Shown here: in pieces, positions 1-64,000 of the stretch
Numbering within the stretch: the first letter of the stretch is position 1
How the letters are laid out: each line of letters begins with the position of its first letter
Origin: Thioploca ingrica
GTDB taxonomy: Bacteria; Pseudomonadota; Gammaproteobacteria; Beggiatoales; Beggiatoaceae
NCBI GenBank assembly: GCA_000828835.1
Contig: AP014633.1
Coordinates: forward strand, 3,162,001-3,226,000
DNA: 64,000 bases
Direction: 5' to 3'
Notes under the pieces: generated by a model
Seen by the model: the letters and a program-made list of their open reading frames with translations, nothing else
Databases searched by the model: none
What the model was told of the DNA's origin: nothing
Translations under genes and position numbers: made by a program

Positions 1-1065
1 GCCCGGGTTGAAGGAATTAAGACTGGCAAGGGTGGAAATGTGTTAGTGGAAGCCGGAGAATTGCAGCTCATTGGGGGAGCTAGCATTGGTAGCATTTCTG
101 CAGCGGATAAAGAAAGACAAAGTAGTGAGGCTGGTAATATCACTATTCGCGTCACTGGGATAGTAAAATTATCCGGTGTCAATGCACATGGTGAAACGGA
201 AGACGGTTTTGGTAGTGGTATTTATGTCCACACCCGCGGAGTAGAAGACAGTGCCGGCGACGGAGGAATGCTGGATTTAGAAGCGGGTAGTCTCATTATT
301 GAGAACGGAGCCGTTATCTCCAGTAGCACTTCTGGAAATGCCAAAGGGGGAGATATTACCATTAAAGTCCGTGATGCTATTTTAATTAATGGTGACTCTT
401 CAGCTATCAAACTCAATTCGCCTGGTGAAGTACAATTAACCTATAGAAAAGATTTCAACAAGACTGAACCGGACTACTCTATCAGTGGGATTTATGCTAA
501 ATCTTCTGGTTCTACTGATAGATCGGGTGAAGCTGGGCAAATTTTCATCTCCACGCCGATTCTTAAACTCAGTAATGGTGGAATGGTGAACACTTCTACT
601 CAAAATGCGGGCGGGGGTAACATCACCATGAAGATTCCGCATTTAACTTACCTGCAAGCCGGTGAAATCACGACCAGTGTACACGGTGGTAAAGGGAATG
701 GGGGTAATGTGACTATCGAAACTCCGCGCTTTACCGTGTTAGACAACTCCAGTATTGTTGCCCAAGCGGATAAAGGTTATGGTGGCAATATTCGTATCGT
801 CGCCGAACATTTTTTAAAGTCATATGAAAGCTTAATCAGTGCTTCCTCCAGACTCGGAATTGATGGTGAAGTGATAATTCCTTTCTCGGATAAAACCATT
901 AATGGCAACTTGCTCACTTTATCCTCAAATTTCGAGGACAATAGTCATCAATTGATTCCATGCCAAGGCAGTTTAGATGCCAAGCGCAGTCGCTTTAAAG
1001 TAAACCTCATAGAAGGTGTACCTGACTCGCCAGAAGATTTCCAAAGCAGTCACTCTTTCTATTAG
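1..1065 (+). CDS. C-terminal part of a filamentous-haemagglutinin-like two-partner-secretion surface protein (5' truncated by window edge)
   Basis: The reading frame is open from base 1, so the gene starts outside the window and only about 355 C-terminal residues are seen. The visible part is built from short beta-helix turns with the recurring pattern GG(N/D)ITI(K/R)V (for example GGDITIKV, GGNITMKI, GGNVTIET, GGNIRIVA). Such turns stack into a right-handed beta-helix in secreted haemagglutinin-like exoproteins exported by a TpsB/FhaC-type porin. The end (SRLGIDGEVII, a lone Cys in QLIPCQGSL, then SRFKVN and a P-x-SPEDF motif) is the usual closing module of this family in cyanobacteria and sulfur bacteria. 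Function is probably adhesion or a surface coat; the substrate is unknown. No partner porin lies in the window. Confidence 0.8.
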   Translation, partial: ARVEGIKTGKGGNVLVEAGELQLIGGASIGSISAADKERQSSEAGNITIRVTGIVKLSGVNAHGETEDGFGSGIYVHTRGVEDSAGDGGMLDLEAGSLIIENGAVISSSTSGNAKGGDITIKVRDAILINGDSSAIKLNSPGEVQLTYRKDFNKTEPDYSISGIYAKSSGSTDRSGEAGQIFISTPILKLSNGGMVNTSTQNAGGGNITMKIPHLTYLQAGEITTSVHGGKGNGGNVTIETPRFTVLDNSSIVAQADKGYGGNIRIVAEHFLKSYESLISASSRLGIDGEVIIPFSDKTINGNLLTLSSNFEDNSHQLIPCQGSLDAKRSRFKVNLIEGVPDSPEDFQSSHSFY

Positions 1066-1087
1066 AAAATAACTTAACTACCTAAAG

Positions 1088-1112
1088 CTCACCAACGGGT
1101 GAGAATTGTTTT
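1088..1112 (+). terminator. Weak hairpin after the haemagglutinin gene
   Basis: CTCACC (1088-1093) and GGTGAG (1098-1103) pair around an AACG loop and are followed by a T-rich stretch. The position, 23 bases after the stop codon, suits an intrinsic terminator, but the T-tract is broken, so this is tentative. The rest of 1113-1290 shows nothing recognisable. Confidence 0.4.
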
Positions 1113-1297
1113 CTTATTTTGCCATGCTGTTCAACTGAAACTAGGCCACTTTTTCTTTTAGAAATGAATTTTTCAACTCAATTTCTTAACTGATTGACTA
1201 TCTTACTCATAAACTTAATCTCATTGGAGATAATCATCCTCTCATAAAATCTATCTGTCACTCTTATAAATAATCTTGTCTTGAACGCAAGTTAGTA

Positions 1298-1446
1298 TTA
1301 GCAGACATCCCGCATTTATCAAAAAAGCGAATAGAAAATATGGCTAAATAAAGTTTGTGTCATAATTATCGTTATATTTTAACCCTAACCTATATAATTC
1401 TAAAGCTAGCTCAAATCATCATATCTAACCTTCTGGAGTGGAAAAT
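1298..1446 (-). pseudogene. Decayed tandem-duplicate copy of the junction between the two genes at 1450-2442
   Basis: This stretch repeats, with scattered substitutions, the segment at about 1668-1822. That segment holds the end of the hydrolase gene and the start of the 95-residue membrane-protein gene. In the copy, the membrane-protein start codon is at 1361-1363 and the first residues read MTQTLFSHIFYS. A four-base deletion relative to the intact gene then shifts the frame into a TGA stop. It lies directly downstream of the intact membrane-protein gene, as expected from a tandem duplication whose second copy decayed. Confidence 0.75.
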
Positions 1447-1449
1447 GAG

Positions 1450-1737
1450 TTAATCAAAATAAAATTTGATTGGAAAAATGGAAAATAAGACAACCGGAAT
1501 TAAGGCAACTACCCAAAAAGCTAAACTCCATAATAAATGTTTTTTAATAACAAATGCTATTATCCAGATAATAATAGTAACAATAGAATAACTTAAATAC
1601 CATAATGGCTCAAAGGAACTAAATCCTTTGCCCGCTGCTAATAGTGGCCAATAAACGATTATCATATTCAGTAAACATCCGGCATTTATCAAAAAAGCGA
1701 GTAGATAGAGAATATGGCTGAGTAAAGTTTTTGTCAT
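1450..1737 (-). CDS. Small three-helix membrane protein, unknown function
   Basis: A 95-residue protein that is almost entirely hydrophobic. Three membrane spans are visible at about residues 5-32, 44-65 and 69-90, separated by short loops (LLAAGKGFSS and KKHLL). I do not recognise the family. It starts 9 bases after the end of the hydrolase-like gene at 1747-2442 on the same strand, so the two are probably co-transcribed. Its first 25 codons, with the end of the upstream gene, are duplicated and decayed just downstream (1298-1446). Whether it is expressed is not clear from sequence. Confidence 0.6.
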   Translation of the reverse strand: MTKTLLSHILYLLAFLINAGCLLNMIIVYWPLLAAGKGFSSFEPLWYLSYSIVTIIIWIIAFVIKKHLLWSLAFWVVALIPVVLFSIFPIKFYFD

Positions 1738-1746
1738 AATTACCCT

Positions 1747-2442
1747 TTATCTTAACCCTAACCTATACAATTCTAAAGCTAACTCAAATCGTCGTCTTTC
1801 ACCTTCCGGTGTGGAGGGTGCATAATGAAAATGACCACTACCTTGAGCCATCTGGTTCCGAAGTTTAGGAACGCTAAGTGTTAATTCGATTCTGCTTATC
1901 CCCGCATAAATCGGATCACCATATTGAGTCAGATCTTTGACAATAACTTTTTTGATACGTGGATGATATCTTAGGATCTTAAGTAAATTAGCACTGATAG
2001 GCGAACCAATTAACACAAGATGATCAATTTGAGTACCGGTATTAGCATAATGAAAGGCGATCTGAGCAGCAACCAGGGAACCATAAGAATAGCCTATCAG
2101 GTTAAACTGATCACTATCCGTTTTAAAAATTCTTAACAGCAGGGGAAAATAAGGTTGGACATCACGCATGGCTAATACACCAATGACTGCATCGGGTAAA
2201 GTTCCAGCAGACCATTTTTCTCTATCAACATATTGAGCGGTTCGGATACCAGCCCTTCGTAACGCTTTAACCATATCAACAATGTATTCACCCTCTAAGC
2301 CAGCACCACCAAAATAAAGCGTACCCTTGATCAGGCTACCTAAAGAATAACAACATTCTCCCTTAAGCATATAGCTCACTTGAGGTTGCTTTGGGGAAGT
2401 ACTATTTTTATTTGTGGTCACACTATTGGTTTTTGGTGGCAT
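1747..2442 (-). CDS. Alpha/beta-hydrolase-like protein (putative serine esterase/lipase)
   Basis: A 231-residue protein with the nucleophile-elbow motif GYSYG (Ser at residue 119), preceded by a hydrophobic strand and followed by a helix, then the strand HLVLIGSPIS. This is the core arrangement of alpha/beta hydrolases. A His-rich segment near the end (GSGHFHYAP, residues 201-209) could supply the catalytic histidine. The N-terminal 25 residues are polar and low complexity and no clear signal peptide is seen. The true start may be the later Met at residue 25. Substrate unknown. It is followed by the small membrane protein at 1450-1737, probably in the same transcript. Lipase class-3-like or esterase families fit; a closer assignment is not supported. 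Confidence 0.6.
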   Translation of the reverse strand: MPPKTNSVTTNKNSTSPKQPQVSYMLKGECCYSLGSLIKGTLYFGGAGLEGEYIVDMVKALRRAGIRTAQYVDREKWSAGTLPDAVIGVLAMRDVQPYFPLLLRIFKTDSDQFNLIGYSYGSLVAAQIAFHYANTGTQIDHLVLIGSPISANLLKILRYHPRIKKVIVKDLTQYGDPIYAGISRIELTLSVPKLRNQMAQGSGHFHYAPSTPEGERRRFELALELYRLGLR

Positions 2443-2480
2443 TTTTGGAATCTCTGATGAGATTTCTATTTTTCTAAAAA

Positions 2481-2927
2481 TTAGGAACCATTACCTGGAT
2501 AAAATGCCTCATCTAATAGTTGTTCTAATAAATAAGGACAAGTCGTTGGAAAAGTTTCTGGAGGTAAATTCGTCTCTTTCATAGCGGCTTTGAGCGCAAG
2601 CGGATAAGTATCATTTATCTTTTCAATTAATTGATATTTCAAACTGGGGCTATCCGCTAAAATTAAATTAATCTGTTCACGTTGTTCATCAATCGTTTGT
2701 TCCCAACTTCTGGAACGCTTTTCAGGTTGAAATGACCACTTTAAGAGATGCAGGAGTAGGATTTTAAACCGACTCATTAATTCGCGTTTATCGCGTTTTC
2801 CCATACTTTCCAGTTCTTCTGCTACTTGAAGGGCATCCATTTCGGCAAATCTTCCCTGTCGAATTAAGTTAGCATTATGCATAACCCAAGCATAGAAATC
2901 TTGGTCATAAGAATGGATAGTTGGCAT
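2481..2927 (-). CDS. DUF29 family protein, coupled to the end of the isc operon
   Basis: A 148-residue member of DUF29, recognised by the N-terminal YDQDFYAWVM, the central EELESMGKRDKREL and the C-terminal TFPTTCPYLLEQLLDE. Two paralogues occur in this window (17373-17837 and 50586-51053) with the same three landmarks. The family is common in cyanobacteria and large sulfur bacteria and has no established function; it is predicted to be a cytosolic helical protein. The start codon lies only 2 bases after the iscX stop, so translation is probably coupled to the isc operon. This suggests co-expression with iron-sulfur assembly, which may be accidental. Confidence 0.85.
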   Translation of the reverse strand: MPTIHSYDQDFYAWVMHNANLIRQGRFAEMDALQVAEELESMGKRDKRELMSRFKILLLHLLKWSFQPEKRSRSWEQTIDEQREQINLILADSPSLKYQLIEKINDTYPLALKAAMKETNLPPETFPTTCPYLLEQLLDEAFYPGNGS

Positions 2928-2929
2928 CC

Positions 2930-3130
2930 TTAACTCACTTCTTCAATCCACGCCATTTGAATCGCTTCCAGAATTTTTTCCCCACCTCGTTTCGGATCAT
3001 CATCGAAATCGTCCAGTTTACAAACCCATTGATGTAAATCGAGGAAGTTGACATATTGTGGATCAACTTCGGGAAATTGCTCTGCTAATTGAATTGCAAT
3101 GGCTTGCGTGTCTATCCACTTGATACCCAT
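2930..3130 (-). CDS. iscX: IscX, small acidic Fe-S assembly protein
   Basis: A 66-residue protein matching IscX (YfhJ) in length and in its signatures: KWIDTQAIAIQLAEQFPEVDP at the start, FLDLHQWVCKL in the middle, and an acidic patch DDFDDDP. IscX binds IscS and iron and tunes the rate of cluster assembly. It overlaps the fdx stop by one base (TAATG arrangement) and is followed 2 bases later by a DUF29 gene. It is the usual last gene of the gammaproteobacterial isc operon. Confidence 0.95.
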   Translation of the reverse strand: MGIKWIDTQAIAIQLAEQFPEVDPQYVNFLDLHQWVCKLDDFDDDPKRGGEKILEAIQMAWIEEVS

Positions 3131-3468
3131 TAATGCGACTCTCTCACTAAGTTGATAGTATATTTCGGAATGGCTATGGTTAAATCTTCATCAGCCACTT
3201 GGGCTTGACAACTGAGTCGAGATTGGGATTCTAAACCCCAGGCTTTATCGAGTAAATCTTCTTCTTGCTCAGTGGCTGGGGCTAAAGAGTCAAATCCTTG
3301 GCGAACAACGACATGACAAGTTGTACAAGCACATGATTTTTCACAAATATGCTCAATTTCAATGCCATGATTTAAAGCGGCTTCTAAAATACTCGTTCCG
3401 GGTTCGACTTCAATCACCGCACCATGGGGACATATTTCCTCATGAGGTAAAAAAGTTAACTGTGTCAT
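3130..3468 (-). CDS. fdx: Isc-type [2Fe-2S] ferredoxin
   Basis: A 112-residue adrenodoxin-type ferredoxin. The cluster ligands are Cys42, Cys48, Cys51 and Cys87 ([11 protein letters not shown] and SRLSCQAQ), at the same positions as in E. coli Fdx, plus the extra Cys46. It supplies electrons for cluster assembly and reductive coupling on IscU. The start codon overlaps the hscA stop by four bases (ATGA), showing tight operon packing. Confidence 0.96.
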
Positions 3469-5357
3469 TGAGGTGACTTCTCCATAAATTCATCAATTTT
3501 ATGTCCGGTCATCGCCTTACGGATAGCAGAATCCATCCGCCGAGCAGCAAATTCTTGAGTGACTTCATCCAAAAGCTCGATACCCTGTTTGATAGCCTGA
3601 GCATCAGTTCCTTCTTTTACATTTAATAATGCTTCTAATGCAGTACTAATTTCTACAAATTCACTTTGTTTGAGCAACTTTTTACCATCAACTTTGAGAG
3701 CCGCTCGCAGCGCATTAATCACTCTATCCGCTTCGACTTGTTGTTCACGTAGGTAACGCGCAGCAATATCTGCTTGTGCATGTTCCAAGGAATCTTTTAG
3801 CATGCGTTCAATATCGCTATCTTGGAGTCCGTAAGAAGGTTTCACGGTAATCTCACTGTGAACACCACTGATTTCTTCTTGTGCGGAAACACTCAGTAAG
3901 CCATCGGCATCAATTTGAAAAGTTACTCGGAGCCGCGCCGCACCGGCAACCATTGGCGGAATGCCGCGCAATTCAAACCGGGCTAGGGAACGACAGTCAA
4001 CCACTAATTCACGTTCTCCTTGGAAAACATGAATCGCTATCGCCGTTTGCCCATTTTTGAAAGTGGTGAAATCTTGGGCACGGGCCACGGGAATCGTCGT
4101 ATTGCGCGGGATGATTTTTTCTACTAAACCACCCATGGTTTCAATCCCTAACGATAAGGGAATCACATCTAACAACAGCATATCATCGTTAGGCTTGTTA
4201 CCGGCTAAAATATCAGCTTGAATGGCAGCACCGATAGCAACGACTTTATCGGGATCGATATCGACATGCGGTTCACGTTGAAAGAATTCTCCTACTTTTT
4301 CACGAACTCGCGGCATTCGAGTCGTGCCACCCACCATAACCACTTCTTTGATATCTTCTGAGGTAAGCCCCGCATCCCGCAACGCCCGCCGACAAGGCAT
4401 GATGGTTTTTTGGAGCAAGGGATCAATTAAATGGTTTAATTGTTCATGAGTTAATATCCCCTGCCATTGGCTACCATTTTCTAAGCGAATCGCTAGTGGT
4501 GCTACCGATTGAGTGGTTAAAGTTTCTTTAGCGGTGCGGGCCATATCGAGTAATTCACGGATATGCGAATGTTGGGCATCATCGGCAATCTGAGCTTGTT
4601 GCATAATCCAAATAGCGATGGCACGGTCGATATCGTCACCCCCCAAAGCGGAATCACCCGCCGTGGACATGACTTCAAAAACACCCCGTTGTAATCGCAG
4701 GATGGAAATATCAAAGGTGCCACCGCCTAAATCATAAATGGCGAAAATGCCCTCGGCTGCCTTATCCAAGCCATAAGCCACGGCAGCGGCAGTCGGTTCA
4801 TTGAGTAATCGCAGAACCTTTAAGCCAGCTAAGGTAGCCGCATCTTTAGTCGCTTGACGTTGCGCATCATCAAAATAGGCTGGGACAGTAATCACCACGC
4901 CGGTCAACTCACCACTGAGCGTTTCTTCTGCCCGTTTTTTCAGTTCCTTAAGAATTTCTGCCGAAACTTGGACTGGACTTTTTTCGCCGGCAACGGTACG
5001 AATCATAGGCATCCCTTGCCCTTCATATTCAACTAAATCGTAGGGCAAACGATTACCGGTGGTTTTGATATCGGCTATTCCACGTCCCATCAAGCGTTTA
5101 ACTGAAGCAATGGTATTGAGGGGATCTTGATTGGCAAAAGGTTTAGCAACCAAGCCTACCTGTGGTGGTTGGTCTTTCAAATAACGCACAATAGAAGGCA
5201 GAAGGTGATCTCCGGCTCGATCCGGCAACGTTTCTGCTACACCACTCCGCACAGTTGCCACTAAAGAATTAGTTGTTCCTAAATCAATACCCGCAGCGAG
5301 ACGGTGCTGATGCGGTGCGGTCGATTGACCCGGTTCAGTGATTTGCAGAAGTGCCAT
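3465..5357 (-). CDS. hscA: HscA, Hsp70-type chaperone for Fe-S cluster transfer
   Basis: A 630-residue DnaK-family ATPase. The phosphate-binding motif GIDLGTTNS lies at residues 23-31, the second phosphate motif [10 protein letters not shown] near residue 205, and the adenosine motif [13 protein letters not shown] near residue 335. The substrate-binding domain follows (about 390-500), then a helical lid. HscA with its J-protein HscB recognises the LPPVK motif of IscU, which is present in this operon's IscU, and promotes cluster release. The gene starts 18 bases after hscB and overlaps fdx. The 14-residue N-terminal extension before the ATPase core contains a second Met only at residue 1, so the start is accepted as given. 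Confidence 0.96.
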
Positions 5358-5375
5358 TTAAAAAATCCTTTTCAA

Positions 5376-5900
5376 TTAGATCAATTCTTCTTCTATCCTC
5401 AACGCTGCTTCATGTAAACGTTGGAAAAATTGCCATTGTCGCACGCTGTCACGCGCCGCTGGCCAATTTTGCTGAGTAAATTGCTGACTTAAGGTCTTAG
5501 TCAAGTGCTGCATTTGCTGTTCCAGTCGTTTTAAGAAACGGTTTAAAGCTTCTAATGGTTGAGGTTGTCGCTTAATGGTGGCGAGTTCTTCTCGCAATTC
5601 CATTTGCATCATTAAGAACTCTGGATCCATCGCCATATCACTCGCTTCGTTGGTATCGATGCCTTGCAATTGTAAAAGATAGCGTCCACGAGCCAATGGA
5701 TTATTTAGAGTTTGAAACGCTTCATTCACTTGAGTGGATTTTTGCAGTGCTAACCGCCGTTCCCGTTCCGAAGCCTGAGCATAATTATCCGGATGAACCA
5801 TGCGCTGTAATTCTCGATAACGTTGGGCCAGGAGATGGCTATCTATGTCAAACGCAATGGGTAAGTTAAATACCTCAAAATGATTGGCATTCAGAGACAT
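5376..5900 (-). CDS. hscB: HscB, J-domain co-chaperone
   Basis: A 174-residue protein with a J domain at residues 1-75 including the HPD motif (MVHPDNYAQ), and a C-terminal three-helix domain that binds IscU. The FNLP start and the motif LLQLQGID are typical of HscB rather than DnaJ. It stimulates the HscA ATPase. It starts 6 bases after the iscA stop. Confidence 0.95.
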   Translation of the reverse strand: MSLNANHFEVFNLPIAFDIDSHLLAQRYRELQRMVHPDNYAQASERERRLALQKSTQVNEAFQTLNNPLARGRYLLQLQGIDTNEASDMAMDPEFLMMQMELREELATIKRQPQPLEALNRFLKRLEQQMQHLTKTLSQQFTQQNWPAARDSVRQWQFFQRLHEAALRIEEELI

Positions 5901-5906
5901 GATGAG

Positions 5907-6230
5907 TTACACATTAAAACTTTCGCCACAACCACATTGGTCTTTGATGTTGGGATTGTTAAATTTAAAGCCTTCATTCAAACCTTCACGCACGTAATCG
6001 AGTTCGGTACCATCAATATAGACTAGGCTTTTCGGATCCACGAGAATTTTAATGCCTTGGGATTCAAAAATTTGATCATCGGCATTAATTTCATCAGCAA
6101 ATTCTAAAACATAAGCCACTCCAGAGCAGCCAGAGGTTCTAATACCTAAACGTAAACCAACGCCTTTGCCTCGAGTGTTAATGCTTTTTTGAATGTGTTT
6201 AGCGGCTTTTTCAGTAAGAGTGAGTGCCAT
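5907..6230 (-). CDS. iscA: IscA, A-type Fe-S carrier
   Basis: A 107-residue A-type carrier with the three conserved cysteines Cys35 ([10 protein letters not shown]), Cys99 and Cys101 (DQCGCGESF). It accepts clusters from IscU and passes them to target proteins. In most isc operons iscA directly follows iscU. Here an ATPase-nuclease pair of about 2 kb is placed between them, ending 29 bases before the iscA start, so iscA transcription must run through the insert or use a new promoter. Confidence 0.95.
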
Positions 6231-6259
6231 TTTATAACTCCTTACTCAATTTTCGTTAA

Positions 6260-6871
6260 TTATGTTAATAGTTTAATATCAAGAGAACGCTTTTCATTCG
6301 GGTGATGAATTCTATAAATGGATAATTCTTTATCATTATATGATTCTCTTATTGGAGCCATTCTCATGTTTGTTGGGGTTTGACCATAACTTTTCTTTTT
6401 ATCAAAAAGAATATACTTAATAGGAAAAGTTTCTATGTTAATTCCATAAAATTCATGTAAAATAGCATTCATAAACTTTATAAAAACCGATGAATTTCTG
6501 AATTGTTGTATATAATCAATTTTTTGTGGCACTTCTGACTTCATTTCACAAATAAATACATATCCTTTGCCGGCTAGGTAAGTAAAAATAATACCATCGC
6601 ATCCTTTATTAATATTCTCAGTATGAGGATTTAAATATTCGCTTATTCGTATCGTTCTATTCTGATCTAATTTTTCTTTAGCATCTAATTTGAAAGCAAA
6701 TGTTTTTTCATATTCAAATCCGATTATAGTAACTTTTTTTAGTTTTGCACGAGGTTCTTCTAAAATAACTTTACCCCATTTTTTATCTTGTTTGATCTCT
6801 AGGTAGACTTGAGGATTAATAATATCTTTAAGTTTAGAAATAATTGTGTTCTCCTCTTCTTCAAAGTTCAT
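6260..6871 (-). CDS. Putative PD-(D/E)XK-type nuclease, partner of the adjacent ATPase
   Basis: A 203-residue protein I do not recognise as a named family. Its centre carries a pattern typical of the PD-(D/E)XK nuclease fold: Asp92 in KGCDGIIF, a glycine turn, then a hydrophobic strand ending in Glu109-Met-Lys111 (YVFICEMKSE), followed by a helix with two Gln (IDYIQQF). Asp, Glu and Lys would be the metal and catalytic residues. No signal peptide or membrane segment is seen. The start overlaps the end of the ATPase gene by 11 bases, which implies translational coupling and joint function. The pair is AT-rich and unlike the surrounding isc genes. A two-gene ATPase-nuclease pair of this kind is a common design in phage defence and toxin systems. 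Function here is inferred, not shown. Confidence 0.6.
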   Translation of the reverse strand: MNFEEEENTIISKLKDIINPQVYLEIKQDKKWGKVILEEPRAKLKKVTIIGFEYEKTFAFKLDAKEKLDQNRTIRISEYLNPHTENINKGCDGIIFTYLAGKGYVFICEMKSEVPQKIDYIQQFRNSSVFIKFMNAILHEFYGINIETFPIKYILFDKKKSYGQTPTNMRMAPIRESYNDKELSIYRIHHPNEKRSLDIKLLT

Positions 6872-8231
6872 ATGCCATTTCCATAGTCTCAGTCATATCA
6901 TCAAACATATTTTTCATTTCCTCAATTTCTTTATCAAAACTCTTAACTGCTATCCCTAAATTATCTATGGGTGCGGGAGTTAAAGTCTGGTTTTCGGCAA
7001 TATAAACTTTTACGCTGGTGGGATCTAAAACATCTGCTTCAGTATATTTATATTTTTTCATTATTTTATTTCTCTCTTCAAATTTATTCCCCAAAATAAT
7101 AAGATTATTTAATTCTTTGATAATGTAATCGCTATGAGTCGTAATAAAAACTTTGATGCCGGCTTTAATTAATCTAACAAATAATCTCGCCATTTTGCGT
7201 TGATTAGCTGGATGAAGATTTAATTCGGGTTCGTCGATAAATAAAATATCGCCGGATTTAGCGATATGTTTAATATAAAAATTCAGATCGAGTAAAGATT
7301 TAACGGTAGAAGAACTTAAATATAGCGGTATGGTTTGATTTTTTCTTGCTTGCTTAAATGTAAAGAAAATTTGATCATTTGCTACTTTAATCTCTCCCCC
7401 CAAGATATTTTTTAAATCTTTCGCAAATTCAGGATGTTCTTTGAGCAAAGGACTGGTTTTTTTGCTATGAATATCAAAAATATCTCTTACGAAATCGATA
7501 TTGTTTTGAATGGGAAGCGCATATCGAGAAACAGTATTGTTAACCATTTCAAAAAAATCAAATATTTCAAACTTCTTACTTTGTTTTTGTAATTGCTCCA
7601 CTAATACATTTTTACTAATATCAAGTTCTCGATAAAAAAGCGAGATTCCAATCCTTTCTGCGGTAATAATGAATGGAGAAGCGAAATAATGACCAAGTAA
7701 TGCTTTTCCCAATGCTTTAGCAATAAAATCTTTTACAATATGAGTGGATGGAATTAGCGCTTCATTTTCTACTAATAAGGTTATTTCTAAAATAGCACTG
7801 GATTTTTCTTTAAAGGCTTTTAAAACTTCTTTTTCTTTAGTTTTGGCAGAAAATTGTAATTCATTTTTATAGCTTGGATTATAATTTATAAAAACCTCAA
7901 ATGAAGTTTTAGAAAAATAGCCTTCATTAGCACTAAAAATTTGAGGAATAATGAGCTGAGTATAATCTCTAGATAATTCATTGATTAGAGAAAAAATATT
8001 ATTTTCAAATTGGTTTAGGTCTATTTTAAGTATCCCCTCTTTTAACAAATTATCTATTTTTTCCTGGCTTAACTCAAAATTAATAAATTTATTCCATGTT
8101 GCCAAAAAACCATAAATAGCATAACTGACATAAGTCTTCCCAGTATTGTTTTCACCACAAATGATCGTTAAGTCACCCAGTTCTAACTCAGCTTTATTTA
8201 TGGAACCGAGTTTTTCAAATTGAAATTTCAT
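6861..8231 (-). CDS. OLD/ABC-like AAA ATPase inserted in the isc operon
   Basis: A 456-residue ATPase of the SMC/OLD-like AAA group. Walker A is GENNTGKT at residues 26-33, directly after the N-terminal strand MKFQFEKLGSI. A signature-like segment (YLSSSTVKSLLDL) precedes the Walker B DILFIDEPE and the LNLHP D-loop near residues 325-342, and the switch histidine is in FITTHSDYI. The long middle region (about 60-280) is the insert expected in this class. Such ATPases act as sensors or motors in defence systems such as Septu, PARIS, Gabija and AbiL-type pairs. The partner gene here encodes a putative PD-(D/E)XK protein, which fits none of these exactly. It starts 93 bases after iscU, behind a palindromic repeat. 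Confidence 0.75.
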   Translation of the reverse strand: MKFQFEKLGSINKAELELGDLTIICGENNTGKTYVSYAIYGFLATWNKFINFELSQEKIDNLLKEGILKIDLNQFENNIFSLINELSRDYTQLIIPQIFSANEGYFSKTSFEVFINYNPSYKNELQFSAKTKEKEVLKAFKEKSSAILEITLLVENEALIPSTHIVKDFIAKALGKALLGHYFASPFIITAERIGISLFYRELDISKNVLVEQLQKQSKKFEIFDFFEMVNNTVSRYALPIQNNIDFVRDIFDIHSKKTSPLLKEHPEFAKDLKNILGGEIKVANDQIFFTFKQARKNQTIPLYLSSSTVKSLLDLNFYIKHIAKSGDILFIDEPELNLHPANQRKMARLFVRLIKAGIKVFITTHSDYIIKELNNLIILGNKFEERNKIMKKYKYTEADVLDPTSVKVYIAENQTLTPAPIDNLGIAVKSFDKEIEEMKNMFDDMTETMEMAYEL

Positions 8232-8277
8232 GGCTGTTCTTTAAAGTCAAACTCAAAATTCTAAATTTTTAAAATTT

Positions 8278-8306
8278 CATTCCCACATATATTACGTGGG
8301 AACGAG
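8278..8306. repeat. Palindromic intergenic repeat, CATTCCCAC...GTGGGAACGAG type
   Basis: TTCCCAC (8280-8286) and GTGGGAA (8296-8302) form a perfect 7-bp stem. A diverged copy lies at 17023-17050 (CATTCCCAC ... GTGAGAACGAG). It sits exactly at the upstream edge of the ATPase-nuclease insert in the isc operon, between iscU and the ATPase, so it may mark the insertion boundary. Confidence 0.7.
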
Positions 8307-8324
8307 CAGCGAAAATACATATTT

Positions 8325-8744
8325 TTATGCCATATTCGCCATTTCTGTTACTTTTGGTTGAATTGCAGCTTGTTTTTTCTTGTAATCTTCAATAGCGGCC
8401 TTAACCGAACTTTCGGCTAAAACTGAACAATGAATTTTAACGGGTGGTAAAGCTAATTCTTCAACAATTTCAACATTTTTGATAGCCGCCGCTTCTTCTA
8501 AAGTTTTACCTTTCACCCATTCAGTCAGTAATGAGCTTGAGGCAATGGCTGAACCACAACCATAGGTTTTAAATTTAGCATCTTGAATGACTCCATCTTC
8601 GCTGACTTTGATTTGTAATCTCATCACATCACCACAAGCGGGCGCACCAACCATACCGGTACCCACGGTTGGATCTTCTTTATCCAAGACACCAACATTG
8701 CGTGGATTGTTGTAATGATCTATCACTTTATTACTATATGCCAT
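8325..8744 (-). CDS. iscU: IscU, Fe-S cluster scaffold
   Basis: A 139-residue scaffold protein with the three cluster ligands Cys37 (GAPACGDVM), Cys63 (YGCGSAIASS) and Cys106 (KIHCSVLAESS), plus Asp39. The HscA-recognition motif LPPVK is at residues 99-103. The protein is about 11 residues longer than E. coli IscU owing to a polar C-terminal tail. It starts 47 bases after iscS. The next gene is not iscA but the inserted ATPase. Confidence 0.97.
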   Translation of the reverse strand: MAYSNKVIDHYNNPRNVGVLDKEDPTVGTGMVGAPACGDVMRLQIKVSEDGVIQDAKFKTYGCGSAIASSSLLTEWVKGKTLEEAAAIKNVEIVEELALPPVKIHCSVLAESSVKAAIEDYKKKQAAIQPKVTEMANMA

Positions 8745-8791
8745 TGGAATTCTCCTTTGTTAAGAATAAGTTTAGAGATAAAAATTGGCAA

Positions 8792-10006
8792 TTAATGAGC
8801 ACTCCACTGAATAGTGTTGATATCAACACCTTCTTTATACATATCCCATAAAGGGGATAATTCTCGTAGTTTTTCAACTTTACTTCTGATTAGTGGAATA
8901 ACGTAATTAATTTCTTCTGCGGTCGTGAATCGTCCTAGCGTAAAGCGAATCGAGCTATGAGCTAATTCATCATGACGTCCTAACGCTCTTAGAACATAGG
9001 AAGGCTCTAAACTAGCTGAAGTACAAGCAGAACCAGAAGAAATGGCTAAATCACTGAGGGCCATAATGAGCGATTCGCCTTCCACGTAATTAAAACTGAC
9101 ATTTAAATTACCGGCAATACGATGATCTAAATCACCATTGAGATAAACTTCTTCCATATCTTTTAGATTGTTCCAGAGATGATCGCGTAATTCTCTGAGC
9201 CGATCATTTTCTAAAGTCATCTCGGCTTTAGCAATCCGAAAAGCTTCTCCCATCCCCACAATTTGATGGGTCGCTAAAGTACCTGAACGTAAGCCACGTT
9301 CATGGCCACCACCGTGCATTTGAGCTTCTAGTCGCACCCGTGGTTTGCGGCGGACATACAAGGCGCCTATTCCTTTCGGACCATAAACTTTATGGGCGGA
9401 AAAGGACATTAAATCGACTGGCATTTTTTGTAGATCAATCGGTACTTTGCCGGCGCTTTGTGCAGCATCCACATGAAATAATACTTTGTGTTCACGAGTG
9501 ATTTCACCAATGGCGGCAATATCAGAAATAACGCCAATTTCATTATTGACGTGCATCAGACTGACTAAAATCGTATCAGGACGAATAACCGCCGTTAATT
9601 TTTTTAAATCAATTAGCCCATTGGGTTCTGGATCTAAATAAGTGACTTCAAATCCTTCACTTTCTAAGTGACGACAAGAATCTAACACAGCTTTATGTTC
9701 GGTTTTACTGGTAATGATATGTTTACCTTTGTTCTGATAAAAATGGGCCGCGCCTTTAATGGCTAAGTTATCAGACTCAGTGGCACCAGAAGTCCAGACA
9801 ATTTCTTTGGGATCAGCATTGATCAGCTCAGCGACTTGGGTACGCGCTGCTTCCACCGCTTGTTCAGCTTCCCAACCAAACCGATGGGAACGTGAGGCCG
9901 GATTGCCAAAATGACCGTCTTTGGTCAGATGATGTATCATTTTTTCCGCTACCCGGGGATCAACCGGCGTCGTGGCTGAATAATCAAAATAAATAGGTAA
10001 ATTCAT
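8792..10006 (-). CDS. iscS: IscS, cysteine desulfurase
   Basis: A 404-residue PLP enzyme, the same length as E. coli IscS. The PLP lysine is in [14 protein letters not shown], the active-site cysteine is in [17 protein letters not shown] near residue 328, and the C-terminal IscU- and Fdx-binding end is complete. It removes sulfur from cysteine for cluster assembly and for tRNA thiolation. It follows iscR by 159 bases; this leader shows no recognised element apart from short inverted repeats. Confidence 0.97.
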
Positions 10007-10165
10007 CTATAGCTCTCCGTCAAGTGAAGCACTGCCTTCAACTTTGTTGTGTCAATATCGTTGCTGAAAAACTTGACCATGTGTTCCTAGTGACGAGGAG
10101 CACATGGTTTCTTATACCCGTGCTTCCTAACGTGTCATCACATTTATTCTAATTATTAATGGCTA

Positions 10166-10645
10166 TTAACGTTGTACTGCTCTACTTTCCATCCGGCGGG
10201 TATTATTGTATTCTTGCCGTGCGGCTTCTTTAGAGACTTCTTGTGGTCGCTTTTCAAGTACTTGCGCTAGAGTAATGCCATTTAAGAATTCACGAATTTG
10301 ATCACTTAAATCGGTCCAAAGTTGATGAGTTAAACAGGCACGAGAATCATGACAATTTTTCTGGCCCTTGCAGCGGGTTGCGTCTACCGTTTCATCTACA
10401 GCAGAAATGACTTCTGCAATCGCAATTGAATCAGCCGGGCGACTGAGGCGATAACCACCACCCGGTCCACGTGCACTATCGACCAGTCCCCGTTTACGCA
10501 GCCGCGAAAACAATTGTTCTAAGTAAGATAAAGAAATTCCTTGTCGTTGAGAAATATCAGCTAAAGTGATTGGACCCTGGTCACGGTTAATCGCTAAATC
10601 TAACATGGCTGTAACAGCATAACGCCCTTTGGTTGTTAGTCTCAT
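10166..10645 (-). CDS. iscR: IscR, Rrf2-family [2Fe-2S] regulator of the isc operon
   Basis: A 159-residue Rrf2 protein. The winged helix occupies residues 1-65 ([18 protein letters not shown]). The cluster ligands Cys92, Cys98, Cys104 and His107 are all present and at E. coli positions. Holo-IscR represses the isc operon at type-1 sites; a candidate site lies 49-73 bases upstream (10694-10718). A Shine-Dalgarno AGAGG lies 9 bases before the ATG. Confidence 0.97.
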
Positions 10646-10686
10646 AATGTTACCTCTGTGCTGGGTTGTGAAACCATATTGAAATA

Positions 10687-10714
10687 GTATTATGTATCAT
10701 ACTAAAATTATCAA
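10687..10714 (-). promoter_or_regulatory. Putative iscR promoter
   Basis: On the minus strand, TTGATA (10714-10709) and TAATAC (10692-10687) are separated by 16 bases and would start transcription about 35 bases before iscR. The -35 element lies inside the candidate IscR operator, which fits repression by holo-IscR. No other good promoter is seen in 10646-10845. Confidence 0.55.
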
Positions 10715-10718
10715 GTAT
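10694..10718 (-). promoter_or_regulatory. Candidate type-1 IscR operator
   Basis: The 25-base stretch, read on the minus strand from 10718, begins ATACTTGATA and continues ATTTTAGTATGATAC. Compared by eye with the E. coli type-1 IscR consensus, 19 of 25 positions agree, including the outer ATA and the central AT-rich core with its flanking G-A and A-G-T. Overlap with the -35 element supports autoregulation. Confidence 0.6.
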
Positions 10719-10845
10719 TAATAAACAAATTTTTTTCTGCAGTCAACAATGATAATTGTTTACTTAATTAGTAAGCTGAGTAGATTAACAGATTGAAAAT
10801 AATTATGAAAGATGAAATGTAGTCGATAAGAAAAAGCTAATTAAG

Positions 10846-11823
10846 TTACCAAGGACGGGGTGGTGAAATCCGTCCACCCTGAGTCTCTTGCCAAGCTTGA
10901 CGAAGTAATTGTTGCATCATTTTAAAATAAGCTGATTTTGGCTGAGTGGCTTGCCTAAAATTATTTTTCCAGGCGCGTAATCCATACCAGCGACTTTCTA
11001 ATTGCATCCACAACCAAGTTGATAATGCACCGTAATGCTTACGGTAAAATAACAAAGCACTGCGCATTTGCCATAAACTGACTTGTTTGCCCACGGCAGA
11101 AAAATTTAATTGGGTTAAAGTTTTAGAAGATTCTCCACCCAAATGCACCACAACGACATCAGGCCAATACCAAATTTTATAACCAGCCGCTTTAATGCGT
11201 TTGCATAGATCAACTTCTTCATAATAAAGAAAAAATTGTTCATCAAAGTAACCCACTTGTTCGAGTACTCGCCGAGGGATAATTAAAAATGCCCCCGGAA
11301 CCCAATCGGTTTCGGCAGCTTGATTGTGATCAGCCCAGGTGCGATCCGCACGGCCAAAAAATCGCGAGCGATGATATTTAGCAGCTAACCCTGATAAAGC
11401 CAGAAAATGATTCAGGATGCTAGGAAATTGACGAGCAGAAGGTTGCCAACTGCCATCACTACCGATTAAACGTGCCCCTCCCGCACCAATAGTCGGATCG
11501 GCTCGCATGTAAGCAACGGCTCGAGGCAATGCCTGTGGTTTTAAAAAAGCATCGGAGTTCAGTAATACCACATAATCGCCACGTGCTTGAGCAAAACCCA
11601 AATTATTAGCCGCTGCAAATCCCAAATTAATTGAACTACGGATTAATTTAACTTGAGGAAATTCTTGTGCCACCATCTCTGCCGAACCATCTTGAGAAGC
11701 ATTATCAATAATTATGGTTTCATAACGAATGTCTCCGGCTTTCTGAGCTAAGGTTTGTAAACATTCCTTTAATAATTGACAAGTATTAAATGACACAATA
11801 ATAATGGAAACTTCGGGTTCCAT
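10846..11823 (-). CDS. Family 2 glycosyltransferase (rhamnosyltransferase-like)
   Basis: A 325-residue cytosolic GT2 enzyme. The nucleotide-binding start SIIIVSFNTCQLL, the sugar-nucleotide acidic motif LLNSDAFL near residue 90, and the catalytic-loop motif FFLYYEEVDLCKRIK near residue 200 are all visible, as in WbbL-type rhamnosyltransferases. It is the last gene of a four-gene glycosyltransferase operon, 21 bases after the preceding GT2. Donor and acceptor are unknown; a role in exopolysaccharide or O-antigen assembly is inferred from its neighbours. Confidence 0.85.
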   Translation of the reverse strand: MEPEVSIIIVSFNTCQLLKECLQTLAQKAGDIRYETIIIDNASQDGSAEMVAQEFPQVKLIRSSINLGFAAANNLGFAQARGDYVVLLNSDAFLKPQALPRAVAYMRADPTIGAGGARLIGSDGSWQPSARQFPSILNHFLALSGLAAKYHRSRFFGRADRTWADHNQAAETDWVPGAFLIIPRRVLEQVGYFDEQFFLYYEEVDLCKRIKAAGYKIWYWPDVVVVHLGGESSKTLTQLNFSAVGKQVSLWQMRSALLFYRKHYGALSTWLWMQLESRWYGLRAWKNNFRQATQPKSAYFKMMQQLLRQAWQETQGGRISPPRPW

Positions 11824-11844
11824 AAGGGTTCCTTTGTCAAAGAG

Positions 11845-13080
11845 TTAGGGTTGGTTCTTTTCCTTACTCGAATCAACGGTCTCACTCGTTGAAGCGGATG
11901 GGTATTCGCGTTCGGTACGGATCCAGGAGGCATTTTTACGTGCGGTTCTAATCACTCGTGGTAACTGGGTGAGTTTCCACAGGATATAAAAAGGAACGCT
12001 GGCTAAAATAACAATATCTTTCAGGGTACCACCACCCACCCATAATGCCGCTAAAATATGGATGAGCACTATACTCAAAGCTATTCCAGCATAAATTTGG
12101 GTAGGCGGAAAAGGAATCAAGAGTACCAATAGCAATAAAGAAACATGCAATGCCAAAGGTAATAACAAGAGTTCTAATAACGGTTCAAGTAATCTCCATT
12201 GCCCCGTGAATACCGCTCGACTTAAAATCGGTAACTGTTCTAATATCATCCGTAATCGCCCCCCTTCCCAACGCGCCCGTTGAGAATCAGTTCCTTGACG
12301 TCCGGTTGGCATATCGCCACGTACTGTGGTTGAATCCACAAAATGGACTCGCATTCCCGCATTGACTAATGCTAAATGATATTCAAGATCTTCTACCACC
12401 GAACGAGCTTGATAGGGAACTTGTTGTAAAACGCGTCGAGTTAATCCAAAGCCATTCCCCAATATTCCCACTGAAAATCCCCAATAAGCTCGTCCCCGTG
12501 GGCGGAGCACGTTAAAAGCTAGCAAGGCAATGTGCATTAACCGCGTTCGTAAAGCAATATCCGGATTATTTACCGTATAACGACATTGAATCGCTGCCGC
12601 GCCACTTGCTAACACTTGTTCACAGGCGAGCAAAAAATTTTTTTCTACCACTGTATCTGCATCGATAATCAGTATGGCATCGACACCCTGCTTAAGCAAT
12701 CGTTGAAAGGCATAGTCCAGTGCATAGCCTTTACCGAGTTTGGTTTCGTCCTGACGGATCAGTACCTGAGCCCCAGCTGCTTGAGCACAACGTGCAGTTT
12801 CATCGGTACAATTATCAGCCACAACATAAATAGAAACTGGATTGTTAGGTTTATCAGTGCTTAATAAACTGGCAACACATCGTCCAATATTAGCTTCCTC
12901 ATTATGTGCTGGTACTACAACGGCCAGATGATTAGGTGCAAACTCGTGGTGTCTAGCTAACAGCCGCTGGGGTGGTAATAGACCCCCTAAAGTGAGTAGC
13001 GCTAATTCTAAAGTTCCCGCTAAGGTAAATCCCGCAATCACTAATCCTAATAATGTCACTAAGATGAAGAAATATTCCAT
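11845..13080 (-). CDS. Membrane-bound family 2 glycosyltransferase
   Basis: A 411-residue enzyme with an N-terminal membrane span (residues 3-30), a GT2 catalytic domain and two or three membrane spans at the end (about 290-370). Motifs are VVVPAHNEEANIGRC, the DxD-type IIDADTVV, the ED motif VVEDLEYHL and QRARWEGGR, the last two typical of processive or cellulose-synthase-like GT2 enzymes. It acts at the cytoplasmic membrane. It starts 4 bases after the GT4 gene upstream and is therefore in the same operon. Confidence 0.85.
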   Translation of the reverse strand: MEYFFILVTLLGLVIAGFTLAGTLELALLTLGGLLPPQRLLARHHEFAPNHLAVVVPAHNEEANIGRCVASLLSTDKPNNPVSIYVVADNCTDETARCAQAAGAQVLIRQDETKLGKGYALDYAFQRLLKQGVDAILIIDADTVVEKNFLLACEQVLASGAAAIQCRYTVNNPDIALRTRLMHIALLAFNVLRPRGRAYWGFSVGILGNGFGLTRRVLQQVPYQARSVVEDLEYHLALVNAGMRVHFVDSTTVRGDMPTGRQGTDSQRARWEGGRLRMILEQLPILSRAVFTGQWRLLEPLLELLLLPLALHVSLLLLVLLIPFPPTQIYAGIALSIVLIHILAALWVGGGTLKDIVILASVPFYILWKLTQLPRVIRTARKNASWIRTEREYPSASTSETVDSSKEKNQP

Positions 13081-13084
13081 AACA

Positions 13085-14401
13085 TTAAGTTAAATGGTGG
13101 TGCATTGACGGTGTTATTCGGCGACGAAAAATCTGGGCAAGTTTTTCCGTATTGTTTTGTAATTCATAGTCTTTTAAAACTTTATAACGGCCATTTTGGC
13201 CTAATTGCAACCGTAAACTCGGTTTGTCCATTAATAACATCAAAGCGTTAGTTAATGCGCTCACATCGGCAGGTGCGACTAACAAACCATATTGTTGTAA
13301 AATAGTTGATTTAGTCATCGTTGGGGTTTGAATGGGCATCGCAGTGTTGATATATTCTTGAAAAAGTTCAGGAATGCCGGTGATGTGCGTGGTGACACAA
13401 GGAATTTCCATCGCCATCGCTTCCATTAATACGACTGGCAAACCTTCCGCAAAGCTAGCCAACACAAAGATATCGGCTTTTTTATAAAATTCTAGAATCC
13501 GATCTTGGTTGACGGCTCCCTCTAAGATAATGTGGTCGGTTAGTTGATGTTGGCTAATCTCATGCGCTAAATTCTTCCGATCCGGACCGTCGCCAACGAG
13601 GCGTAAGCGGACTTGGCGACCTTGGGCAAGAAGACGTTCTATAGCGGCTATTAAAATAAATTGACCTTTGACCGGAACCAAACGACCGACGCAAAGCAAT
13701 TCAAAGGGAGTAGGATATTGACGAAACGGCCGTGGTGTAAAAATAGTCGGATCAACCCCTAAAGGACTGATCTCCAATTTTTGCCATTCAGTGGGAGGAG
13801 ATAACATCATCAATTGGCTACGGGCAAAATGGCTAATACAACAAATAAAATCAGCATGAAGGATTTTCTGAGTCAAATAATTACTTGGCGTATCATAAAA
13901 TTCGTCCGGTCCATGTATTGTTAAAGACAAATGAATCGGAAAAGTTTGTTGGACTATTAACCCTACTGTGGATGATGCCATCCCAAAGTGAACATGAAGG
14001 TGAGAACAGTGTTGTTGACGCATCCAATGACCCACCATAACTGCTTCAATAAAATAAAACCAACCATAAAGAATTTTTTTTAAATCCAATTGCCCTAATC
14101 GGAGCGCAAACAATAAGCCCTTTACATAACGCAGCGGTTGAGTTAATAAAGTATAAAAATGGGCTTTAGCTGCACCTATGATCCCGGCCGGTTTAACATA
14201 AAAAGTGTGCATCATTTCTTCGCGTTCTTCATGAGTCAATTGTGAAGAATCGCGATCCGTCGGATTAATAGAAGCCACAGCTATCTCAAAGCCCAACCGA
14301 CGCAAGTGGCGTATTTCCCGTAAAACAAAAGTATGAGAAATCGCTGGATAGCGGCTGATAAGATAAGCTATGCGGATTTTTTCATTATTTTCTGTCAGCA
14401 T
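13085..14401 (-). CDS. Family 4 glycosyltransferase (exopolysaccharide type)
   Basis: A 438-residue GT-B enzyme. The N-terminal acceptor domain starts RIAYLISRYPAISHTFV. The C-terminal donor domain has LLCVGRLVPVKGQ and the E-x7-E motif EGLPVVLMEA. Relatives include colanic-acid and amylovoran-type transferases. Its start overlaps the end of the next GT4 gene by 17 bases. A short insert (about residues 365-380, with MPIQTPTMTKST) follows the donor motif and may be a lineage-specific loop. Confidence 0.85.
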   Translation of the reverse strand: MLTENNEKIRIAYLISRYPAISHTFVLREIRHLRRLGFEIAVASINPTDRDSSQLTHEEREEMMHTFYVKPAGIIGAAKAHFYTLLTQPLRYVKGLLFALRLGQLDLKKILYGWFYFIEAVMVGHWMRQQHCSHLHVHFGMASSTVGLIVQQTFPIHLSLTIHGPDEFYDTPSNYLTQKILHADFICCISHFARSQLMMLSPPTEWQKLEISPLGVDPTIFTPRPFRQYPTPFELLCVGRLVPVKGQFILIAAIERLLAQGRQVRLRLVGDGPDRKNLAHEISQHQLTDHIILEGAVNQDRILEFYKKADIFVLASFAEGLPVVLMEAMAMEIPCVTTHITGIPELFQEYINTAMPIQTPTMTKSTILQQYGLLVAPADVSALTNALMLLMDKPSLRLQLGQNGRYKVLKDYELQNNTEKLAQIFRRRITPSMHHHLT

Positions 14402-15707
14402 TTTTTAACAATTCTTCATATAATACCAAGGCTTGGTCTATTTTACTGTCCCAACTATAGAGTTGTTCTGCACGGCGTCTCCCCATTTCACCTCGTTGTT
14501 GCCACACTGGTGGATGTTCAAAAATATCCTGAAAACATTTGGCTAACGCCTTCACTACCACAGTTGCTCCCCCGTGTGGTGGAATAGCACAGCCCACCGT
14601 GTCATCAATTATCTCAGCGGGGCCACCGAAAGCAATCGCTATCACCGGACGAGCACAAGCCATGGCTTCCAATAAAACCGCTCCGCCAGATTCACGTACT
14701 GATGGTAAACATAATACATGGGCTGCTTGTATTTGAGCAACCACTTGAGTTTGGGAAGCCATTCCATACCAAGTAACTATCTCGTTAAGGTGTAATTGTT
14801 CGCTTTGGGTTTGCCATTTTTCTTTTAGTGGGCCTTCGCCGACTATTGTTAATAACAGCGGCAGTTTATTTTTTAACTGCGCTAGCGCTTCAAGTAGAAG
14901 TGGAACCCCTTTAAACGGGACCAATCGACCTACAAAAACAATGCGTAAAGGTTGGATTGGAGAAGGAGTGGGTGGCCAGGGTGCTGGGCTAAATAAATTT
15001 AAATCCACTCCGTTTTCTAACAAATGACGACATCGGGAATGATAACGAGGTAAAACACTCTGCAAAGTGGCTTGGGTTGCGGTTAAAATAACGCTGGCAT
15101 TGCGAGTAGAGCCAATTAAGAAATCAATGAGATAGCCAAATTTACGCAGCGGATATATCCAACTCGAATCTTCTCTCATAATTTCTGGAAAGCCGGGTGG
15201 ATTTTTCAAGCCACCATTCCTAGGCCCTAAAATGAGGGGACGTTGTAAAGTATGTAACCAAGTCGGTGTCATTGGAGAAACTGGTGTAACTGCGTGAATA
15301 ATATCCCAATTAGCCCCGGCACGTTGGCGTTTTTTGAGTTGTTGAACAGCGAACCAATCATATAAAAAAAAATCTAGTGAAGATAATAAATAAATCGCAT
15401 TTTCACTTTGAGGAAAAAGTTTACGGGACAAGTTATAAAGGTATTTAGCAAACCATTCGGTATCAATAAAGATTATTTCGGAATTGGCTAAGGGAGCACC
15501 GGCTTGCATTAAGTAAGAATAATTTCTAATGTGGGTAACTAAAGTTACCGGTACCCGCTGAGCTAAACGAAAATACCACTGCCAACCAATTTGAGATACC
15601 GCTTCCGTCTTCGGAGCACATTGATAAGCAGATAATAATATTCGTGGCTTGATAGTCAAGTTTATGCTCTTTTGGGCGTTGGAAAAACTAAATTTAAGTC
15701 TTAACAA
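14385..15707 (-). CDS. Family 4 glycosyltransferase, first gene of the operon
   Basis: A 440-residue GT-B enzyme. It has ILLSAYQCAPKTEAVSQIGW at the N-terminal domain, LRIVFVGRLVPFKGVPLLLEA opening the donor domain near residue 255, and the E-x7-E motif ESGGAVLLEA near residue 345. The first 20 residues are poorly conserved in type and the true start may be later. It overlaps the following gene by 17 bases. It is the most upstream of four glycosyltransferases on this strand, so the operon promoter should lie in 15708-15798, an AT-rich stretch with no clear consensus. Confidence 0.85.
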   Translation of the reverse strand: MLRLKFSFSNAQKSINLTIKPRILLSAYQCAPKTEAVSQIGWQWYFRLAQRVPVTLVTHIRNYSYLMQAGAPLANSEIIFIDTEWFAKYLYNLSRKLFPQSENAIYLLSSLDFFLYDWFAVQQLKKRQRAGANWDIIHAVTPVSPMTPTWLHTLQRPLILGPRNGGLKNPPGFPEIMREDSSWIYPLRKFGYLIDFLIGSTRNASVILTATQATLQSVLPRYHSRCRHLLENGVDLNLFSPAPWPPTPSPIQPLRIVFVGRLVPFKGVPLLLEALAQLKNKLPLLLTIVGEGPLKEKWQTQSEQLHLNEIVTWYGMASQTQVVAQIQAAHVLCLPSVRESGGAVLLEAMACARPVIAIAFGGPAEIIDDTVGCAIPPHGGATVVVKALAKCFQDIFEHPPVWQQRGEMGRRRAEQLYSWDSKIDQALVLYEELLKNADRK

Positions 15708-15798
15708 GTATAATCAAATTAAATATCCTCGAATCGGATAGCTAAGCTTATTATATTCATGTCTGGTCTATTTAGACAAGAAATGAAGAGAAAATTTC

Positions 15799-15892
15799 AA
15801 CCTCTTCATGTGTTATAAATTTCAAGTTCTGGGCTTTCTTACGGGTTAAAATATCCTGCATGTCTTGGTGAAGAGGACTTGCTTGGGTCAAG
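15799..15892 (-). pseudogene. Duplicated fragment of the antitoxin gene end plus toxin start codon
   Basis: This 94-base segment matches 16367-16460 at about 90 of 94 positions. The original covers the C-terminal half of the antitoxin gene and the first codons of the toxin gene. The copy lies downstream of the toxin gene on the same strand and encodes no complete product. A 65-codon reading frame over it (15839-16036) is an artefact of repeat sequence and is not annotated. Confidence 0.8.
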
Positions 15893-15896
15893 CGAG

Positions 15897-15978
15897 GGTG
15901 CGTTAGGCGTCAGCCGTAACGCACCGAAAACCCGCTTTCTTCCTTCTACCATTATGAATGGTGCGTTATTAACGCACC
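15897..15978. repeat. Two palindromic GGTGCGTTA repeats
   Basis: GGTGCGTTA and TAACGCACC pair at 15897-15905/15917-15925, and again at 15960-15968/15970-15978. A related copy with GGTGCATTA lies at 16822-16850. They form strong stems and belong to a dispersed intergenic family. They fill the gap between the duplicated fragment and the toxin gene. Confidence 0.75.
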
Positions 15979-16032
15979 CTACTCTGGCTTCGCACCCTTC
16001 AGGATATTGCGGGTAAGTAGTGTTGCTATTCT

Positions 16033-16377
16033 TCATTTCATCTCATAAGCACGTTCGTGTGGCCCAACCGTAAGGAATATAATGGTATTATTAGATAAGT
16101 CATCACAAAAACAGTATTCACATTCTAAAATTTTTCGACATTCTGCGCAAATAACGAAGATAAGGCGAAAATTGTAATCTACACGCGCACTGCGACAACC
16201 TTGTAAATTTAAACCGCCACTAGCATCTGCAAGTAATTCCGTATTGAGGTAAGGATTGACTAAAATCTTTTCTATTCGTTGTTTTATACGCTTGCGTAAG
16301 GAGAGGTAACGTTGCAGGTTTTTGACAAAGCGTTGTTCGTAAATAGCTTGATAATCAGTCACTCCAAACCTCTTCAT
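16033..16377 (-). CDS. RelE/ParE-superfamily toxin
   Basis: A 114-residue small basic protein. The N-terminal helix pair is Lys/Arg rich (FVKNLQRYLSLRKRIKQR), the middle strands carry RSARVDYNFRLIFVI, and the end is IIFLTVGPHERAYEMK. The closing G-x-H-(D/E)-x-x-Y pattern is typical of RelE/ParE-type toxins, which cleave mRNA on the ribosome or poison gyrase. The start codon lies 23 bases inside the antitoxin gene, the usual coupled layout. Four cysteines in ICAECRKILECEYCFC are unusual for this family and could bind metal. Confidence 0.75.
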   Translation of the reverse strand: MKRFGVTDYQAIYEQRFVKNLQRYLSLRKRIKQRIEKILVNPYLNTELLADASGGLNLQGCRSARVDYNFRLIFVICAECRKILECEYCFCDDLSNNTIIFLTVGPHERAYEMK

Positions 16378-16588
16378 GGGTTATAAATTTCAAGTTCTGT
16401 ACTTTCTTACGGGTTAAAATATCCTGCATGTCTTGGTGAAGAGGACTTGCTTCGGTCAAGTAAACTACGTTGGAAAGCTGTTGCACTATTTCAGTGAGTT
16501 CTTCGCGCACGACTCGCCGAACGAGAGGTTCTAGTGCATTCAATAATTCTTCCACAGTAATGTTTATATTTGTTTTTTGGTCTAACAT
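16355..16588 (-). CDS. Antitoxin partner of the RelE/ParE toxin
   Basis: A 77-residue acidic protein without a clear DNA-binding motif: ITVEELLNALEPLVRRVVREEL forms a helix, and the end (LKFITHEEVWSD) is polar. Position directly upstream of and overlapping the toxin gene makes it the antitoxin. Its C-terminal half, the part expected to wrap the toxin, is duplicated at 15799-15892. Confidence 0.7.
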   Translation of the reverse strand: MLDQKTNINITVEELLNALEPLVRRVVREELTEIVQQLSNVVYLTEASPLHQDMQDILTRKKVQNLKFITHEEVWSD

Positions 16589-17022
16589 AGTAGGCTTCCT
16601 AGTTGAACAAGATTACATGAATTCAAGGATTAACAGGATAAGAATAAAAGTTAATCCTGTCCATCCTTCAATCCGTTGAATCCTGTTCAAAATCAGGGAA
16701 CAATACCTTCTCCCACTCGCCCCCTTCTGGATATGTGGGCAAGTTTTTTGATAATGTTCATCGGGTAAGTAGTGTTGCTATTCATTTTTTCAGGGAGGAA
16801 TTTGGAAACCGAACGAGGTAGGGTGCATTAGGCATCAGCTGTAATGCACCGAAAACCTAACCTGATAACGCAACGTGTTTATCTTCATAGTGCGGAACAT
16901 TGGTAGCCTGGATGGAACGTAGTGGAATCCAGGATAACGATTCTCACCATGTGCAATCTATCTTGATCCTGCATTCCACTTTTTCGTTCCATGCGGACTA
17001 CTAGCGGGAACGTCCCAATCTG

Positions 17023-17050
17023 CATTCCCACGCTGGTGCGTGAGAACGAG
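17023..17050. repeat. Second copy of the CATTCCCAC palindromic repeat
   Basis: It begins CATTCCCACG and ends CGTGAGAACGAG. It is the same repeat family as the copy at 8278-8306 that borders the isc insert, with one changed base in the right arm. Confidence 0.65.
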
Positions 17051-17247
17051 AAAACGAGAAATGATGCGGTTCATTTGTCACCGCATCCCTCGCAGGCTGG
17101 AAAAGGCTACCTATTAGTCAGTGGCAGCAGTAGCAGCAGTCTCATCCAACCACCAATAGCACTTTCCGCTAAGTGGAATTTTTTCGACTACTTGATATAT
17201 TCCATCAAAGTTAAATTCAATTTTTAATAGGTTTATGTTAAGTGGAT

Positions 17248-17327
17248 TAGGTGGGCAAAAACGCAGTGTTGCCCACCCTACAATACTACCATGATAGAGA
17301 TGAATGATGGGTGTGCGGTGCACACCC
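17248..17327. repeat. Two strong hairpin repeats
   Basis: TAGGTGGGCAA (17248-17258) pairs with TTGCCCACCCTA (17269-17280). GGGTGTGC (17309-17316) pairs with GCACACCC (17320-17327). They lie just downstream of the DUF29 gene at 17373 and could act as its terminator, although T-tracts are absent. Confidence 0.65.
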
Positions 17328-17372
17328 TACCTGGCTAAAGATATTATACTATTTTACCCAAGCGTGTAACTT

Positions 17373-17837
17373 CTACGGATAATAGTTCTCATCTAAAATC
17401 TGTTCTAAGGTATAGGAGCAAATTTTAGGGAAAGTCGTTAGAGGTAAACGTGTTTCTGCAATGGCTATTTTCACCGCCGGGGAATAGGCTTGATTCAGTG
17501 CTTCAGGAAGATAAGATTTTAAACTGGGGCTATCTTGAAGTTGTCGCATGATTTGCCAGCGCTGCTCTATAATCGAACCACGCCAACTTCCTCCCTGCCA
17601 AGTTTGCTGCCATCTATCAGCAAGTTGTTGATATTGGTATTGCCATTTCAGGAGGTGAGCCAGAAGCACGACTAGGCGACTAATTAGCTCTCGCTTCTCA
17701 CTCTTACTCATGCTTTCTAGCTCCTCAATCAAGTGATCAACATCGATTTCTGCTAGTTTTCCTTGGCGCAGTAGTTCGACATGGTATTGTATCCAACCAT
17801 AGAAGTCGCGTTCATACTCTTGGGTTAATTCGCTCAT
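17373..17837 (-). CDS. DUF29 family protein (second copy)
   Basis: A 154-residue DUF29 protein with YERDFYGWIQYHVELLRQG at the start, EELESMSKSEKRELISR in the middle, and TFPKICSYTLEQILDE at the end. It is closer to the copy at 50586-51053 than to the one beside iscX: both share DVDHLI/DVDNLI and the tryptophan-rich LKWQ segment. Function unknown. It lies 39 bases downstream of the acyl-CoA synthetase gene on the same strand and may share its transcript. Confidence 0.85.
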   Translation of the reverse strand: MSELTQEYERDFYGWIQYHVELLRQGKLAEIDVDHLIEELESMSKSEKRELISRLVVLLAHLLKWQYQYQQLADRWQQTWQGGSWRGSIIEQRWQIMRQLQDSPSLKSYLPEALNQAYSPAVKIAIAETRLPLTTFPKICSYTLEQILDENYYP

Positions 17838-17876
17838 CTCATCATTTATCCAGGGTGTTTGGTGTTTTGATTACGG

Positions 17877-19685
17877 CTAAAATCCTTTATACATCTGTTC
17901 AATCTCGGCAGCGTGATGCTCAAGGATGCGTGCCCGTTTCATTTTTAAAGTTGGGGTTAATAAGCCATTATCTATCGTCCACGGTTCGAGAAACAGAGCA
18001 ACACGGCGAATTTGAGCATAACCAGGGAAATCTTTGATATATTGACTAATCCGGGACAAAATAGCTTGATGAACTGGTTTTAACTGTAAAGAATCTCGTT
18101 GTTGAGGATCGACCTTTAATATTATGGCTAGTTCATTCCAAACTTCTAGATTTAATACGATTAATGCACTGAGAAAAGCTTTGCCTTCACCCACTATCAT
18201 CACTTGGGCAAAGAGGGGATCAGTACCAATGCTCATTTCCATGTCAGCCGGGGGTATTTTTTCACCATTTCCCATGACAATTATGTCTTTAAGGCGACCG
18301 GTAATGTATAAATGTCCTTGTTCATCTTGGCGCGCCTTATCGCCAGTATGAAACCAACCAGCTTCGTCAATAACCGCTTGAGTTGCTTCTGGATTTTTCC
18401 AATATCCCAGCATGACACACGAACTGGTCGTTAATAGTTCATCATTTTCACCCAGTTTCACGGTCACGCCGGGGATAGTGGTACCAATACTCTCTGGAAT
18501 ATTATCATCAGGAAGGTTGACACTGATAACTGGACTGGTTTCGGTCAAGCCATAGCCTTGTAACAAATTTAAGCCTAAACTGATAAATACTTTAGCAATA
18601 ATCGGTGATAAAGCGGCACCGCCGCTAATGGCTAGGCGCATTCTACCACCCAGTTTTTCTAACACCGAATCAGCGACTAAGCGGCGTAAAATTGGCCATA
18701 ACAGTAACAGGGGATGCCAACCCACTCGTTTTTGCCGATATTCAAAGCGGCGCCAACCCACGGTAACGGTTAAGTGAAATAATTTTTTAGCGAAGAAAGG
18801 TTTTTTTTCGAGTTGACTTTGGATTTTGACATAAACCTGTTCATAAATTCGGGGCACGGAAATAAGAATGGTCGGTTTTATTTGGGCCAGATCCAAAGCT
18901 AATTGCGGGATAGAACGTGCATAAGCTACCGTCGCACCAATCACCATCGGCAGATAGTACCCACCGGTACGTTCTAAAGTATGAGATAGTGGTAAAAAGG
19001 ATAAAAATAAATCCTCGCTGCTGAAAGCAGTACATTGGGAAAGAGCCTGGGCATTACTGAGTAAATTACGATGACTGAGCATCACACCTTTAGGGCGCCC
19101 AGTCGTTCCGGAAGTATAAACAATACTAGCGAGTTCATTAGGAGGACATTCTTGGGCTTGTAATGACCCAGCGGTATCCGTGGATAACCATTGCGTTAAA
19201 GTGATTAAACGATCATCAATCAGATCTTTTACCTCAAAATTTTGCACGGTTACAATGCGTGTGAGTGAAGTTAGTTCTTTACACACGGAATGCAACCGTT
19301 TCCATTGATTAGCGCCTTCTATAAGGAGCCATTTCACTTCGGCTTCAGCGATAATATAAGCGACGTTATCCGGGCGATCATCGGTGTATAAGGGAACTGT
19401 CACTAATCCTAATCCTAATGCCGATTGATCAAACATGACCCATTGAGGACTATTGCGTAACATGATGGCGACGCGATCACCAGGTTTTAAGTTTTCTTGC
19501 GCAAAAGCCAATTGCCAACAGGCTACTTGGTCTGACATTTCAGTCCACGTTATGCTTTGCCAAATTTGATTATCTTTGTCAAAATAACGATAAGCAATGT
19601 GCTGGGGTGTACATCTAACCCGTTCACGAAATAAACTGGGCAAAGTCGTTACCGATTGTTCAGTAATGAGGTTAGCAGACATCAT
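17877..19685 (-). CDS. Long-chain acyl-CoA synthetase (AMP-forming)
   Basis: A 602-residue adenylate-forming enzyme. The P-loop-like motif YTSGTTGRPKGVMLSHRN lies near residue 190, the motif LQGYGLTETSPVIS near residue 380, WFHTGDKARQDEQGHLY near residue 440 and the hinge ITGRLKDIIV near 460. Length and the long linker fit FAA1/FadD-like long-chain fatty acid ligases. The C-terminal domain has QIRRVALFLEPWTIDNGLLTP and ends without the usual conserved K in clear form (TPTLKMKR is likely). Role: fatty acid activation at the membrane. The start at Met1 or Met2 cannot be separated. Confidence 0.9.
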   Translation of the reverse strand: MMSANLITEQSVTTLPSLFRERVRCTPQHIAYRYFDKDNQIWQSITWTEMSDQVACWQLAFAQENLKPGDRVAIMLRNSPQWVMFDQSALGLGLVTVPLYTDDRPDNVAYIIAEAEVKWLLIEGANQWKRLHSVCKELTSLTRIVTVQNFEVKDLIDDRLITLTQWLSTDTAGSLQAQECPPNELASIVYTSGTTGRPKGVMLSHRNLLSNAQALSQCTAFSSEDLFLSFLPLSHTLERTGGYYLPMVIGATVAYARSIPQLALDLAQIKPTILISVPRIYEQVYVKIQSQLEKKPFFAKKLFHLTVTVGWRRFEYRQKRVGWHPLLLLWPILRRLVADSVLEKLGGRMRLAISGGAALSPIIAKVFISLGLNLLQGYGLTETSPVISVNLPDDNIPESIGTTIPGVTVKLGENDELLTTSSCVMLGYWKNPEATQAVIDEAGWFHTGDKARQDEQGHLYITGRLKDIIVMGNGEKIPPADMEMSIGTDPLFAQVMIVGEGKAFLSALIVLNLEVWNELAIILKVDPQQRDSLQLKPVHQAILSRISQYIKDFPGYAQIRRVALFLEPWTIDNGLLTPTLKMKRARILEHHAAEIEQMYKGF

Positions 19686-19857
19686 TTTTATCCTCTTAAT
19701 ATTTATAATTTTTAAATTATAAAGGATAATAAAGTGATTTGTGAGTTGATTTAAGCAACTTTTTTATGCCAGAATGGAGTCGCCCTATTATGGATTTATT
19801 GACTAGAATACGAGTACTCACTCATGTACTTTTTTATTTGTGTGGAGTTTAATTGAT

Positions 19858-21144
19858 ATGTATTGGCCTATTGTACTGGTAAGATTAGGAGTCGCCTTCG
19901 GTTTTATAACCGTTTTGTTGTTGGCCGGTTGTCCTTCGGTTCCGACCACGCCGTCTACTACTGAACCTCAAGCACCACTTCCCCCTTCTCAGCCATCCTC
20001 AACCTCACCAAGTGGTGAAACGGAAATGTATCATACCGTCATGAAAGGTGAGACGTTGTATGGAATTGCTACCCGTTATGGACGTAATTACAAGGATGTT
20101 GCGCAATGGAATAATATTCCATCCCCTTATATTTTGAGTCCTGGTCAGAAGTTATTGGTTTCTGGACCCAGTGGGAATATGAGCACTATACCAGAACCAC
20201 CCATTACACCGGGTATCCCTATCGAACCCAATCCAATTCCTAAGCCGACACCCATGTCAACCCCGGCAAGTGATAATGAAGATCAACATATTGTTCAACC
20301 GGGTGAAACTTTATATGCCATTGCGACTCGCTATAAATATAATTTCCGTGATGTGGCAGCGTGGAATAACATTGAACCACCTTATAATTTGAAGGTAGGA
20401 CAAGTGTTAATTATTTCTCCACCACCGGGTTGGGAACCTAACTCTGGGACAACGCTATCGCCACGCTCCTCACTATCGCCGTCACCAACCACACCGCCGC
20501 CGCCAGAACCCGTTGTTGAACCTGCTGCCCCTGCGGCAACCAGCGAGGATTATCATATTGTTCAACCCGGTGATACTTTGTTTTCATTGGCAAGACATTA
20601 TGGGTTTGGTGTGGCTGATATCGCTGCGTGGAATGATTTACAACCACCTTATAATTTAAAAACCGGTCAACAACTACGGGTTACTCCACCTGAAAACGTT
20701 CCGGCTTCAACCCCGGTCGATAAAGAAAGTGAAGGGAATGATTCCAATTCTGCCGAAGCTAATCACTCAGATGAAGCCAGTAACTCGGATTATCATACCG
20801 TTTCCACCGGGGAAACTTTGTACAGTATTGCGCGAAGTTCGGGTCATAGTGTAGAAGAATTATCGGCTTGGAATCGACTGGAGTCACCTTATTACTTGTC
20901 GTTAGGACAAAAATTACGCCTGACTCCCTCTTCAGAACTAAAAACTCAGGCCGGGAATTATGTTCGTACCAGTAGTGAGGCATTGTCATCACGTCCCAAT
21001 CACCATGTAGTCAAAGAGAAGGAAACCATGTCTTCTATTGCTAAGCAATATGGTTTATCCGTTCATGACTTAGCTGAATGGAATGGGATTGGTAGTCCTT
21101 ATACAGTTTTTCCAGGGTTGACACTTAAGTTGACTCCACATTAG
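19858..21144 (+). CDS. Lipoprotein with five LysM repeats (NlpD-like, no peptidase domain)
   Basis: The product is a predicted lipoprotein: signal sequence then the lipobox LLAGC. The ATG at 19858 is preferred over the GTG at 19840 because GGAG lies 10 bases before it and the signal peptide is then normal. Five LysM modules follow, each opening like YHTVMKGETLYGIA and closing like PYILSPGQKLLV, joined by Pro/Ser/Thr-rich linkers. They resemble the LysM of NlpD, which binds peptidoglycan, but the M23/LytM domain of NlpD is absent and the protein ends after repeat five. It probably anchors to the envelope and binds cell wall. The next gene encodes a six-repeat version. Confidence 0.85.
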   Translation: MYWPIVLVRLGVAFGFITVLLLAGCPSVPTTPSTTEPQAPLPPSQPSSTSPSGETEMYHTVMKGETLYGIATRYGRNYKDVAQWNNIPSPYILSPGQKLLVSGPSGNMSTIPEPPITPGIPIEPNPIPKPTPMSTPASDNEDQHIVQPGETLYAIATRYKYNFRDVAAWNNIEPPYNLKVGQVLIISPPPGWEPNSGTTLSPRSSLSPSPTTPPPPEPVVEPAAPAATSEDYHIVQPGDTLFSLARHYGFGVADIAAWNDLQPPYNLKTGQQLRVTPPENVPASTPVDKESEGNDSNSAEANHSDEASNSDYHTVSTGETLYSIARSSGHSVEELSAWNRLESPYYLSLGQKLRLTPSSELKTQAGNYVRTSSEALSSRPNHHVVKEKETMSSIAKQYGLSVHDLAEWNGIGSPYTVFPGLTLKLTPH

Positions 21145-21242
21145 CTTCTCAACAGTTACCGGGGTTCAATGATGAGAAATAAAAAGCTAATTGAAAACTG
21201 GTAACTGACAACTGATAACTGATAACTGAATTAAGTGAAACT

Positions 21243-22715
21243 ATGTATTGGATTCTAAAATCATTAAAGATAAGTTTAATTTTAGGCATAATGATAGTTA
21301 TGTTACTTAACGGTTGTGCCACCAATCGTTATTCGACAACCCCTTATTATCAACAAACTGACTCTTACAATAAACCTCAGGAACTGTCTCATATTGTTCA
21401 ATCTGGAGAGACGCTTTCCATTATCGGTAAAATATATGGTGTTGATTATAAAGATATCGCTACTTGGAATCAACTTGCTCCTCCTTATACTATTTATCCA
21501 GGGCAAAGCTTACGGATTTATCCGTCCAGTTCTGGTTCTGGCACAGTGAGTTATGACGATAGTGGAATACCGGTGAGTACCTCGCCTCCTTCTCAAGGTA
21601 GGCAACTGGGTAAAAGTAGTACCTATAAAACGGGTGGTTATAAAAAAAGTACTCAAGCCGGAAAAACCACTCGGTCTGGGGGAACTTATTATACTGTTAA
21701 ACGAGGTGAAACTTTGTATTCCATTGCTAAGCGTTATGGACAAGATTATCGGACAGTAGCTAAATGGAATAATTTAGCACCGCCCTATACATTACGAGCC
21801 GGACAACGTTTACGAGTAGCGGCAACCACGACGCAAACCAAGCAAATCAGCCAAAGGTATTCACCATCCTCCTCACCATCATTACCTACTCCGTCCTCAT
21901 CATTACCGACTTCTTCACCTCAGAGTAAGGTCGTTTCCCATGTCGTACAGGCAGGAGATACGATATCTAGCGTTGCTCAACAATATGGTTATGGTGTTGA
22001 AAAAATCGCTTATTGGAATGGTTTGTCTCCTCCTTATGACTTACCCGTCGGCAGACGATTACGAGTAGCACCTTTACCGACTAGAAAAGCTTCTGCCTCT
22101 CGAACCACCGGGAGCTATTCTAATTCTAGAAAAACGAGTTATTCTAGTGCGACAACAACTTCACCCAGTTATCATCAAGTTGCTGCTGGAGATACCCTCT
22201 ATAGTATTGCTAGAACTTATAGCGCTGGTGTAGCGGATATAGCGATATGGAATAATCTACAACCACCTTATACTTTATCACCAGGACAAACGCTACAAGT
22301 TGCGCCATCAAATTCAAAAAACCAAACTCGACCGAGCCTTAATTCTTCTGTCCACCACAATACGGGTTATCACACAGTGGTCAGTAGCGATACTCTGTAT
22401 AGCATTGCTAAACTCTATAACTACAATGCCAGTGAAATAGCGAATTGGAATAGATTACGTTACCCTTATCATTTACAGGTTGGGCAAAGCTTGCGAGTTT
22501 ATCCACCTTCTGGAGTATTAGATAGGGTACATTATAAAGTACCGCTAAATACATCCTCTACCAGTAAACAAGCTTCCCATACTGTGGGTCAGGGAGAAAC
22601 GTTATACAGTATTTCTCGGCGTTATGGTTATCATGTTAACCAGTTAGCGGCTTGGAATGGTTTAGTTCCGCCTTACTCATTAGTGGTAGGACAGCGGTTA
22701 CGAATTTCTCCTTAA
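21243..22715 (+). CDS. Lipoprotein with six LysM repeats (paralogue of the preceding gene)
   Basis: A 490-residue protein with signal sequence and lipobox LLNGC, then six NlpD-type LysM modules (for example YYTVKRGETLYSIAKRYGQ and SHTVGQGETLYSISRRYGY) with Ser/Thr-rich linkers. No LytM or amidase domain is present. It follows the five-repeat gene by about 100 bases on the same strand and probably arose from it by duplication with repeat gain. Inferred role: peptidoglycan-binding envelope lipoprotein, possibly regulating a separate amidase. The last module ends at the stop codon. Confidence 0.85.
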   Translation: MYWILKSLKISLILGIMIVMLLNGCATNRYSTTPYYQQTDSYNKPQELSHIVQSGETLSIIGKIYGVDYKDIATWNQLAPPYTIYPGQSLRIYPSSSGSGTVSYDDSGIPVSTSPPSQGRQLGKSSTYKTGGYKKSTQAGKTTRSGGTYYTVKRGETLYSIAKRYGQDYRTVAKWNNLAPPYTLRAGQRLRVAATTTQTKQISQRYSPSSSPSLPTPSSSLPTSSPQSKVVSHVVQAGDTISSVAQQYGYGVEKIAYWNGLSPPYDLPVGRRLRVAPLPTRKASASRTTGSYSNSRKTSYSSATTTSPSYHQVAAGDTLYSIARTYSAGVADIAIWNNLQPPYTLSPGQTLQVAPSNSKNQTRPSLNSSVHHNTGYHTVVSSDTLYSIAKLYNYNASEIANWNRLRYPYHLQVGQSLRVYPPSGVLDRVHYKVPLNTSSTSKQASHTVGQGETLYSISRRYGYHVNQLAAWNGLVPPYSLVVGQRLRISP

Positions 22716-22815
22716 AAAGGAGTTGAGATGATGAGGAAATGACCAAAGGTGATGGTACTACAACCCATTACCTACCTCAGTGACCGGCAAGCAAGCTTAT
22801 TCACCAAAACTAGCA

Positions 22816-23700
22816 CTAACCCAATTTAATTCGACAGAATTCTTTTAAGCGGTTGGAAACATGAGTCGCAAAGTACGAACTGTGCACAAAATAAGAGATT
22901 TCTTGCTGAGTAAAATTTTGTGGTGGTTGGGAAAGTTTATTAATAACTTGAAAAACAATTTCTTTTTCAGCCATAGTCATTTTTTTATGAATTGGACACA
23001 GTAATTTGAAATAGCGTTCAATCCGTTGTGAAATCTGTTCGCGCTTTTTAGCGAGTAACCGTTCCTCTTCAAGTGTTTTTACCTGAGTAACTTGTTGTTG
23101 TTGAGCCAGAGCAAGATATTTACGATAAACAAATTTCAAGTTCATATTTTCAAATTCGTTGATAAAGTTTTCGTACAATTCAACCAAATTTTTTAAAAAA
23201 TCGTCCCATATTCGCGAAAGCCATAATTTCTCATCTTCCATTTGTAATAATTCTACATAATTAACAACTTCCAAAGGAGCAGGTTGTTTTCCTTGTGCAA
23301 TTAATGTCATCAACTCGACTAGCCAAGCGTTATATTCTCCTTCTACCCAATTAAAGATATCGTGTTCATAACTCTCCGTTCGGAAACCAAAACCGCTAAG
23401 ATAAGTTGCAATCGTATTGCCGTTGCACTCTTGTAAGAAATCACCAACCGTTTCGTAACAGTTTAAATCGTAGCGTTCTTGGGTTGCATAAGCATGTGCT
23501 GAAATGTCGTAACCGGAATCAATAATCTTTTCTTCGTAGCGATATTGATAGGTAATCACATAAGCAATCCAAGTTCCTAGTTCTCTTATTAAAGCCGGTT
23601 TTTTATTTTGCTCAATCTGCCTTAATTTAGTTAAACACCAATCGATAACCAATTGACTGCATGGGGATTGTATATGGTTTTGGGATTTAACCGATTTCAT
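22816..23700 (-). CDS. Conserved-looking hypothetical helical protein
   Basis: A 294-residue protein I do not recognise. It has no signal peptide or membrane span. It is rich in charged and aromatic residues with predicted helices (RELGTWIAYVITYQYRYEEK; ARKR-type coiled segment EEERLLAKKREQISQRIERY around 215-235). A His/Cys cluster (LLCPIHKK) is present but no known metal motif. It is a single gene facing the LysM lipoproteins tail to tail. Codon use is like its neighbours. Confidence 0.6.
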   Translation of the reverse strand: MKSVKSQNHIQSPCSQLVIDWCLTKLRQIEQNKKPALIRELGTWIAYVITYQYRYEEKIIDSGYDISAHAYATQERYDLNCYETVGDFLQECNGNTIATYLSGFGFRTESYEHDIFNWVEGEYNAWLVELMTLIAQGKQPAPLEVVNYVELLQMEDEKLWLSRIWDDFLKNLVELYENFINEFENMNLKFVYRKYLALAQQQQVTQVKTLEEERLLAKKREQISQRIERYFKLLCPIHKKMTMAEKEIVFQVINKLSQPPQNFTQQEISYFVHSSYFATHVSNRLKEFCRIKLG

Positions 23701-24026
23701 TTACGCTTCCTTGACAGTAGAATGATTTAATAAGGTAAAAGCCAACTGACTTTCCTCTTTTTAAGGAATAAGTCAATTTTTTTAAAACAAGCACCCCGTA
23801 ACCTCACTGCCATCAACTTAAGAAGTTTCCCCCCTTTGAAAAAGGGGGGTGAGGGGGGATTTAATCGGTTGATAATCAAGCTAATCTTCCTTATTACCCC
23901 TGAAATAAAGAGAGAGAATAATCGTTTAAGTTGACGGCAGTGACCCGTACCCTGGATAAAATGAAGTAAAATCTAGAATTAAAATATTGCATCTCTAAAT
24001 TCTACTATGCTCAGGTTACTTTCACT
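23701..24026. other. Intergenic region with a G/C-tract palindrome
   Basis: No gene is seen. At 23829-23849 six C and TTT pair with AAA and six G, followed by GAGGGGGGATTT. The same repeat in reverse orientation lies at about 51176-51213. This is a dispersed intergenic repeat; it could also act as a terminator for either flanking gene. Confidence 0.7.
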
Positions 24027-26339
24027 TTAGGGTACTATTTTGAGTCGTCCATCCTTAACCGCACCGGTACTTTCATCCACTACACCATACTTCCTAATGT
24101 AGTCAATGATTTCATTGCGATAGACCAATCCAGTATCGTTTTTAGGTAAGACGGTTAAATTTAATCCATTCACCGTATCCGGTAAACCGGCCCCAATTTT
24201 GGCACCATTCCAACCTTCGGCACCGCGGAGAGCAACATAGTCCCCAAAGGCTACCGTGAAGGTTTGCGCTAACACTTCGTCAATGGATTGCCCCTTTATC
24301 GTGATATCTTGAGCCAGCGCAGTGGTCGCATCACTATTTAACTTAATGGTGTAGCGTAGTTCCTTGGAAAAATGGAGAAAGCCTCGTGAAATGTAACTAT
24401 TTAAATCCGGTGGATTCGCACTAGTCAATTCCTCTGGGCGGACCAACCGTTGAGCATTGCTTATAAGCATATCTTTAATTTGCTTCCCGGTCATTTGGGT
24501 AATGATAATCATGTCGGCATAGGGCATGACGTTAAACCAATCATTGAAGGTGATATTGGAATTGGGTTCTACTCCACTATTCAAGCCTGAGGCGTTGAAG
24601 GTAGCTATGTCTACCACTTGACTGCTGCCATCTTTAGCTGGTGGAAAATGAACACTTTGGGCAACAATGGCGTCATTCATGAAGTTAGCTATTAAAGTCT
24701 CACCCACGTAGCGGTCAGTATACGTTTTGCTCGTGGTCAGATCTTCCAAGTTGCCGGATTGACCGATAATTTCCTGTAATCTCAGGTCTAAATCAGCATA
24801 CAAGGGTGCCATGACTTGGTTTTCAAAATCCGTATCGATATCATCATCATGTTCATAATTATTGTAGGTCGGATCTTCAGGAGGTACTCTGTCATCACGT
24901 TTTTTGAGGGGGATGAGGCGAGCCGTTAATTGGGAACGGAGTCCCTCTGCCGATTGAACCAAGGATAATTGAGCTTCTCCCAATTGACTGCCCTTAGCAC
25001 TGGCTTCGAGGATAGGTACTGAACTATCTACGATACTTAATCCTTTTTCATTGAGTGTTAAGTGCAGGTGACCACCAATCACTATAACCGGTTTAGCAGT
25101 CATTTTAGCAGCTTGGTTAGCAATTTCTATATCGCCTACTTCGAGTTCATGTCGTGTAGGTTGTCCTTCAATTGGACCATTGTAACCCACATGGGTGAGG
25201 AGAATAATGACATCCGCTAGCGGTTCAACGTAAGGTAAGATATTTTCCAAAGTTTTCAATAAATCACCGGCCTCAAGAGCGGGATCCTCGGTGGTTTTCA
25301 AGAGCGTTTCTTGTTGAGTAGTCAACCCAATGATACCGATACGTAATCCTTTGGCAACACCAATGATGGCTGGATGATAATTGGCTGAAGTTAGGTAAGC
25401 AGAGCCATACAAGTTAGCCGATAACACCGGAAAACGAGCATCTGTTTGAATAGCTTTCGCTAACAAGGCACTACCACGATCGAGCTCATGATTGCCAATA
25501 ACGGCTGCATCCAAACCGGCTGCTGAATAAGCTAGGTAAGCAGCACTTGCTTGAAAGGTATTAACGTCATAACCGAGCAATTCATCGAGCGGATTGCCAA
25601 CATGGTCATCACCCCCTGAGAGAAAAAGAATGATTTCATTGGGTGCTGCTTTAGCTCTTGCCTCTTTAACGATTTTAACCATTTGAGAAAAGTAATGAGT
25701 ATCTCCTTTGCTTTTATTAATAGTTCGCAATTCGCCATGTAGGTCATTGAAATGGAAAATACGCAAGCTAATTTCATCCCCTGGCTTCAATTGTGGTGCC
25801 GGTAAGGTCACACCCGTTTCCAATTGCATAACATCATGCAATTTGTCAAAGTGATTAGCAAAATTGCCTTCCAACCAGTAAAGCGCTTCAAAATCACCGA
25901 TGGAATTGGGCATCCCTTGCTTGAGAACAACCGTATTATCCTGGTCTATGAGGCGACGTTCTGCCAATTTCCAATAAAAGTCATCCGCTAACTTTAATGT
26001 GACCAGATGCCGAGTACCAGCAAGTACCCCTTCTACTGGGATTATTAAATCTAGGTGTTCATTGAATACCGCACACTCACCACCAACCGGTTCACAAGTG
26101 CTCAAATTAAAATTTGGGTTGAGTGCCCAATAGTAACCCTCAGCAGCAGTTGCCGTTGTTTCAACCGGAACATAATCTAATTTGAGACTGAGTTGTTGTT
26201 GACCGGCTTTAACACAGGGAAGTGTTGCACCGGCGGTCAATGGGTCATAAGTAGCTACCGGACATATTTCGGCATGCAGAGAGGCTAAACCAAACAGCAT
26301 GGTTACGACAGCAATAAATAGATAATTTAATATTTTCAT
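24027..26339 (-). CDS. Secreted 5'-nucleotidase / UshA-like metallophosphoesterase
   Basis: A 770-residue protein with a signal peptide (residues 1-23, ending LHA). After about 190 residues of N-terminal sequence of unknown type come the calcineurin-like metallophosphoesterase motifs in order: FHFNDLHGEL, FLSGGDDHVGN, VIGNHELDRG, LLTHVGYN and VIGGHLHL. These supply the two-metal site. The C-terminal 5'-nucleotidase domain (TFNASGLNSG, ITFNDWFNVMPYADMI) binds the nucleotide. The second motif reads GGDDHVG rather than the usual GGD.xxG spacing but keeps the Asp. It likely hydrolyses extracellular or periplasmic nucleotides for phosphate and nucleoside supply. The N-terminal extension makes it longer than typical UshA (about 550). 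Confidence 0.88.
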   Translation of the reverse strand: MKILNYLFIAVVTMLFGLASLHAEICPVATYDPLTAGATLPCVKAGQQQLSLKLDYVPVETTATAAEGYYWALNPNFNLSTCEPVGGECAVFNEHLDLIIPVEGVLAGTRHLVTLKLADDFYWKLAERRLIDQDNTVVLKQGMPNSIGDFEALYWLEGNFANHFDKLHDVMQLETGVTLPAPQLKPGDEISLRIFHFNDLHGELRTINKSKGDTHYFSQMVKIVKEARAKAAPNEIILFLSGGDDHVGNPLDELLGYDVNTFQASAAYLAYSAAGLDAAVIGNHELDRGSALLAKAIQTDARFPVLSANLYGSAYLTSANYHPAIIGVAKGLRIGIIGLTTQQETLLKTTEDPALEAGDLLKTLENILPYVEPLADVIILLTHVGYNGPIEGQPTRHELEVGDIEIANQAAKMTAKPVIVIGGHLHLTLNEKGLSIVDSSVPILEASAKGSQLGEAQLSLVQSAEGLRSQLTARLIPLKKRDDRVPPEDPTYNNYEHDDDIDTDFENQVMAPLYADLDLRLQEIIGQSGNLEDLTTSKTYTDRYVGETLIANFMNDAIVAQSVHFPPAKDGSSQVVDIATFNASGLNSGVEPNSNITFNDWFNVMPYADMIIITQMTGKQIKDMLISNAQRLVRPEELTSANPPDLNSYISRGFLHFSKELRYTIKLNSDATTALAQDITIKGQSIDEVLAQTFTVAFGDYVALRGAEGWNGAKIGAGLPDTVNGLNLTVLPKNDTGLVYRNEIIDYIRKYGVVDESTGAVKDGRLKIVP

Positions 26340-26444
26340 AATTTTTTTAGTTATTATTGAAAGGGTAGGAACACCTATTTTGGTTACTTCAACTAAAATT
26401 AACGTTGTTTATAAAACCAGAAAATATAAATAAACTACTAATTT

Positions 26445-27317
26445 TTAACAATTTTCTAACTCACAAACTTCATTTTCATATTCTATTTCAATTGTTAAAT
26501 GTTGTATATTATATTGATTAAGTATTTTTCGCACTTGCTTTTTAATAGTAATAATTTCATCTACCGACAAATGGGGAGCAACAACGACATGACATGAGAC
26601 GACATGGTAATCACCATCCATACTCCATAAATGCCAATCATGAATGGAATAAATAGGCAGTTGAGCCATTAAAGTCGCTTCCAACTGGTGCTTATTCAGG
26701 GTGGATGGAATGGCTTGTAAAAAAACATTGACAGTTTCACGTAAATTTTTAACCACATTCCATAAAATATAACTGGTAATCAGTATTGATAGAATCGGAT
26801 CAAGCACGGGTAACTTAACCACCAGCATCACTAAACTGGTTATTAAAATCGCAATCCACCCTAAAACATCTTCTAATAGGTGTAACATGACAACTCGCTC
26901 ATTTTGAGTTTGGCCGTGTTGTAACTTGAGTGCCGCCGCACCATTCGTTATTACCCCTAATATTGCTAATAACACCATCCCCTCTACTTTTACATTGACT
27001 GGATTAATGAGACGCGGAATGACCTCCACTAAAATGAGCGTAGAACCCACGAGTAGAATTAGACTACTGATCAAAGCACCGAGCAAAGAAAACCGTTTGT
27101 AACCATATGAAAATTGATTATCTCGCTTTCTTTGACTGATTTTAGCAAAATACCAAGATAATCCTAAGGCAATAGCGTCACCGAAATCATGTAACGCATC
27201 GGCTAAAATAGCAATACTATTGGTCCATAAACCGCCGATTACTTCCACCAAAGCGAAAGACAAGTTAAGCAAAAAAGCAATTTTAATATTATCAGTAGAT
27301 TGGTGTTGTGGTGACAT
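26445..27317 (-). CDS. Cation diffusion facilitator (CDF) metal efflux protein
   Basis: A 290-residue membrane protein with six spans. The metal site residues are in span 2 (ILADALHDFGDAIAL: the HxxxD-type site) and span 5 (HLLEDVLGW). The cytosolic C-terminal domain includes HDWHLWSMDGDYHVVSCHVVV. This pattern fits the zinc/cadmium/cobalt exporters of the CzcD/ZitB group. It faces away from the DedA gene; the 267 bases between them should hold both promoters. Confidence 0.9.
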   Translation of the reverse strand: MSPQHQSTDNIKIAFLLNLSFALVEVIGGLWTNSIAILADALHDFGDAIALGLSWYFAKISQRKRDNQFSYGYKRFSLLGALISSLILLVGSTLILVEVIPRLINPVNVKVEGMVLLAILGVITNGAAALKLQHGQTQNERVVMLHLLEDVLGWIAILITSLVMLVVKLPVLDPILSILITSYILWNVVKNLRETVNVFLQAIPSTLNKHQLEATLMAQLPIYSIHDWHLWSMDGDYHVVSCHVVVAPHLSVDEIITIKKQVRKILNQYNIQHLTIEIEYENEVCELENC

Positions 27318-27501
27318 TGTCCAAATAGAATCCTTTGTTAAATAATCAAGCAGTGTCCCTGAAAAACCGGGATGTTAAGTTAAATGAATAATTAGGCGTC
27401 TATAGTGTTGCTGGATTTTAGATAGCTTACTAACAACCTTCGTTGATGATAATCTAATTGATACTACGATTATCATTGGATAACGCTTATTTTATACAAC
27501 A

Positions 27502-27510
27502 TGTTATAAT
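27502..27510 (+). promoter_or_regulatory. Extended -10 promoter element before the DedA gene
   Basis: TGTTATAAT (27502-27510) matches the extended -10 consensus exactly, 75 bases before the dedA-like start. No good -35 is seen, as is common with extended -10 promoters. The same nine bases occur at 29943-29951 and 40578-40586, each before a gene. Confidence 0.5.
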
Positions 27511-27584
27511 TTATAATTTTTTAGTCTAATTAAAATATTAATTAATTTCAAAATATTTACTTTTTTTCAAACTCACGGATAGTT

Positions 27585-28271
27585 ATGGAACTTTCTTATC
27601 TAATTGATGTTATCTTACATCTGGACAAATATTTAGTCGAATTTACCACTCAATATGGCTTTTGGATTTATCTGATATTGTTTCTCATTGTGTTTTGTGA
27701 AACTGGCTTAGTGGTGACACCTTTTTTACCGGGAGATTCCTTATTATTTGCAGTCGGAACACTGTGTGCAGTAGGGGAAATCAATATAACAACGATATTA
27801 CTCCTGCTGATAATCGCAGCAATTCTAGGAGATAGCATTAACTATTGGATAGGGAATATTATTGGGCCAAAGGCGTTCCAGGATGAAGATTCTAAATGGT
27901 TCAATAAAAAATACTTGGAACGGACTCATCAATTTTATGAAAAGTATGGTGGTAAAACCATTATCATTGCCCGTTTTGTGCCTATCATCCGAACTTTTGC
28001 ACCTTTTGTCGCCGGTATTGGGCAAATGACGTATTCTCGGTTTTTACTCTACAATGTCGTTGGAGGAATTGCTTGGGTTACTCTGTTGCTGTACGCTGGC
28101 TATTTCTTTGGCAATGTGCCCATCGTCAAAAAGAATTTTTCTCTGGTTATCTTAATTATCATTATTCTATCTCTCATGCCAGCCGTTATTGAATTTTGGC
28201 GCCAGCGTCGCTTGCAACCCGTCGGTAATTCACCTGCAACCAAGGAAACCAATCAAGCCCGTGGGGAATAA
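27585..28271 (+). CDS. DedA family inner-membrane protein
   Basis: A 228-residue membrane protein of the DedA/VTT family. The re-entrant loop motifs are FLPGDSLLFAVG near residue 50 and ARFVPIIRTFAPFVAGIGQM near residue 130, with the conserved Glu (FCETGLVV) and Arg residues. Family members flip undecaprenyl phosphate or phospholipids and support membrane homeostasis. The C-terminal tail is basic. The four-hairpin array downstream begins about 160 bases after its stop codon. Confidence 0.9.
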   Translation: MELSYLIDVILHLDKYLVEFTTQYGFWIYLILFLIVFCETGLVVTPFLPGDSLLFAVGTLCAVGEINITTILLLLIIAAILGDSINYWIGNIIGPKAFQDEDSKWFNKKYLERTHQFYEKYGGKTIIIARFVPIIRTFAPFVAGIGQMTYSRFLLYNVVGGIAWVTLLLYAGYFFGNVPIVKKNFSLVILIIIILSLMPAVIEFWRQRRLQPVGNSPATKETNQARGE

Positions 28272-28430
28272 ATTTAAAACCCATTTAAATTGGTAAGCGA
28301 CTTAGAATTGACAAACCCGTTGAATACTTGACGACCTATTCATGATAAGCCAGTGAACTAAAGAGATTACTTCTGTTTTTAATTAGCCACGTTGCCACTT
28401 GTTATTACACTCATTAAAAAATAACTAAGG

Positions 28431-28514
28431 AATATGGTATAGATATTGCCCCTAATTTCCTATTCCTCCTCATGTTTTTTGCCTCTCAAGTTTATAATTT
28501 GAGAGGTCTTTTTA
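28431..28514 (+). ncRNA. Putative sibling small RNA A with intrinsic terminator
   Basis: First of four similar units between the DedA gene and the 104-residue gene. It begins AATATGGTATAG, carries the C-rich motif CCTCCT at 28465-28470, and ends in a perfect 8-bp stem (28482-28489 with 28499-28506) followed by a T-tract. The C-rich motif is complementary to a Shine-Dalgarno sequence, a hallmark of small RNAs that block ribosome binding. No reading frame with a start codon fits it. Length near 85 bases. RNA start is a guess from the conserved 5' motif. Confidence 0.5.
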
Positions 28515-28554
28515 TATGGAGAGTTACAATCTTTTTAAGATAGCTCTCATTTTT

Positions 28555-28655
28555 AATGATGGCAGATATTTTGCCTAATTCAATACTATCCTCCTTTGTA
28601 TTGTTAATGCTCCTCTTGATCTTTCATAAAGAAACGGAACAAGAGGAGTTTTTTT
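28555..28655 (+). ncRNA. Putative sibling small RNA B with intrinsic terminator
   Basis: It begins AATGATGGCAGATATT, aligned with unit A, and shares TTGCC..TAATT and ATCCTCCT. The CCTCCT motif (28590-28595) lies in the loop of a perfect 6-bp stem CAATAC (28581-28586) / GTATTG (28598-28603), which would present it for base pairing. The terminator is a perfect 9-bp stem (28610-28618 with 28640-28648) followed by seven T. A 34-codon frame starting at 28556 overlaps it; sibling units lack an equivalent, so RNA is favoured. Confidence 0.5.
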
Positions 28656-28719
28656 ATTTATAAAAATACCCGCTATCTTGTCATTAACTATAAGAATGAT
28701 TTCCTTTTTAAAAATCAAA

Positions 28720-28808
28720 AATATGGTAAACAAATTGCATAAGCAACTGTGGACTTCTCCTTATGTGTGGTTGGGCCTCTCTATCGTTTTAGTGAGGGGC
28801 CTTTTTTT
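28720..28808 (+). ncRNA. Putative sibling small RNA C with intrinsic terminator
   Basis: It begins AATATGGTAAAC and shares 16 of 19 bases with the start of unit A (AATATGGTA, then ATTGC). The motif TTCTCCTT is at 28755-28762, partly in the loop of a CATAAG/CTTATG stem (28738-28743 with 28760-28765). The terminator stem pairs 28774-28781 with 28794-28801 (one G-U), then seven T. A 30-codon frame from 28722 overlaps it and is not preferred because no Shine-Dalgarno is seen. Confidence 0.5.
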
Positions 28809-28830
28809 AACCTAATTATCCCGATTTTTT

Positions 28831-28930
28831 AATAAGTGGTACCCGATTAACGTGACCATTTATTTAATAACATCTCCTTAATGTATAGTAGTTGATTCAG
28901 CCTTTCTTCACCTTTGAAAGGCTTTTTTTT
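28831..28930 (+). ncRNA. Putative sibling small RNA D with intrinsic terminator
   Basis: The most diverged unit. CTCCTTA (28874-28880) forms the loop of a 4-bp ACAT/ATGT stem, again exposing a CUCC motif. The terminator is a perfect 8-bp stem (AGCCTTTC at 28899-28906 with GAAAGGCT at 28916-28923) followed by eight T. Its 5' boundary is guessed by analogy with the other units. Confidence 0.45.
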
Positions 28931-28956
28931 ATTATCTTAGAATAAATTCTATAAAA

Positions 28957-29271
28957 CTAATGTTCTGTGGGCGGAATTAGATTATTTCCTCGATATTTGA
29001 TAACTGCCAATCTTACAATTTCTAACGCTTCTTGATGTGCTGGTAACTTATTTTCAAAGGGATTCAATGCCAGTCTTTCTTGGGCTAAACAATTGATTAA
29101 AGCAAAAGCAGCAATTTCAACAGCGATAGGTTCATTCCGTAAGGCCTCCTGATTTAAGCCTTGTTTTATTAACTCCATTTTAAATGCAGCTACTAATTCT
29201 TTAATCGTTTCTTGTAATTCATTGGCTGCTGCTTGGTAATCTGCTTGCATTGTTTCTTTCCATCTCCCCAA
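28957..29271 (-). CDS. Hypothetical small helical protein
   Basis: A 104-residue protein, all predicted helix, no signal peptide (TIKELVAAFKMELIKQGLNQ, LALNPFENKLPAHQEALEIV). I do not recognise it. A second possible start is the Met at residue 8. It faces the small-RNA array tail to tail and is transcribed away from the lipoprotein gene at 29403. Composition looks like a real cytosolic protein. Confidence 0.55.
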   Translation of the reverse strand: MGRWKETMQADYQAAANELQETIKELVAAFKMELIKQGLNQEALRNEPIAVEIAAFALINCLAQERLALNPFENKLPAHQEALEIVRLAVIKYRGNNLIPPTEH

Positions 29272-29402
29272 TCAATGAAAATGATTTCATACACACTTTC
29301 TTGCTACTTAAATCGACTCTCGTTTTTCTAGCGAAAAGAATCAAATGACATAGTATCATATTAATCGGTTATAAAGTAATTACTCTGGAATGCTTAAAAA
29401 CG

Positions 29403-29861
29403 ATGTTATTGTTTAAAAAAATATTACTCGTAACAATCCTGTTAATAATGATAAGTTGCACCTCAGTCATTCCACCTACATTTGTTGAAACCCACGATGA
29501 AACTGGAAATTGGCAAGCGATTTATCTTCATAATAATTACGGATTTTTTCAGGATAAAAATCAACAAGTTTGGCAACGTGTTGTCGATGTTCTTGCCGAA
29601 AAATACGATTTAGAAGTTCTCGATCAAGCGAGTGGATACATTCGGACGGCTTGGAAATCTCTTTTAGAAGCAGATGGAAAAAAATACCGTAGTCGAATCA
29701 CATTAAAGATGCAAGGTACGATTTGGCATACAGCTAAGCTTAAAACCGAAGCACAATGGTGGGATAACCACAAAAAAACTTGGTTGACCGGTTACGATAC
29801 CGCTATTTTAGAAGCAATTTACCAAGATCTTCAAGGACGAATTGGTACCACCATAAAGTAA
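29403..29861 (+). CDS. Small lipoprotein of unknown function
   Basis: A 152-residue protein with a type II signal peptide and lipobox IMISC, so it should be anchored in the outer or inner membrane. The mature part has VDVLAEKYDLEVLDQASGYIRTAWK, then RSRITLKMQGTIW and TGYDTAILEAIYQDLQGRIG. This resembles the general layout of small periplasmic lipoproteins with a compact alpha/beta domain. No known domain is recognised with confidence. Confidence 0.7.
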   Translation: MLLFKKILLVTILLIMISCTSVIPPTFVETHDETGNWQAIYLHNNYGFFQDKNQQVWQRVVDVLAEKYDLEVLDQASGYIRTAWKSLLEADGKKYRSRITLKMQGTIWHTAKLKTEAQWWDNHKKTWLTGYDTAILEAIYQDLQGRIGTTIK

Positions 29862-29942
29862 TTTTAACGTATTAGTCATCTTGATTTAATATGAACTAGA
29901 AATTCACTTAAGGATAATTTTGCTTTAAACGTAGAATAGTAA

Positions 29943-29951
29943 TGTTATAAT
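29943..29951 (+). promoter_or_regulatory. Extended -10 element upstream of the two-gene module
   Basis: TGTTATAAT (29943-29951), identical to the elements before the DedA gene and mutS, lies 98 bases before the start of the 135-residue gene. It would give a leader of about 90 bases. Confidence 0.5.
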
Positions 29952-30048
29952 CTATTTGTAGTTAAAATCATTGGCTTTATCGTTCACAAGTACTACACTA
30001 ATCGCGATTCTTGAAATGCAATACCAATAAACTTGGAGAACCATTACC

Positions 30049-30456
30049 ATGAACGACCACAATGCTTACACCATCAACACCGGCGCCTTATTCTATGCTT
30101 TAAACTCCCATAGGAAAAGCAAAAATCTGACAGAAATTGATAACTCCCTAATAGCCAGCAAGTTAGGTATTTTGTTTGCTCTCAAAACGAACGGTTACGT
30201 TAATTTCAAAACGGATTTAATTCAGTTAAATGATGCCCAACTGATTGCTTTACGAGAGATTCTTGATCAACATTTTGACGCTAATATCACTGAGCAAATT
30301 CGGACCTTGGTCATAACCTCAGAAACAGTAACTACCAATAATAGCGGTGATACTGAGCACATTATTTCTGCCAACTCAGAAAAAAAGTCAGGACTGTTGG
30401 GAAAAATCAAAGGGTTTTTTAGAAATAAATCTCGCGTCCAGGAGAGACATGTATGA
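30049..30456 (+). CDS. Hypothetical protein, first gene of a two-gene module
   Basis: A 135-residue protein not recognised. The N-terminal 85 residues look like a compact helical domain (SLIASKLGILFALKTNGYVN, LNDAQLIALREILDQHF). After a polar linker it ends in a basic amphipathic segment GLLGKIKGFFRNKSR that could touch membrane or nucleic acid. It overlaps the next gene by four bases (ATGA at 30453-30456), so the two products are translationally coupled and probably work together. Confidence 0.65.
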   Translation: MNDHNAYTINTGALFYALNSHRKSKNLTEIDNSLIASKLGILFALKTNGYVNFKTDLIQLNDAQLIALREILDQHFDANITEQIRTLVITSETVTTNNSGDTEHIISANSEKKSGLLGKIKGFFRNKSRVQERHV

Positions 30457-31673
30457 GTGCTGCCGAACCACAATATACGCCTCTTCAACAACGTACAATC
30501 GGTGGACATAATCTGATTGGTGGATTAAGCCGAGTCTACCATTGTAATTTTTATAATTCCTATTTGCAAATGACCGTGTTATTAACGCAGGGAATGGGAG
30601 AACATCAACCGGAGCGGTTGTTAACGGATTCAATAACTGTGTTAGTGCAGTTATTAAAACAGCGTGGTTATACTGTTGCTGATTTGCTTCAGGAATTTGC
30701 TTATTGTGGTTTTGGATTACTTCAATCGATTGATGATAAAACGTGGATTACACCACGTTCCCATTACAGTGAAGCCATTTGTATTCACGGTAAACCCAGT
30801 AAAAGCTGTTATTTCACGACCGGTTATTTACAAGGTTTAATGGACAAAATGGTAGTGGAGACCGAATGTAAAATGCTGGGTGCCTCCATGGATCAATTTG
30901 TAGTACAGGATAAAGCACTCCAGCTAGAAAATTATCTTCAGCGTGATTTTGAATTACGACTCGATATTCCTAAACGATTTGCTTTTACTGGCTGTCAACA
31001 GTTTAACACCTCGGTTGACGAAGACCAGATTATTACGCAGTTGCAAACCCTGCCTTTATATGGCAAGAATGCACCCGAAGGCAACGGTTTGATTGAAGCT
31101 TTTGGTGCCGTATTAACCAATCACTTTGCTGATTACTATAACCGTATTAGTTACGAAACCTACTCCGCTTTACGTCAAATCGGTATACCTGAAGAAGATA
31201 GTAAAGAAATGTTCATTCAAGCGGGACATATTTGTGCCTTTAATACCTTTGGACGAATTATGAGCAGTCCAGAATGGTATCAACTTATCGCCCCGATGTG
31301 CTCATCCCGAGAAGATTGGTTACACGCTATGGTAGCAGTTATCAATGTCCTGGGTTGGGGTATTTATCGTATTGAGAAGATTGTTGCCGAAAAAGAATTT
31401 ATCGTTCGAGTCTATAATTCCTATGAAGGCATTGGCTATCGGCGCATATACCCACCGGCTGCAGATAGAAACATTTCATTTTTAGCGATGGGTGCTACTT
31501 TAGGCTTAATCCATCTACTATGGAAAGTCGATATTCGTGATAAACCTTCTTTAACTCAAGAATTCTATGTTCAACAATTTAACAATCCCAACAATAGTTA
31601 TAGTGTTGAGCAAACTCATGCGATTGCCGCCGGTGATGACTATGATAGATTAGTAATATCTAAATTCTATTAA
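30453..31673 (+). CDS. Unknown two-lobed protein, possibly V4R-like
   Basis: A 406-residue soluble protein. The first half contains YSEAICIHGKPSKSCYFTTGYLQGLMDKM followed by ETECKMLG. The Cys-x-Gly-rich order C-x(8)-C-Y-x-T-G-Y-x-x-G is reminiscent of 4-vinyl-reductase (V4R) ligand-binding domains. The second half (about 190-400) repeats the overall order AMVAVINVLGWGIYRIEK ... GATLGLIHLLWK, suggesting an internal duplication. The assignment is weak. It is coupled to the upstream 135-residue gene. Role unknown; a small-molecule or metal sensor is one possibility. Confidence 0.6.
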   Translation: MSAAEPQYTPLQQRTIGGHNLIGGLSRVYHCNFYNSYLQMTVLLTQGMGEHQPERLLTDSITVLVQLLKQRGYTVADLLQEFAYCGFGLLQSIDDKTWITPRSHYSEAICIHGKPSKSCYFTTGYLQGLMDKMVVETECKMLGASMDQFVVQDKALQLENYLQRDFELRLDIPKRFAFTGCQQFNTSVDEDQIITQLQTLPLYGKNAPEGNGLIEAFGAVLTNHFADYYNRISYETYSALRQIGIPEEDSKEMFIQAGHICAFNTFGRIMSSPEWYQLIAPMCSSREDWLHAMVAVINVLGWGIYRIEKIVAEKEFIVRVYNSYEGIGYRRIYPPAADRNISFLAMGATLGLIHLLWKVDIRDKPSLTQEFYVQQFNNPNNSYSVEQTHAIAAGDDYDRLVISKFY

Positions 31674-31847
31674 ATTCTAATGGTCGCCTATCAAACCAAC
31701 CGGCTTACCCTGAGGCGTAAGTATTGCTAATTAATAATGGTTCTGCTGGCGATAAAGATATCTGCTTAATTCAATTCGCCAGCGAGTTTACTTGCCCTTT
31801 GTTAAGTAGAATGAGGTACTACTTAATAGTGGGATGAAAAATTCATT

Positions 31848-32204
31848 TCATGGATTAAGCACGGCATGGTGCCATTGCGTAGCCTGTGTTAAATTATTTT
31901 CTGTCCATTGAGTCACTTGCTTTTTGGTATCAAGCAATACATCTACTGTCACATGGACATTATTCACTACCTGTTTTCTAAAATTGTTCAATAATTCGGT
32001 TTGAGTAGTGATAACCTCTCCCAGCCCTTTAGCTTGTGTCCAAGCTTGCACTTGTTTGTTACCATTTTCTACACAAATCCCGATGAATTCCAGTTGTTGT
32101 TGAGCTAAGGTTATGAACAAATTGCTATTAATATCAATCCACTTTTGGGTAGCGGCAAAATTATCTTGGTTTAATTCCAACCATTTGGTTGTTTGAGTTT
32201 GCAT
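31848..32204 (-). CDS. Phasin family protein
   Basis: A 118-residue helical protein (start taken at the ATG at 32202-32204, 10 bases after GGAG; a Met 10 codons upstream lacks a ribosome site). The sequence is typical of phasins: repeated aromatic/Gln-rich amphipathic helices such as ATQKWIDINSNLFITLAQQQLEF, and TQATQWHHAVLNP at the end. Phasins coat polyhydroxyalkanoate granules. No PHA synthase is in the window. Confidence 0.75.
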   Translation of the reverse strand: MQTQTTKWLELNQDNFAATQKWIDINSNLFITLAQQQLEFIGICVENGNKQVQAWTQAKGLGEVITTQTELLNNFRKQVVNNVHVTVDVLLDTKKQVTQWTENNLTQATQWHHAVLNP

Positions 32205-32265
32205 GTTATTTCTCCGGTGAATGATGCGGTGCAATAATTACTATACTGTAACATATAGTTCCATA

Positions 32266-32496
32266 TTACCTAATTGTCAAGTTAAATATTGATTTATTAG
32301 ATACATTAATCTGCGATTGAATAAGAAAATTATGTTGCAATGCAATATATAATATCTTATTTAGTAAGACTGTCAACTTTATTTTGCACTTTGACTTCAT
32401 AGTGGGTTGGTAACTTTTTACCGGCTTTGGGGAATCAATAGCAAAAAGAAAATTAATGACAGGGGTATCCAGATAAATTTTAAGTGTTTTCCTCAT
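32266..32496 (-). pseudogene. Remnant of a PIN-domain toxin gene
   Basis: Only the first 28 or so residues (TLKIYLDTPVINFLFAIDSP) look like the start of a PIN-domain ribonuclease, including the first catalytic Asp in YLDT. After that the frame has unrelated Lys/Asn-rich sequence and stops at 76 codons, whereas a PIN protein has about 130-150. It is best read as a broken toxin gene. Confidence 0.6.
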
Positions 32497-32852
32497 GGCT
32501 TTTACGGCCCCCTTTATTCAAGATATTGGGCGAGAATCCTTTCAAGGTAGCTCAGATTTTGCTTCCCCGGATTCTGAAAGTTATCTACCCGTAAAGAACA
32601 CAACAAAAAGGAGATGGGGGAATTTCGGGAAATCGGCCCTTAGTACCTCAACTTAGTAAAAGTAGGTGAATTGGAAAGAAATCGTTTGGTGTGTAACGTG
32701 AGTTAATTATATATAAATTCTAATTAAATCCAGAAAGTTAACTGAGTTTCTTTCTAAAGATAAAATAAGTATTTGTAAGTGATTACTAATTTGACTAATA
32801 TAAATGAGTTGTAATAAATCCTTCGTTCAGATTAGTTTAGGTAAATTATATC
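32497..32852. other. Gene-free stretch before the ComEA-like gene
   Basis: No coding frame, hairpin or repeat stands out in these 356 bases. The AT-rich 32700-32850 part presumably holds the promoter of the ComEA-like gene, but no clear -35/-10 pair could be chosen. Confidence 0.5.
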
Positions 32853-33326
32853 ATGAAACTTCTTGTGAGAAAAACGGGTTGCATTGGTTTATTCACGTTA
32901 TCAATCGCTATTTCAACTGGATTACTCGCGCAGACGCCGGCGCAGCCTGATCAAGTTAAACCGGCAGCGACTGCCCAAACTGAAGAAAAACTGGTTGATA
33001 TTAACACGGCAGATGCTGAGACATTGGAACGCCAACTGGAAGGGATAGGTCCCAAAAAGGCCACCGCTATTGTTGAATTTCGGGAAAAAAATGGCTTTTT
33101 TAAGTCTCTAAGTGACTTAGAACAAGTGTATGGAATAGGGAAAAAAACGCTAGCAAGAAATCAGGATAAAATTAAAATTGTCATACCGGCTGCTACTGAA
33201 GTGACTACTCAAGAGCCTTCTTCACCACCAGCCAAGCAGACTGTTTCTAAAGAGGGATCGCCGGCACCAACAACCGTCACCAATCAAACCGCGACCCCAA
33301 CTACAGAAGTTCATTCTGCTCAATAG
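32853..33326 (+). CDS. ComEA-like helix-hairpin-helix DNA-binding protein
   Basis: A 157-residue protein with an N-terminal signal peptide (residues 1-26) and a double helix-hairpin-helix domain at about 50-110: VDINTADAETLERQLEGIGP and FKSLSDLEQVYGIGKKTL. These bind double-stranded DNA without sequence preference. ComEA captures DNA in the periplasm during uptake. The Pro/Thr-rich tail (residues 115-157) is disordered. No other competence gene is adjacent. An intrinsic terminator follows at 33343-33391. Confidence 0.85.
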   Translation: MKLLVRKTGCIGLFTLSIAISTGLLAQTPAQPDQVKPAATAQTEEKLVDINTADAETLERQLEGIGPKKATAIVEFREKNGFFKSLSDLEQVYGIGKKTLARNQDKIKIVIPAATEVTTQEPSSPPAKQTVSKEGSPAPTTVTNQTATPTTEVHSAQ

Positions 33327-33342
33327 GCTTAATAATTTACTT

Positions 33343-33391
33343 AACCTGGTAGTGCTAAACCGGTAGTGGTATAAACCGGTCAGGTTTTTTT
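33343..33391 (+). terminator. Intrinsic terminator after the ComEA-like gene
   Basis: AACCTG (33343-33348) pairs with CAGGTT (33381-33386), enclosing an inner ACCGGT/ACCGGT stem (33359-33364 with 33375-33380), followed by a run of T. Confidence 0.7.
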
Positions 33392-33520
33392 GGAAAAATC
33401 ACTACTCTTTTAGCACCACCAGACACTTTTTAGTCACCGAGGGTTTTGATACCTGAATACTTATCTCGATGGCTGGGTCATTAGAAACGAGAGTTCACCC
33501 ATCAGCCAACGCTAACCTCG

Positions 33521-36500
33521 TTATTTAGAGCTGAGCCTGGGATCCTCACTGGGATAAATAAACTGCACACCTTCACCCAAATTGACTTCCACAGCTAACT
33601 TCACTCCCTCGCCAATCGTGACGTTTTCCAGATGGCTACCGGTTTGGATTTCTAAATGTTCCAGTAAAGCCGGTGCTTGAGCCTCACCGCTGATTTCACC
33701 AACCAGTTGACCACCAATGAGATGAGTCCCGGCCGCTAACTGAACATCGCGGAAGTAGCCACCCACTTGACTGGTGTTAATGATTTGACCCGCGAGTACG
33801 CCACCCTCAATCACTGCCCCCCGAAATTCAAAGTTCGCCATTTCACCGTGATTAATAATGTAACCGGTGACGATACCGCCGGTTAATCGGCTGTGGGGTT
33901 CTAGGGTTAAATTAGATACTCGACCTTGATTGGTCAAGGTACCGACTAACGTACCAGAAGAAATCATGCCATTTGGCCCCACAGTCAAATCAGTCAGTTT
34001 TTGTCCCGGTGCGTTACAAACCCAATCAACTAGGCTACTCGTATAGCAGGGTGGAGTTTCCGGCGGTAGGGAGGAGAATGCAATAGCGGCAGAGATAGCT
34101 TGGCTATCAGTAACCAGTGGTTCGGTTTCTGTATCTGACGAGGGTTCGGTGGCATCAGAGTTGGGGGCGGGAGAAATACAAGTTGATGTACTCCCACTGT
34201 TTGAATAATCGTCATTTCCCGAAGTCATGATGGTGGTTATACCAACAGAATGTAGATTATCGATGATGGCTTGGCGAGCCGGACTCTCACAATAATTTCT
34301 AGCGTCTTCGTCATCTAGATTAATAGTGATCGTTGCCAAAGGATAACCACTGCTATGCCATGTTAAGATTTGCTCTAACGCTCGTATTTGATCGGAGGAA
34401 AAACTTTTAATGCAAGGTGATGGATAGGGAGCGCAATAATCAGCATCATCCAAGCGAGAGAATACTTGAATGGCAATGAGATCAGCTTCACTAGCAACCG
34501 CTTCCGCAACTTGGGTACCATGCTCACATCCAGGGATAGCACAAGGAACAGCAGCACCCGTACCCACTTGCTCGTCATCACCACCGGGACATAACGTGGT
34601 TGCAGAGTAAGGCGCATAGGTCGTGGAATAGCAAGCTTCTGAGATTGCTTGATCGGCTAAGTCAGGATAAGTACTGTCTACGCCGGTATCTAGAATAGCG
34701 ATAGTTTGACTAGCACCAAGATAGTGATTTGCAGGGATATTAAGTCCACCTATCAAAAGTTTATCCAGTTCAATGTGAGTGATGAGCGGATTTTTCCTGA
34801 TATGGGCCAGTTGAATCGCATTAACTCCCATTGCCACATAGGGAATAGTGGTAAATAAGGTCGGGAAAGCCAGATTTTGGTCGCCAGTGGGTGAATCGAT
34901 TAAACTGGTTGATAAGCTATTGATAAATTGTTGTTGCAACTGAGCTATCTGTCTTCTTTGGTCTAAAATGGCGGCTGATGTCGGTAATTCGCCTTCCGGT
35001 TGGGTGACGAGATTGAGACTCAGAATAATTTTGGCGTAACCCTTGTCCTTAATTTCCTTTAATACTTCCTGAGATATTTCTATGCCAGAGTCTTTAATAA
35101 CCTCGACTGTCAGGGTATCGCTACCCACTATATCTTTATCATCGGTTACGGTCAAAGTGACTGTATAAGTACCCGTTGCCGTGTAAGTATGAGAAGCGCT
35201 GGCTGTATTAGCCGTACTGCCATCACCAAAATCCCACTGATAGTTGAGTCCATTATCAATGACAGCGGCGGCAAAAGTAGTTTCTTCATTTGGAGAGACC
35301 ACTTTATCCGTCCCCGCATTTATTTGGAAAACAAAGGTGGCTTGACACGCTTTATCTTTATTGATTACTACTGCTCCTCTCGGGTCACAATCGCCACTCC
35401 ACCCTTGAAATTGCCAACCATTCTTCGGTGTCGCTGTCAAAGTGACGTTGGTATCGATATTAAAAACGTATCGACATTGAGCACCACAATGAACCCCAAC
35501 GGGATCACTGCTAACTTGACCTTGACCAACGGTAGTTACTTTCAAGGGAAAACGTAATCTCTCAAAAGACGCAGTACAAGAACGATAGCCACTCATAAAC
35601 ACTTGGCCATCATCGCAATCACTTTGGTAACCGCTCCAGCCGGTAAATTGGGAATCCGCAGCCGCTATCGGAATCAGGTTAATCCATTTGGCGGTCTCAT
35701 AGGAATGGGAACATTTTACTTGGCTGCTTTCACAATCAATGCCACTGGGATCGGTGGTGACACGACCCTGACCAGTTCCGCTAAAGTGGATGGTGAGGTT
35801 CATGGTGGGGGGGAGCGGTTCGAGGGGAGGGGTAGTGGGTAGAGGGGTAGTGGGTAAAGGATTAAAGATCGGTGTACAACTCATATTAGTTGTGATAGTC
35901 AGTGAGTCAGCACAACCAACTCCATCGAGCACCAAAATCTGCGAAGTAAACGGCGCTAAAGTCAAACTACCACTCACCATCTGCCCATCAACCTTTCGAT
36001 AACCAGCACTTCCCAAAGGAATCATCATAGCAGTCTCCGTGGGATTAGTAAACAACTTCGCACGCTCAGTAGCATCATTAAAATTACCGGCCTCAATCGG
36101 CTCGAACATGATATTATCCAACCACACGATATCAGATTGGGCTTGAGGTTTGATCGAAAACGTTATCCGGCCATTGGTGGTACTTTGGGGTGAAGTAAAC
36201 AATAGCTGCTGCTCGCGCCGCTGCGGCCAATAGGCAAAGGGGAGTGGATTATCCTGTAACCATTGGGTGGGTTCGCCTTTCGGAGCATCACTGAGCATAA
36301 CCGTTATAACCCCAGAATTATTGGCAATGACACTAAATTTAAAGCGATAAAGTTGCCCGGCCACTAAGTTAAACCGGGGAGAAGAAAGGGTCGTGGCTTG
36401 CCCGTCCGTAAAGGTCACTTTTAAACTTCCACCGTCTAAACCCACTGGATTGGGTTCATGAGTTCCCCAACCCGACGCATCATTATCAAACGTGGCATTC

Positions 36501-38371
36501 ACTATCGCATCAGCGGTATTAGCATTGGTAATTTGATAGTCAAAGTGTTCACCACATTGGCGGGAATGGACTTCATACGTCGTCGAATGTAGTAGTTGTT
36601 GCCACAACGCTAAAGATGCACTCGGACTAACGACGATTTCACTGTACGGATTGCAATAATAGTTGTTATCAAACTGATTGCCCTGACCATCAACGGCGAG
36701 AGATAACCCCCGTTGCTCTGGGTCCAGGGAGTACATAATATTGTCGGTCACGGTATTATTATTCGACGGAGCTTTATCGAAATAGATTTGCGCTCGTCCA
36801 TTGTTGTATAACACATTGTTTCTTACCGTGGTATTTTTAAAGATATTTAAGCGAATACCATTGTCATGATTATTATAAATCGTGTTATTTTCAATAAGAT
36901 TATTACTATAGCCCGGATCTGAACCAACCCCCATTCCAAACGAGGGCAGGTGGTAACAGGGATTATTATCCAGAAAACAACCGTTAGATTGGCCTACATT
37001 CCCAATCGTGTCGCCTAGAAAATTACCACGAATGATATTGTCACTGGAACCAATGAAAATCGCGCCGCCATCGTTAAGGAGAGCGAGTGAATGAGTAATC
37101 GTATTGTTTTCTGCAAGATGCCTCCCATTTTTAGTGAGGTATAAACCTACCCAACCGGTATAGTCGATCACGTTTTGACGGAAGATATAACCTTCACCAA
37201 ACGCTTGGATCGCTGTTCCTTCATAACTGCCTTGGGAACGGACCCCATAACCGGGATACATCGCGGTGTAAGTAATCTGATTTTTTTCAACCAGCGCCTG
37301 TTGAACCTGAAAGTTATCGACATCGTGTTTCAGATCCAGGGCTTTAACTAAATGGTGGTCAAAGGTATTTTCGCTCACTACAATATTCGCGGCATTCCAC
37401 CACTGTATGCCATTACCATTGTGTTTGAAATCGCAATGGCGAATGGTGATTGGCCCGTTACCGCCGGTCTTTACCCCATCACCTTGAAAATGTTTAAATA
37501 CTAGATTTTCTAGCGTGAAACTCCCCTCGCCGGCACCGCGCCAACCAGTACCGTAGACACTGCCTTCCACCAGCAGTTGATTGGGATCTTGTCCCCCCGG
37601 CGGATACAAGTAGACTGTTTGAGTGTTAGCATCGTAATACCATTCGCCAGGGTGATCCAATTCTTCGAGTTTGTCATCGAGAAAATAGCCCCAGCCGGGT
37701 CGTTGGCTACCTAATCCCGCTGCCGTGATTTTACCTGGAGCGGCTTGATAACCAGTGATAGGCAGGACGGTGAAGGTCCAACTGTAGCTTCTCAGGCGTA
37801 AGGTAGCACCGGTCCAATAGCCATCGGGTTTAGAGTAGTTGGCTAAGTCGGCATCGGTAAAGCTGTCGGTTCCCGCACTGTTATCGACGTTAAGCCAGTT
37901 TTCTTCAGCCGGCGAATTGACATTGGGATAACGGGCTATGGTCATCAATTCGCCATTGACAAACAGATGGGTGATGACTTCGGTAGTCGGCGCGGTCGCT
38001 TCCCAAACTTGAGATGATAATGGGGGATGGGTGGTAGGTTTCCAATTGGTAATCGGAATACTGCCAGAAATGATGGGTTTGGGACCGGTACCATAGGCAT
38101 TGGCTGCTAGGCCGTTGGTTCTCGCGTTTTTAGCGTTGAGATCGATACTGCCACGAAACACGTCGCTGCGCTTGAATAGGAGGGTCGTGTTGTCGGGAAA
38201 TTTTGTAGTATTGATTTTATCTAGGTTCTGCCACGCGGTGGCTTCGCTTTGGCCGTCGTTAGCATCATTGCCACCGCTGCTTGACAGGTAGTAAGTGGTG
38301 GCGCTTTGGGCTGGCGTGAAGAGTGCTAATATCAGTACACTCAGTAAGGTTTGAATAATTCGTCGTTGCAT
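33521..38371 (-). CDS. Large secreted multidomain protein: beta-helix, InlB-like repeats, PKD and subtilase-like domain
   Basis: A 1616-residue protein with a signal peptide (residues 1-23, ending SA). Visible order: right-handed beta-helix (about 25-560, with PbH1-type turns such as NNTIYNNHDNGIRL and NNVLYNNGRAQIYF), a carbohydrate-binding-like jelly roll (about 620-760), a proline linker, two InlB-type repeats (about 857-1012), a PKD domain (YQWDFGDGSTANTAS, about 1015-1105), a propeptide-like part, and a subtilase-like domain (about 1220-1400). The subtilase part keeps the Asp (AILDTGVD) and His (CEHGTQVAEAVA) motifs and the oxyanion Asn (TSGND). I cannot find the GTSxAxP serine motif, so it may be inactive. 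The end (1440-1610) is a run of glycine-rich beta-helix turns (GGIVTGYIINHG). It is probably a cell-surface or matrix protein acting on polysaccharide. Confidence 0.85.
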   Translation of the reverse strand: MQRRIIQTLLSVLILALFTPAQSATTYYLSSSGGNDANDGQSEATAWQNLDKINTTKFPDNTTLLFKRSDVFRGSIDLNAKNARTNGLAANAYGTGPKPIISGSIPITNWKPTTHPPLSSQVWEATAPTTEVITHLFVNGELMTIARYPNVNSPAEENWLNVDNSAGTDSFTDADLANYSKPDGYWTGATLRLRSYSWTFTVLPITGYQAAPGKITAAGLGSQRPGWGYFLDDKLEELDHPGEWYYDANTQTVYLYPPGGQDPNQLLVEGSVYGTGWRGAGEGSFTLENLVFKHFQGDGVKTGGNGPITIRHCDFKHNGNGIQWWNAANIVVSENTFDHHLVKALDLKHDVDNFQVQQALVEKNQITYTAMYPGYGVRSQGSYEGTAIQAFGEGYIFRQNVIDYTGWVGLYLTKNGRHLAENNTITHSLALLNDGGAIFIGSSDNIIRGNFLGDTIGNVGQSNGCFLDNNPCYHLPSFGMGVGSDPGYSNNLIENNTIYNNHDNGIRLNIFKNTTVRNNVLYNNGRAQIYFDKAPSNNNTVTDNIMYSLDPEQRGLSLAVDGQGNQFDNNYYCNPYSEIVVSPSASLALWQQLLHSTTYEVHSRQCGEHFDYQITNANTADAIVNATFDNDASGWGTHEPNPVGLDGGSLKVTFTDGQATTLSSPRFNLVAGQLYRFKFSVIANNSGVITVMLSDAPKGEPTQWLQDNPLPFAYWPQRREQQLLFTSPQSTTNGRITFSIKPQAQSDIVWLDNIMFEPIEAGNFNDATERAKLFTNPTETAMMIPLGSAGYRKVDGQMVSGSLTLAPFTSQILVLDGVGCADSLTITTNMSCTPIFNPLPTTPLPTTPPLEPLPPTMNLTIHFSGTGQGRVTTDPSGIDCESSQVKCSHSYETAKWINLIPIAAADSQFTGWSGYQSDCDDGQVFMSGYRSCTASFERLRFPLKVTTVGQGQVSSDPVGVHCGAQCRYVFNIDTNVTLTATPKNGWQFQGWSGDCDPRGAVVINKDKACQATFVFQINAGTDKVVSPNEETTFAAAVIDNGLNYQWDFGDGSTANTASASHTYTATGTYTVTLTVTDDKDIVGSDTLTVEVIKDSGIEISQEVLKEIKDKGYAKIILSLNLVTQPEGELPTSAAILDQRRQIAQLQQQFINSLSTSLIDSPTGDQNLAFPTLFTTIPYVAMGVNAIQLAHIRKNPLITHIELDKLLIGGLNIPANHYLGASQTIAILDTGVDSTYPDLADQAISEACYSTTYAPYSATTLCPGGDDEQVGTGAAVPCAIPGCEHGTQVAEAVASEADLIAIQVFSRLDDADYCAPYPSPCIKSFSSDQIRALEQILTWHSSGYPLATITINLDDEDARNYCESPARQAIIDNLHSVGITTIMTSGNDDYSNSGSTSTCISPAPNSDATEPSSDTETEPLVTDSQAISAAIAFSSLPPETPPCYTSSLVDWVCNAPGQKLTDLTVGPNGMISSGTLVGTLTNQGRVSNLTLEPHSRLTGGIVTGYIINHGEMANFEFRGAVIEGGVLAGQIINTSQVGGYFRDVQLAAGTHLIGGQLVGEISGEAQAPALLEHLEIQTGSHLENVTIGEGVKLAVEVNLGEGVQFIYPSEDPRLSSK

Positions 38372-39386
38372 GATTATCTCCTGGTTTATCGTAGCTTAGC
38401 TGGTACTTAAGCAAGCGAGGCAACCCGTAAGGTGTATAAGCGGTAGCATCATACATCTTAAGTTTATCCATTCTGCATCAGAATTGACCAAATTTGAGAA
38501 TTTCCAAAATAATTGCTTTTAAGAATTAGTATGAGTAATGAGGGCTCTGTGATGGAATTCAATTTGGTAGTAGGGAAGCAAATGAATAAATATATTATAC
38601 AACTTTAAAGCCAGGTAGGGTAGGTATTGCCTACCAACCTACCAACAAAACTCGTGTAGGATGCGGTGAGTTGGCGAACCGCATCAATCGAGAGATAACT
38701 TACCGTCATATTTCAACAGGGGATGACCTGATATCGCCGAGCATCCATCGCGAAATGATGCGGTTACTTCGTCACCGCTTCCTCCAAGTTCTAAACCCAT
38801 GAAGGGTGGTGAGCTAGGAACAACTCTTTTTTATTTTTTCAAAGGGTCGGTTAAAGCGCCTTAATTTCCCTGCAGTAGAATCACACCAAGCTAGCCATTT
38901 AACCTCGGTTGTCGGATACGTGTAGCAATGTCTGACCTACAATTGCTTTACTCTGAGTTTTCGGTGGGAGTCGGCGCTATTTATATTTTTTATATACCAA
39001 TAGGAACATTCCATGAAGAATTTATTCCCACATAAAAACTGGTATTTGACACCTGTGTCAAATTCCGCATTGCAACAATTTTTTCAATTTGACACCAGTG
39101 TCAAATTCATTCCCGTTAATTTCCGTGCCACTTTGACACCGGTGTCAAATTCGGAGTTAACATTGATTTGGCAATTTTTTTATCATTTAATTTCAAATGA
39201 TTACTAATTGGACACTTTAGTAAAAGACAGAAAATATATTTTGTGCAAAAATACGCTGGCTTAATTTTTTATTGGTGCGATCAATTATTAAATATCTAAA
39301 ACTTAAGTGGGTTTAATGAAAACTAATTGGTTAGGTACAAGGAGAAATAGATGCAGGAAATAACTCTAAAGCCACCGTGATGAAAT
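38372..39386. other. Gene-free region rich in palindromes
   Basis: About 1 kb without a supportable gene. It holds GGTAGG/CCTACC at 38619-38635, ATGCGGT/ACCGCAT at 38661-38684, a diverged GCGGT/ACCGC repeat near 38760-38778, and the three spaced TTTGACAC palindromes at 39045-39149. A 64-codon frame at 39013-39207 runs across the palindromes and repeats LTPVSNS, so it is not regarded as a gene. Confidence 0.7.
39045..39149. repeat. Three regularly spaced 18-bp palindromes (TTTGACAC-NN-GTGTCAAA)
   Basis: Copies lie at 39045-39062, 39088-39105 and 39132-39149. The arms are identical in all three; only the two central bases differ (CT, CA, CG). All three are followed by TTC. The start-to-start distances are 43 and 44 bases, close to four helical turns, so a protein bound to each would lie on the same DNA face. 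The spacers are unrelated. Likely an operator cluster or iteron-like array; function not known. Confidence 0.75.
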
Positions 39387-39442
39387 ATGACAATAGCAAT
39401 TGGGTGGTGGTGGGTACGCTTGGCTTTTCAGCAGGCACAGTA
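39350..39442 (+). pseudogene. Stray repeat unit of a surface-repeat protein
   Basis: In one frame these bases encode DAGNNSKATVMKYDNSNW and then VVVGTLGFSAGT. This is the recurring unit of large repeat surface proteins of this type of bacterium (YDGSxWVVVGxxGFSAG). There is no start, no flanking unit and the frame ends at 39484, so it is a displaced fragment. It overlaps, in another frame, the start of the next hypothetical gene. Confidence 0.6.
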
Positions 39443-39743
39443 CCAAAAAGATACAGATTTGGTAGAATGGAAATCGGCTCATGAAGAAGATATTCTCGCT
39501 TATGACCTCTGGCGAGGTATCCTCAAAATCGGTAAAGAATGCACCACTCATCCTGAAAATTACGAGGCTATAACACACGTTACCGCTGAGCAATTTATCT
39601 ATCCGCTGGATGGAATTTATAATGAAAACGCTTACCAATTTCTTGACAAATTTTCTGCTATCGACAATAGCATTTACTGTTATGGGTTGTTCAGCATAGA
39701 AAACAATGAATTTAAGTGGTTGGATGTGACATCACGTCAATAA
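39387..39743 (+). CDS. Hypothetical protein fragment with a chimeric start
   Basis: A 118-codon frame not recognised. Its first 17 codons (MTIAIGWWWVRLAF) are an out-of-frame reading of the repeat unit at 39350-39442. The rest (for example YEAITHVTAEQFIYPLDGIYNE) looks like genuine protein. The original start seems to have been lost and replaced, so the gene is probably broken. No domain recognised. Confidence 0.4.
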   Translation: MTIAIGWWWVRLAFQQAQYQKDTDLVEWKSAHEEDILAYDLWRGILKIGKECTTHPENYEAITHVTAEQFIYPLDGIYNENAYQFLDKFSAIDNSIYCYGLFSIENNEFKWLDVTSRQ

Positions 39744-39756
39744 AATTTAGCTGGCG

Positions 39757-39787
39757 TAGGTTGAGCTGAAGAACAAAGCTCAACCTA
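39757..39787. repeat. Palindromic repeat TAGGTTGAGCT / AGCTCAACCTA
   Basis: A perfect 11-bp stem (39757-39767 with 39777-39787) with a nine-base loop, 50 bases before the antitoxin gene. A dispersed intergenic repeat that could also shape the leader of the toxin-antitoxin transcript. Confidence 0.75.
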
Positions 39788-39837
39788 TTGCACTACACTC
39801 ACTAACAACTAATCCTTTATGAATAAGGACAATAATC

Positions 39838-40083
39838 ATGTACGCGATCGAATTTGAAACTGAATTAGAAAATGGTCTGATTAAAGTACCTGAAGTTTAT
39901 CAAACCGATTTGGCTGGACCGATTAAAGTGATTATTCTCAAAAATCAATCGGCTCAAGTAGCACCACCCACTACCATAGCTTGGCCCCATGAAATTTTGG
40001 TTTTTCAAGGTGTATCTGATATACCGCCCTTTGAAAGTTACCGGGATGAATTGCTCTCACTCCAGGACGACCCGCTCGCGTGA
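39838..40083 (+). CDS. Putative antitoxin of a VapBC-like pair
   Basis: An 81-residue protein (MYAIEFETELENGLIKVPE at the start) placed directly before a PIN-domain toxin gene, with its stop codon overlapping the toxin GTG start by four bases. The first 40 residues look like a small beta-rich domain and the end (FESYRDELLSLQDDP) is acidic. It has no clear AbrB or ribbon-helix-helix motif, so the assignment rests mainly on position. Confidence 0.7.
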   Translation: MYAIEFETELENGLIKVPEVYQTDLAGPIKVIILKNQSAQVAPPTTIAWPHEILVFQGVSDIPPFESYRDELLSLQDDPLA

Positions 40084-40487
40084 AATACTTACTTGATACT
40101 TGTATCATTAGCCAATTTGTGCGTGGTAACGTCGGGGTTTTACAAAAATTTAAAACGATCCCACCAGAAAAAATAAGTATTTCTGCTATTACCTACATGG
40201 AAGTAGAATATGGCTTAAAAATCAATCCACAGCGCACTGCTAAAATATATCCTGTTATGAACTCACTATTCACCGTAGTGAAAATTGTTCCGTATACTCA
40301 GGAAGATGCTAATGCCACCGCTGAAATCCGCGCTATTCTCAAAGCCCGTGGTATGCCAATTGGTCCCTACGATGTTATGCTAGCCGGGTGCGCCAAACAG
40401 AGAGGATTGATTCTCGTCACCGATAACTTAGAAGAATTTCAACGAATCGAAGGCATTGTAATCGAGAATTGGGTAAGCCGACCTTGA
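40080..40487 (+). CDS. vapC: PIN-domain toxin (VapC-like ribonuclease)
   Basis: A 135-residue PIN protein starting at GTG 40080. The catalytic acidic residues are Asp6 (YLLDTCIIS), Glu41 (YMEVEYGL), an Asp near 97 (IGPYDVMLAGCA) and Asp116 (LVTDNLEEF). VapC toxins cleave tRNA or rRNA. Overlap with the antitoxin gene shows translational coupling. It stands about 105 bases upstream of mutS. Confidence 0.85.
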   Translation: MKYLLDTCIISQFVRGNVGVLQKFKTIPPEKISISAITYMEVEYGLKINPQRTAKIYPVMNSLFTVVKIVPYTQEDANATAEIRAILKARGMPIGPYDVMLAGCAKQRGLILVTDNLEEFQRIEGIVIENWVSRP

Positions 40488-40577
40488 GATAAACATTTAA
40501 AATCGGTTCATCCTGATTACTTGTTAACCATTGCTCTCATATGCATAGCGCACACTACCCAAACTACGCTCGCTTTT

Positions 40578-40586
40578 TGTTATAAT
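40578..40586 (+). promoter_or_regulatory. Extended -10 element immediately before mutS
   Basis: TGTTATAAT ends six bases before the mutS ATG (40593). Counting about seven bases from the -10 places the transcript start at the ATG itself, which would make the mRNA leaderless. No Shine-Dalgarno is seen before this ATG, which agrees. Confidence 0.5.
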
Positions 40587-40592
40587 TCCTTC

Positions 40593-43500
40593 ATGTCACA
40601 CCCAGAACCAAACCTTTCTGACCACACTCCAGTGATGCAACAATATCTGCGCATTAAGGCAGAACATCCCGAAATGTTGTTGTTTTACCGCATGGGTGAT
40701 TTTTATGAATTATTCTTTGAGGATGCTCAGCGTGCTGCCCGTTTGTTGGATATTACTTTAACTGCTCGAGGCAAAAGTGGTGGGCAATCGATTCCAATGG
40801 CGGGCGTGCCATTTCATGCCATAGAAACTTATTTGGCTAAGTTAGTTCGCTTGGGTGAATCAGCGGTTATTTGTGAACAAGTTGGTGATCCGGCGACCAG
40901 TAAAGGTCCAGTTGAACGTCGAGTAATGCGAATTATCACCCCCGGGACTTTGACCGATGAAGCGCTGTTAGAAGAACGCCAGGAAAGCTTGCTAGTGGCA
41001 GTCCACGCGCTTGAAGAATTGATTGGAATAGCTACCTTGGATTTAGCCAGTGGGCGTTTCGCGCTGATTGAGGTATCCGGACAAATTTTATTTAATAGTG
41101 AAATGGAGCGACTACGTCCGGCGGAGTTATTAGTCAGTGAAGATCATTATTTAACACTACCTAAAATCGCCATCCGCAAACAACCGCCTTGGTATTTTGA
41201 CTTAGATGTGGCGCGACGGTTATTAACTCAACAATTTGGCACCCGTGATTTATCGGGCTTTGGTTGTGACCATTTGACGGTGGCTTTAAGAGCCGCTGGT
41301 TGTTTGTTGCAATATGCACGTGAGACGCAACGGACGCATTTACCCCATATCCAAGGACTCCATTGGGAACGTCGTGAGGATAGTCTGTTTTTAGATGCCG
41401 CTACTCGACGGAATTTAGAATTGGATAGTCGCTTGATTGGACAGCGCGAACACACCTTGATTAACATTATGGATCAATGTGCCACGCCGATGGGTGGACG
41501 CTTATTACGCCGTTGGTTACATCGGCCGTTACGGAATATTGAAACGTTACAAGCACGTCATCAGAGTGTTAGTCAATTATTAGAGCAAGCTGATAGAGAT
41601 AGTCTTTACCAACAATTACGGATGATTGGTGATATTGAACGGATCCTCGCCCGGATCGCCTTAAAATCAGCACGTCCCCGCGATTTGAGCCAATTACGCA
41701 CCGCTTTAGAAACTCTACCGAGTTTACAACAGCAATTAAGATTTTTAGATAGTCCTCATTTACAAGCTTTATCTCAACAGGTGGGTTTGTTTCCGCAACT
41801 CGTTGCCTTATTATCCGCTGCGATTGTTGATAAACCGACTTTATTACTGCGTGATGGAGGTGTCATTGCGCCAGGTTATGATGCACAATTAGATGAATTG
41901 CGCAGTTTAAGTGAAAATGCCGGACAGTACTTATTAGATTTAGAAACTCGTGAACGCGAACGAACTGGAATTACTCATCTTAAAGTCGGCTACAACAAGA
42001 TACACGGTTATTATATTGAAATCAGTCGAGTACATGCTAATAAAATCCCGGCTGATTACCAGCGTCGTCAAACTCTCAAAGCGGTAGAACGTTATATCAC
42101 CGAGGAATTAAAAAATTTTGAAGATAAAGTCTTAAGTGCTAAAGAAAGAGCCTTGAATCGGGAGAAATATTTATACGATTTACTGCTCGATAAATTACTG
42201 GATTCACTCACTCAGTTACAAGCGTGTAGTGCCGCTTTAGCGGAATTGGATGTGCTAACCAATTTTGCCGAACGAGCCGATACCTTAAAATTTTATCCGC
42301 CCAAATTTACTCAGCAAGAATGTATTGCTATTATTGAAGGACGCCATCCGGTCGTTGAAGCCGTGCAAGAAACTCCCTTTATACCGAATGATTTACGCTT
42401 AGATCAACAGCGGCGGATGTTGATTATTACGGCGGCGAATATGGGTGGGAAATGTCTGAATTTGAATAGTTTAATTTTTACATCTCAAGGTATCATGACC
42501 TTAAAACAACTGATGCCGGCACCGATGGAGATAAACCGTTTTGTCGCTTTGAAGTCAACGATTAAAGTAAAATCTTTCAGTGAACTGACCCCAGCTAGCC
42601 ATTTTTATTATGGTGGTTACCAAAAAACGATTAAAATTCAAACTCAAAGAGGATTTTGCTTAGAAGGAACTCCAGAACATCGGATTTGGGTACGTTATCC
42701 GAATGGTGAAGAAGGTTGGTGTTGTCTTAAAGATTTAACTGGTAAAGAAGTCTGTGTGATTGATCGACAATTGGATTTATGGGGAACCCGTACTCACATT
42801 GATATCGAACCGCTTCAAAGGTTACCTCGCCTTAAAAAACATTATGCTTTACCGAGGCAAATGACCACCGATCTGGCTTATTTACTCGGGTTATTAATGG
42901 GTGATGGTACCATAACCTATCGACATTATTTGGCGTTATCAACTGCTGATAGTGAAATCGCTGAATCCTTTCAAGAAATTATAAAAAAATTATTCGGTTA
43001 TCCGGTTAAAGCCTATCCTCACCGAATGGATTATCGAGTTTATAGTCTCCAAATACGAGTATTTTTGGCCAGTTTAGGATTAGGTTACCACACCGCCGCT
43101 GACAAGCATATTCCGGAAAGCATTTTGCAAGCACCTCGGCCAATCGTTATCGGTTTTTTGCAAGGTTTATTCGATACGGATGGTTATGCAGAAAACCGTT
43201 ATGGTAATCCTAAATTATCGACTTCTTCGCCGCAGTTAGCCCAAGAAGTACAAATGTGTTTACTGAATTTGGGCATTCTGAGTTCAATTCGGCGGAAGCC
43301 AACCGCTCACCAAATGAATTATTTGGTATGTATAGACGGTGAGGATGCTATTACTTTCCATACTGAGGTTGGTTTTCGATTAGCTCGTAAACGTCAACGG
43401 GCAGCATTGGCAGCAACGGAAAGAAGACCCAATAGAGGAATCCCTTATCTGGAAGACGTGTTAAGACAACTTCATGCTCGGATTGTTAAAACTTCTCATA

Positions 43501-44498
43501 AGCCAATATCATTGGAACGAGCACCTAAAATACGTTCTATCTTCAGTAGTTATCTCCGGCAACAACGAAATATTTCTTACCGAAAGTTGGAAGAACTCAT
43601 TACCTATTGCCAAGTCAACGGGGTGAATTGTATCGAATTGATATCACTCCAACAATTACATCAGCGGCATTATTTTTATGATCAGATTGTCAAAATAGAA
43701 CCAGGAGAAGCTGAAGTAGCTGATTTAAATGTACCGATTGAACATGCTTTTGTAGCCAATGGGTTTGTCAATCATAATTCAACCTACATGCGCCAAACGG
43801 CCCTAATTATTTTACTCGCCCATATCGGCAGTTTTGTGCCGGCGCAACAGGCAATTATCGGGCCGATTGATAGTATTTTTACTCGAATTGGTGCTAGTGA
43901 TGATTTAGCCGGTGGACGTTCTACCTTTATGGTTGAAATGACGGAAACCGCTAATATTTTACATAATGCGACTCATCATAGTTTAGTGTTGATGGATGAA
44001 ATTGGACGGGGTACCAGTACTTTTGATGGCTTATCATTGGCTTGGGCTTGTGCGGAATATTTAGCGGCTAAAATTGGTGCCTACACGTTATTTTCTACCC
44101 ACTATTTTGAATTAACCCGCTTACCGGAGTTATTTCATAATATGAGTAATATTCACTTAGCGGCGGTAGAACAGGATGATAAATTGATTTTTATGTATAC
44201 GGTCAAAGACGGACCGGCAAATAAAAGTTACGGTTTACAAGTGGCTTTGTTAGCCGGTGTACCTAAACAAGTGGTTAACCAAGCGCGGATTCGTTTGAAA
44301 CAATTAGAAGAACAGCAATTGCAAATGACTGCTCAGCAAACGGAATTACAGTTCATTTCACCACCGACTCCAACTTGGGTTGCACCTCATCCTATTATTG
44401 ATAAACTGAAAACGATATCTCCTGAAGATTTAACGCCAAGACAAGCTTTGGAGCTGATTTACCAATTACAAGCTTTATTGAAGGAAGCCGATGAATAA
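40593..44498 (+). CDS. mutS: MutS mismatch-repair ATPase with an in-frame intein
   Basis: A 1301-residue precursor; the frame upstream (from 40521) has no ribosome site and the ATG at 40593 gives the normal MutS start. The mismatch-contact motif FYELF lies near residue 38. The core and lever domains follow. The Walker A motif ([14 protein letters not shown]) is split by a 442-residue intein between Lys and Ser (42453-43778). The Walker B/signature part is [15 protein letters not shown] and the end is the usual helix-turn-helix dimer region. Without the intein the protein is 859 residues, close to E. coli MutS (853). The Walker A begins with Ala-Ala where MutS normally has Gly-Pro. The gene overlaps the next hydrolase gene by eight bases. 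Confidence 0.95.
42453..43778 (+). other. MutS intein with LAGLIDADG homing endonuclease
   Basis: The intein begins at Cys ([20 protein letters not shown], block A), has block [10 protein letters not shown] near residue 70, two LAGLIDADG motifs ([11 protein letters not shown] near residue 145 and [13 protein letters not shown] near residue 232), block [13 protein letters not shown] at the end, and the +1 residue Ser of the extein. All splicing residues are present (Cys1, block B Thr-x-x-His, penultimate His, final Asn, Ser+1). The endonuclease motifs keep their acidic residues, so homing may be active. It sits between Lys and Ser of Walker A, so unspliced MutS cannot bind ATP. Confidence 0.92.
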
Positions 44499-45366
44499 CA
44501 CACTTTTTCCTATGAGCCAGCATTATTTTACGAGTATGGCTTCAGCTAATACTCATCGCATTGCCTATACTCATTGGGGTGATCCAACTAATCCCAAGGT
44601 ACTGATTTGTGTTCATGGGTTAACACGTAATAGCCGTGATTTTGATAGCTTGGCTGCGACGCTAGCGTCACATTATCGAGTAATTTGCCCGGATATGGTA
44701 GGACGAGGTCAAAGCGATTGGTTAAGTCATCCGGAGCAGTATACTGCTGAAGTGTATCTGGCTGACATGTTAGCTTTATTAAAACACCTTAACCTCAGTC
44801 AGGTTGATTGGTTAGGCACTTCGATGGGTGGGTTAATTGGGATGATTTTAGCGGCTCAACCTCAGCCCCTGATTCGGCGTTTGATCCTGAATGATATTGG
44901 GCCGTTTATTCCTAAAGAGGGCTTAATTCCGCTCGTGCAGAGATTAACTCAATCTCCGCCTCAATTTATGGCTTTGTCAGAAGCCGAACAATTTTTTCGC
45001 TTGGTTCATAGTCAATTTGGACCACTGACAGATAGCCAATGGCAACATCTTACTCAACACGGTACTCAACTCCATGAGGATGGCTATTACTGTTTAGCTT
45101 ATGATCCGAAAATTGCACACACTTTCCAATCCGCAGCGGATAGTGATATGGATTTATGGTCAACTTGGAAAATGATTCGTTGTCCGGTGTTGTTGTTACA
45201 TGGCGAACAATCCATCTTCTTATCAAGAACAACTATTGCACAAATGCAAAAGACTCATCCGCAACTTAAAGTGGTCACTTTTCCAGGAATAGGACATGCA
45301 CCGGCTTTAATGGCTGAAGAGCAAATCAATCTCATTCAAGAATGGTTGTTAACCGTTAACCGGTGA
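44491..45366 (+). CDS. Alpha/beta hydrolase
   Basis: A 291-residue alpha/beta hydrolase: oxyanion strand [15 protein letters not shown], nucleophile elbow WLGTSMGGL with the Ser near residue 112, and the closing His region [11 protein letters not shown]. The acid is probably in VLLLHGEQS vicinity. It belongs to the broad esterase/lactonase/haloalkane-dehalogenase-like group; substrate unknown. The start overlaps mutS by eight bases, and GGAAG precedes it, so it is co-translated with MutS; no functional link is obvious. Confidence 0.8.
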
Positions 45367-45524
45367 TCGCTTAACTGAATGGCAGTGATCGTTAAACCAC
45401 TATTTCCTCTCCAAAAAAACTTCGTGACAACTTCCCAATAATCCTGGTAGAATTTTTTCGGCTACGAGGTAGAATCGCAACTAAAAATTTATCATCAGGA
45501 ACTCCCACCAGAGGAGAGGTACTC

Positions 45525-45851
45525 ATGAATGCCCCCGTATTTACCCAAGACAACTTACTGATCACCGTTCACAGCCCCCTAGGCGAAAACCAACTGTTGT
45601 TCAAAAATCTCCAAGGCGAAGAACAACTTTCCGGCTTATTCCACTTCCAACTCGAATTACTTTCCGAAAGCCGCCGTATCGATTTCAACGACATTTTAGG
45701 CAAACCCCTCACCGTCCAAATCCAATTCGCCCCTGAACACACCCGCTATCTCCACGGCATCGTTACCCGCTTTGCCCAAGCCGACACCGATAGCCGCTTC
45801 ACCACCTACTACGCCGATATCCGCCCCTGGCTCTGGCAACTGACTCGGTAA
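45525..45851 (+). pseudogene. Truncated vgrG (type VI secretion spike), first 108 codons
   Basis: The reading frame has a strong Shine-Dalgarno (GAGGAGAGG) and matches the N-terminus of VgrG/Rhs-type spikes (LLFKNLQGEEQLSGLFHFQL, DILGKPLTVQI, YLHGIVTRFAQ, YYADIRPWLWQLTR). A VgrG has more than 600 residues; this one ends at an IS630-type element. The missing part is not found on the other side of the elements, so this is a dead remnant. No other type VI gene is in the window. Confidence 0.85.
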
Positions 45852-46639
45852 CGCCTAACATAACGCTTCAATACCGCCCAAGTATGTTCAATGGGATTTA
45901 ACTCGGGTGAATAAGGTGGTAAATACCAGACTTGGCATGGTTTCTCGGTTATTAACCGGTGGGTGTCCAAAGATTTATGAAAAGTGGCATTATCCATAAT
46001 GACTACTTGTCCAGGCATGAGGAGGGGTAACAACAATTCTTTCAGATAGGTATTAAATAACGTCGTATTCATGGTACCTTGATAACTCAAGGGTGCCTTC
46101 AGTTCTGAAGAATGGAGTGCCGCGATGAGATTGAGTTTTGATTCCCGTTTCCCAGGGATTTTACCCAAGACTTTGTCATGGCGCGGTGCCCAACCAAACT
46201 CACGGTTCAAATGGGGATTAATTCCACCTTCGTCTAAATAAACACCTGGTTCTTCGGTTAAGGTTTTAACGGCTTGCCTGAAATTTTGCTTTTGTTCTTC
46301 ATTGGCCTCGGCAGAGTAATTGATTTTTTTTCGAGTGATACCCAGTTGTTGAAAGGCTTTACTAATGGTTGATTGGACCACCCCAAAAGTTTGAGCCTGT
46401 TCACTTTGAAATAACTCGGGAGGTTCTTGTACCTCTCTTGTTAAGGCTTCCCGATCCAGTTTATAAGGTTTTAACCCCGCCGATTGACTCGGAGTGATGC
46501 GACCTTCAGCTTGGTAAATTCTCACCCAGCTTTTTACCGTATTGTAATGAACCTCAAAGAGGTTACTTGCCTGACGGCGACTATTTCCCTTCATGACAAA
46601 CTTAACTACCCGTTCTCTCAAATCGACGCTGTAACTCAT
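45809..46639 (-). CDS. IS630-family DDE transposase
   Basis: A 276-residue transposase: N-terminal helix-turn-helix (DLRERVVKFVMKGNSRRQA), then DDE residues in VYLDEGGIN, VVIMDNATFHK and YSPELNPIEHTWAVLKR, the last being the IS630/Tc1-mariner signature. The last 10 or so residues are read from vgrG sequence beyond the element border; the natural end of the protein is near Tyr-Arg in KRYVRRYR. The frame is uninterrupted, so the enzyme may be active. Confidence 0.9.
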   Translation of the reverse strand: MSYSVDLRERVVKFVMKGNSRRQASNLFEVHYNTVKSWVRIYQAEGRITPSQSAGLKPYKLDREALTREVQEPPELFQSEQAQTFGVVQSTISKAFQQLGITRKKINYSAEANEEQKQNFRQAVKTLTEEPGVYLDEGGINPHLNREFGWAPRHDKVLGKIPGKRESKLNLIAALHSSELKAPLSYQGTMNTTLFNTYLKELLLPLLMPGQVVIMDNATFHKSLDTHRLITEKPCQVWYLPPYSPELNPIEHTWAVLKRYVRRYRVSCQSQGRISA

Positions 46640-46731
46640 TTTTCTTCCTAATCGATAAACTTTATCTTCAGTTTAACTTATTAATTGTAATACTATAATT
46701 TATGGTTTAATAGTATAATTAGTTAGGAATA
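45849..46731 (-). mobile_element. IS630-family insertion sequence
   Basis: The element carries one transposase gene (45809-46639). IS630 elements insert at TA; TA is found at 45849-45850 and at 46730-46731 as plausible borders. The inner ends share only CCTAAC and GTTAGG (near 45854-45859 and 46722-46727), so the terminal repeats are tentative. It has truncated vgrG. An IS1-type element begins two bases past its right border. Confidence 0.65.
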
Positions 46732-46732
46732 T

Positions 46733-47512
46733 GGTAGTGTTCCTAAAGTAGTGATTTATTATAATGAAAGATGAAATACCTAATTGCACCGATATGGTTT
46801 GCTCGCTTTTTAGAGAAAGCCAGCGTTTTTCTCCCTAAACGAGAAATTCTCTGTCGTAACGTATTGTTAAACCTCTCAATATGATTAGTCTTGCCACTCT
46901 TTTTTTCCACGACACGATGACGTTTAATTGGGAATACCTTGCGATAGGCTTCCCAAGCGTCGGTATAAATTACCGCACCCTGACGATAAACTGGCGGCAA
47001 AGAACGCCATAACCCTAGGGCACCCGCTGCGTCTCGTTGACCAACAAACTGCCCAACAATTTGACGGCTATGGGTCTCTAACGCTAACCATAACCATTGT
47101 TTATTTCGTTTTGACCCAACAAAACTCCACCTCTCGTCACATTCGATTGATAGGCTGCCTTTTTTTTATCACTCAACGGCTTAGGCTGTTCTATCACCTG
47201 ACGGGATTTGATATTAACATAATTCTGTATCCAACTTAGGGCAATTCCGGTGATTCGATGGATACCCCGTAAGGAAATTTTTTCGCAACGGCATTTATCG
47301 ATTAATTGTCGGCTTTCCTCACTAATTCGCTTTTTAGTGGGGTTTTCTACAAATTGTCGACCACAAGCTTGGCATTTATATTTCGGTTTGCCCTTGTGAA
47401 TACTGCCATTTTTAACAATTTTCTCATTTTGACAACGGGGACAATTCATTCAATATTCCTTATTTTTATAAATGAGGTACTATTTTAGCATCACTACTTT
47501 AGGAACACTACC
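46733..47512 (-). mobile_element. IS1-family insertion sequence with perfect 23-bp terminal repeats
   Basis: The 780-bp element is bounded by 23-bp perfect inverted repeats at 46733-46755 and 47490-47512 (outer ends GGTAGTGTTC). Length, repeat length and the gene plan fit the IS1 family. Expected 8-9-bp target duplications are absent: the left flank (AGGAATAT) and right flank (AAATTTTT) differ. That suggests an adjacent deletion or rearrangement after insertion. Confidence 0.88.
46743..47449 (-). CDS. IS1-type transposase made by -1 frameshifting (insA-insB')
   Basis: Two frames make one protein of about 235 residues. The upstream frame (47449 to about 47084) encodes a zinc-finger/HTH part: MNCPRCQNEKIVKNGS, KYKCQACGRQF. 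The downstream frame (to 46743) holds the DDE catalytic part: ECDERWSFVGS, VIYTDAWEAY and HIERFNNTLRQR. They overlap around a run of eight A on the minus strand (47167-47160). At such a run ribosomes can slip by -1, as in IS1. The fused product has all catalytic residues, so the element looks intact. Confidence 0.85.
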
Positions 47513-47917
47513 AAATTTTTCACTACGATGGTAACCAGTGGACTACGATGACCAGTGTGACTTCCACTGATTTTAGTGGTATCTGGGGTACTTCTAACAC
47601 TAACGTGTTTGCAGTAAGTACCGGAACGATAACATCAACTGCAGGTACGATTTTCCACTATAATGGTAATTATTTGACAGCAACAACTATAACTTCCTAT
47701 AATACCTTTTCCTCTATTTATGACATCTGGGGTAGCCCAGAAGGCGATGTCTTTGCCGCTAGTGATCAAGGCATCCTCCGTTGTGCCAATTGTCAACAAC
47801 CCGTTCAAGAATACTTACCAGCAACTTTTTTTAGCTAATTTGACGGCATCAACGCTAGAAAATCAACCGGTTATCCAGTGGAGCACCGCAAATCGGGTAT
47901 TCAACATTGTACGCTAG
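47513..47917 (+). pseudogene. Decayed C-terminal end of a propeller/repeat surface protein
   Basis: The frame directly after the IS1 end reads HYDGNQWTTMTSVTST and FSGIWGTSNTNVFAV, a repeat unit of large beta-propeller-like surface proteins (HYDGxxW ... IWGxSxxDVFAV), then a second unit ending in SPEGDVFAAS. After a run of seven T near 47827 the coding continues in another frame (NLTASTLENQPVIQWSTA), a typical C-terminal domain like that of the LRR protein at 51257. So the gene has lost its front to the IS region and carries a frameshift. Confidence 0.75.
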
Positions 47918-48166
47918 AAGATATGGATGCTGGGGGTCAGTGTACCCTTCATTGTGACCACCTCAAAACGGTCGTTAGTTATCGGTGAAGATGGGTTTCG
48001 CTTCGCTCTACCCATCCTACGCTGGTTGCTTGGTAGTCTGCACACGAAGCTCTGCTTCGTTAACCCGCCAAGCAGAGCTTGGCTGATCGGCATTACCAAG
48101 CGGAGCTTAGTAACGAGCAACGAATTAATAGTTTAATATTGATTGATAACGAATAACTGACAACGG
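47918..48166. repeat. Palindromes between the propeller remnant and the DUF2333 gene
   Basis: GATGGGT/ACCCATC pair at 47990-47996/48010-48016, and AAGCTCTGCTT/AAGCAGAGCTT pair perfectly at 48047-48057/48070-48080. Short frames of 68-69 codons here run through these repeats on both strands and are rejected. Confidence 0.7.
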
Positions 48167-49240
48167 TTACAATAAATTATACAGTTCAATGATACCAATA
48201 TTCGCTCGCGAAATATAAGAAGAAAGTACCAGTGAATGATTGGCAAACAACCCAAATCCAGAATTATTTAGAATCATCGGACTCCAAACGGCTTTCTGGG
48301 TCATTTCTAATTCTCGAATGATTTGTTGTAACATCACTATCGCATTCCGCTTTTCTAAAACATTTTTAAAATCAATTTCTATCGCTTGGAGTAAATGGAT
48401 GAGCGCCCAACAAGTGCCACGCGCTTGATAAAAAACATCATCAATTTCGCTCCAAGGTGTTTTTACTTGCAATTCAGCACTGGAAGAAGTAGCTTGATTG
48501 ATATCTCCGGCTAAATCGGTATTCATTCGTAACTGACCAACGCTCGCACTTAATTGCTGTGATAATCCCCCTAAACGTTTGACCACGACTTCTAGCCAAT
48601 CACGCAAATTATCAGTACGGGTTAAAAATTGAGCGGTATTATTTTGCGGATCGGCTAAGCGACGTAAATAACGAGTTAAAAATTCGATACCTTCCTGATA
48701 TTGTGTTTCGCTAGACCAAAACCAGGATTGATTATCCGCATTAAATTTAGGTTCGGCTTTAGCTAAATCCGGATCTTCTAGCGATTGCGTTTTCGAGCGA
48801 CTAATATCATTGCGTAACACTTTGGTAAATTCACGTACCTGTTGTAACACCCCAAATTCCCAATTGGGCATATCATCCATAAAAATACTCGGAGGAATAA
48901 TATCGTTACTTAAATACCCCCCTGACTTATCTAATAAGGTATTAGCGATGGTAATTAAGGTATAGGTTGTGATATAGCCGGTGACTATTTGTTCATTATG
49001 TTGGGTTGCTTGCCTTTGAGCAATGGCTTGAACATCGAATAGGTTGGGTTCAGTGCTCCACCACCAACCAATTAAAATAAAAGGAAATAATATTGTCAGT
49101 GTAATTAAAATCACACTCCGTTTTGTGCCTTGCTTCTTAAGATTATCCGGATGATAGAGCGCTACCAGTTGTAGCCACAGTTTTTTTAATAGTTCAAGTA
49201 ACTTACCTACTATTTTTGGTTGAGTGGATTCATTTGTCAC
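48167..49240 (-). CDS. DUF2333 family membrane-anchored protein
   Basis: A 357-residue protein with one membrane span at about 43-62 (SVILITLTILFPFILIGWWW) followed by the typical segment STEPNLFDVQ. The rest is helical and periplasmic, with YITTYTLITIANTLLDKSGGYLSND and the Asp-Pro-rich SIFMDDMPNWEFG. This is the DUF2333 layout found in gammaproteobacteria; function unknown. It is a single gene; the 294-base gap to rtcA holds its promoter, without a clear consensus. Confidence 0.85.
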   Translation of the reverse strand: MTNESTQPKIVGKLLELLKKLWLQLVALYHPDNLKKQGTKRSVILITLTILFPFILIGWWWSTEPNLFDVQAIAQRQATQHNEQIVTGYITTYTLITIANTLLDKSGGYLSNDIIPPSIFMDDMPNWEFGVLQQVREFTKVLRNDISRSKTQSLEDPDLAKAEPKFNADNQSWFWSSETQYQEGIEFLTRYLRRLADPQNNTAQFLTRTDNLRDWLEVVVKRLGGLSQQLSASVGQLRMNTDLAGDINQATSSSAELQVKTPWSEIDDVFYQARGTCWALIHLLQAIEIDFKNVLEKRNAIVMLQQIIRELEMTQKAVWSPMILNNSGFGLFANHSLVLSSYISRANIGIIELYNLL

Positions 49241-49534
49241 AACGTGAACTCCTTATTAAAACCAGGTAAACCATTCAGGTACTGTTATTAATTAAATTGA
49301 TTTAAATTTATAATTATGCTTTGACTTATTATAACAATTTGCTTACCGGAAATTAGGAATTTTGTATATACGAATCTTTCTGATGGTTTTTTTTCTTGCC
49401 CAACAGCAGGAATCGAGATGCCATTGAAACCGGATTGAAAATTGATTAGTTACTAAGCTAAATGACTCCAATTGAAAGGACTTTATTTCTCAGATTAGCG
49501 CATTGTTGCTGATAACCATTGAACATTTAACCTG

Positions 49535-50575
49535 ATGAACTCTAAAAACCAAATTGAGCTTGAAATTGATGGTGCGATGGGTGAAGGCGGTGGGCAAGTT
49601 CTTAGAAGTGCCCTCACTTTATCTATTTGTACCGGCAAAGCCTTTCGGATTACTCAAATCCGTGCTACCCGCAAAAAACCTGGGTTACAACGCCAACACC
49701 TAACAGCAGTTCGAGCCGCACGTGATATCTGTGGAGCGCAAGTGACTGGGGATGAAATCGGCTCAACGAGCTTAACCTTCGTTCCTAGTGAAGTACAGGG
49801 CGGTCATTATCATTTTGCCATTGGCAGTGCCGGGAGTACCACTTTAGTATTGCAAACTATTTTGTATCCCCTCTTATTAACTACTAACGAATCTCACTTA
49901 ACGCTCACCGGTGGAACCCATAATCCTTTAGCACCACCATTTGATTTTTTAGCTTATGCTTGGTTACCGCTGCTTAACCGTATGGGTGCAGTGGTGAAAG
50001 TGACTTTAGATCGCTATGGTTTTTATCCGGCGGGTGGCGGACAATTACAAGTTCATATTACCCCAACTCACTCTCTCCAAGGGTTTCAGTTATTTGAACG
50101 AGGTAAAATGGTAGCTTATCAAGCCACTGCATTAATCAGTGATATCCCGCAACACGTAGCAGAACGCGAATTACAGCGAGTGGCTAGTCAATTAGGTTGG
50201 TCACCAAATTGCTTACAACCACACACTTTACCTGCACAACTAGGACCTGCTAATGTTTTATTATTACAAGTCCAAAGTGAACATGTCACTGAGGTTTTCA
50301 CTGGTTTTGGTCAACGGGGTATCAGAGCGGAAGCCGTGGCGGATAAGGTGATCACTCAGGTGCAAAATTACCTGACTGCTAATGTTCCGGTGGGTGAATA
50401 TTTAGCTGATCAATTGTTGCTCCCACTGGCTTTAGCTGGAGAAGGTGAATGGGTTACTCTCAAACCAAGTCAGCATACGCTAACGAATATTGAAGTGATT
50501 CGTATTTTTTTGGATATATCGATTACCTTAACTCAACTTAACCGTGATGCTTGGTTAATAACTATAGCCAAGTAG
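49535..50575 (+). CDS. rtcA: RNA 3'-terminal phosphate cyclase
   Basis: A 346-residue RtcA. The GEGGGQVLRSALTLS start, the RATRKKPGLQRQHL motif, GSAGSTTLVLQT and the C-terminal active-site His in SQHTLTNIEVIRIF are all present. It converts RNA 3'-phosphate ends to 2',3'-cyclic phosphates using ATP through a covalent His-AMP. Its usual partner RtcB and the regulator RtcR are not in the window. It ends 10 bases before the end of a convergent DUF29 gene. Confidence 0.95.
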   Translation: MNSKNQIELEIDGAMGEGGGQVLRSALTLSICTGKAFRITQIRATRKKPGLQRQHLTAVRAARDICGAQVTGDEIGSTSLTFVPSEVQGGHYHFAIGSAGSTTLVLQTILYPLLLTTNESHLTLTGGTHNPLAPPFDFLAYAWLPLLNRMGAVVKVTLDRYGFYPAGGGQLQVHITPTHSLQGFQLFERGKMVAYQATALISDIPQHVAERELQRVASQLGWSPNCLQPHTLPAQLGPANVLLLQVQSEHVTEVFTGFGQRGIRAEAVADKVITQVQNYLTANVPVGEYLADQLLLPLALAGEGEWVTLKPSQHTLTNIEVIRIFLDISITLTQLNRDAWLITIAK

Positions 50576-50585
50576 AGGGTTGGTT

Positions 50586-51053
50586 TTATTCTGGATCTGG
50601 GTAAAAATCGTAGTCCAATAATTGTTCTATCGTATAAGCGCAATTCGTTGGAAAAGTGGATGCTTTCAAATTAGTTTCTTTAGTAGCAAACTTGATTGCT
50701 TTGGGGTAAGCTTTATTGACTGCTGCAACGAGATATGATTTTAGACTGGGATTATTTTCTAGTTGATTTTCCAGTTGTAAGCGTTGTTCAATGATCGTTT
50801 TTCGCCAACTTTTACCTTCAAATTCCTGCCATTGCAAGGAAAGTTGCTGCAATTGAAATTGCCATTTGAGCAGATGGGCAATCAGAACAATAAAGCGGCT
50901 AATCAATTCGCTCCTTTTTTCGTTACCCATTGATTCTAATTCTCCAATCAGATTGTCCACATCAATCTCGGCTAGTTTTCCTTGCCGTAATAAAGTAATA
51001 CTGTGATTGAGCCAGGCATAAAAATCAGTTTCATATTCGGCTTTCAAATTCAT
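50586..51053 (-). CDS. DUF29 family protein (third copy)
   Basis: A 155-residue DUF29 protein when started at the ATG at 51051-51053; an upstream ATG six codons earlier is possible but lacks a ribosome site and exceeds the length of the paralogues. Landmarks are YETDFYAWLNHSITLLRQG, IGELESMGNEKRSELISR and TFPTNCAYTIEQLLDYDF. It is most like the copy at 17373-17837. Convergent to rtcA. Function unknown. Confidence 0.85.
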   Translation of the reverse strand: MNLKAEYETDFYAWLNHSITLLRQGKLAEIDVDNLIGELESMGNEKRSELISRFIVLIAHLLKWQFQLQQLSLQWQEFEGKSWRKTIIEQRLQLENQLENNPSLKSYLVAAVNKAYPKAIKFATKETNLKASTFPTNCAYTIEQLLDYDFYPDPE

Positions 51054-51175
51054 CGTTGGTTCTGTTCTCATCGCTTTTTCTTTTTCAGTTAGGTTAGATA
51101 AAATTCAGTTCGATTGTTAGATTAAGTGACTTAAGTGCCAAAGTAAAATTAATGAGGTACTGGGGGTAGTTAAAA

Positions 51176-51213
51176 TCCCCCCTAACCCCCATTTTTCAAA
51201 GGGGGGGATTGGA
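51176..51213. repeat. Reverse-orientation copy of the C6TTT/AAAG6 repeat
   Basis: The stretch runs AAATCCCCCCTAACCCCC then ATTTTTCAAAGGGGGGG, matching the repeat at 23829-23860 in the opposite orientation. It lies between the DUF29 gene and the LRR gene. Confidence 0.7.
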
Positions 51214-51256
51214 GAAAATAAGGAAGGAACAGAGGGTGGTTGCGTTAGGTAAATTA

Positions 51257-54200
51257 TCACCTTGCCGGAGTAATATACCAAGAGATTTTGCCATTATACT
51301 CAATAGTTTGCAATCCATAGCAAGCCGTATCGGTTCCCTGGTAATCTAAATGAGGTTCATTTTTCAGTTCTAGAGCCGTTCTTTGGTCATATTGATTGAT
51401 ATCTTGAGGGCAATCACCGTTTACAGATTTGGCTCTCCAGAGGTGAGTTGCAGCGATTGGATTGCTATCGGTTACAGCAATTTCCCAATTTAACTCAACT
51501 CCTTTAGAGGTTATCACTGCGGTCAAGGGTGAACTAAAGGTAACTAAAAGCGGACGTGACGAATTTATTGCTTTTGGGTTTACCGTGACAATGGCATTAC
51601 CCCTACCCTTCAAAGGAATGACCGTTATGGTATCTTGTTTAGGATTATTCGTCGGAATAGCGAGGTCAGCGATTTTCATTCCCACTGACTGCGGTTGGAA
51701 AATAACAATTACAGAACAATGATTACCAGTGCTGAGCGTTTGGTTAGAACAGGCGTCAGTTAAAATAAATTCTTGATTGGGAAGCGTTAATTGTCCTAAT
51801 TGTAAATTGGCCTCACCAATATTCGTGAGAGTAAACACTTGTGCCGAAGAAGTGTTGCCAACGGTTATATTGCCAAAATCATAAGATGCGGGGTTAATCA
51901 ATAAGTGAGGTACCGCTACGGTACTCCTATTCTCTGTCAAGGTGATCGTTTCAGTGATTGGCTGCAACTCATCAGTCAGAATAATGGGAACAGTTGTGTT
52001 TGATTCCCTCAAGAACGGCGGAGAAGTGATTGTTGCTGAACAGTTACTCGAGGTTTGATTAGAACAGTTATCAACTAAAATAGGTTGATTACCATAACCG
52101 ATTAACTTCGAACTTGTGTTACTCGTGTTAGTAGGAGTGACGCCGGTCGTACTCTGAGTTACTTTTACAAAAACCGCCTGACATTGTTTCTCTTTATTAA
52201 CTGTCACTTGACCATTTTGATCACAATTACCTTGCCAGCTTTCAAATTGCCAATCAACTTCAGGTACTGCAGTTAGAATCATTTTCGTGTTCATATCGAC
52301 AAGGTAGCGGCATTGATCACGACACTCAACTCCAATGGAAGTAATGTTAACTTTACCTTTGCCTACTGTCGTTACAGTCAAGGGAAAGCGTAATAAGTTG
52401 AAATGCGCAGTACAAGACCGATTATCGCTCATAAATACTTTACCATCGTTACAATCACTCTGATAACCATCCCAACCGGCAAATTCGGAATCAAACTCTG
52501 GTGTAGCAATTAAAGTAACCCAACTGGTCGTATTCGGAAAATAGGAACATTTTGGTTCGCTACTATTACAATTAATTCCACTTGGATTACTCGTAACACG
52601 ACCATGACCATTGCCGATAAATCTGACAGTGAGGTTCATAGTTTGTGGTAGTGGTGTGGTAGATATGATAGGTATTGGATCTGGAGTTTTGGTTAATGGA
52701 TCTGGAGTTTTAGTTGATGGATCTGGAGTTGTGATTGATGGATCTGGAGTTGTGGTTGATGGATCTGGAGTTGTGGTTGATGGATCTGGAGTTGTGGTTG
52801 ACGGATCTGGAGTTGTGGTTGATGGATCTGGAGTTGTGGTTGATGGATCTGGAGTTTTGGTTGACGGATCTGGAGTTGAGGTTGACGGATCTGGAGTTGG
52901 GGTTGATGGATCTGGAGTTGGGGTTGATGGATCTGGAGTTGGGGTTGACGGATTTGGAGTTGTGGTTGACGGATCTGGAGTTGGGGTTGACGGATCTGGA
53001 GTTGATGGATTAGGTAACACTTTAGTCGTTGCAGAAATTCCAATACTCAAATCACTAGTCAGATCGTTTTGCTGAAGATCATGTGCCGGCGTAAAAGTTT
53101 CCACCACAAAATAGTAAAGGGTACCTGGTGATAAGCCAGTGACCACATAACTGGTTGCATTTTTATCCGCCGTGGTAGTCGCAGCCGGAATATAAGGTTG
53201 ATCTGGATCGGCAGCATATTTAACCTGATAGTAACCCCCATCATCGGTATACAAAATCGGTGTCCAACTGATTTGAACGCTATTTTCTGATAAAGGTGTT
53301 GCTTGTAAGTCAGTAGGCGGAATGGTTTGAGTGTCTGCCCAATTACGATTTTGGTTTATCAAAAAGTCGATTAGTTTGGGATCTTGAGCAGTTAACCGGT
53401 TATAATCTAAAGTTAATTCTTTTAGATCAGTTAGGGTGCTCAATGAAACCGGAATAAAACCGCCTAATTGGTTAACACTCAGATCAAGAAATTGCAAACT
53501 AGCACTCAAATCCGGAATGGTACCGCTTAATCGATTAATTCCCAGATAGAGCTTTTGCAGATTACTTAAAGTACTTAAATTGGGAATGGAGCCGCTTAAT
53601 TGGTTAGCACTCAGATCAAGCGTTTGCAAATTACTTAAGGTACTTAAATTAGGAATAGAACCACTTAATTGATTAACACTCAGATCAAGCGTTTGCAAAT
53701 TGATCAAAGTACTTAAATCGGGAATAGAACCGGTTAGTTGGTTGTCAGCCAGCAAGAGCGTTTGCAAAAGCTTTAAGTTATTTATCCAATTAGGGATTGA
53801 ACCGGTGAGTTGATTTTTATTCAGAGACAGCCATTCCAACTGAGTCAAAGTACCTAAAAAATCCGGAATCGTACCCGTTCGTTGACAATGACTTAAATCG
53901 AGGGATTTCAAATGAGTCAATTTACTTATCCAATCAGAAATGAGACCGGCGGTTAGCGGGTTAGCTCCTAAAGTAAGAATCTCTAAGTCAGCTAACTTAC
54001 CTAAATCAGGGATAGCTCCAGTTAACTGATTATTATACAACTCGATCTTTTTTAACTGGGTCAACATACTCCAATCAGGAATAGACCCAGTTAACTGATT
54101 GTTATGTAACTCAATCTCTTGCAACTGAGTTAAAGTACTTAAATCCGAAATTGGACCGCTTAATTGGTTATCACTCAGATAAAGATACTGCAAACCAGTC

Positions 54201-54538
54201 AAAACACTTAAGTCAGGAATAGAACCACTTAGATTTTGTTCCCTCCGATTGATCGAAATAACATGCCTCTCACTACACATTATTCCTGCCCAATCAGTAC
54301 ATGGCGTATCCGTCACATTCCAGTTATTACTAGAATTATCAGACCAATGCCCACCATCCGTGTTGTTATAAAGGTTAATCAGCGTGTTACATTCAGCCAT
54401 AGGAATGTCAGCAACTTTCTCACAATCAGTTGCTGCTGGTACACTCGGTAGCCAGGATAAATTAAGAAAAATAATTGCAAGAGGAAATACGAAGCGATCA
54501 AGAAATGATCTGTTTTTCCTACCGTGAGTAAGTATCAT
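51257..54538 (-). CDS. Secreted leucine-rich-repeat protein with FN3, Pro/Thr repeat, InlB-like and ASPM/HYDIN-like domains
   Basis: A 1093-residue protein with a signal peptide (about 1-36, ending VPA). A plant-like LRR region follows (60-400; units such as LSTLTQLQEIELHNNQLTGSIP), then one fibronectin III domain (about 405-505, ISWTPILYTDDGGYYQVKYA), a TPDPST tandem repeat (about 510-620), two InlB-type repeats (about 632-790), an ASPM-SPD-2-Hydin-type domain (YDFGNITVGNTSSAQVF, about 880-970), and a final domain (LTAVITSKGVELNWEIAV). The InlB module is closely related to the one in the 1616-residue protein at 33521. It is probably a cell-surface binding or adhesion protein. Confidence 0.85.
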   Translation of the reverse strand: MILTHGRKNRSFLDRFVFPLAIIFLNLSWLPSVPAATDCEKVADIPMAECNTLINLYNNTDGGHWSDNSSNNWNVTDTPCTDWAGIMCSERHVISINRREQNLSGSIPDLSVLTGLQYLYLSDNQLSGPISDLSTLTQLQEIELHNNQLTGSIPDWSMLTQLKKIELYNNQLTGAIPDLGKLADLEILTLGANPLTAGLISDWISKLTHLKSLDLSHCQRTGTIPDFLGTLTQLEWLSLNKNQLTGSIPNWINNLKLLQTLLLADNQLTGSIPDLSTLINLQTLDLSVNQLSGSIPNLSTLSNLQTLDLSANQLSGSIPNLSTLSNLQKLYLGINRLSGTIPDLSASLQFLDLSVNQLGGFIPVSLSTLTDLKELTLDYNRLTAQDPKLIDFLINQNRNWADTQTIPPTDLQATPLSENSVQISWTPILYTDDGGYYQVKYAADPDQPYIPAATTTADKNATSYVVTGLSPGTLYYFVVETFTPAHDLQQNDLTSDLSIGISATTKVLPNPSTPDPSTPTPDPSTTTPNPSTPTPDPSTPTPDPSTPTPDPSTSTPDPSTKTPDPSTTTPDPSTTTPDPSTTTPDPSTTTPDPSTTTPDPSITTPDPSTKTPDPLTKTPDPIPIISTTPLPQTMNLTVRFIGNGHGRVTSNPSGINCNSSEPKCSYFPNTTSWVTLIATPEFDSEFAGWDGYQSDCNDGKVFMSDNRSCTAHFNLLRFPLTVTTVGKGKVNITSIGVECRDQCRYLVDMNTKMILTAVPEVDWQFESWQGNCDQNGQVTVNKEKQCQAVFVKVTQSTTGVTPTNTSNTSSKLIGYGNQPILVDNCSNQTSSNCSATITSPPFLRESNTTVPIILTDELQPITETITLTENRSTVAVPHLLINPASYDFGNITVGNTSSAQVFTLTNIGEANLQLGQLTLPNQEFILTDACSNQTLSTGNHCSVIVIFQPQSVGMKIADLAIPTNNPKQDTITVIPLKGRGNAIVTVNPKAINSSRPLLVTFSSPLTAVITSKGVELNWEIAVTDSNPIAATHLWRAKSVNGDCPQDINQYDQRTALELKNEPHLDYQGTDTACYGLQTIEYNGKISWYITPAR
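52680..53007 (-). repeat. 21-bp tandem repeat coding for TPDPST units
   Basis: About 16 units of 21 bases (7 codons, mostly TTPDPST or PTPDPST) lie in the LRR protein gene. Because 21 is a multiple of three, unit gain or loss keeps the frame and changes only linker length. The unit lacks stop codons in other frames, so long false reading frames appear on both strands. Confidence 0.9.
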
Positions 54539-54839
54539 AGTCAGTTTCTCTCTTAACTGGTCATAATTGAGAACGTATTGTTTAATCCTATTCTAAAGGA
54601 GTCTAAAAATCAAGGCAAAATAAGTTCTTATCTTTAATCCGTATATCATTTTTTTTTAACCACTCATTCAAAATAAGCAGAGGATAGATCGGCTTAACTT
54701 AATAGCATTGCCCCTAACCTCCTTTGTCTCCGTCATTTTGACTTACCATTTAGATAAAGGGGATAGTAATAGACCCCTTAATATTAATAGAAGTACAATA
54801 TTATCTCTTTTGTTCTTACACAAGTTTGGAGGAGAAACG

Positions 54840-57311
54840 ATGAAACTCTATCATTATCGACGAAGTTTATCGCTGCTCGTTTTTGGTATTACAATGACCA
54901 GTTTGCCATTAACTCAAGCGAGTACGATTTATTGTGTTCATGACCAAGGATCCAATAATAGCCAATTTTGTTTTGGCACACCACTTCCCTTTCCACCAGC
55001 GGGTATTCTACCATTAGGTCCTATCCACCAACAATGCGATATTGAAGCATTAGATATTCAACCAGTAACCGACGATCTGTTTGCTGCTTCTGGTGATAAT
55101 ACGCCTCGAAAAGGACATCTTTATCGAGTAAACAAAAATAATGGTGCTATTATCGATGTAGGCAAAATTGTTGATGAAGCCACTCAGGCGGATATTACTG
55201 AAGTTGATGCACTTTCCTTCCAACCATTAACGGGTGCGCTTTGGGGGTGGGGACAAGATACGGGCTTATTTGTCATTGATTCAGCTTTGCCTCAATCAGG
55301 TGAACCGATTCAAGCACAATGCTTATCAACTCCCACTGTTCCTGCTATAGCGGCTAAAGTCGTTATACGTCGTCAAGGAACCGAGGCAATGGAAGTAGAA
55401 GATATCACCTGGAATCAGAATGGAACTGTACTGTATGCAACAGAAAATAAACATACTGATTCACTTGATAGTCATGGTGATCCGGAAAATCGTTGGACAC
55501 TCCCTGACTTCAATTTTGACTTCGATGATGGTATCAGATTATGGGCTTATGATACTACTGACAGTGGAGTGATTCGAGAAATCTGTTCTAATCTCACTAC
55601 TGAGATTGCTAATCAATTAGGACAACCTGCCGAGATCGAAGCCTTAGAATCATTACCCAACGATTTATTTAATCCCATTATTGTTCCTGACAACCAGGAT
55701 TTATTATTAGCCGGCTTTCATGGTCCCAAACAGCTACTTTATGCTGTCATAGCTACACCGCCTTTACCTTTACTGCCACCACCCGCCGCTTTACCACCCT
55801 GTGAATTGCTTTGGAAGGGAGTAATTCCTACCCAATTTAACGATATTGAAGGTCTCGCTTACACTCGCCAATCAAAGTTACCTCCTCTTGACGGTATTAT
55901 GGAACATTTGCGTACTTTACAGCAGATCGCTGAAGTTCACGAAGGCAATCGTGTCTCCGGTAGTCAGGGCTATGAAGAATCAGCGAATTATATTGTCGAA
56001 CAGTTAACCACAGCGGGTTATCAAGTGACGGTTCAGCCATTTGAATTTCCAATGTTCTATGAAGTCAACCCACCACAACTAGAACAAACGACGCCCAATC
56101 CAACCATCTATCCAGCAGATGATGTGGCCGGGTTTTTTACCATGAGCTACTCAGGTAGCGCCAATGTAACCGCAGTGGTAGAAGCAGTAGATGTCATTAT
56201 TCCACCTGGTGCTAACCCCAATACGTCAACCAGTGGTTGTGAAACGGAAGATTTTGCTCAGTTTACCCCCGGTCACATTGCCCTCATTCAACGTGGTACT
56301 TGCCCGTTCTCGACCAAAGTATCAAATGCTCAAAATGCCGGAGCGAGTGGCGTCATCATTTTTAATGAAGGTCAACCCGGTCGAATAGAAGCCTTCCACG
56401 GTACTTTGCAACAGCCTAATTTCACTATTCCGGTCGTTGGTACTCATTTCAATATTGGTGAAGAATTGTATACACTCAGTCTTAGTGGCGATGTCACTGT
56501 TCATATGATAGTTGATGCCATTTCAGAAACGAGAATGACGAGTAATATCATTGGCGAAACACCCACCGGTAATAATAAACGAACAGTAGTCGTTGGTGCT
56601 CACCTCGATTCCGTACCCACCGGACCAGGAATCAATGATAATGGTAGCGGCTCAGCAACCATCCTAGCAGTGGCATTACAACTGGCTCAGCTTGATATCA
56701 AACCCGCTAATAAAGTACGCTTTGCCTTTTGGAGTGCCGAAGAATTCGGTTTAATCGGTTCTACCTACTATGTCGATCACTTGAGCCCAGCAGAACGGAA
56801 AAAGATTATGCTTTATCTGAATTTTGATATGGTGGCTTCGCCCAATTATGTTCGTTTTGTTTATGATGGCGACGATCCCAATGCTCCAGAAGGCTCAGTT
56901 AACATTAAAAACCTGTTTTTAAATTACTTTGCTTCCCAAGGCGTGGGCGATTGTGTTTGGCCAACGGAACTGGATGGTCGCTCTGATTATCTTCCCTTCA
57001 TGAAAGCGGGTATTCCGGTGGGTGGTTTATTTACCGGTGCGGATGGCAGCAAAACCAATGAACAAGTCGCTTGTAGCGGTGGAACGGCTGGAATTCCTTA
57101 TGATGAAAACTATCATACGCCTAATGATAACTTAAATAATATCAATGAAGCTATTCTTAATGAAATGGCAAATGCCACCGCACAGGCCGTACTGACCTTT
57201 GCGATGACTAATTTATCGCTGCCCGACATAGCCGATAGCACCGCTGGAATTGCGCAAGTATCGACTACCACTTCAGCAGAGGAATACTTAGGACCATTTG
57301 TTAAACAATAA
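54840..57311 (+). CDS. Secreted M28-family aminopeptidase with PA domain
   Basis: An 823-residue protein when started at ATG 54840, which has GGAG before it and a proper signal peptide (ending TQAS); the longer frame from 54708 is not preferred. An N-terminal propeller-like domain (about 40-340, IEALDIQPVTDDLFAAS) is followed by a protease-associated domain (about 450-590, CPFSTKVSNAQNAGASGVIIF) and the M28 zinc peptidase: VVVGAHLDSVPTG, DNGSGSATI, FWSAEEFGLIGS, LNFDMVASPN and DENYHTPNDN give His, Asp, Glu-Glu, Asp and His. It is likely an extracellular aminopeptidase for nutrient uptake. Confidence 0.88.
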   Translation: MKLYHYRRSLSLLVFGITMTSLPLTQASTIYCVHDQGSNNSQFCFGTPLPFPPAGILPLGPIHQQCDIEALDIQPVTDDLFAASGDNTPRKGHLYRVNKNNGAIIDVGKIVDEATQADITEVDALSFQPLTGALWGWGQDTGLFVIDSALPQSGEPIQAQCLSTPTVPAIAAKVVIRRQGTEAMEVEDITWNQNGTVLYATENKHTDSLDSHGDPENRWTLPDFNFDFDDGIRLWAYDTTDSGVIREICSNLTTEIANQLGQPAEIEALESLPNDLFNPIIVPDNQDLLLAGFHGPKQLLYAVIATPPLPLLPPPAALPPCELLWKGVIPTQFNDIEGLAYTRQSKLPPLDGIMEHLRTLQQIAEVHEGNRVSGSQGYEESANYIVEQLTTAGYQVTVQPFEFPMFYEVNPPQLEQTTPNPTIYPADDVAGFFTMSYSGSANVTAVVEAVDVIIPPGANPNTSTSGCETEDFAQFTPGHIALIQRGTCPFSTKVSNAQNAGASGVIIFNEGQPGRIEAFHGTLQQPNFTIPVVGTHFNIGEELYTLSLSGDVTVHMIVDAISETRMTSNIIGETPTGNNKRTVVVGAHLDSVPTGPGINDNGSGSATILAVALQLAQLDIKPANKVRFAFWSAEEFGLIGSTYYVDHLSPAERKKIMLYLNFDMVASPNYVRFVYDGDDPNAPEGSVNIKNLFLNYFASQGVGDCVWPTELDGRSDYLPFMKAGIPVGGLFTGADGSKTNEQVACSGGTAGIPYDENYHTPNDNLNNINEAILNEMANATAQAVLTFAMTNLSLPDIADSTAGIAQVSTTTSAEEYLGPFVKQ

Positions 57312-57359
57312 GCTTTGCTTGTTGCGGAAAGAGGTGTTAAATCTCAGTTGTAACGCGCT

Positions 57360-57412
57360 GATTTTCTAGGAATGTTGGATTTCGCCACGCGGATCCACTC
57401 TCCTAGGAAATC
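57360..57412. repeat. Long hairpin after the peptidase gene
   Basis: Twelve bases at 57360-57371 (GATTTTCTAGGA) pair with 57401-57412 (TCCTAGGAAATC) with one G-U, and the loop is 29 bases. It may serve as a transcription barrier; no T-tract follows. Confidence 0.6.
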
Positions 57413-57565
57413 GATATTCTATAACCGGTTCAAACGATTTCAAAGGCTGAGTTGCCCAAGTGAGGCTAATATAGCTAAATAATTGAAGGGATCGAATAAG
57501 AGAGGCGAATTATTATAAAAACCCAGCGTTATTTTTTCTAGTTAAGTGAGTTAAGGGTAAAGACA

Positions 57566-58411
57566 TTAACCACCGCCACAACCACCACTAGAATTACGCC
57601 CGTAGTTATCTATTTTTACAGAATTTTTTCCAAACGCTTGTTCAAAACTCGCAAACAGAGAAGATCCAGCTAATGCCTGAATACCAAAAATGGCTACTCG
57701 AAGACTGGAATTAATTTCATTATTATTTTCGGTTCTTAGCCATTCAAAATGGTTTGCTAATTTTTTTTGATACAAATAACCTAATTGACTTTGTTGAGCG
57801 GGTGTTAATACATTCAGTGTTACCACGACTAATAGAGCGATAGTTATCATAAAAAATTCGACTGAATCACCCGCAATGATTTCAAAATAAAGTTTTATTC
57901 CTCCTAAACTCAAAATAATAAATAAAGTGATCCACAAGGCTAACCAAGATCGAGCTAATTGAGAAGAAGTCCGTTTAAGATGTAATTTCTCTAAAATATG
58001 GTTAATGTACTTCATTGGCTTATCAAGGCGTAATAATACCCCAGGATCTAGAAAAAAATCAGCGGGTCTACGTTTTATACTGGCAAATTGATAGAGAACT
58101 TCCTCAATTTCATTTTCTGGTTGATGGCTTGAAGAACTAATTCGCCGAATTTGTAAAGCATTACCTTTACCGGTTAGCGTAATTAAATTATTCTTCCAAA
58201 GATTAAACAGTGCAATTTGAATCACACCTCGACAGCCATCTCGCAATGCAGCAATTTCAAAAGGATTAAGAGAATTTACGTCCGGTAAGGGATAGCGAAT
58301 TGAACCATCGGTTTTAACCCATAACCAACCGATAAGAATGCAAAAAGTCGATAACAACGTAAAGTAAACTAAAAAAATCGGGCCTGGTAGTTGTATAATC
58401 ATATCCATCAT
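57566..58411 (-). CDS. TIGR04222-type membrane protein
   Basis: A 281-residue membrane protein with a first span near residues 10-31 and two spans near 155-200. The cytosolic part contains LNPFEIAALRDGCRGVIQIAL and the end is Gly/Ser/Cys rich (RNSSGGCGGG). This combination marks the TIGR04222 family of unknown function. It is a single gene convergent with the peptidase gene. Confidence 0.8.
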   Translation of the reverse strand: MMDMIIQLPGPIFLVYFTLLSTFCILIGWLWVKTDGSIRYPLPDVNSLNPFEIAALRDGCRGVIQIALFNLWKNNLITLTGKGNALQIRRISSSSHQPENEIEEVLYQFASIKRRPADFFLDPGVLLRLDKPMKYINHILEKLHLKRTSSQLARSWLALWITLFIILSLGGIKLYFEIIAGDSVEFFMITIALLVVVTLNVLTPAQQSQLGYLYQKKLANHFEWLRTENNNEINSSLRVAIFGIQALAGSSLFASFEQAFGKNSVKIDNYGRNSSGGCGGG

Positions 58412-58530
58412 GAGGCCATCTCCTAATTTTAATCTAATTGATTGAATTAAATAAAATACTTAAACTGATTATGAAGCGAGTCATCAAACTTCGTTGTGAA
58501 GGTTATTTATGCAAGAATTTTGCCTCAAAA

Positions 58531-58746
58531 TTATTTCTCATTGATTAATAACACTTCTAGAGGAAATCTGATCATCGGGGGGGGTGGGAAGCAGAGTAAA
58601 TTGCTGTGAATTAAATCTGTTTCGATAGGGTAAAAAATTTTGTGGATTTCGGACAATTGATATTGCGTTTCTTCCATTGATTCATCCCAATTATTTCCAA
58701 TGGCTTTTTTTAATCGTTCCCGATAAGCTGGTGGCGTCTTATTACT
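58531..58746 (-). pseudogene. Fragment of an unknown coding sequence
   Basis: On the minus strand an open stretch of about 70 codons without a start codon ends in TAA at 58531-58533. It reads PAYRERLKKAIGNNWDESME, then TQYQLSEIHKIFYPIET, and ends CFPPPPMIRFPLEVLLINEK. The composition is strongly protein-like, and an in-frame stop (58747-58749) lies just upstream, so it is likely the tail of a lost gene. It is too short on its own to be a normal gene. The remainder of 58412-58787 shows nothing. Confidence 0.5.
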
Positions 58747-58787
58747 CTAATTTTGATCTTCATTGATTTTTAAATAAAAACGATTCT

Positions 58788-59297
58788 ATGGTGAATAACA
58801 TGACTCAATCTCCTCAATTGCCACGGTTATTAGCTTCTCCTTTAAAGATTATTCCCGCTTTTGTTCATAGTACTGCTTTAGTTACTTTTTTAAACCGAGT
58901 TTTTGCAGCGGCGTTACGCTCAGGAGAACTTGAGTTTTTATCTCAGCAAGTTTTATTGATACGAATTATCGATGCCAGATTAGATTTCAAGTTGACTTTA
59001 AGTGGTAACCGCTTGATTATCTGCCCTCCACATCAACCTTATGATCTTCTGATCGAAGGCGTTGCCTACGATTTTTTATTGTTAGCCAGTCATCGGGAAG
59101 ATGCGGATACGCTTTTTTTTAATCGGCGGTTACGGTTAGCCGGGAATACCGAACTGGGGCTTTATCTAAAAAACTTTTTAGATGCACAGGAACCAGCGAC
59201 CTTATTTGGACCGCTTGTTAAACCTTTGGAAAAAATAACTCATTTGATTGAACGGGTTGAAAAAATTCAAGCCGTTGTTCGTTTCAACCGAGGATAG
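58788..59297 (+). CDS. ubiT: UbiT, SCP2-domain factor for O2-independent ubiquinone synthesis
   Basis: A 169-residue protein with an SCP2 fold (FLNRVFAAALRSGELEFLSQ, IIDARLDFKLTLSGNRL, DFLLLASHREDADTLFFNRRL). The motif DADTLFFNRRLRLAGNTELGL is characteristic of UbiT (YhbT). UbiT binds prenyl lipids and works with UbiU and UbiV to hydroxylate the quinone ring without oxygen. Here it faces ubiV, 26 bases apart at their ends. The start at 58788 or the Met four codons later cannot be distinguished. Confidence 0.9.
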   Translation: MVNNMTQSPQLPRLLASPLKIIPAFVHSTALVTFLNRVFAAALRSGELEFLSQQVLLIRIIDARLDFKLTLSGNRLIICPPHQPYDLLIEGVAYDFLLLASHREDADTLFFNRRLRLAGNTELGLYLKNFLDAQEPATLFGPLVKPLEKITHLIERVEKIQAVVRFNRG

Positions 59298-59323
59298 TCA
59301 CTCACTCCAGCAAGTCAGCCGAT

Positions 59324-60223
59324 CTAAGTGTGAGAATTGATCCCGGCATGCCCATGCCAATAGCCATCACAGTGGCCAAAAGCGGAACAACGTTGTAATT
59401 GAGCCATTCCTTCAGCCAAGGTTTGAGGTTCATCTAGGGCAGTTCGGAATAGCTTGATCACCTGTTCGGTCTGCTGTGATTGTGGGCTAATTCGTAATAC
59501 CTCAATTCCCCAGGATTGGAAAGTGGCTAAATCAGGTAATAAATTGCAATGTGGCGCTGATTGCGTCTGAATACCGTTTAAGATTAAAAAAGGATTGCCT
59601 TCTTGGGTAGCGAGTGTCAGACCCTCTGGATAATCTAAACAACGGTACTGACAATCGTCTTTAGGAAGATTATGCGCACGGGCTGTGAAACAGCGAGCGG
59701 AATAAGCGAGCGGCAACCGACCATAAACCAATACCTCAGTTGCTACGTTGGGTGGACGTTGGGCCTGAAAATCAGCTAGCACTTCACGAGACAATTCCAG
59801 TGGGAATACCCAGCGCCGCAATCCCAATTTGGCTAGGAATGCTAGCGCACGCGGATTGTAAATGTTGATACCGCTACCGGCTACAAAGGGTGTACCTTTT
59901 AAAAGTTGCACGGCAGCCATGTCATTCGCTTCTACCATGAACTGACCATTATTACATAGCCGCTGCAAAGTTTTGAGTTCTGATTCGGCTTCCAATAAAG
60001 TTAAAGTGGATAGCACGACTTCTTTACCGGCGGCAGTTAACCGCTCTGCTAACGTTAACCATTCACTGGTGCGTAAGGCTTTACGTTTAGAACAAACCGT
60101 TTCTCCCAAATAGATAATATCAACCGCAGTCTGAGCCATGCGTTCATAAAAATCGAGTAAAAATTCACGTGACCAATAGTATAAAACTGGGCCGAGCGCG
60201 AGTTTAGGTAGAGAAGAGTTCAT
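59324..60223 (-). CDS. ubiV: UbiV, Fe-S U32-family hydroxylation factor
   Basis: A 299-residue U32 protein. The four [4Fe-4S] ligands are Cys44 (ETVCSKRKAL), Cys178, Cys191 and Cys195 (RCFTARAHN, DDCQYRCLD), spaced as in E. coli UbiV. With UbiU it forms a heterodimer for oxygen-independent ring hydroxylation using prephenate. It starts three bases after the ubiU stop, so both are in one operon. Confidence 0.92.
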   Translation of the reverse strand: MNSSLPKLALGPVLYYWSREFLLDFYERMAQTAVDIIYLGETVCSKRKALRTSEWLTLAERLTAAGKEVVLSTLTLLEAESELKTLQRLCNNGQFMVEANDMAAVQLLKGTPFVAGSGINIYNPRALAFLAKLGLRRWVFPLELSREVLADFQAQRPPNVATEVLVYGRLPLAYSARCFTARAHNLPKDDCQYRCLDYPEGLTLATQEGNPFLILNGIQTQSAPHCNLLPDLATFQSWGIEVLRISPQSQQTEQVIKLFRTALDEPQTLAEGMAQLQRCSAFGHCDGYWHGHAGINSHT

Positions 60224-60226
60224 CTG

Positions 60227-61222
60227 TTATTGCCAAGGTCGATGGTAAGCGCCCAAAGTCGTTTGAGTGCCTTCCGCTATTTTACTGAGTTCAGTAAGCC
60301 ATTGAGATTGGGGAATATAAGCGTGTGGATTGCGTTGGCAAGCATTCAGTGCTGCCCGCCAAATCCGCGTCACTTGGGCGACATAGGTTGAGCTACGCTG
60401 CCGCCCTTCGATTTTAATCGCTACCACCCCGGCCGCTTGTAATTGCGGTAAAATGGCTAAAGTATTTAAACTCGTTGGTTCCTCAATGGCGTAATAAGTC
60501 TGTTGTCCTACCTGAAAACGCCCTTTGCAAATCGTAGGATACCCAGCATTTTCACCCGTACCCCGCCGATCGAGCAAGATACCACCCAGCCGTGTTTCTA
60601 ATCCCTGCGAGGTCTCACGCCATTCGACAGCACTGGCGGGCGAACAAGCGCCAAACGTATTCGGAGACTCTCCACAAGCGTAAGAAGACAGCAGACACCG
60701 CCCTTCCACCATCACACACAAGCTACCGAAACCAAACACTTCCACCGCTACCGGGCTGTTGGCTGCAACCTGTTGTACTTGGGGGAGAGATAACACTCGC
60801 GGTAAAACCACGCGACGAATATCAAAATGCTCGTGGTAAAAGCGAATCGCCTCATAATTGGTTGCCGAAGCTTGTACTGAGAGATGGCGCGGTAAATCGG
60901 GCCAACGTTCGGTGGCATAAGCCAGCACGCCGAGATCAGCCAGAATCACGGCATCCACGCCTAATTCAGCCGCTCGGTCAACGGCGGATTGCCAACGTGA
61001 CCAACTTTGCGGTTGTGGATAAGTGTTAATGGCCACAAAGATACGCACCTTGCGCTGGTGAGCATAGCGAATTCCCTCAGCCAATTTAGCGCTATCGAAG
61101 TTAAGACCGGCAAAATGACGGGCATTGGTATCATCACGAAAACCAACATAGACCGCATTCGCACCCTGATCAACTGCGGCTTTCAGCGCCGGTAGATTCC
61201 CCGCCGGACAAACGAGTTCCAT
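60227..61222 (-). CDS. ubiU: UbiU, Fe-S U32-family hydroxylation factor
   Basis: A 331-residue U32 protein if started at the third codon of the longest frame (MELVCPAGNLPALKAAVD). With this start the cluster ligands fall at Cys169, Cys176, Cys193 and Cys232, exactly the E. coli numbers, which supports it. Motifs: VMVEGRCLLSSYACGESPN and YPTICKGRF. It is the partner of UbiV. Its start lies inside the end of the yhcC-like gene (overlap about 53 bases). Confidence 0.93.
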   Translation of the reverse strand: MELVCPAGNLPALKAAVDQGANAVYVGFRDDTNARHFAGLNFDSAKLAEGIRYAHQRKVRIFVAINTYPQPQSWSRWQSAVDRAAELGVDAVILADLGVLAYATERWPDLPRHLSVQASATNYEAIRFYHEHFDIRRVVLPRVLSLPQVQQVAANSPVAVEVFGFGSLCVMVEGRCLLSSYACGESPNTFGACSPASAVEWRETSQGLETRLGGILLDRRGTGENAGYPTICKGRFQVGQQTYYAIEEPTSLNTLAILPQLQAAGVVAIKIEGRQRSSTYVAQVTRIWRAALNACQRNPHAYIPQSQWLTELSKIAEGTQTTLGAYHRPWQ

Positions 61223-62306
61223 AAACAATATCCTTCATATTCAAATCATTGTGTTTGCTCAAGACCAGCGGTTTCGATTGAACATCATGGTTTTGCGCGT
61301 TGCCCGATGGCTTGGCAAAGCGACCTTGCCAACTACCCCGTTGCTGCAAGGTGCGGGTAATCGCATTAAGTACCGCCCACTTTTGATGACACCAGTGAGG
61401 TGCGAGCAAAATATCGAGCGAAGCCGTGCCGGTCACCCGGTGGTAAACGATTTCCGGCGGAGTTCGTTCAATCAGATCAGCGGCAATGGCCACATAATCT
61501 GCCATTTCCAAAGGGTGATAAGCACCTTGTCGCCATTGTTTTGCCAGTATCGTTTGTTTCACAACATGGAGCGGATGTAATTTAAGACCGTCTACACCCA
61601 ATTCCAGGACACGCGCCAGCGTTTCCACGGCGAACTCACGATTTTCTCCCGGTAAACCCACGATTAAATGAGTACACACGGGAATTCCTCGTTGCCGGGT
61701 GGCTTGTACCGCTTGTTGATAGTCAACGAATTGATGCCCACGGTGGATGCGTTCCAGGGTTGTGTCAAAAGCGGATTGCAGTCCTAATTCCAACCAAATT
61801 TCATAACCACCTTGTTGATAACTGCTCAATAAATCTAACACTGCCGTCGAGACACAATCCGGGCGTGTGCCTATCGATAATCCCACCACATCGGGTTCCG
61901 CTAAAGCTTGTTCATAAAGCGTAGCCAGTCGTTGTACTTCAGCATAAGTATTGGTATAGGCTTGAAAATAGGCGATAAAACGTTCTGCTCCCGTCCGCTT
62001 GGCCAATACTTCACGGCCTTTGGCTAATTGGGCAGCGATGGACAAAGGCTGGCGAGCATGGGGATTAAATGAACGATTATTGCAAAAGGTGCAACCGCCC
62101 CGTCCTTTGCTACCATCTCGATTGGGACAATTCAGACCGGCATTAATAGTCAGCTTGTGAACCCGCTCGCCGTAACGCTGCAATAAGTCTTGACCAAAGG
62201 TATTAACATACTGGGAAAGTACCTGATGGTTTATTGGTTCAAGACAAATTGGATCGTTAAACCCGGGCACATTGATAGAAAGTATCTCACCCTGTTTCAT
62301 AAGCAT
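61170..62306 (-). CDS. YhcC-like radical SAM protein (TIGR01212 family)
   Basis: A 378-residue protein. The radical-SAM cysteines are in NAGLNCPNRDGSKGRGGCTFCN (an extended C-x(10)-C-x2-C pattern typical of YhcC). SIGTRPDCV and VCTHLIVGLPGE follow. The C-terminal 20 residues run into ubiU. The natural core begins near residue 29 (LSQYVNTFGQDLLQRYGE), so the first 28 residues are an unusual extension. Role unknown; it is often genomically near redox genes. It is the first gene of the yhcC-ubiU-ubiV operon, with an FNR box upstream. Confidence 0.88.
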   Translation of the reverse strand: MLMKQGEILSINVPGFNDPICLEPINHQVLSQYVNTFGQDLLQRYGERVHKLTINAGLNCPNRDGSKGRGGCTFCNNRSFNPHARQPLSIAAQLAKGREVLAKRTGAERFIAYFQAYTNTYAEVQRLATLYEQALAEPDVVGLSIGTRPDCVSTAVLDLLSSYQQGGYEIWLELGLQSAFDTTLERIHRGHQFVDYQQAVQATRQRGIPVCTHLIVGLPGENREFAVETLARVLELGVDGLKLHPLHVVKQTILAKQWRQGAYHPLEMADYVAIAADLIERTPPEIVYHRVTGTASLDILLAPHWCHQKWAVLNAITRTLQQRGSWQGRFAKPSGNAQNHDVQSKPLVLSKHNDLNMKDIVYGTRLSGGESTGAESRS

Positions 62307-62335
62307 GAATTAAACATATTTCGGAAATAATATAT

Positions 62336-62349
62336 TTGATTTAGATCAA
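62336..62349. promoter_or_regulatory. Perfect FNR/ANR box upstream of yhcC-ubiU-ubiV
   Basis: TTGATTTAGATCAA matches the FNR consensus TTGAT-N4-ATCAA in all ten fixed positions. Its centre is 62342.5. On the minus strand TTTAAT (62314-62309) lies where a -10 belongs for an FNR site centred at -41.5; this would start transcription near 62301, at the yhcC start codons. In E. coli the ubiUV operon is known to be activated by Fnr in anoxia. Confidence 0.7.
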
Positions 62350-62728
62350 ATCTCTATTTTTCAAATAGTTTTAAAACAAATATGAATAATATTTTGTTTT
62401 TAAATTATATTTTTATTTAAGAATTGAGTATAAAATAAATGTAAATTGTAATTATACCAGGTAATTATGCTAATTCTATAGCAAAATATTTTACGATTTT
62501 ATCCTCTAGATAATTACTTTTAAAAAAATTGCAGTTTATTCAATTTATTTAGATTTAATCATTGTTAATAAGTTGATTTATAAAATTAATTTAAGATTAA
62601 CTCTTATTTTACTTCCTGGAATTTCACTGATTAAACCGGTCAGCTACCAGTAACACCCAAATTAAATATTGTTTTAACTATAACTGTAATGTAATATATA
62701 AAACATTATATTCCTCTAGGTACCCAAT
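62350..62728. other. Very AT-rich intergenic region
   Basis: About 380 bases are strikingly AT-rich with no supportable reading frame, strong hairpin or tandem repeat. They should contain the chrB promoter. Nothing more can be supported. Confidence 0.6.
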
Positions 62729-63688
62729 ATGAGCTTCCTAGCCTTGTTTATCCGGCTACCCACCAAGGAATCCACCGGCCGTATGCGTGTCTGGCGAGCA
62801 TTGCGCTCACTGGGCTGTGCTACTTTGCGGGACGGGGTGTATTTACTGCCGGATTCACCGGATCATGCGGCTACCTTGCAATCGGTGGCTGAGGAGACGC
62901 TAGCGGTGCATGGATCGGCGGAGATTTATCGGCTGGCGGGATGCGATGCAATTCAAGACGCCGCGCTACGTGCGCTTTTCAACCGCAGTAACGACTATGC
63001 TGAGATGGCTAAAGAAGTGCAGACGTTCCGAACCGAGTTGACCACGTTAGCTGGAACCACTGTTAATCGCCGGATGCAGTCTTTAACACGTCGGTTCGAG
63101 CAAGTAACGCGAGTCGATTTTTTTGCGGATGAAGCTCAACAGCAGATGTTGGCCATACTGGAAGACTTGCAGAGATCCATTAATCGTCACTACTCACCCG
63201 ATGAGCCGATCGCGAAAGATTCACCCATTCCACGGCTTAATCCGGCTGACTACCGAGGTCGTATCTGGGCTACCCGTAAACGTCCCTGGATAGATCGGTT
63301 GGCCAGCGCTTGGCTGATTTGGCGCTACATCGATTCAGAGGCAACTTTTATCTGGCTAGAATCGCCCACCGATTGTCAAGCCGATTGGCTTAGCTTTGAC
63401 TTTGATGGCGCAGCGTTCAGCCATATGGGTACCAAAGTGACCTTCGAGACTTTGTTAACGAGTTTCAAGCTGGAGGAGAATGTTGCCCTGTGTCGGTTGG
63501 GTGCTTTGGTCCATTTTCTCGACGTCGGGGGGGTGCCGGTCTCGGATGCACCTGGGGTTGAGGCGATACTGGCCGGTGCTCGCGCTGCTTACCCCGATGA
63601 TGATGCCCTGTTTGAGGCAGTATCGAAAGTGTTTGATTGGATAATTGGAAATTACATTGAAAGTAATCAGGAGAAAAACCATGAGTGA
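62729..63688 (+). CDS. chrB: ChrB, chromate resistance regulator/sensor
   Basis: A 319-residue protein matching ChrB: N-terminal domain [39 protein letters not shown], and C-terminal domain [20 protein letters not shown] with [12 protein letters not shown]. ChrB controls the chrA chromate exporter in a chromate-dependent way. AGG-type ribosome site precedes it weakly. Its GC content looks higher than that of most of the window, as often with transferred metal-resistance genes. It overlaps chrA by eight bases. Confidence 0.9.
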
Positions 63689-64000
63689 TCCTACCCCGCC
63701 GCTGACGCGGCCAGCCTATCCCTCTTTCTGGGAGGCTTTTATTTATTGGCTGAAGCTCGGTTTCATCAGTTTCGGTGGTCCTGCTGGGCAAATTGCCGTT
63801 ATGCACCAGGAATTAGTAGAGAAACGTCGTTGGATTTCTGAACACCGCTTCCTGCATGCCCTCAATTATTGTATGCTGCTACCCGGCCCGGAAGCGCAGC
63901 AGCTTTGCATCTACATCGGGTGGTTGCTGCATCGCACTTGGGGTGGTATTGTAGCGGGAACGTTATTCGTACTCCCCTCGCTGTTTATTTTGGCTGGTTT
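63681..64000 (+). CDS. chrA: ChrA, chromate transporter (3' truncated by window edge)
   Basis: The first 106 codons of a chromate efflux protein. It starts at ATG 63681 with AGGAG before it. The CHR-domain signatures [19 protein letters not shown] and [15 protein letters not shown] are present, followed by a hydrophobic span. ChrA exports chromate using membrane potential. The overlap with chrB implies one operon. Confidence 0.93.

Follow-up and report, generated by a model that had tools for sequence, protein, structure and literature searches.

A window of 64,000 nucleotides, the whole stretch of DNA analysed here, was taken from the single-contig, 4,810,005-base genome of Thioploca ingrica. 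It contains an array of four short plus-strand units (A to D) that is likely to encode tandem, RpoN-driven sibling small RNAs (sRNAs) which block ribosome binding by pairing with Shine–Dalgarno regions. Units A, B and C would each have a sigma-54 (RpoN) promoter and an intrinsic terminator of their own (for D the promoter is not recognised), and an activated bacterial enhancer-binding protein would set RpoN polymerase to making RNAs of ~54–70 nt; the predicted unpaired 5′ ends of these RNAs bear (C)CUCCUU, which spells out the 16S rRNA anti-Shine–Dalgarno tail. These ends would pair with the Shine–Dalgarno region of chosen mRNAs and stop ribosome binding, Hfq on the U-rich terminator tail probably assisting; the bases 3′ of the core vary among the siblings (type C has AUGUGUGGUUGG, A has AUGUUUU) and would govern target choice. 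We infer the transcription, start sites, pairing, repression and Hfq dependence of this scheme. The giant sulfur bacteria of the Thioploca/Beggiatoa group, which are difficult to grow in culture and matter for the cycling of sulfur and nitrogen, gain a conserved family of sRNAs whose promoter class is clear, and control of the family thereby becomes testable. The family joins sigma-54 sibling sRNAs with anti-Shine–Dalgarno pairing, both known themes, in a new minimal form that consists of a single unpaired 5′ seed and a terminator. Its members are very short genes, often in tandem and mostly with a sigma-54 promoter each, and the copy of the ribosome's mRNA-docking sequence with which each RNA begins suggests that they shut down translation of selected genes.

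The array (Table 1) lies between gene 27585–28271 on the plus strand, upstream of it, whose product we take from its sequence to be a DedA-like membrane protein, and a small minus-strand gene (28957–29271) that converges on it. The original prediction of four plus-strand terminators closing these units holds, with U-tailed hairpins present at all four 3′ ends, and so do the motif common to A, B and C and the CCTCCT or CTCCTT of all four units. A simple terminator scan returns the unit A terminator only, since the terminators of B, C and D fall outside the loop sizes and stems that it allows. Within the window, no Rfam family reaches its gathering threshold and there is no tRNA match.

Table 1. 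Features of the array, in window positions.
Feature	Position	Strand	Basis or remark
Candidate activator (enhancer) site for the array	28300–28345	+	Conserved in congener; putative function
Unit A, sigma-54 −24/−12 promoter TGGTATAGATATTGC	28435–28449	+	Matrix ranks
Unit A, predicted sRNA of ~54 nt, UAUUCCUCCUCAUG... plus terminator 28481–28507	28461–28514	+	Start predicted from promoter; 3′ end 28514/28515
Unit A, CCUCCU	28465–28470	+	
Unit B, sigma-54 promoter TGGCAGATATTTTGC	28560–28574	+	Matrix ranks
Unit B, predicted sRNA of ~70 nt, CUAUCCUCCUUUG... plus terminator 28609–28649	28586–28655	+	3′ end 28655
Unit B, CCUCCU	28590–28595	+	
Unit C, sigma-54 promoter TGGTAAACAAATTGC	28724–28738	+	Matrix ranks
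Unit C, predicted sRNA of ~59 nt, UGGACUUCUCCUUAUGUGUGGUUGG plus terminator 28773–28802	28750–28808	+	3′ end 28808
Unit C, CUCCUU	28757–28762	+	
Unit D, sibling, terminator ~28899–28922 plus U tract	28867–28930	+	Transcript-model match; 3′ end 28930
Unit D, CUCCUU	28874–28879	+	

The motif common to A, B and C is TGGYA...TTGC, in which exactly ten bases separate GG from GC (GG-N10-GC), and it ends 16–18 nt 5′ of CTCC. Sigma-54 promoters have GG at −24 and TGC at −12 (PMC3844500). Whereas the motif had been assigned to the RNA in the original prediction, its spacing, its matrix ranks and the diverged −11 to −1 region mark it, on sequence evidence, as a −24/−12 sigma-54 promoter, so that the predicted RNAs are about 54–70 nt long and not the 80–100 nt first proposed. 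Among ~128,000 window positions, the A, B and C sites take ranks 1, 2 and 3 with a matrix derived from members in other genera; a second, made solely from published Salmonella sigma-54 sites, ranks them 71, 3 and 23 in the whole window, and within the array they head the plus-strand sites, clearly ahead of the fourth. Across the family, the best Salmonella-type site within the preceding 110 bases sits 11–31 bases before CTCC in 45 of the 48 units that have the motif. The array thus has the features of sigma-54 sRNA genes, namely the −24/−12 element (A–C) and, in the same genome, rpoN and activators; A, B and C have such an element properly spaced from the RNA, whereas in D none is recognised. 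Elsewhere in the window, a strong sigma-54-like site (TGGCATCTAAACTGC, 968–982, minus strand; ranks 4 and 5 by the two matrices) lies antisense inside reading frame 268–1065.

Forty-one of the 43 family genomes have rpoN, and that of T. ingrica encodes one copy, about ten sigma-54 activators (including NifA-, LuxO- and GlrR-like proteins) and Hfq. The Qrr1–5 RNAs of Vibrio are sibling sRNAs with sigma-54 promoters, the activator LuxO and Hfq (PMC2680268); the array resembles them in its several siblings, its sigma-54 promoters, the enhancer-binding activators and Hfq encoded alongside and the presence of a LuxO-like protein, but shows no sequence relation (no Rfam match). This LuxO-like activator (genome 4686955–4688364; L154/L166) scores 648 bits to NF041946, for which the cut-off is 800. 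Its orthologues occur in many array-bearing genomes and, in a departure from the Qrr system, are missing from some (for example, G003, G015 and G019). Pxr of myxobacteria also has a sigma-54 promoter, with tandem paralogues in Cystobacter (PMC5568312), and QseF/GlrR drives glmY, a sigma-54 sRNA of enterobacteria (PMC6075780). Pxr and GlmY/GlmZ share the promoter class with the array, and a GlrR-like protein is encoded here too, at genome positions 3567640–3569067, but they are multi-stem RNAs that lack an anti-Shine–Dalgarno 5′ end. As a universal regulator we rejected both the LuxO-like and the GlrR-like protein, neither having an orthologue in every array-bearing genome. The GlrR site, TGTC-N10-GACA, is not enriched upstream of the units, where no common enhancer motif or dyad was found, and no dyad of the 28300–28345 block is common to other loci. 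That 46-base block, ~115–160 bp 5′ of the predicted start of A, shows 43/48 identity with the congener where the surrounding DNA has diverged, and is the best local candidate for an enhancer site that an RpoN activator could bind.

The core of the RNAs, CCUCCUUA, is the sequence of the 3′ tail of 16S rRNA. Bacteria of this group use the same Shine–Dalgarno/anti-Shine–Dalgarno pair as E. coli (PMC4679880). Pairing of the RNAs with Shine–Dalgarno regions seems the simplest reading, because their core equals the 16S tail and because NfeR1 and NmsR provide precedents; translation blocking, which the original prediction also proposed, is what we infer from it. NfeR1, a C-rich anti-Shine–Dalgarno sRNA of Alphaproteobacteria, blocks ribosome binding on ntrB, and has three hairpin-loop copies of CCUCCUCCC and a promoter without a sigma-54 signature (PMC10746234); CcsR1–4 form a tandem gene set and are cut from one RpoHI/HII precursor (PMC8307010). 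NfeR1/alpha-r14 and CcsR1–4 share the C-rich anti-Shine–Dalgarno motif with the array, and CcsR the tandem arrangement as well, but alpha-r14/CcsR carry CCUCCUCCC in loops, whereas the array units have a single, predicted unpaired 5′ copy of (C)CUCCUU and a sigma-54 promoter each (A–C). NmsRA/NmsRB of Neisseria are tandem siblings whose single-stranded anti-Shine–Dalgarno stretches repress translation (PMC5362039); alike in both respects of layout, they differ from the array in their −35/−10 promoters, three stem-loops and an anti-Shine–Dalgarno that is internal rather than 5′-terminal. The array has the features of such siblings: a conserved single-stranded anti-Shine–Dalgarno (given the predicted starts), tandem arrangement and intrinsic terminators.

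We consider it doubtful that the units are instead RpoN-driven sponges, whose CUCCUU would titrate a protein or some other RNA that contains GGAG motifs, rather than mainly silence mRNAs. The seed is generic and several near-identical copies suit titration, and a pattern scan for the extended seed complement before ATG gave scattered single matches (none in the T. ingrica genome) and no conserved mRNA target; however, the core equals the anti-Shine–Dalgarno tail, those sRNAs with comparable motifs that have been tested work on mRNAs, and the sequence adjoining the core is conserved by sibling type, like a target-specific seed. With regard to mRNA silencing, 24 of the 42 larger reading frames of the window have a Shine–Dalgarno of at least 4 bases by a generous count, so a strong site is not something that every gene has. 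For LuxO orthologues as a group no strong Shine–Dalgarno is seen, and a Qrr-like loop on luxO is accordingly not supported. A perfect complement of the type-C seed, CACATAAGGAG, occurs at G034:C271:28557–28575 (L102), preceding a LuxO-like paralogue, and at G009:C44:71192–71211 (L114), in a genome without the sRNA, preceding a gene that adjoins rpoN and that we take from its sequence to be HPF-like; both are single cases and possibly chance. It seems unlikely that silencing extends to a lineage-wide sigma-54 circuit of filamentous sulfur bacteria, with bursts of ~55-nt RNAs from near-identical genes firing together and broadly occupying strong Shine–Dalgarno sites; were this true, the family would be a tunable translational brake and not a regulator of few targets.

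With starts placed 12 bases past the −12 C, the predicted RNA is a single-stranded 5′ end with CCUCCU or CUCCUU followed by an intrinsic terminator. Folded from +1, A and B have a fully unpaired 5′ 20–23 nt holding CCUCCU, and the 5′ end of C is unpaired in the centroid structure. The terminator stem is supported by covariation, 8 of 9 pairs having changes on both sides; it scores 0.48, whereas shuffles reach 0.22 and slid versions no more than 0.19. Comparison with the array of a congener (G001, on a 16,596-base contig) gives identities of 80–87% in the −24/−12 boxes, 20–55% in the −11 to −1 spacers and 74–100% in the RNA 5′ ends (C 24/24, A 18/20, B 17/23); conservation that ends past −12 and returns at the predicted +1 would be expected where a sigma-54 promoter precedes an RNA whose 5′ end is functional. 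Longer sRNAs of 80–100 nt, starting at or before the common motif and holding CUCCU in hairpin loops, are improbable. Unit B can pair CAAUAC/GUAUUG around CCUCCU, some distant members (L062, L077) can form 7-bp stems and the flanks pair better than shuffled flanks, but 3′ flanks swapped between members pair equally well, there is no covariation, the B stem requires bases 28581–28585, which lie 5′ of the predicted start, and D has no robust loop hairpin; the common motif, moreover, has sigma-54 spacing and is followed by the diverged −11 to −1 region. The original prediction is partly supported: it names the correct kind of element, errs on three points (motif within the RNA, loops and length) and overlooks the sigma-54 promoters, which are the array's most telling feature.

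Unit D, which was outside the training set, is matched at E = 0.004 by a model of A–C-type units that includes the promoter and at E = 0.001 for the whole genome by R3, a model restricted to the predicted transcribed part; in its 5′ part, 26/27 positions agree with the congener. Upstream of it stands GG-N10-AC, which ranks 207 with the other-genera matrix and 1573 with the Salmonella matrix. By its sequence D is a genuine sibling, one for which no sigma-54 promoter can be recognised; it may use a different promoter or rely on transcription that continues from C. In the congener, the CCTCCT and the terminator of unit B are both changed, and this unit looks eroded.

Searching for more copies with covariance models, as the original prediction had proposed, reveals relatives across the Beggiatoaceae. 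The promoter-containing model, which has A, B and C among its training units and matches them at E = 2e-9, 6e-8 and 1e-14, respectively, finds members in other genera with E down to 1e-13; the array is no product of chance. R3 gives 40 matches at E ≤ 1e-4 in the 43 whole genomes of the family, 39 of which have GG-N10-G(C/T/A) upstream at the expected place (one of these, in G060, contig 130, was found at full length by the promoter-containing model and not re-read with R3); the sole exception, in G021, lacks both a sigma-54 site and CTCC. Most of the loci read were fetched first by the promoter-containing model, and R3 independently recovers the same places. Units with CTCC and promoter are present in 21 genomes and 11 of 25 genera, the named relatives with the motif being Thioploca, Candidatus Parabeggiatoa, Candidatus Halobeggiatoa and Thiotrichales HSG1. 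Tandem groups of three or four units exist in three other genera (four each in G003 and G027, L059/L060; four in G028, L061; three in G018, L010). Among the relatives two sequence types recur, CATTCCTCCTTATG (A-like) and CATCTCCTTATGTGTGGTTGG (C-like); unit C represents the most widespread type. A second unit in G011 (L068:3980–4053) has no sigma-54 promoter, and several family genomes have rpoN and no such sRNAs. A class-wide search of about 370 genomes, which scored few candidates per genome and in which absence is not proof, gave no convincing copy; its weak matches (G296, G251, G128, G095 and G232) were rejected, as sigma-54 site, motif and terminator never stood in the right order. As far as these searches show, the family is new: no Rfam family matches it, and no described sRNA family for the Thioploca/Beggiatoa group was found.

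This comparative evidence gives good support to the original proposal of tandem sibling sRNAs with exposed CUCCU that form a family in the lineage. Terminators are common between genes, but surplus terminators or cis elements whose sigma-54 sites go unused, and no regulatory RNAs, make a very improbable account of motif, promoter and terminator in fixed order across those 21 genomes and 11 genera, in different gene contexts and in tandem copies. Short peptide or leader peptide genes are scarcely credible: an ATG lies just past CTCCTT in most units and B and C contain frames of 27–45 codons, but the conserved short reading frames that the original prediction had set against conserved RNA structure were not found, the frames varying in length and sequence and being sometimes two codons long or absent, and CTCCTT is the complement of a Shine–Dalgarno, not a Shine–Dalgarno. 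At ten loci in five genera (L010, L012, L023, L059, L060, L061, L065, L066, L077 and L078) the units point at a convergent peptidase gene, presumably of an M48-type metallopeptidase by its sequence, often with only about 10 bp from terminator to stop codon; the Thioploca array has a different location.
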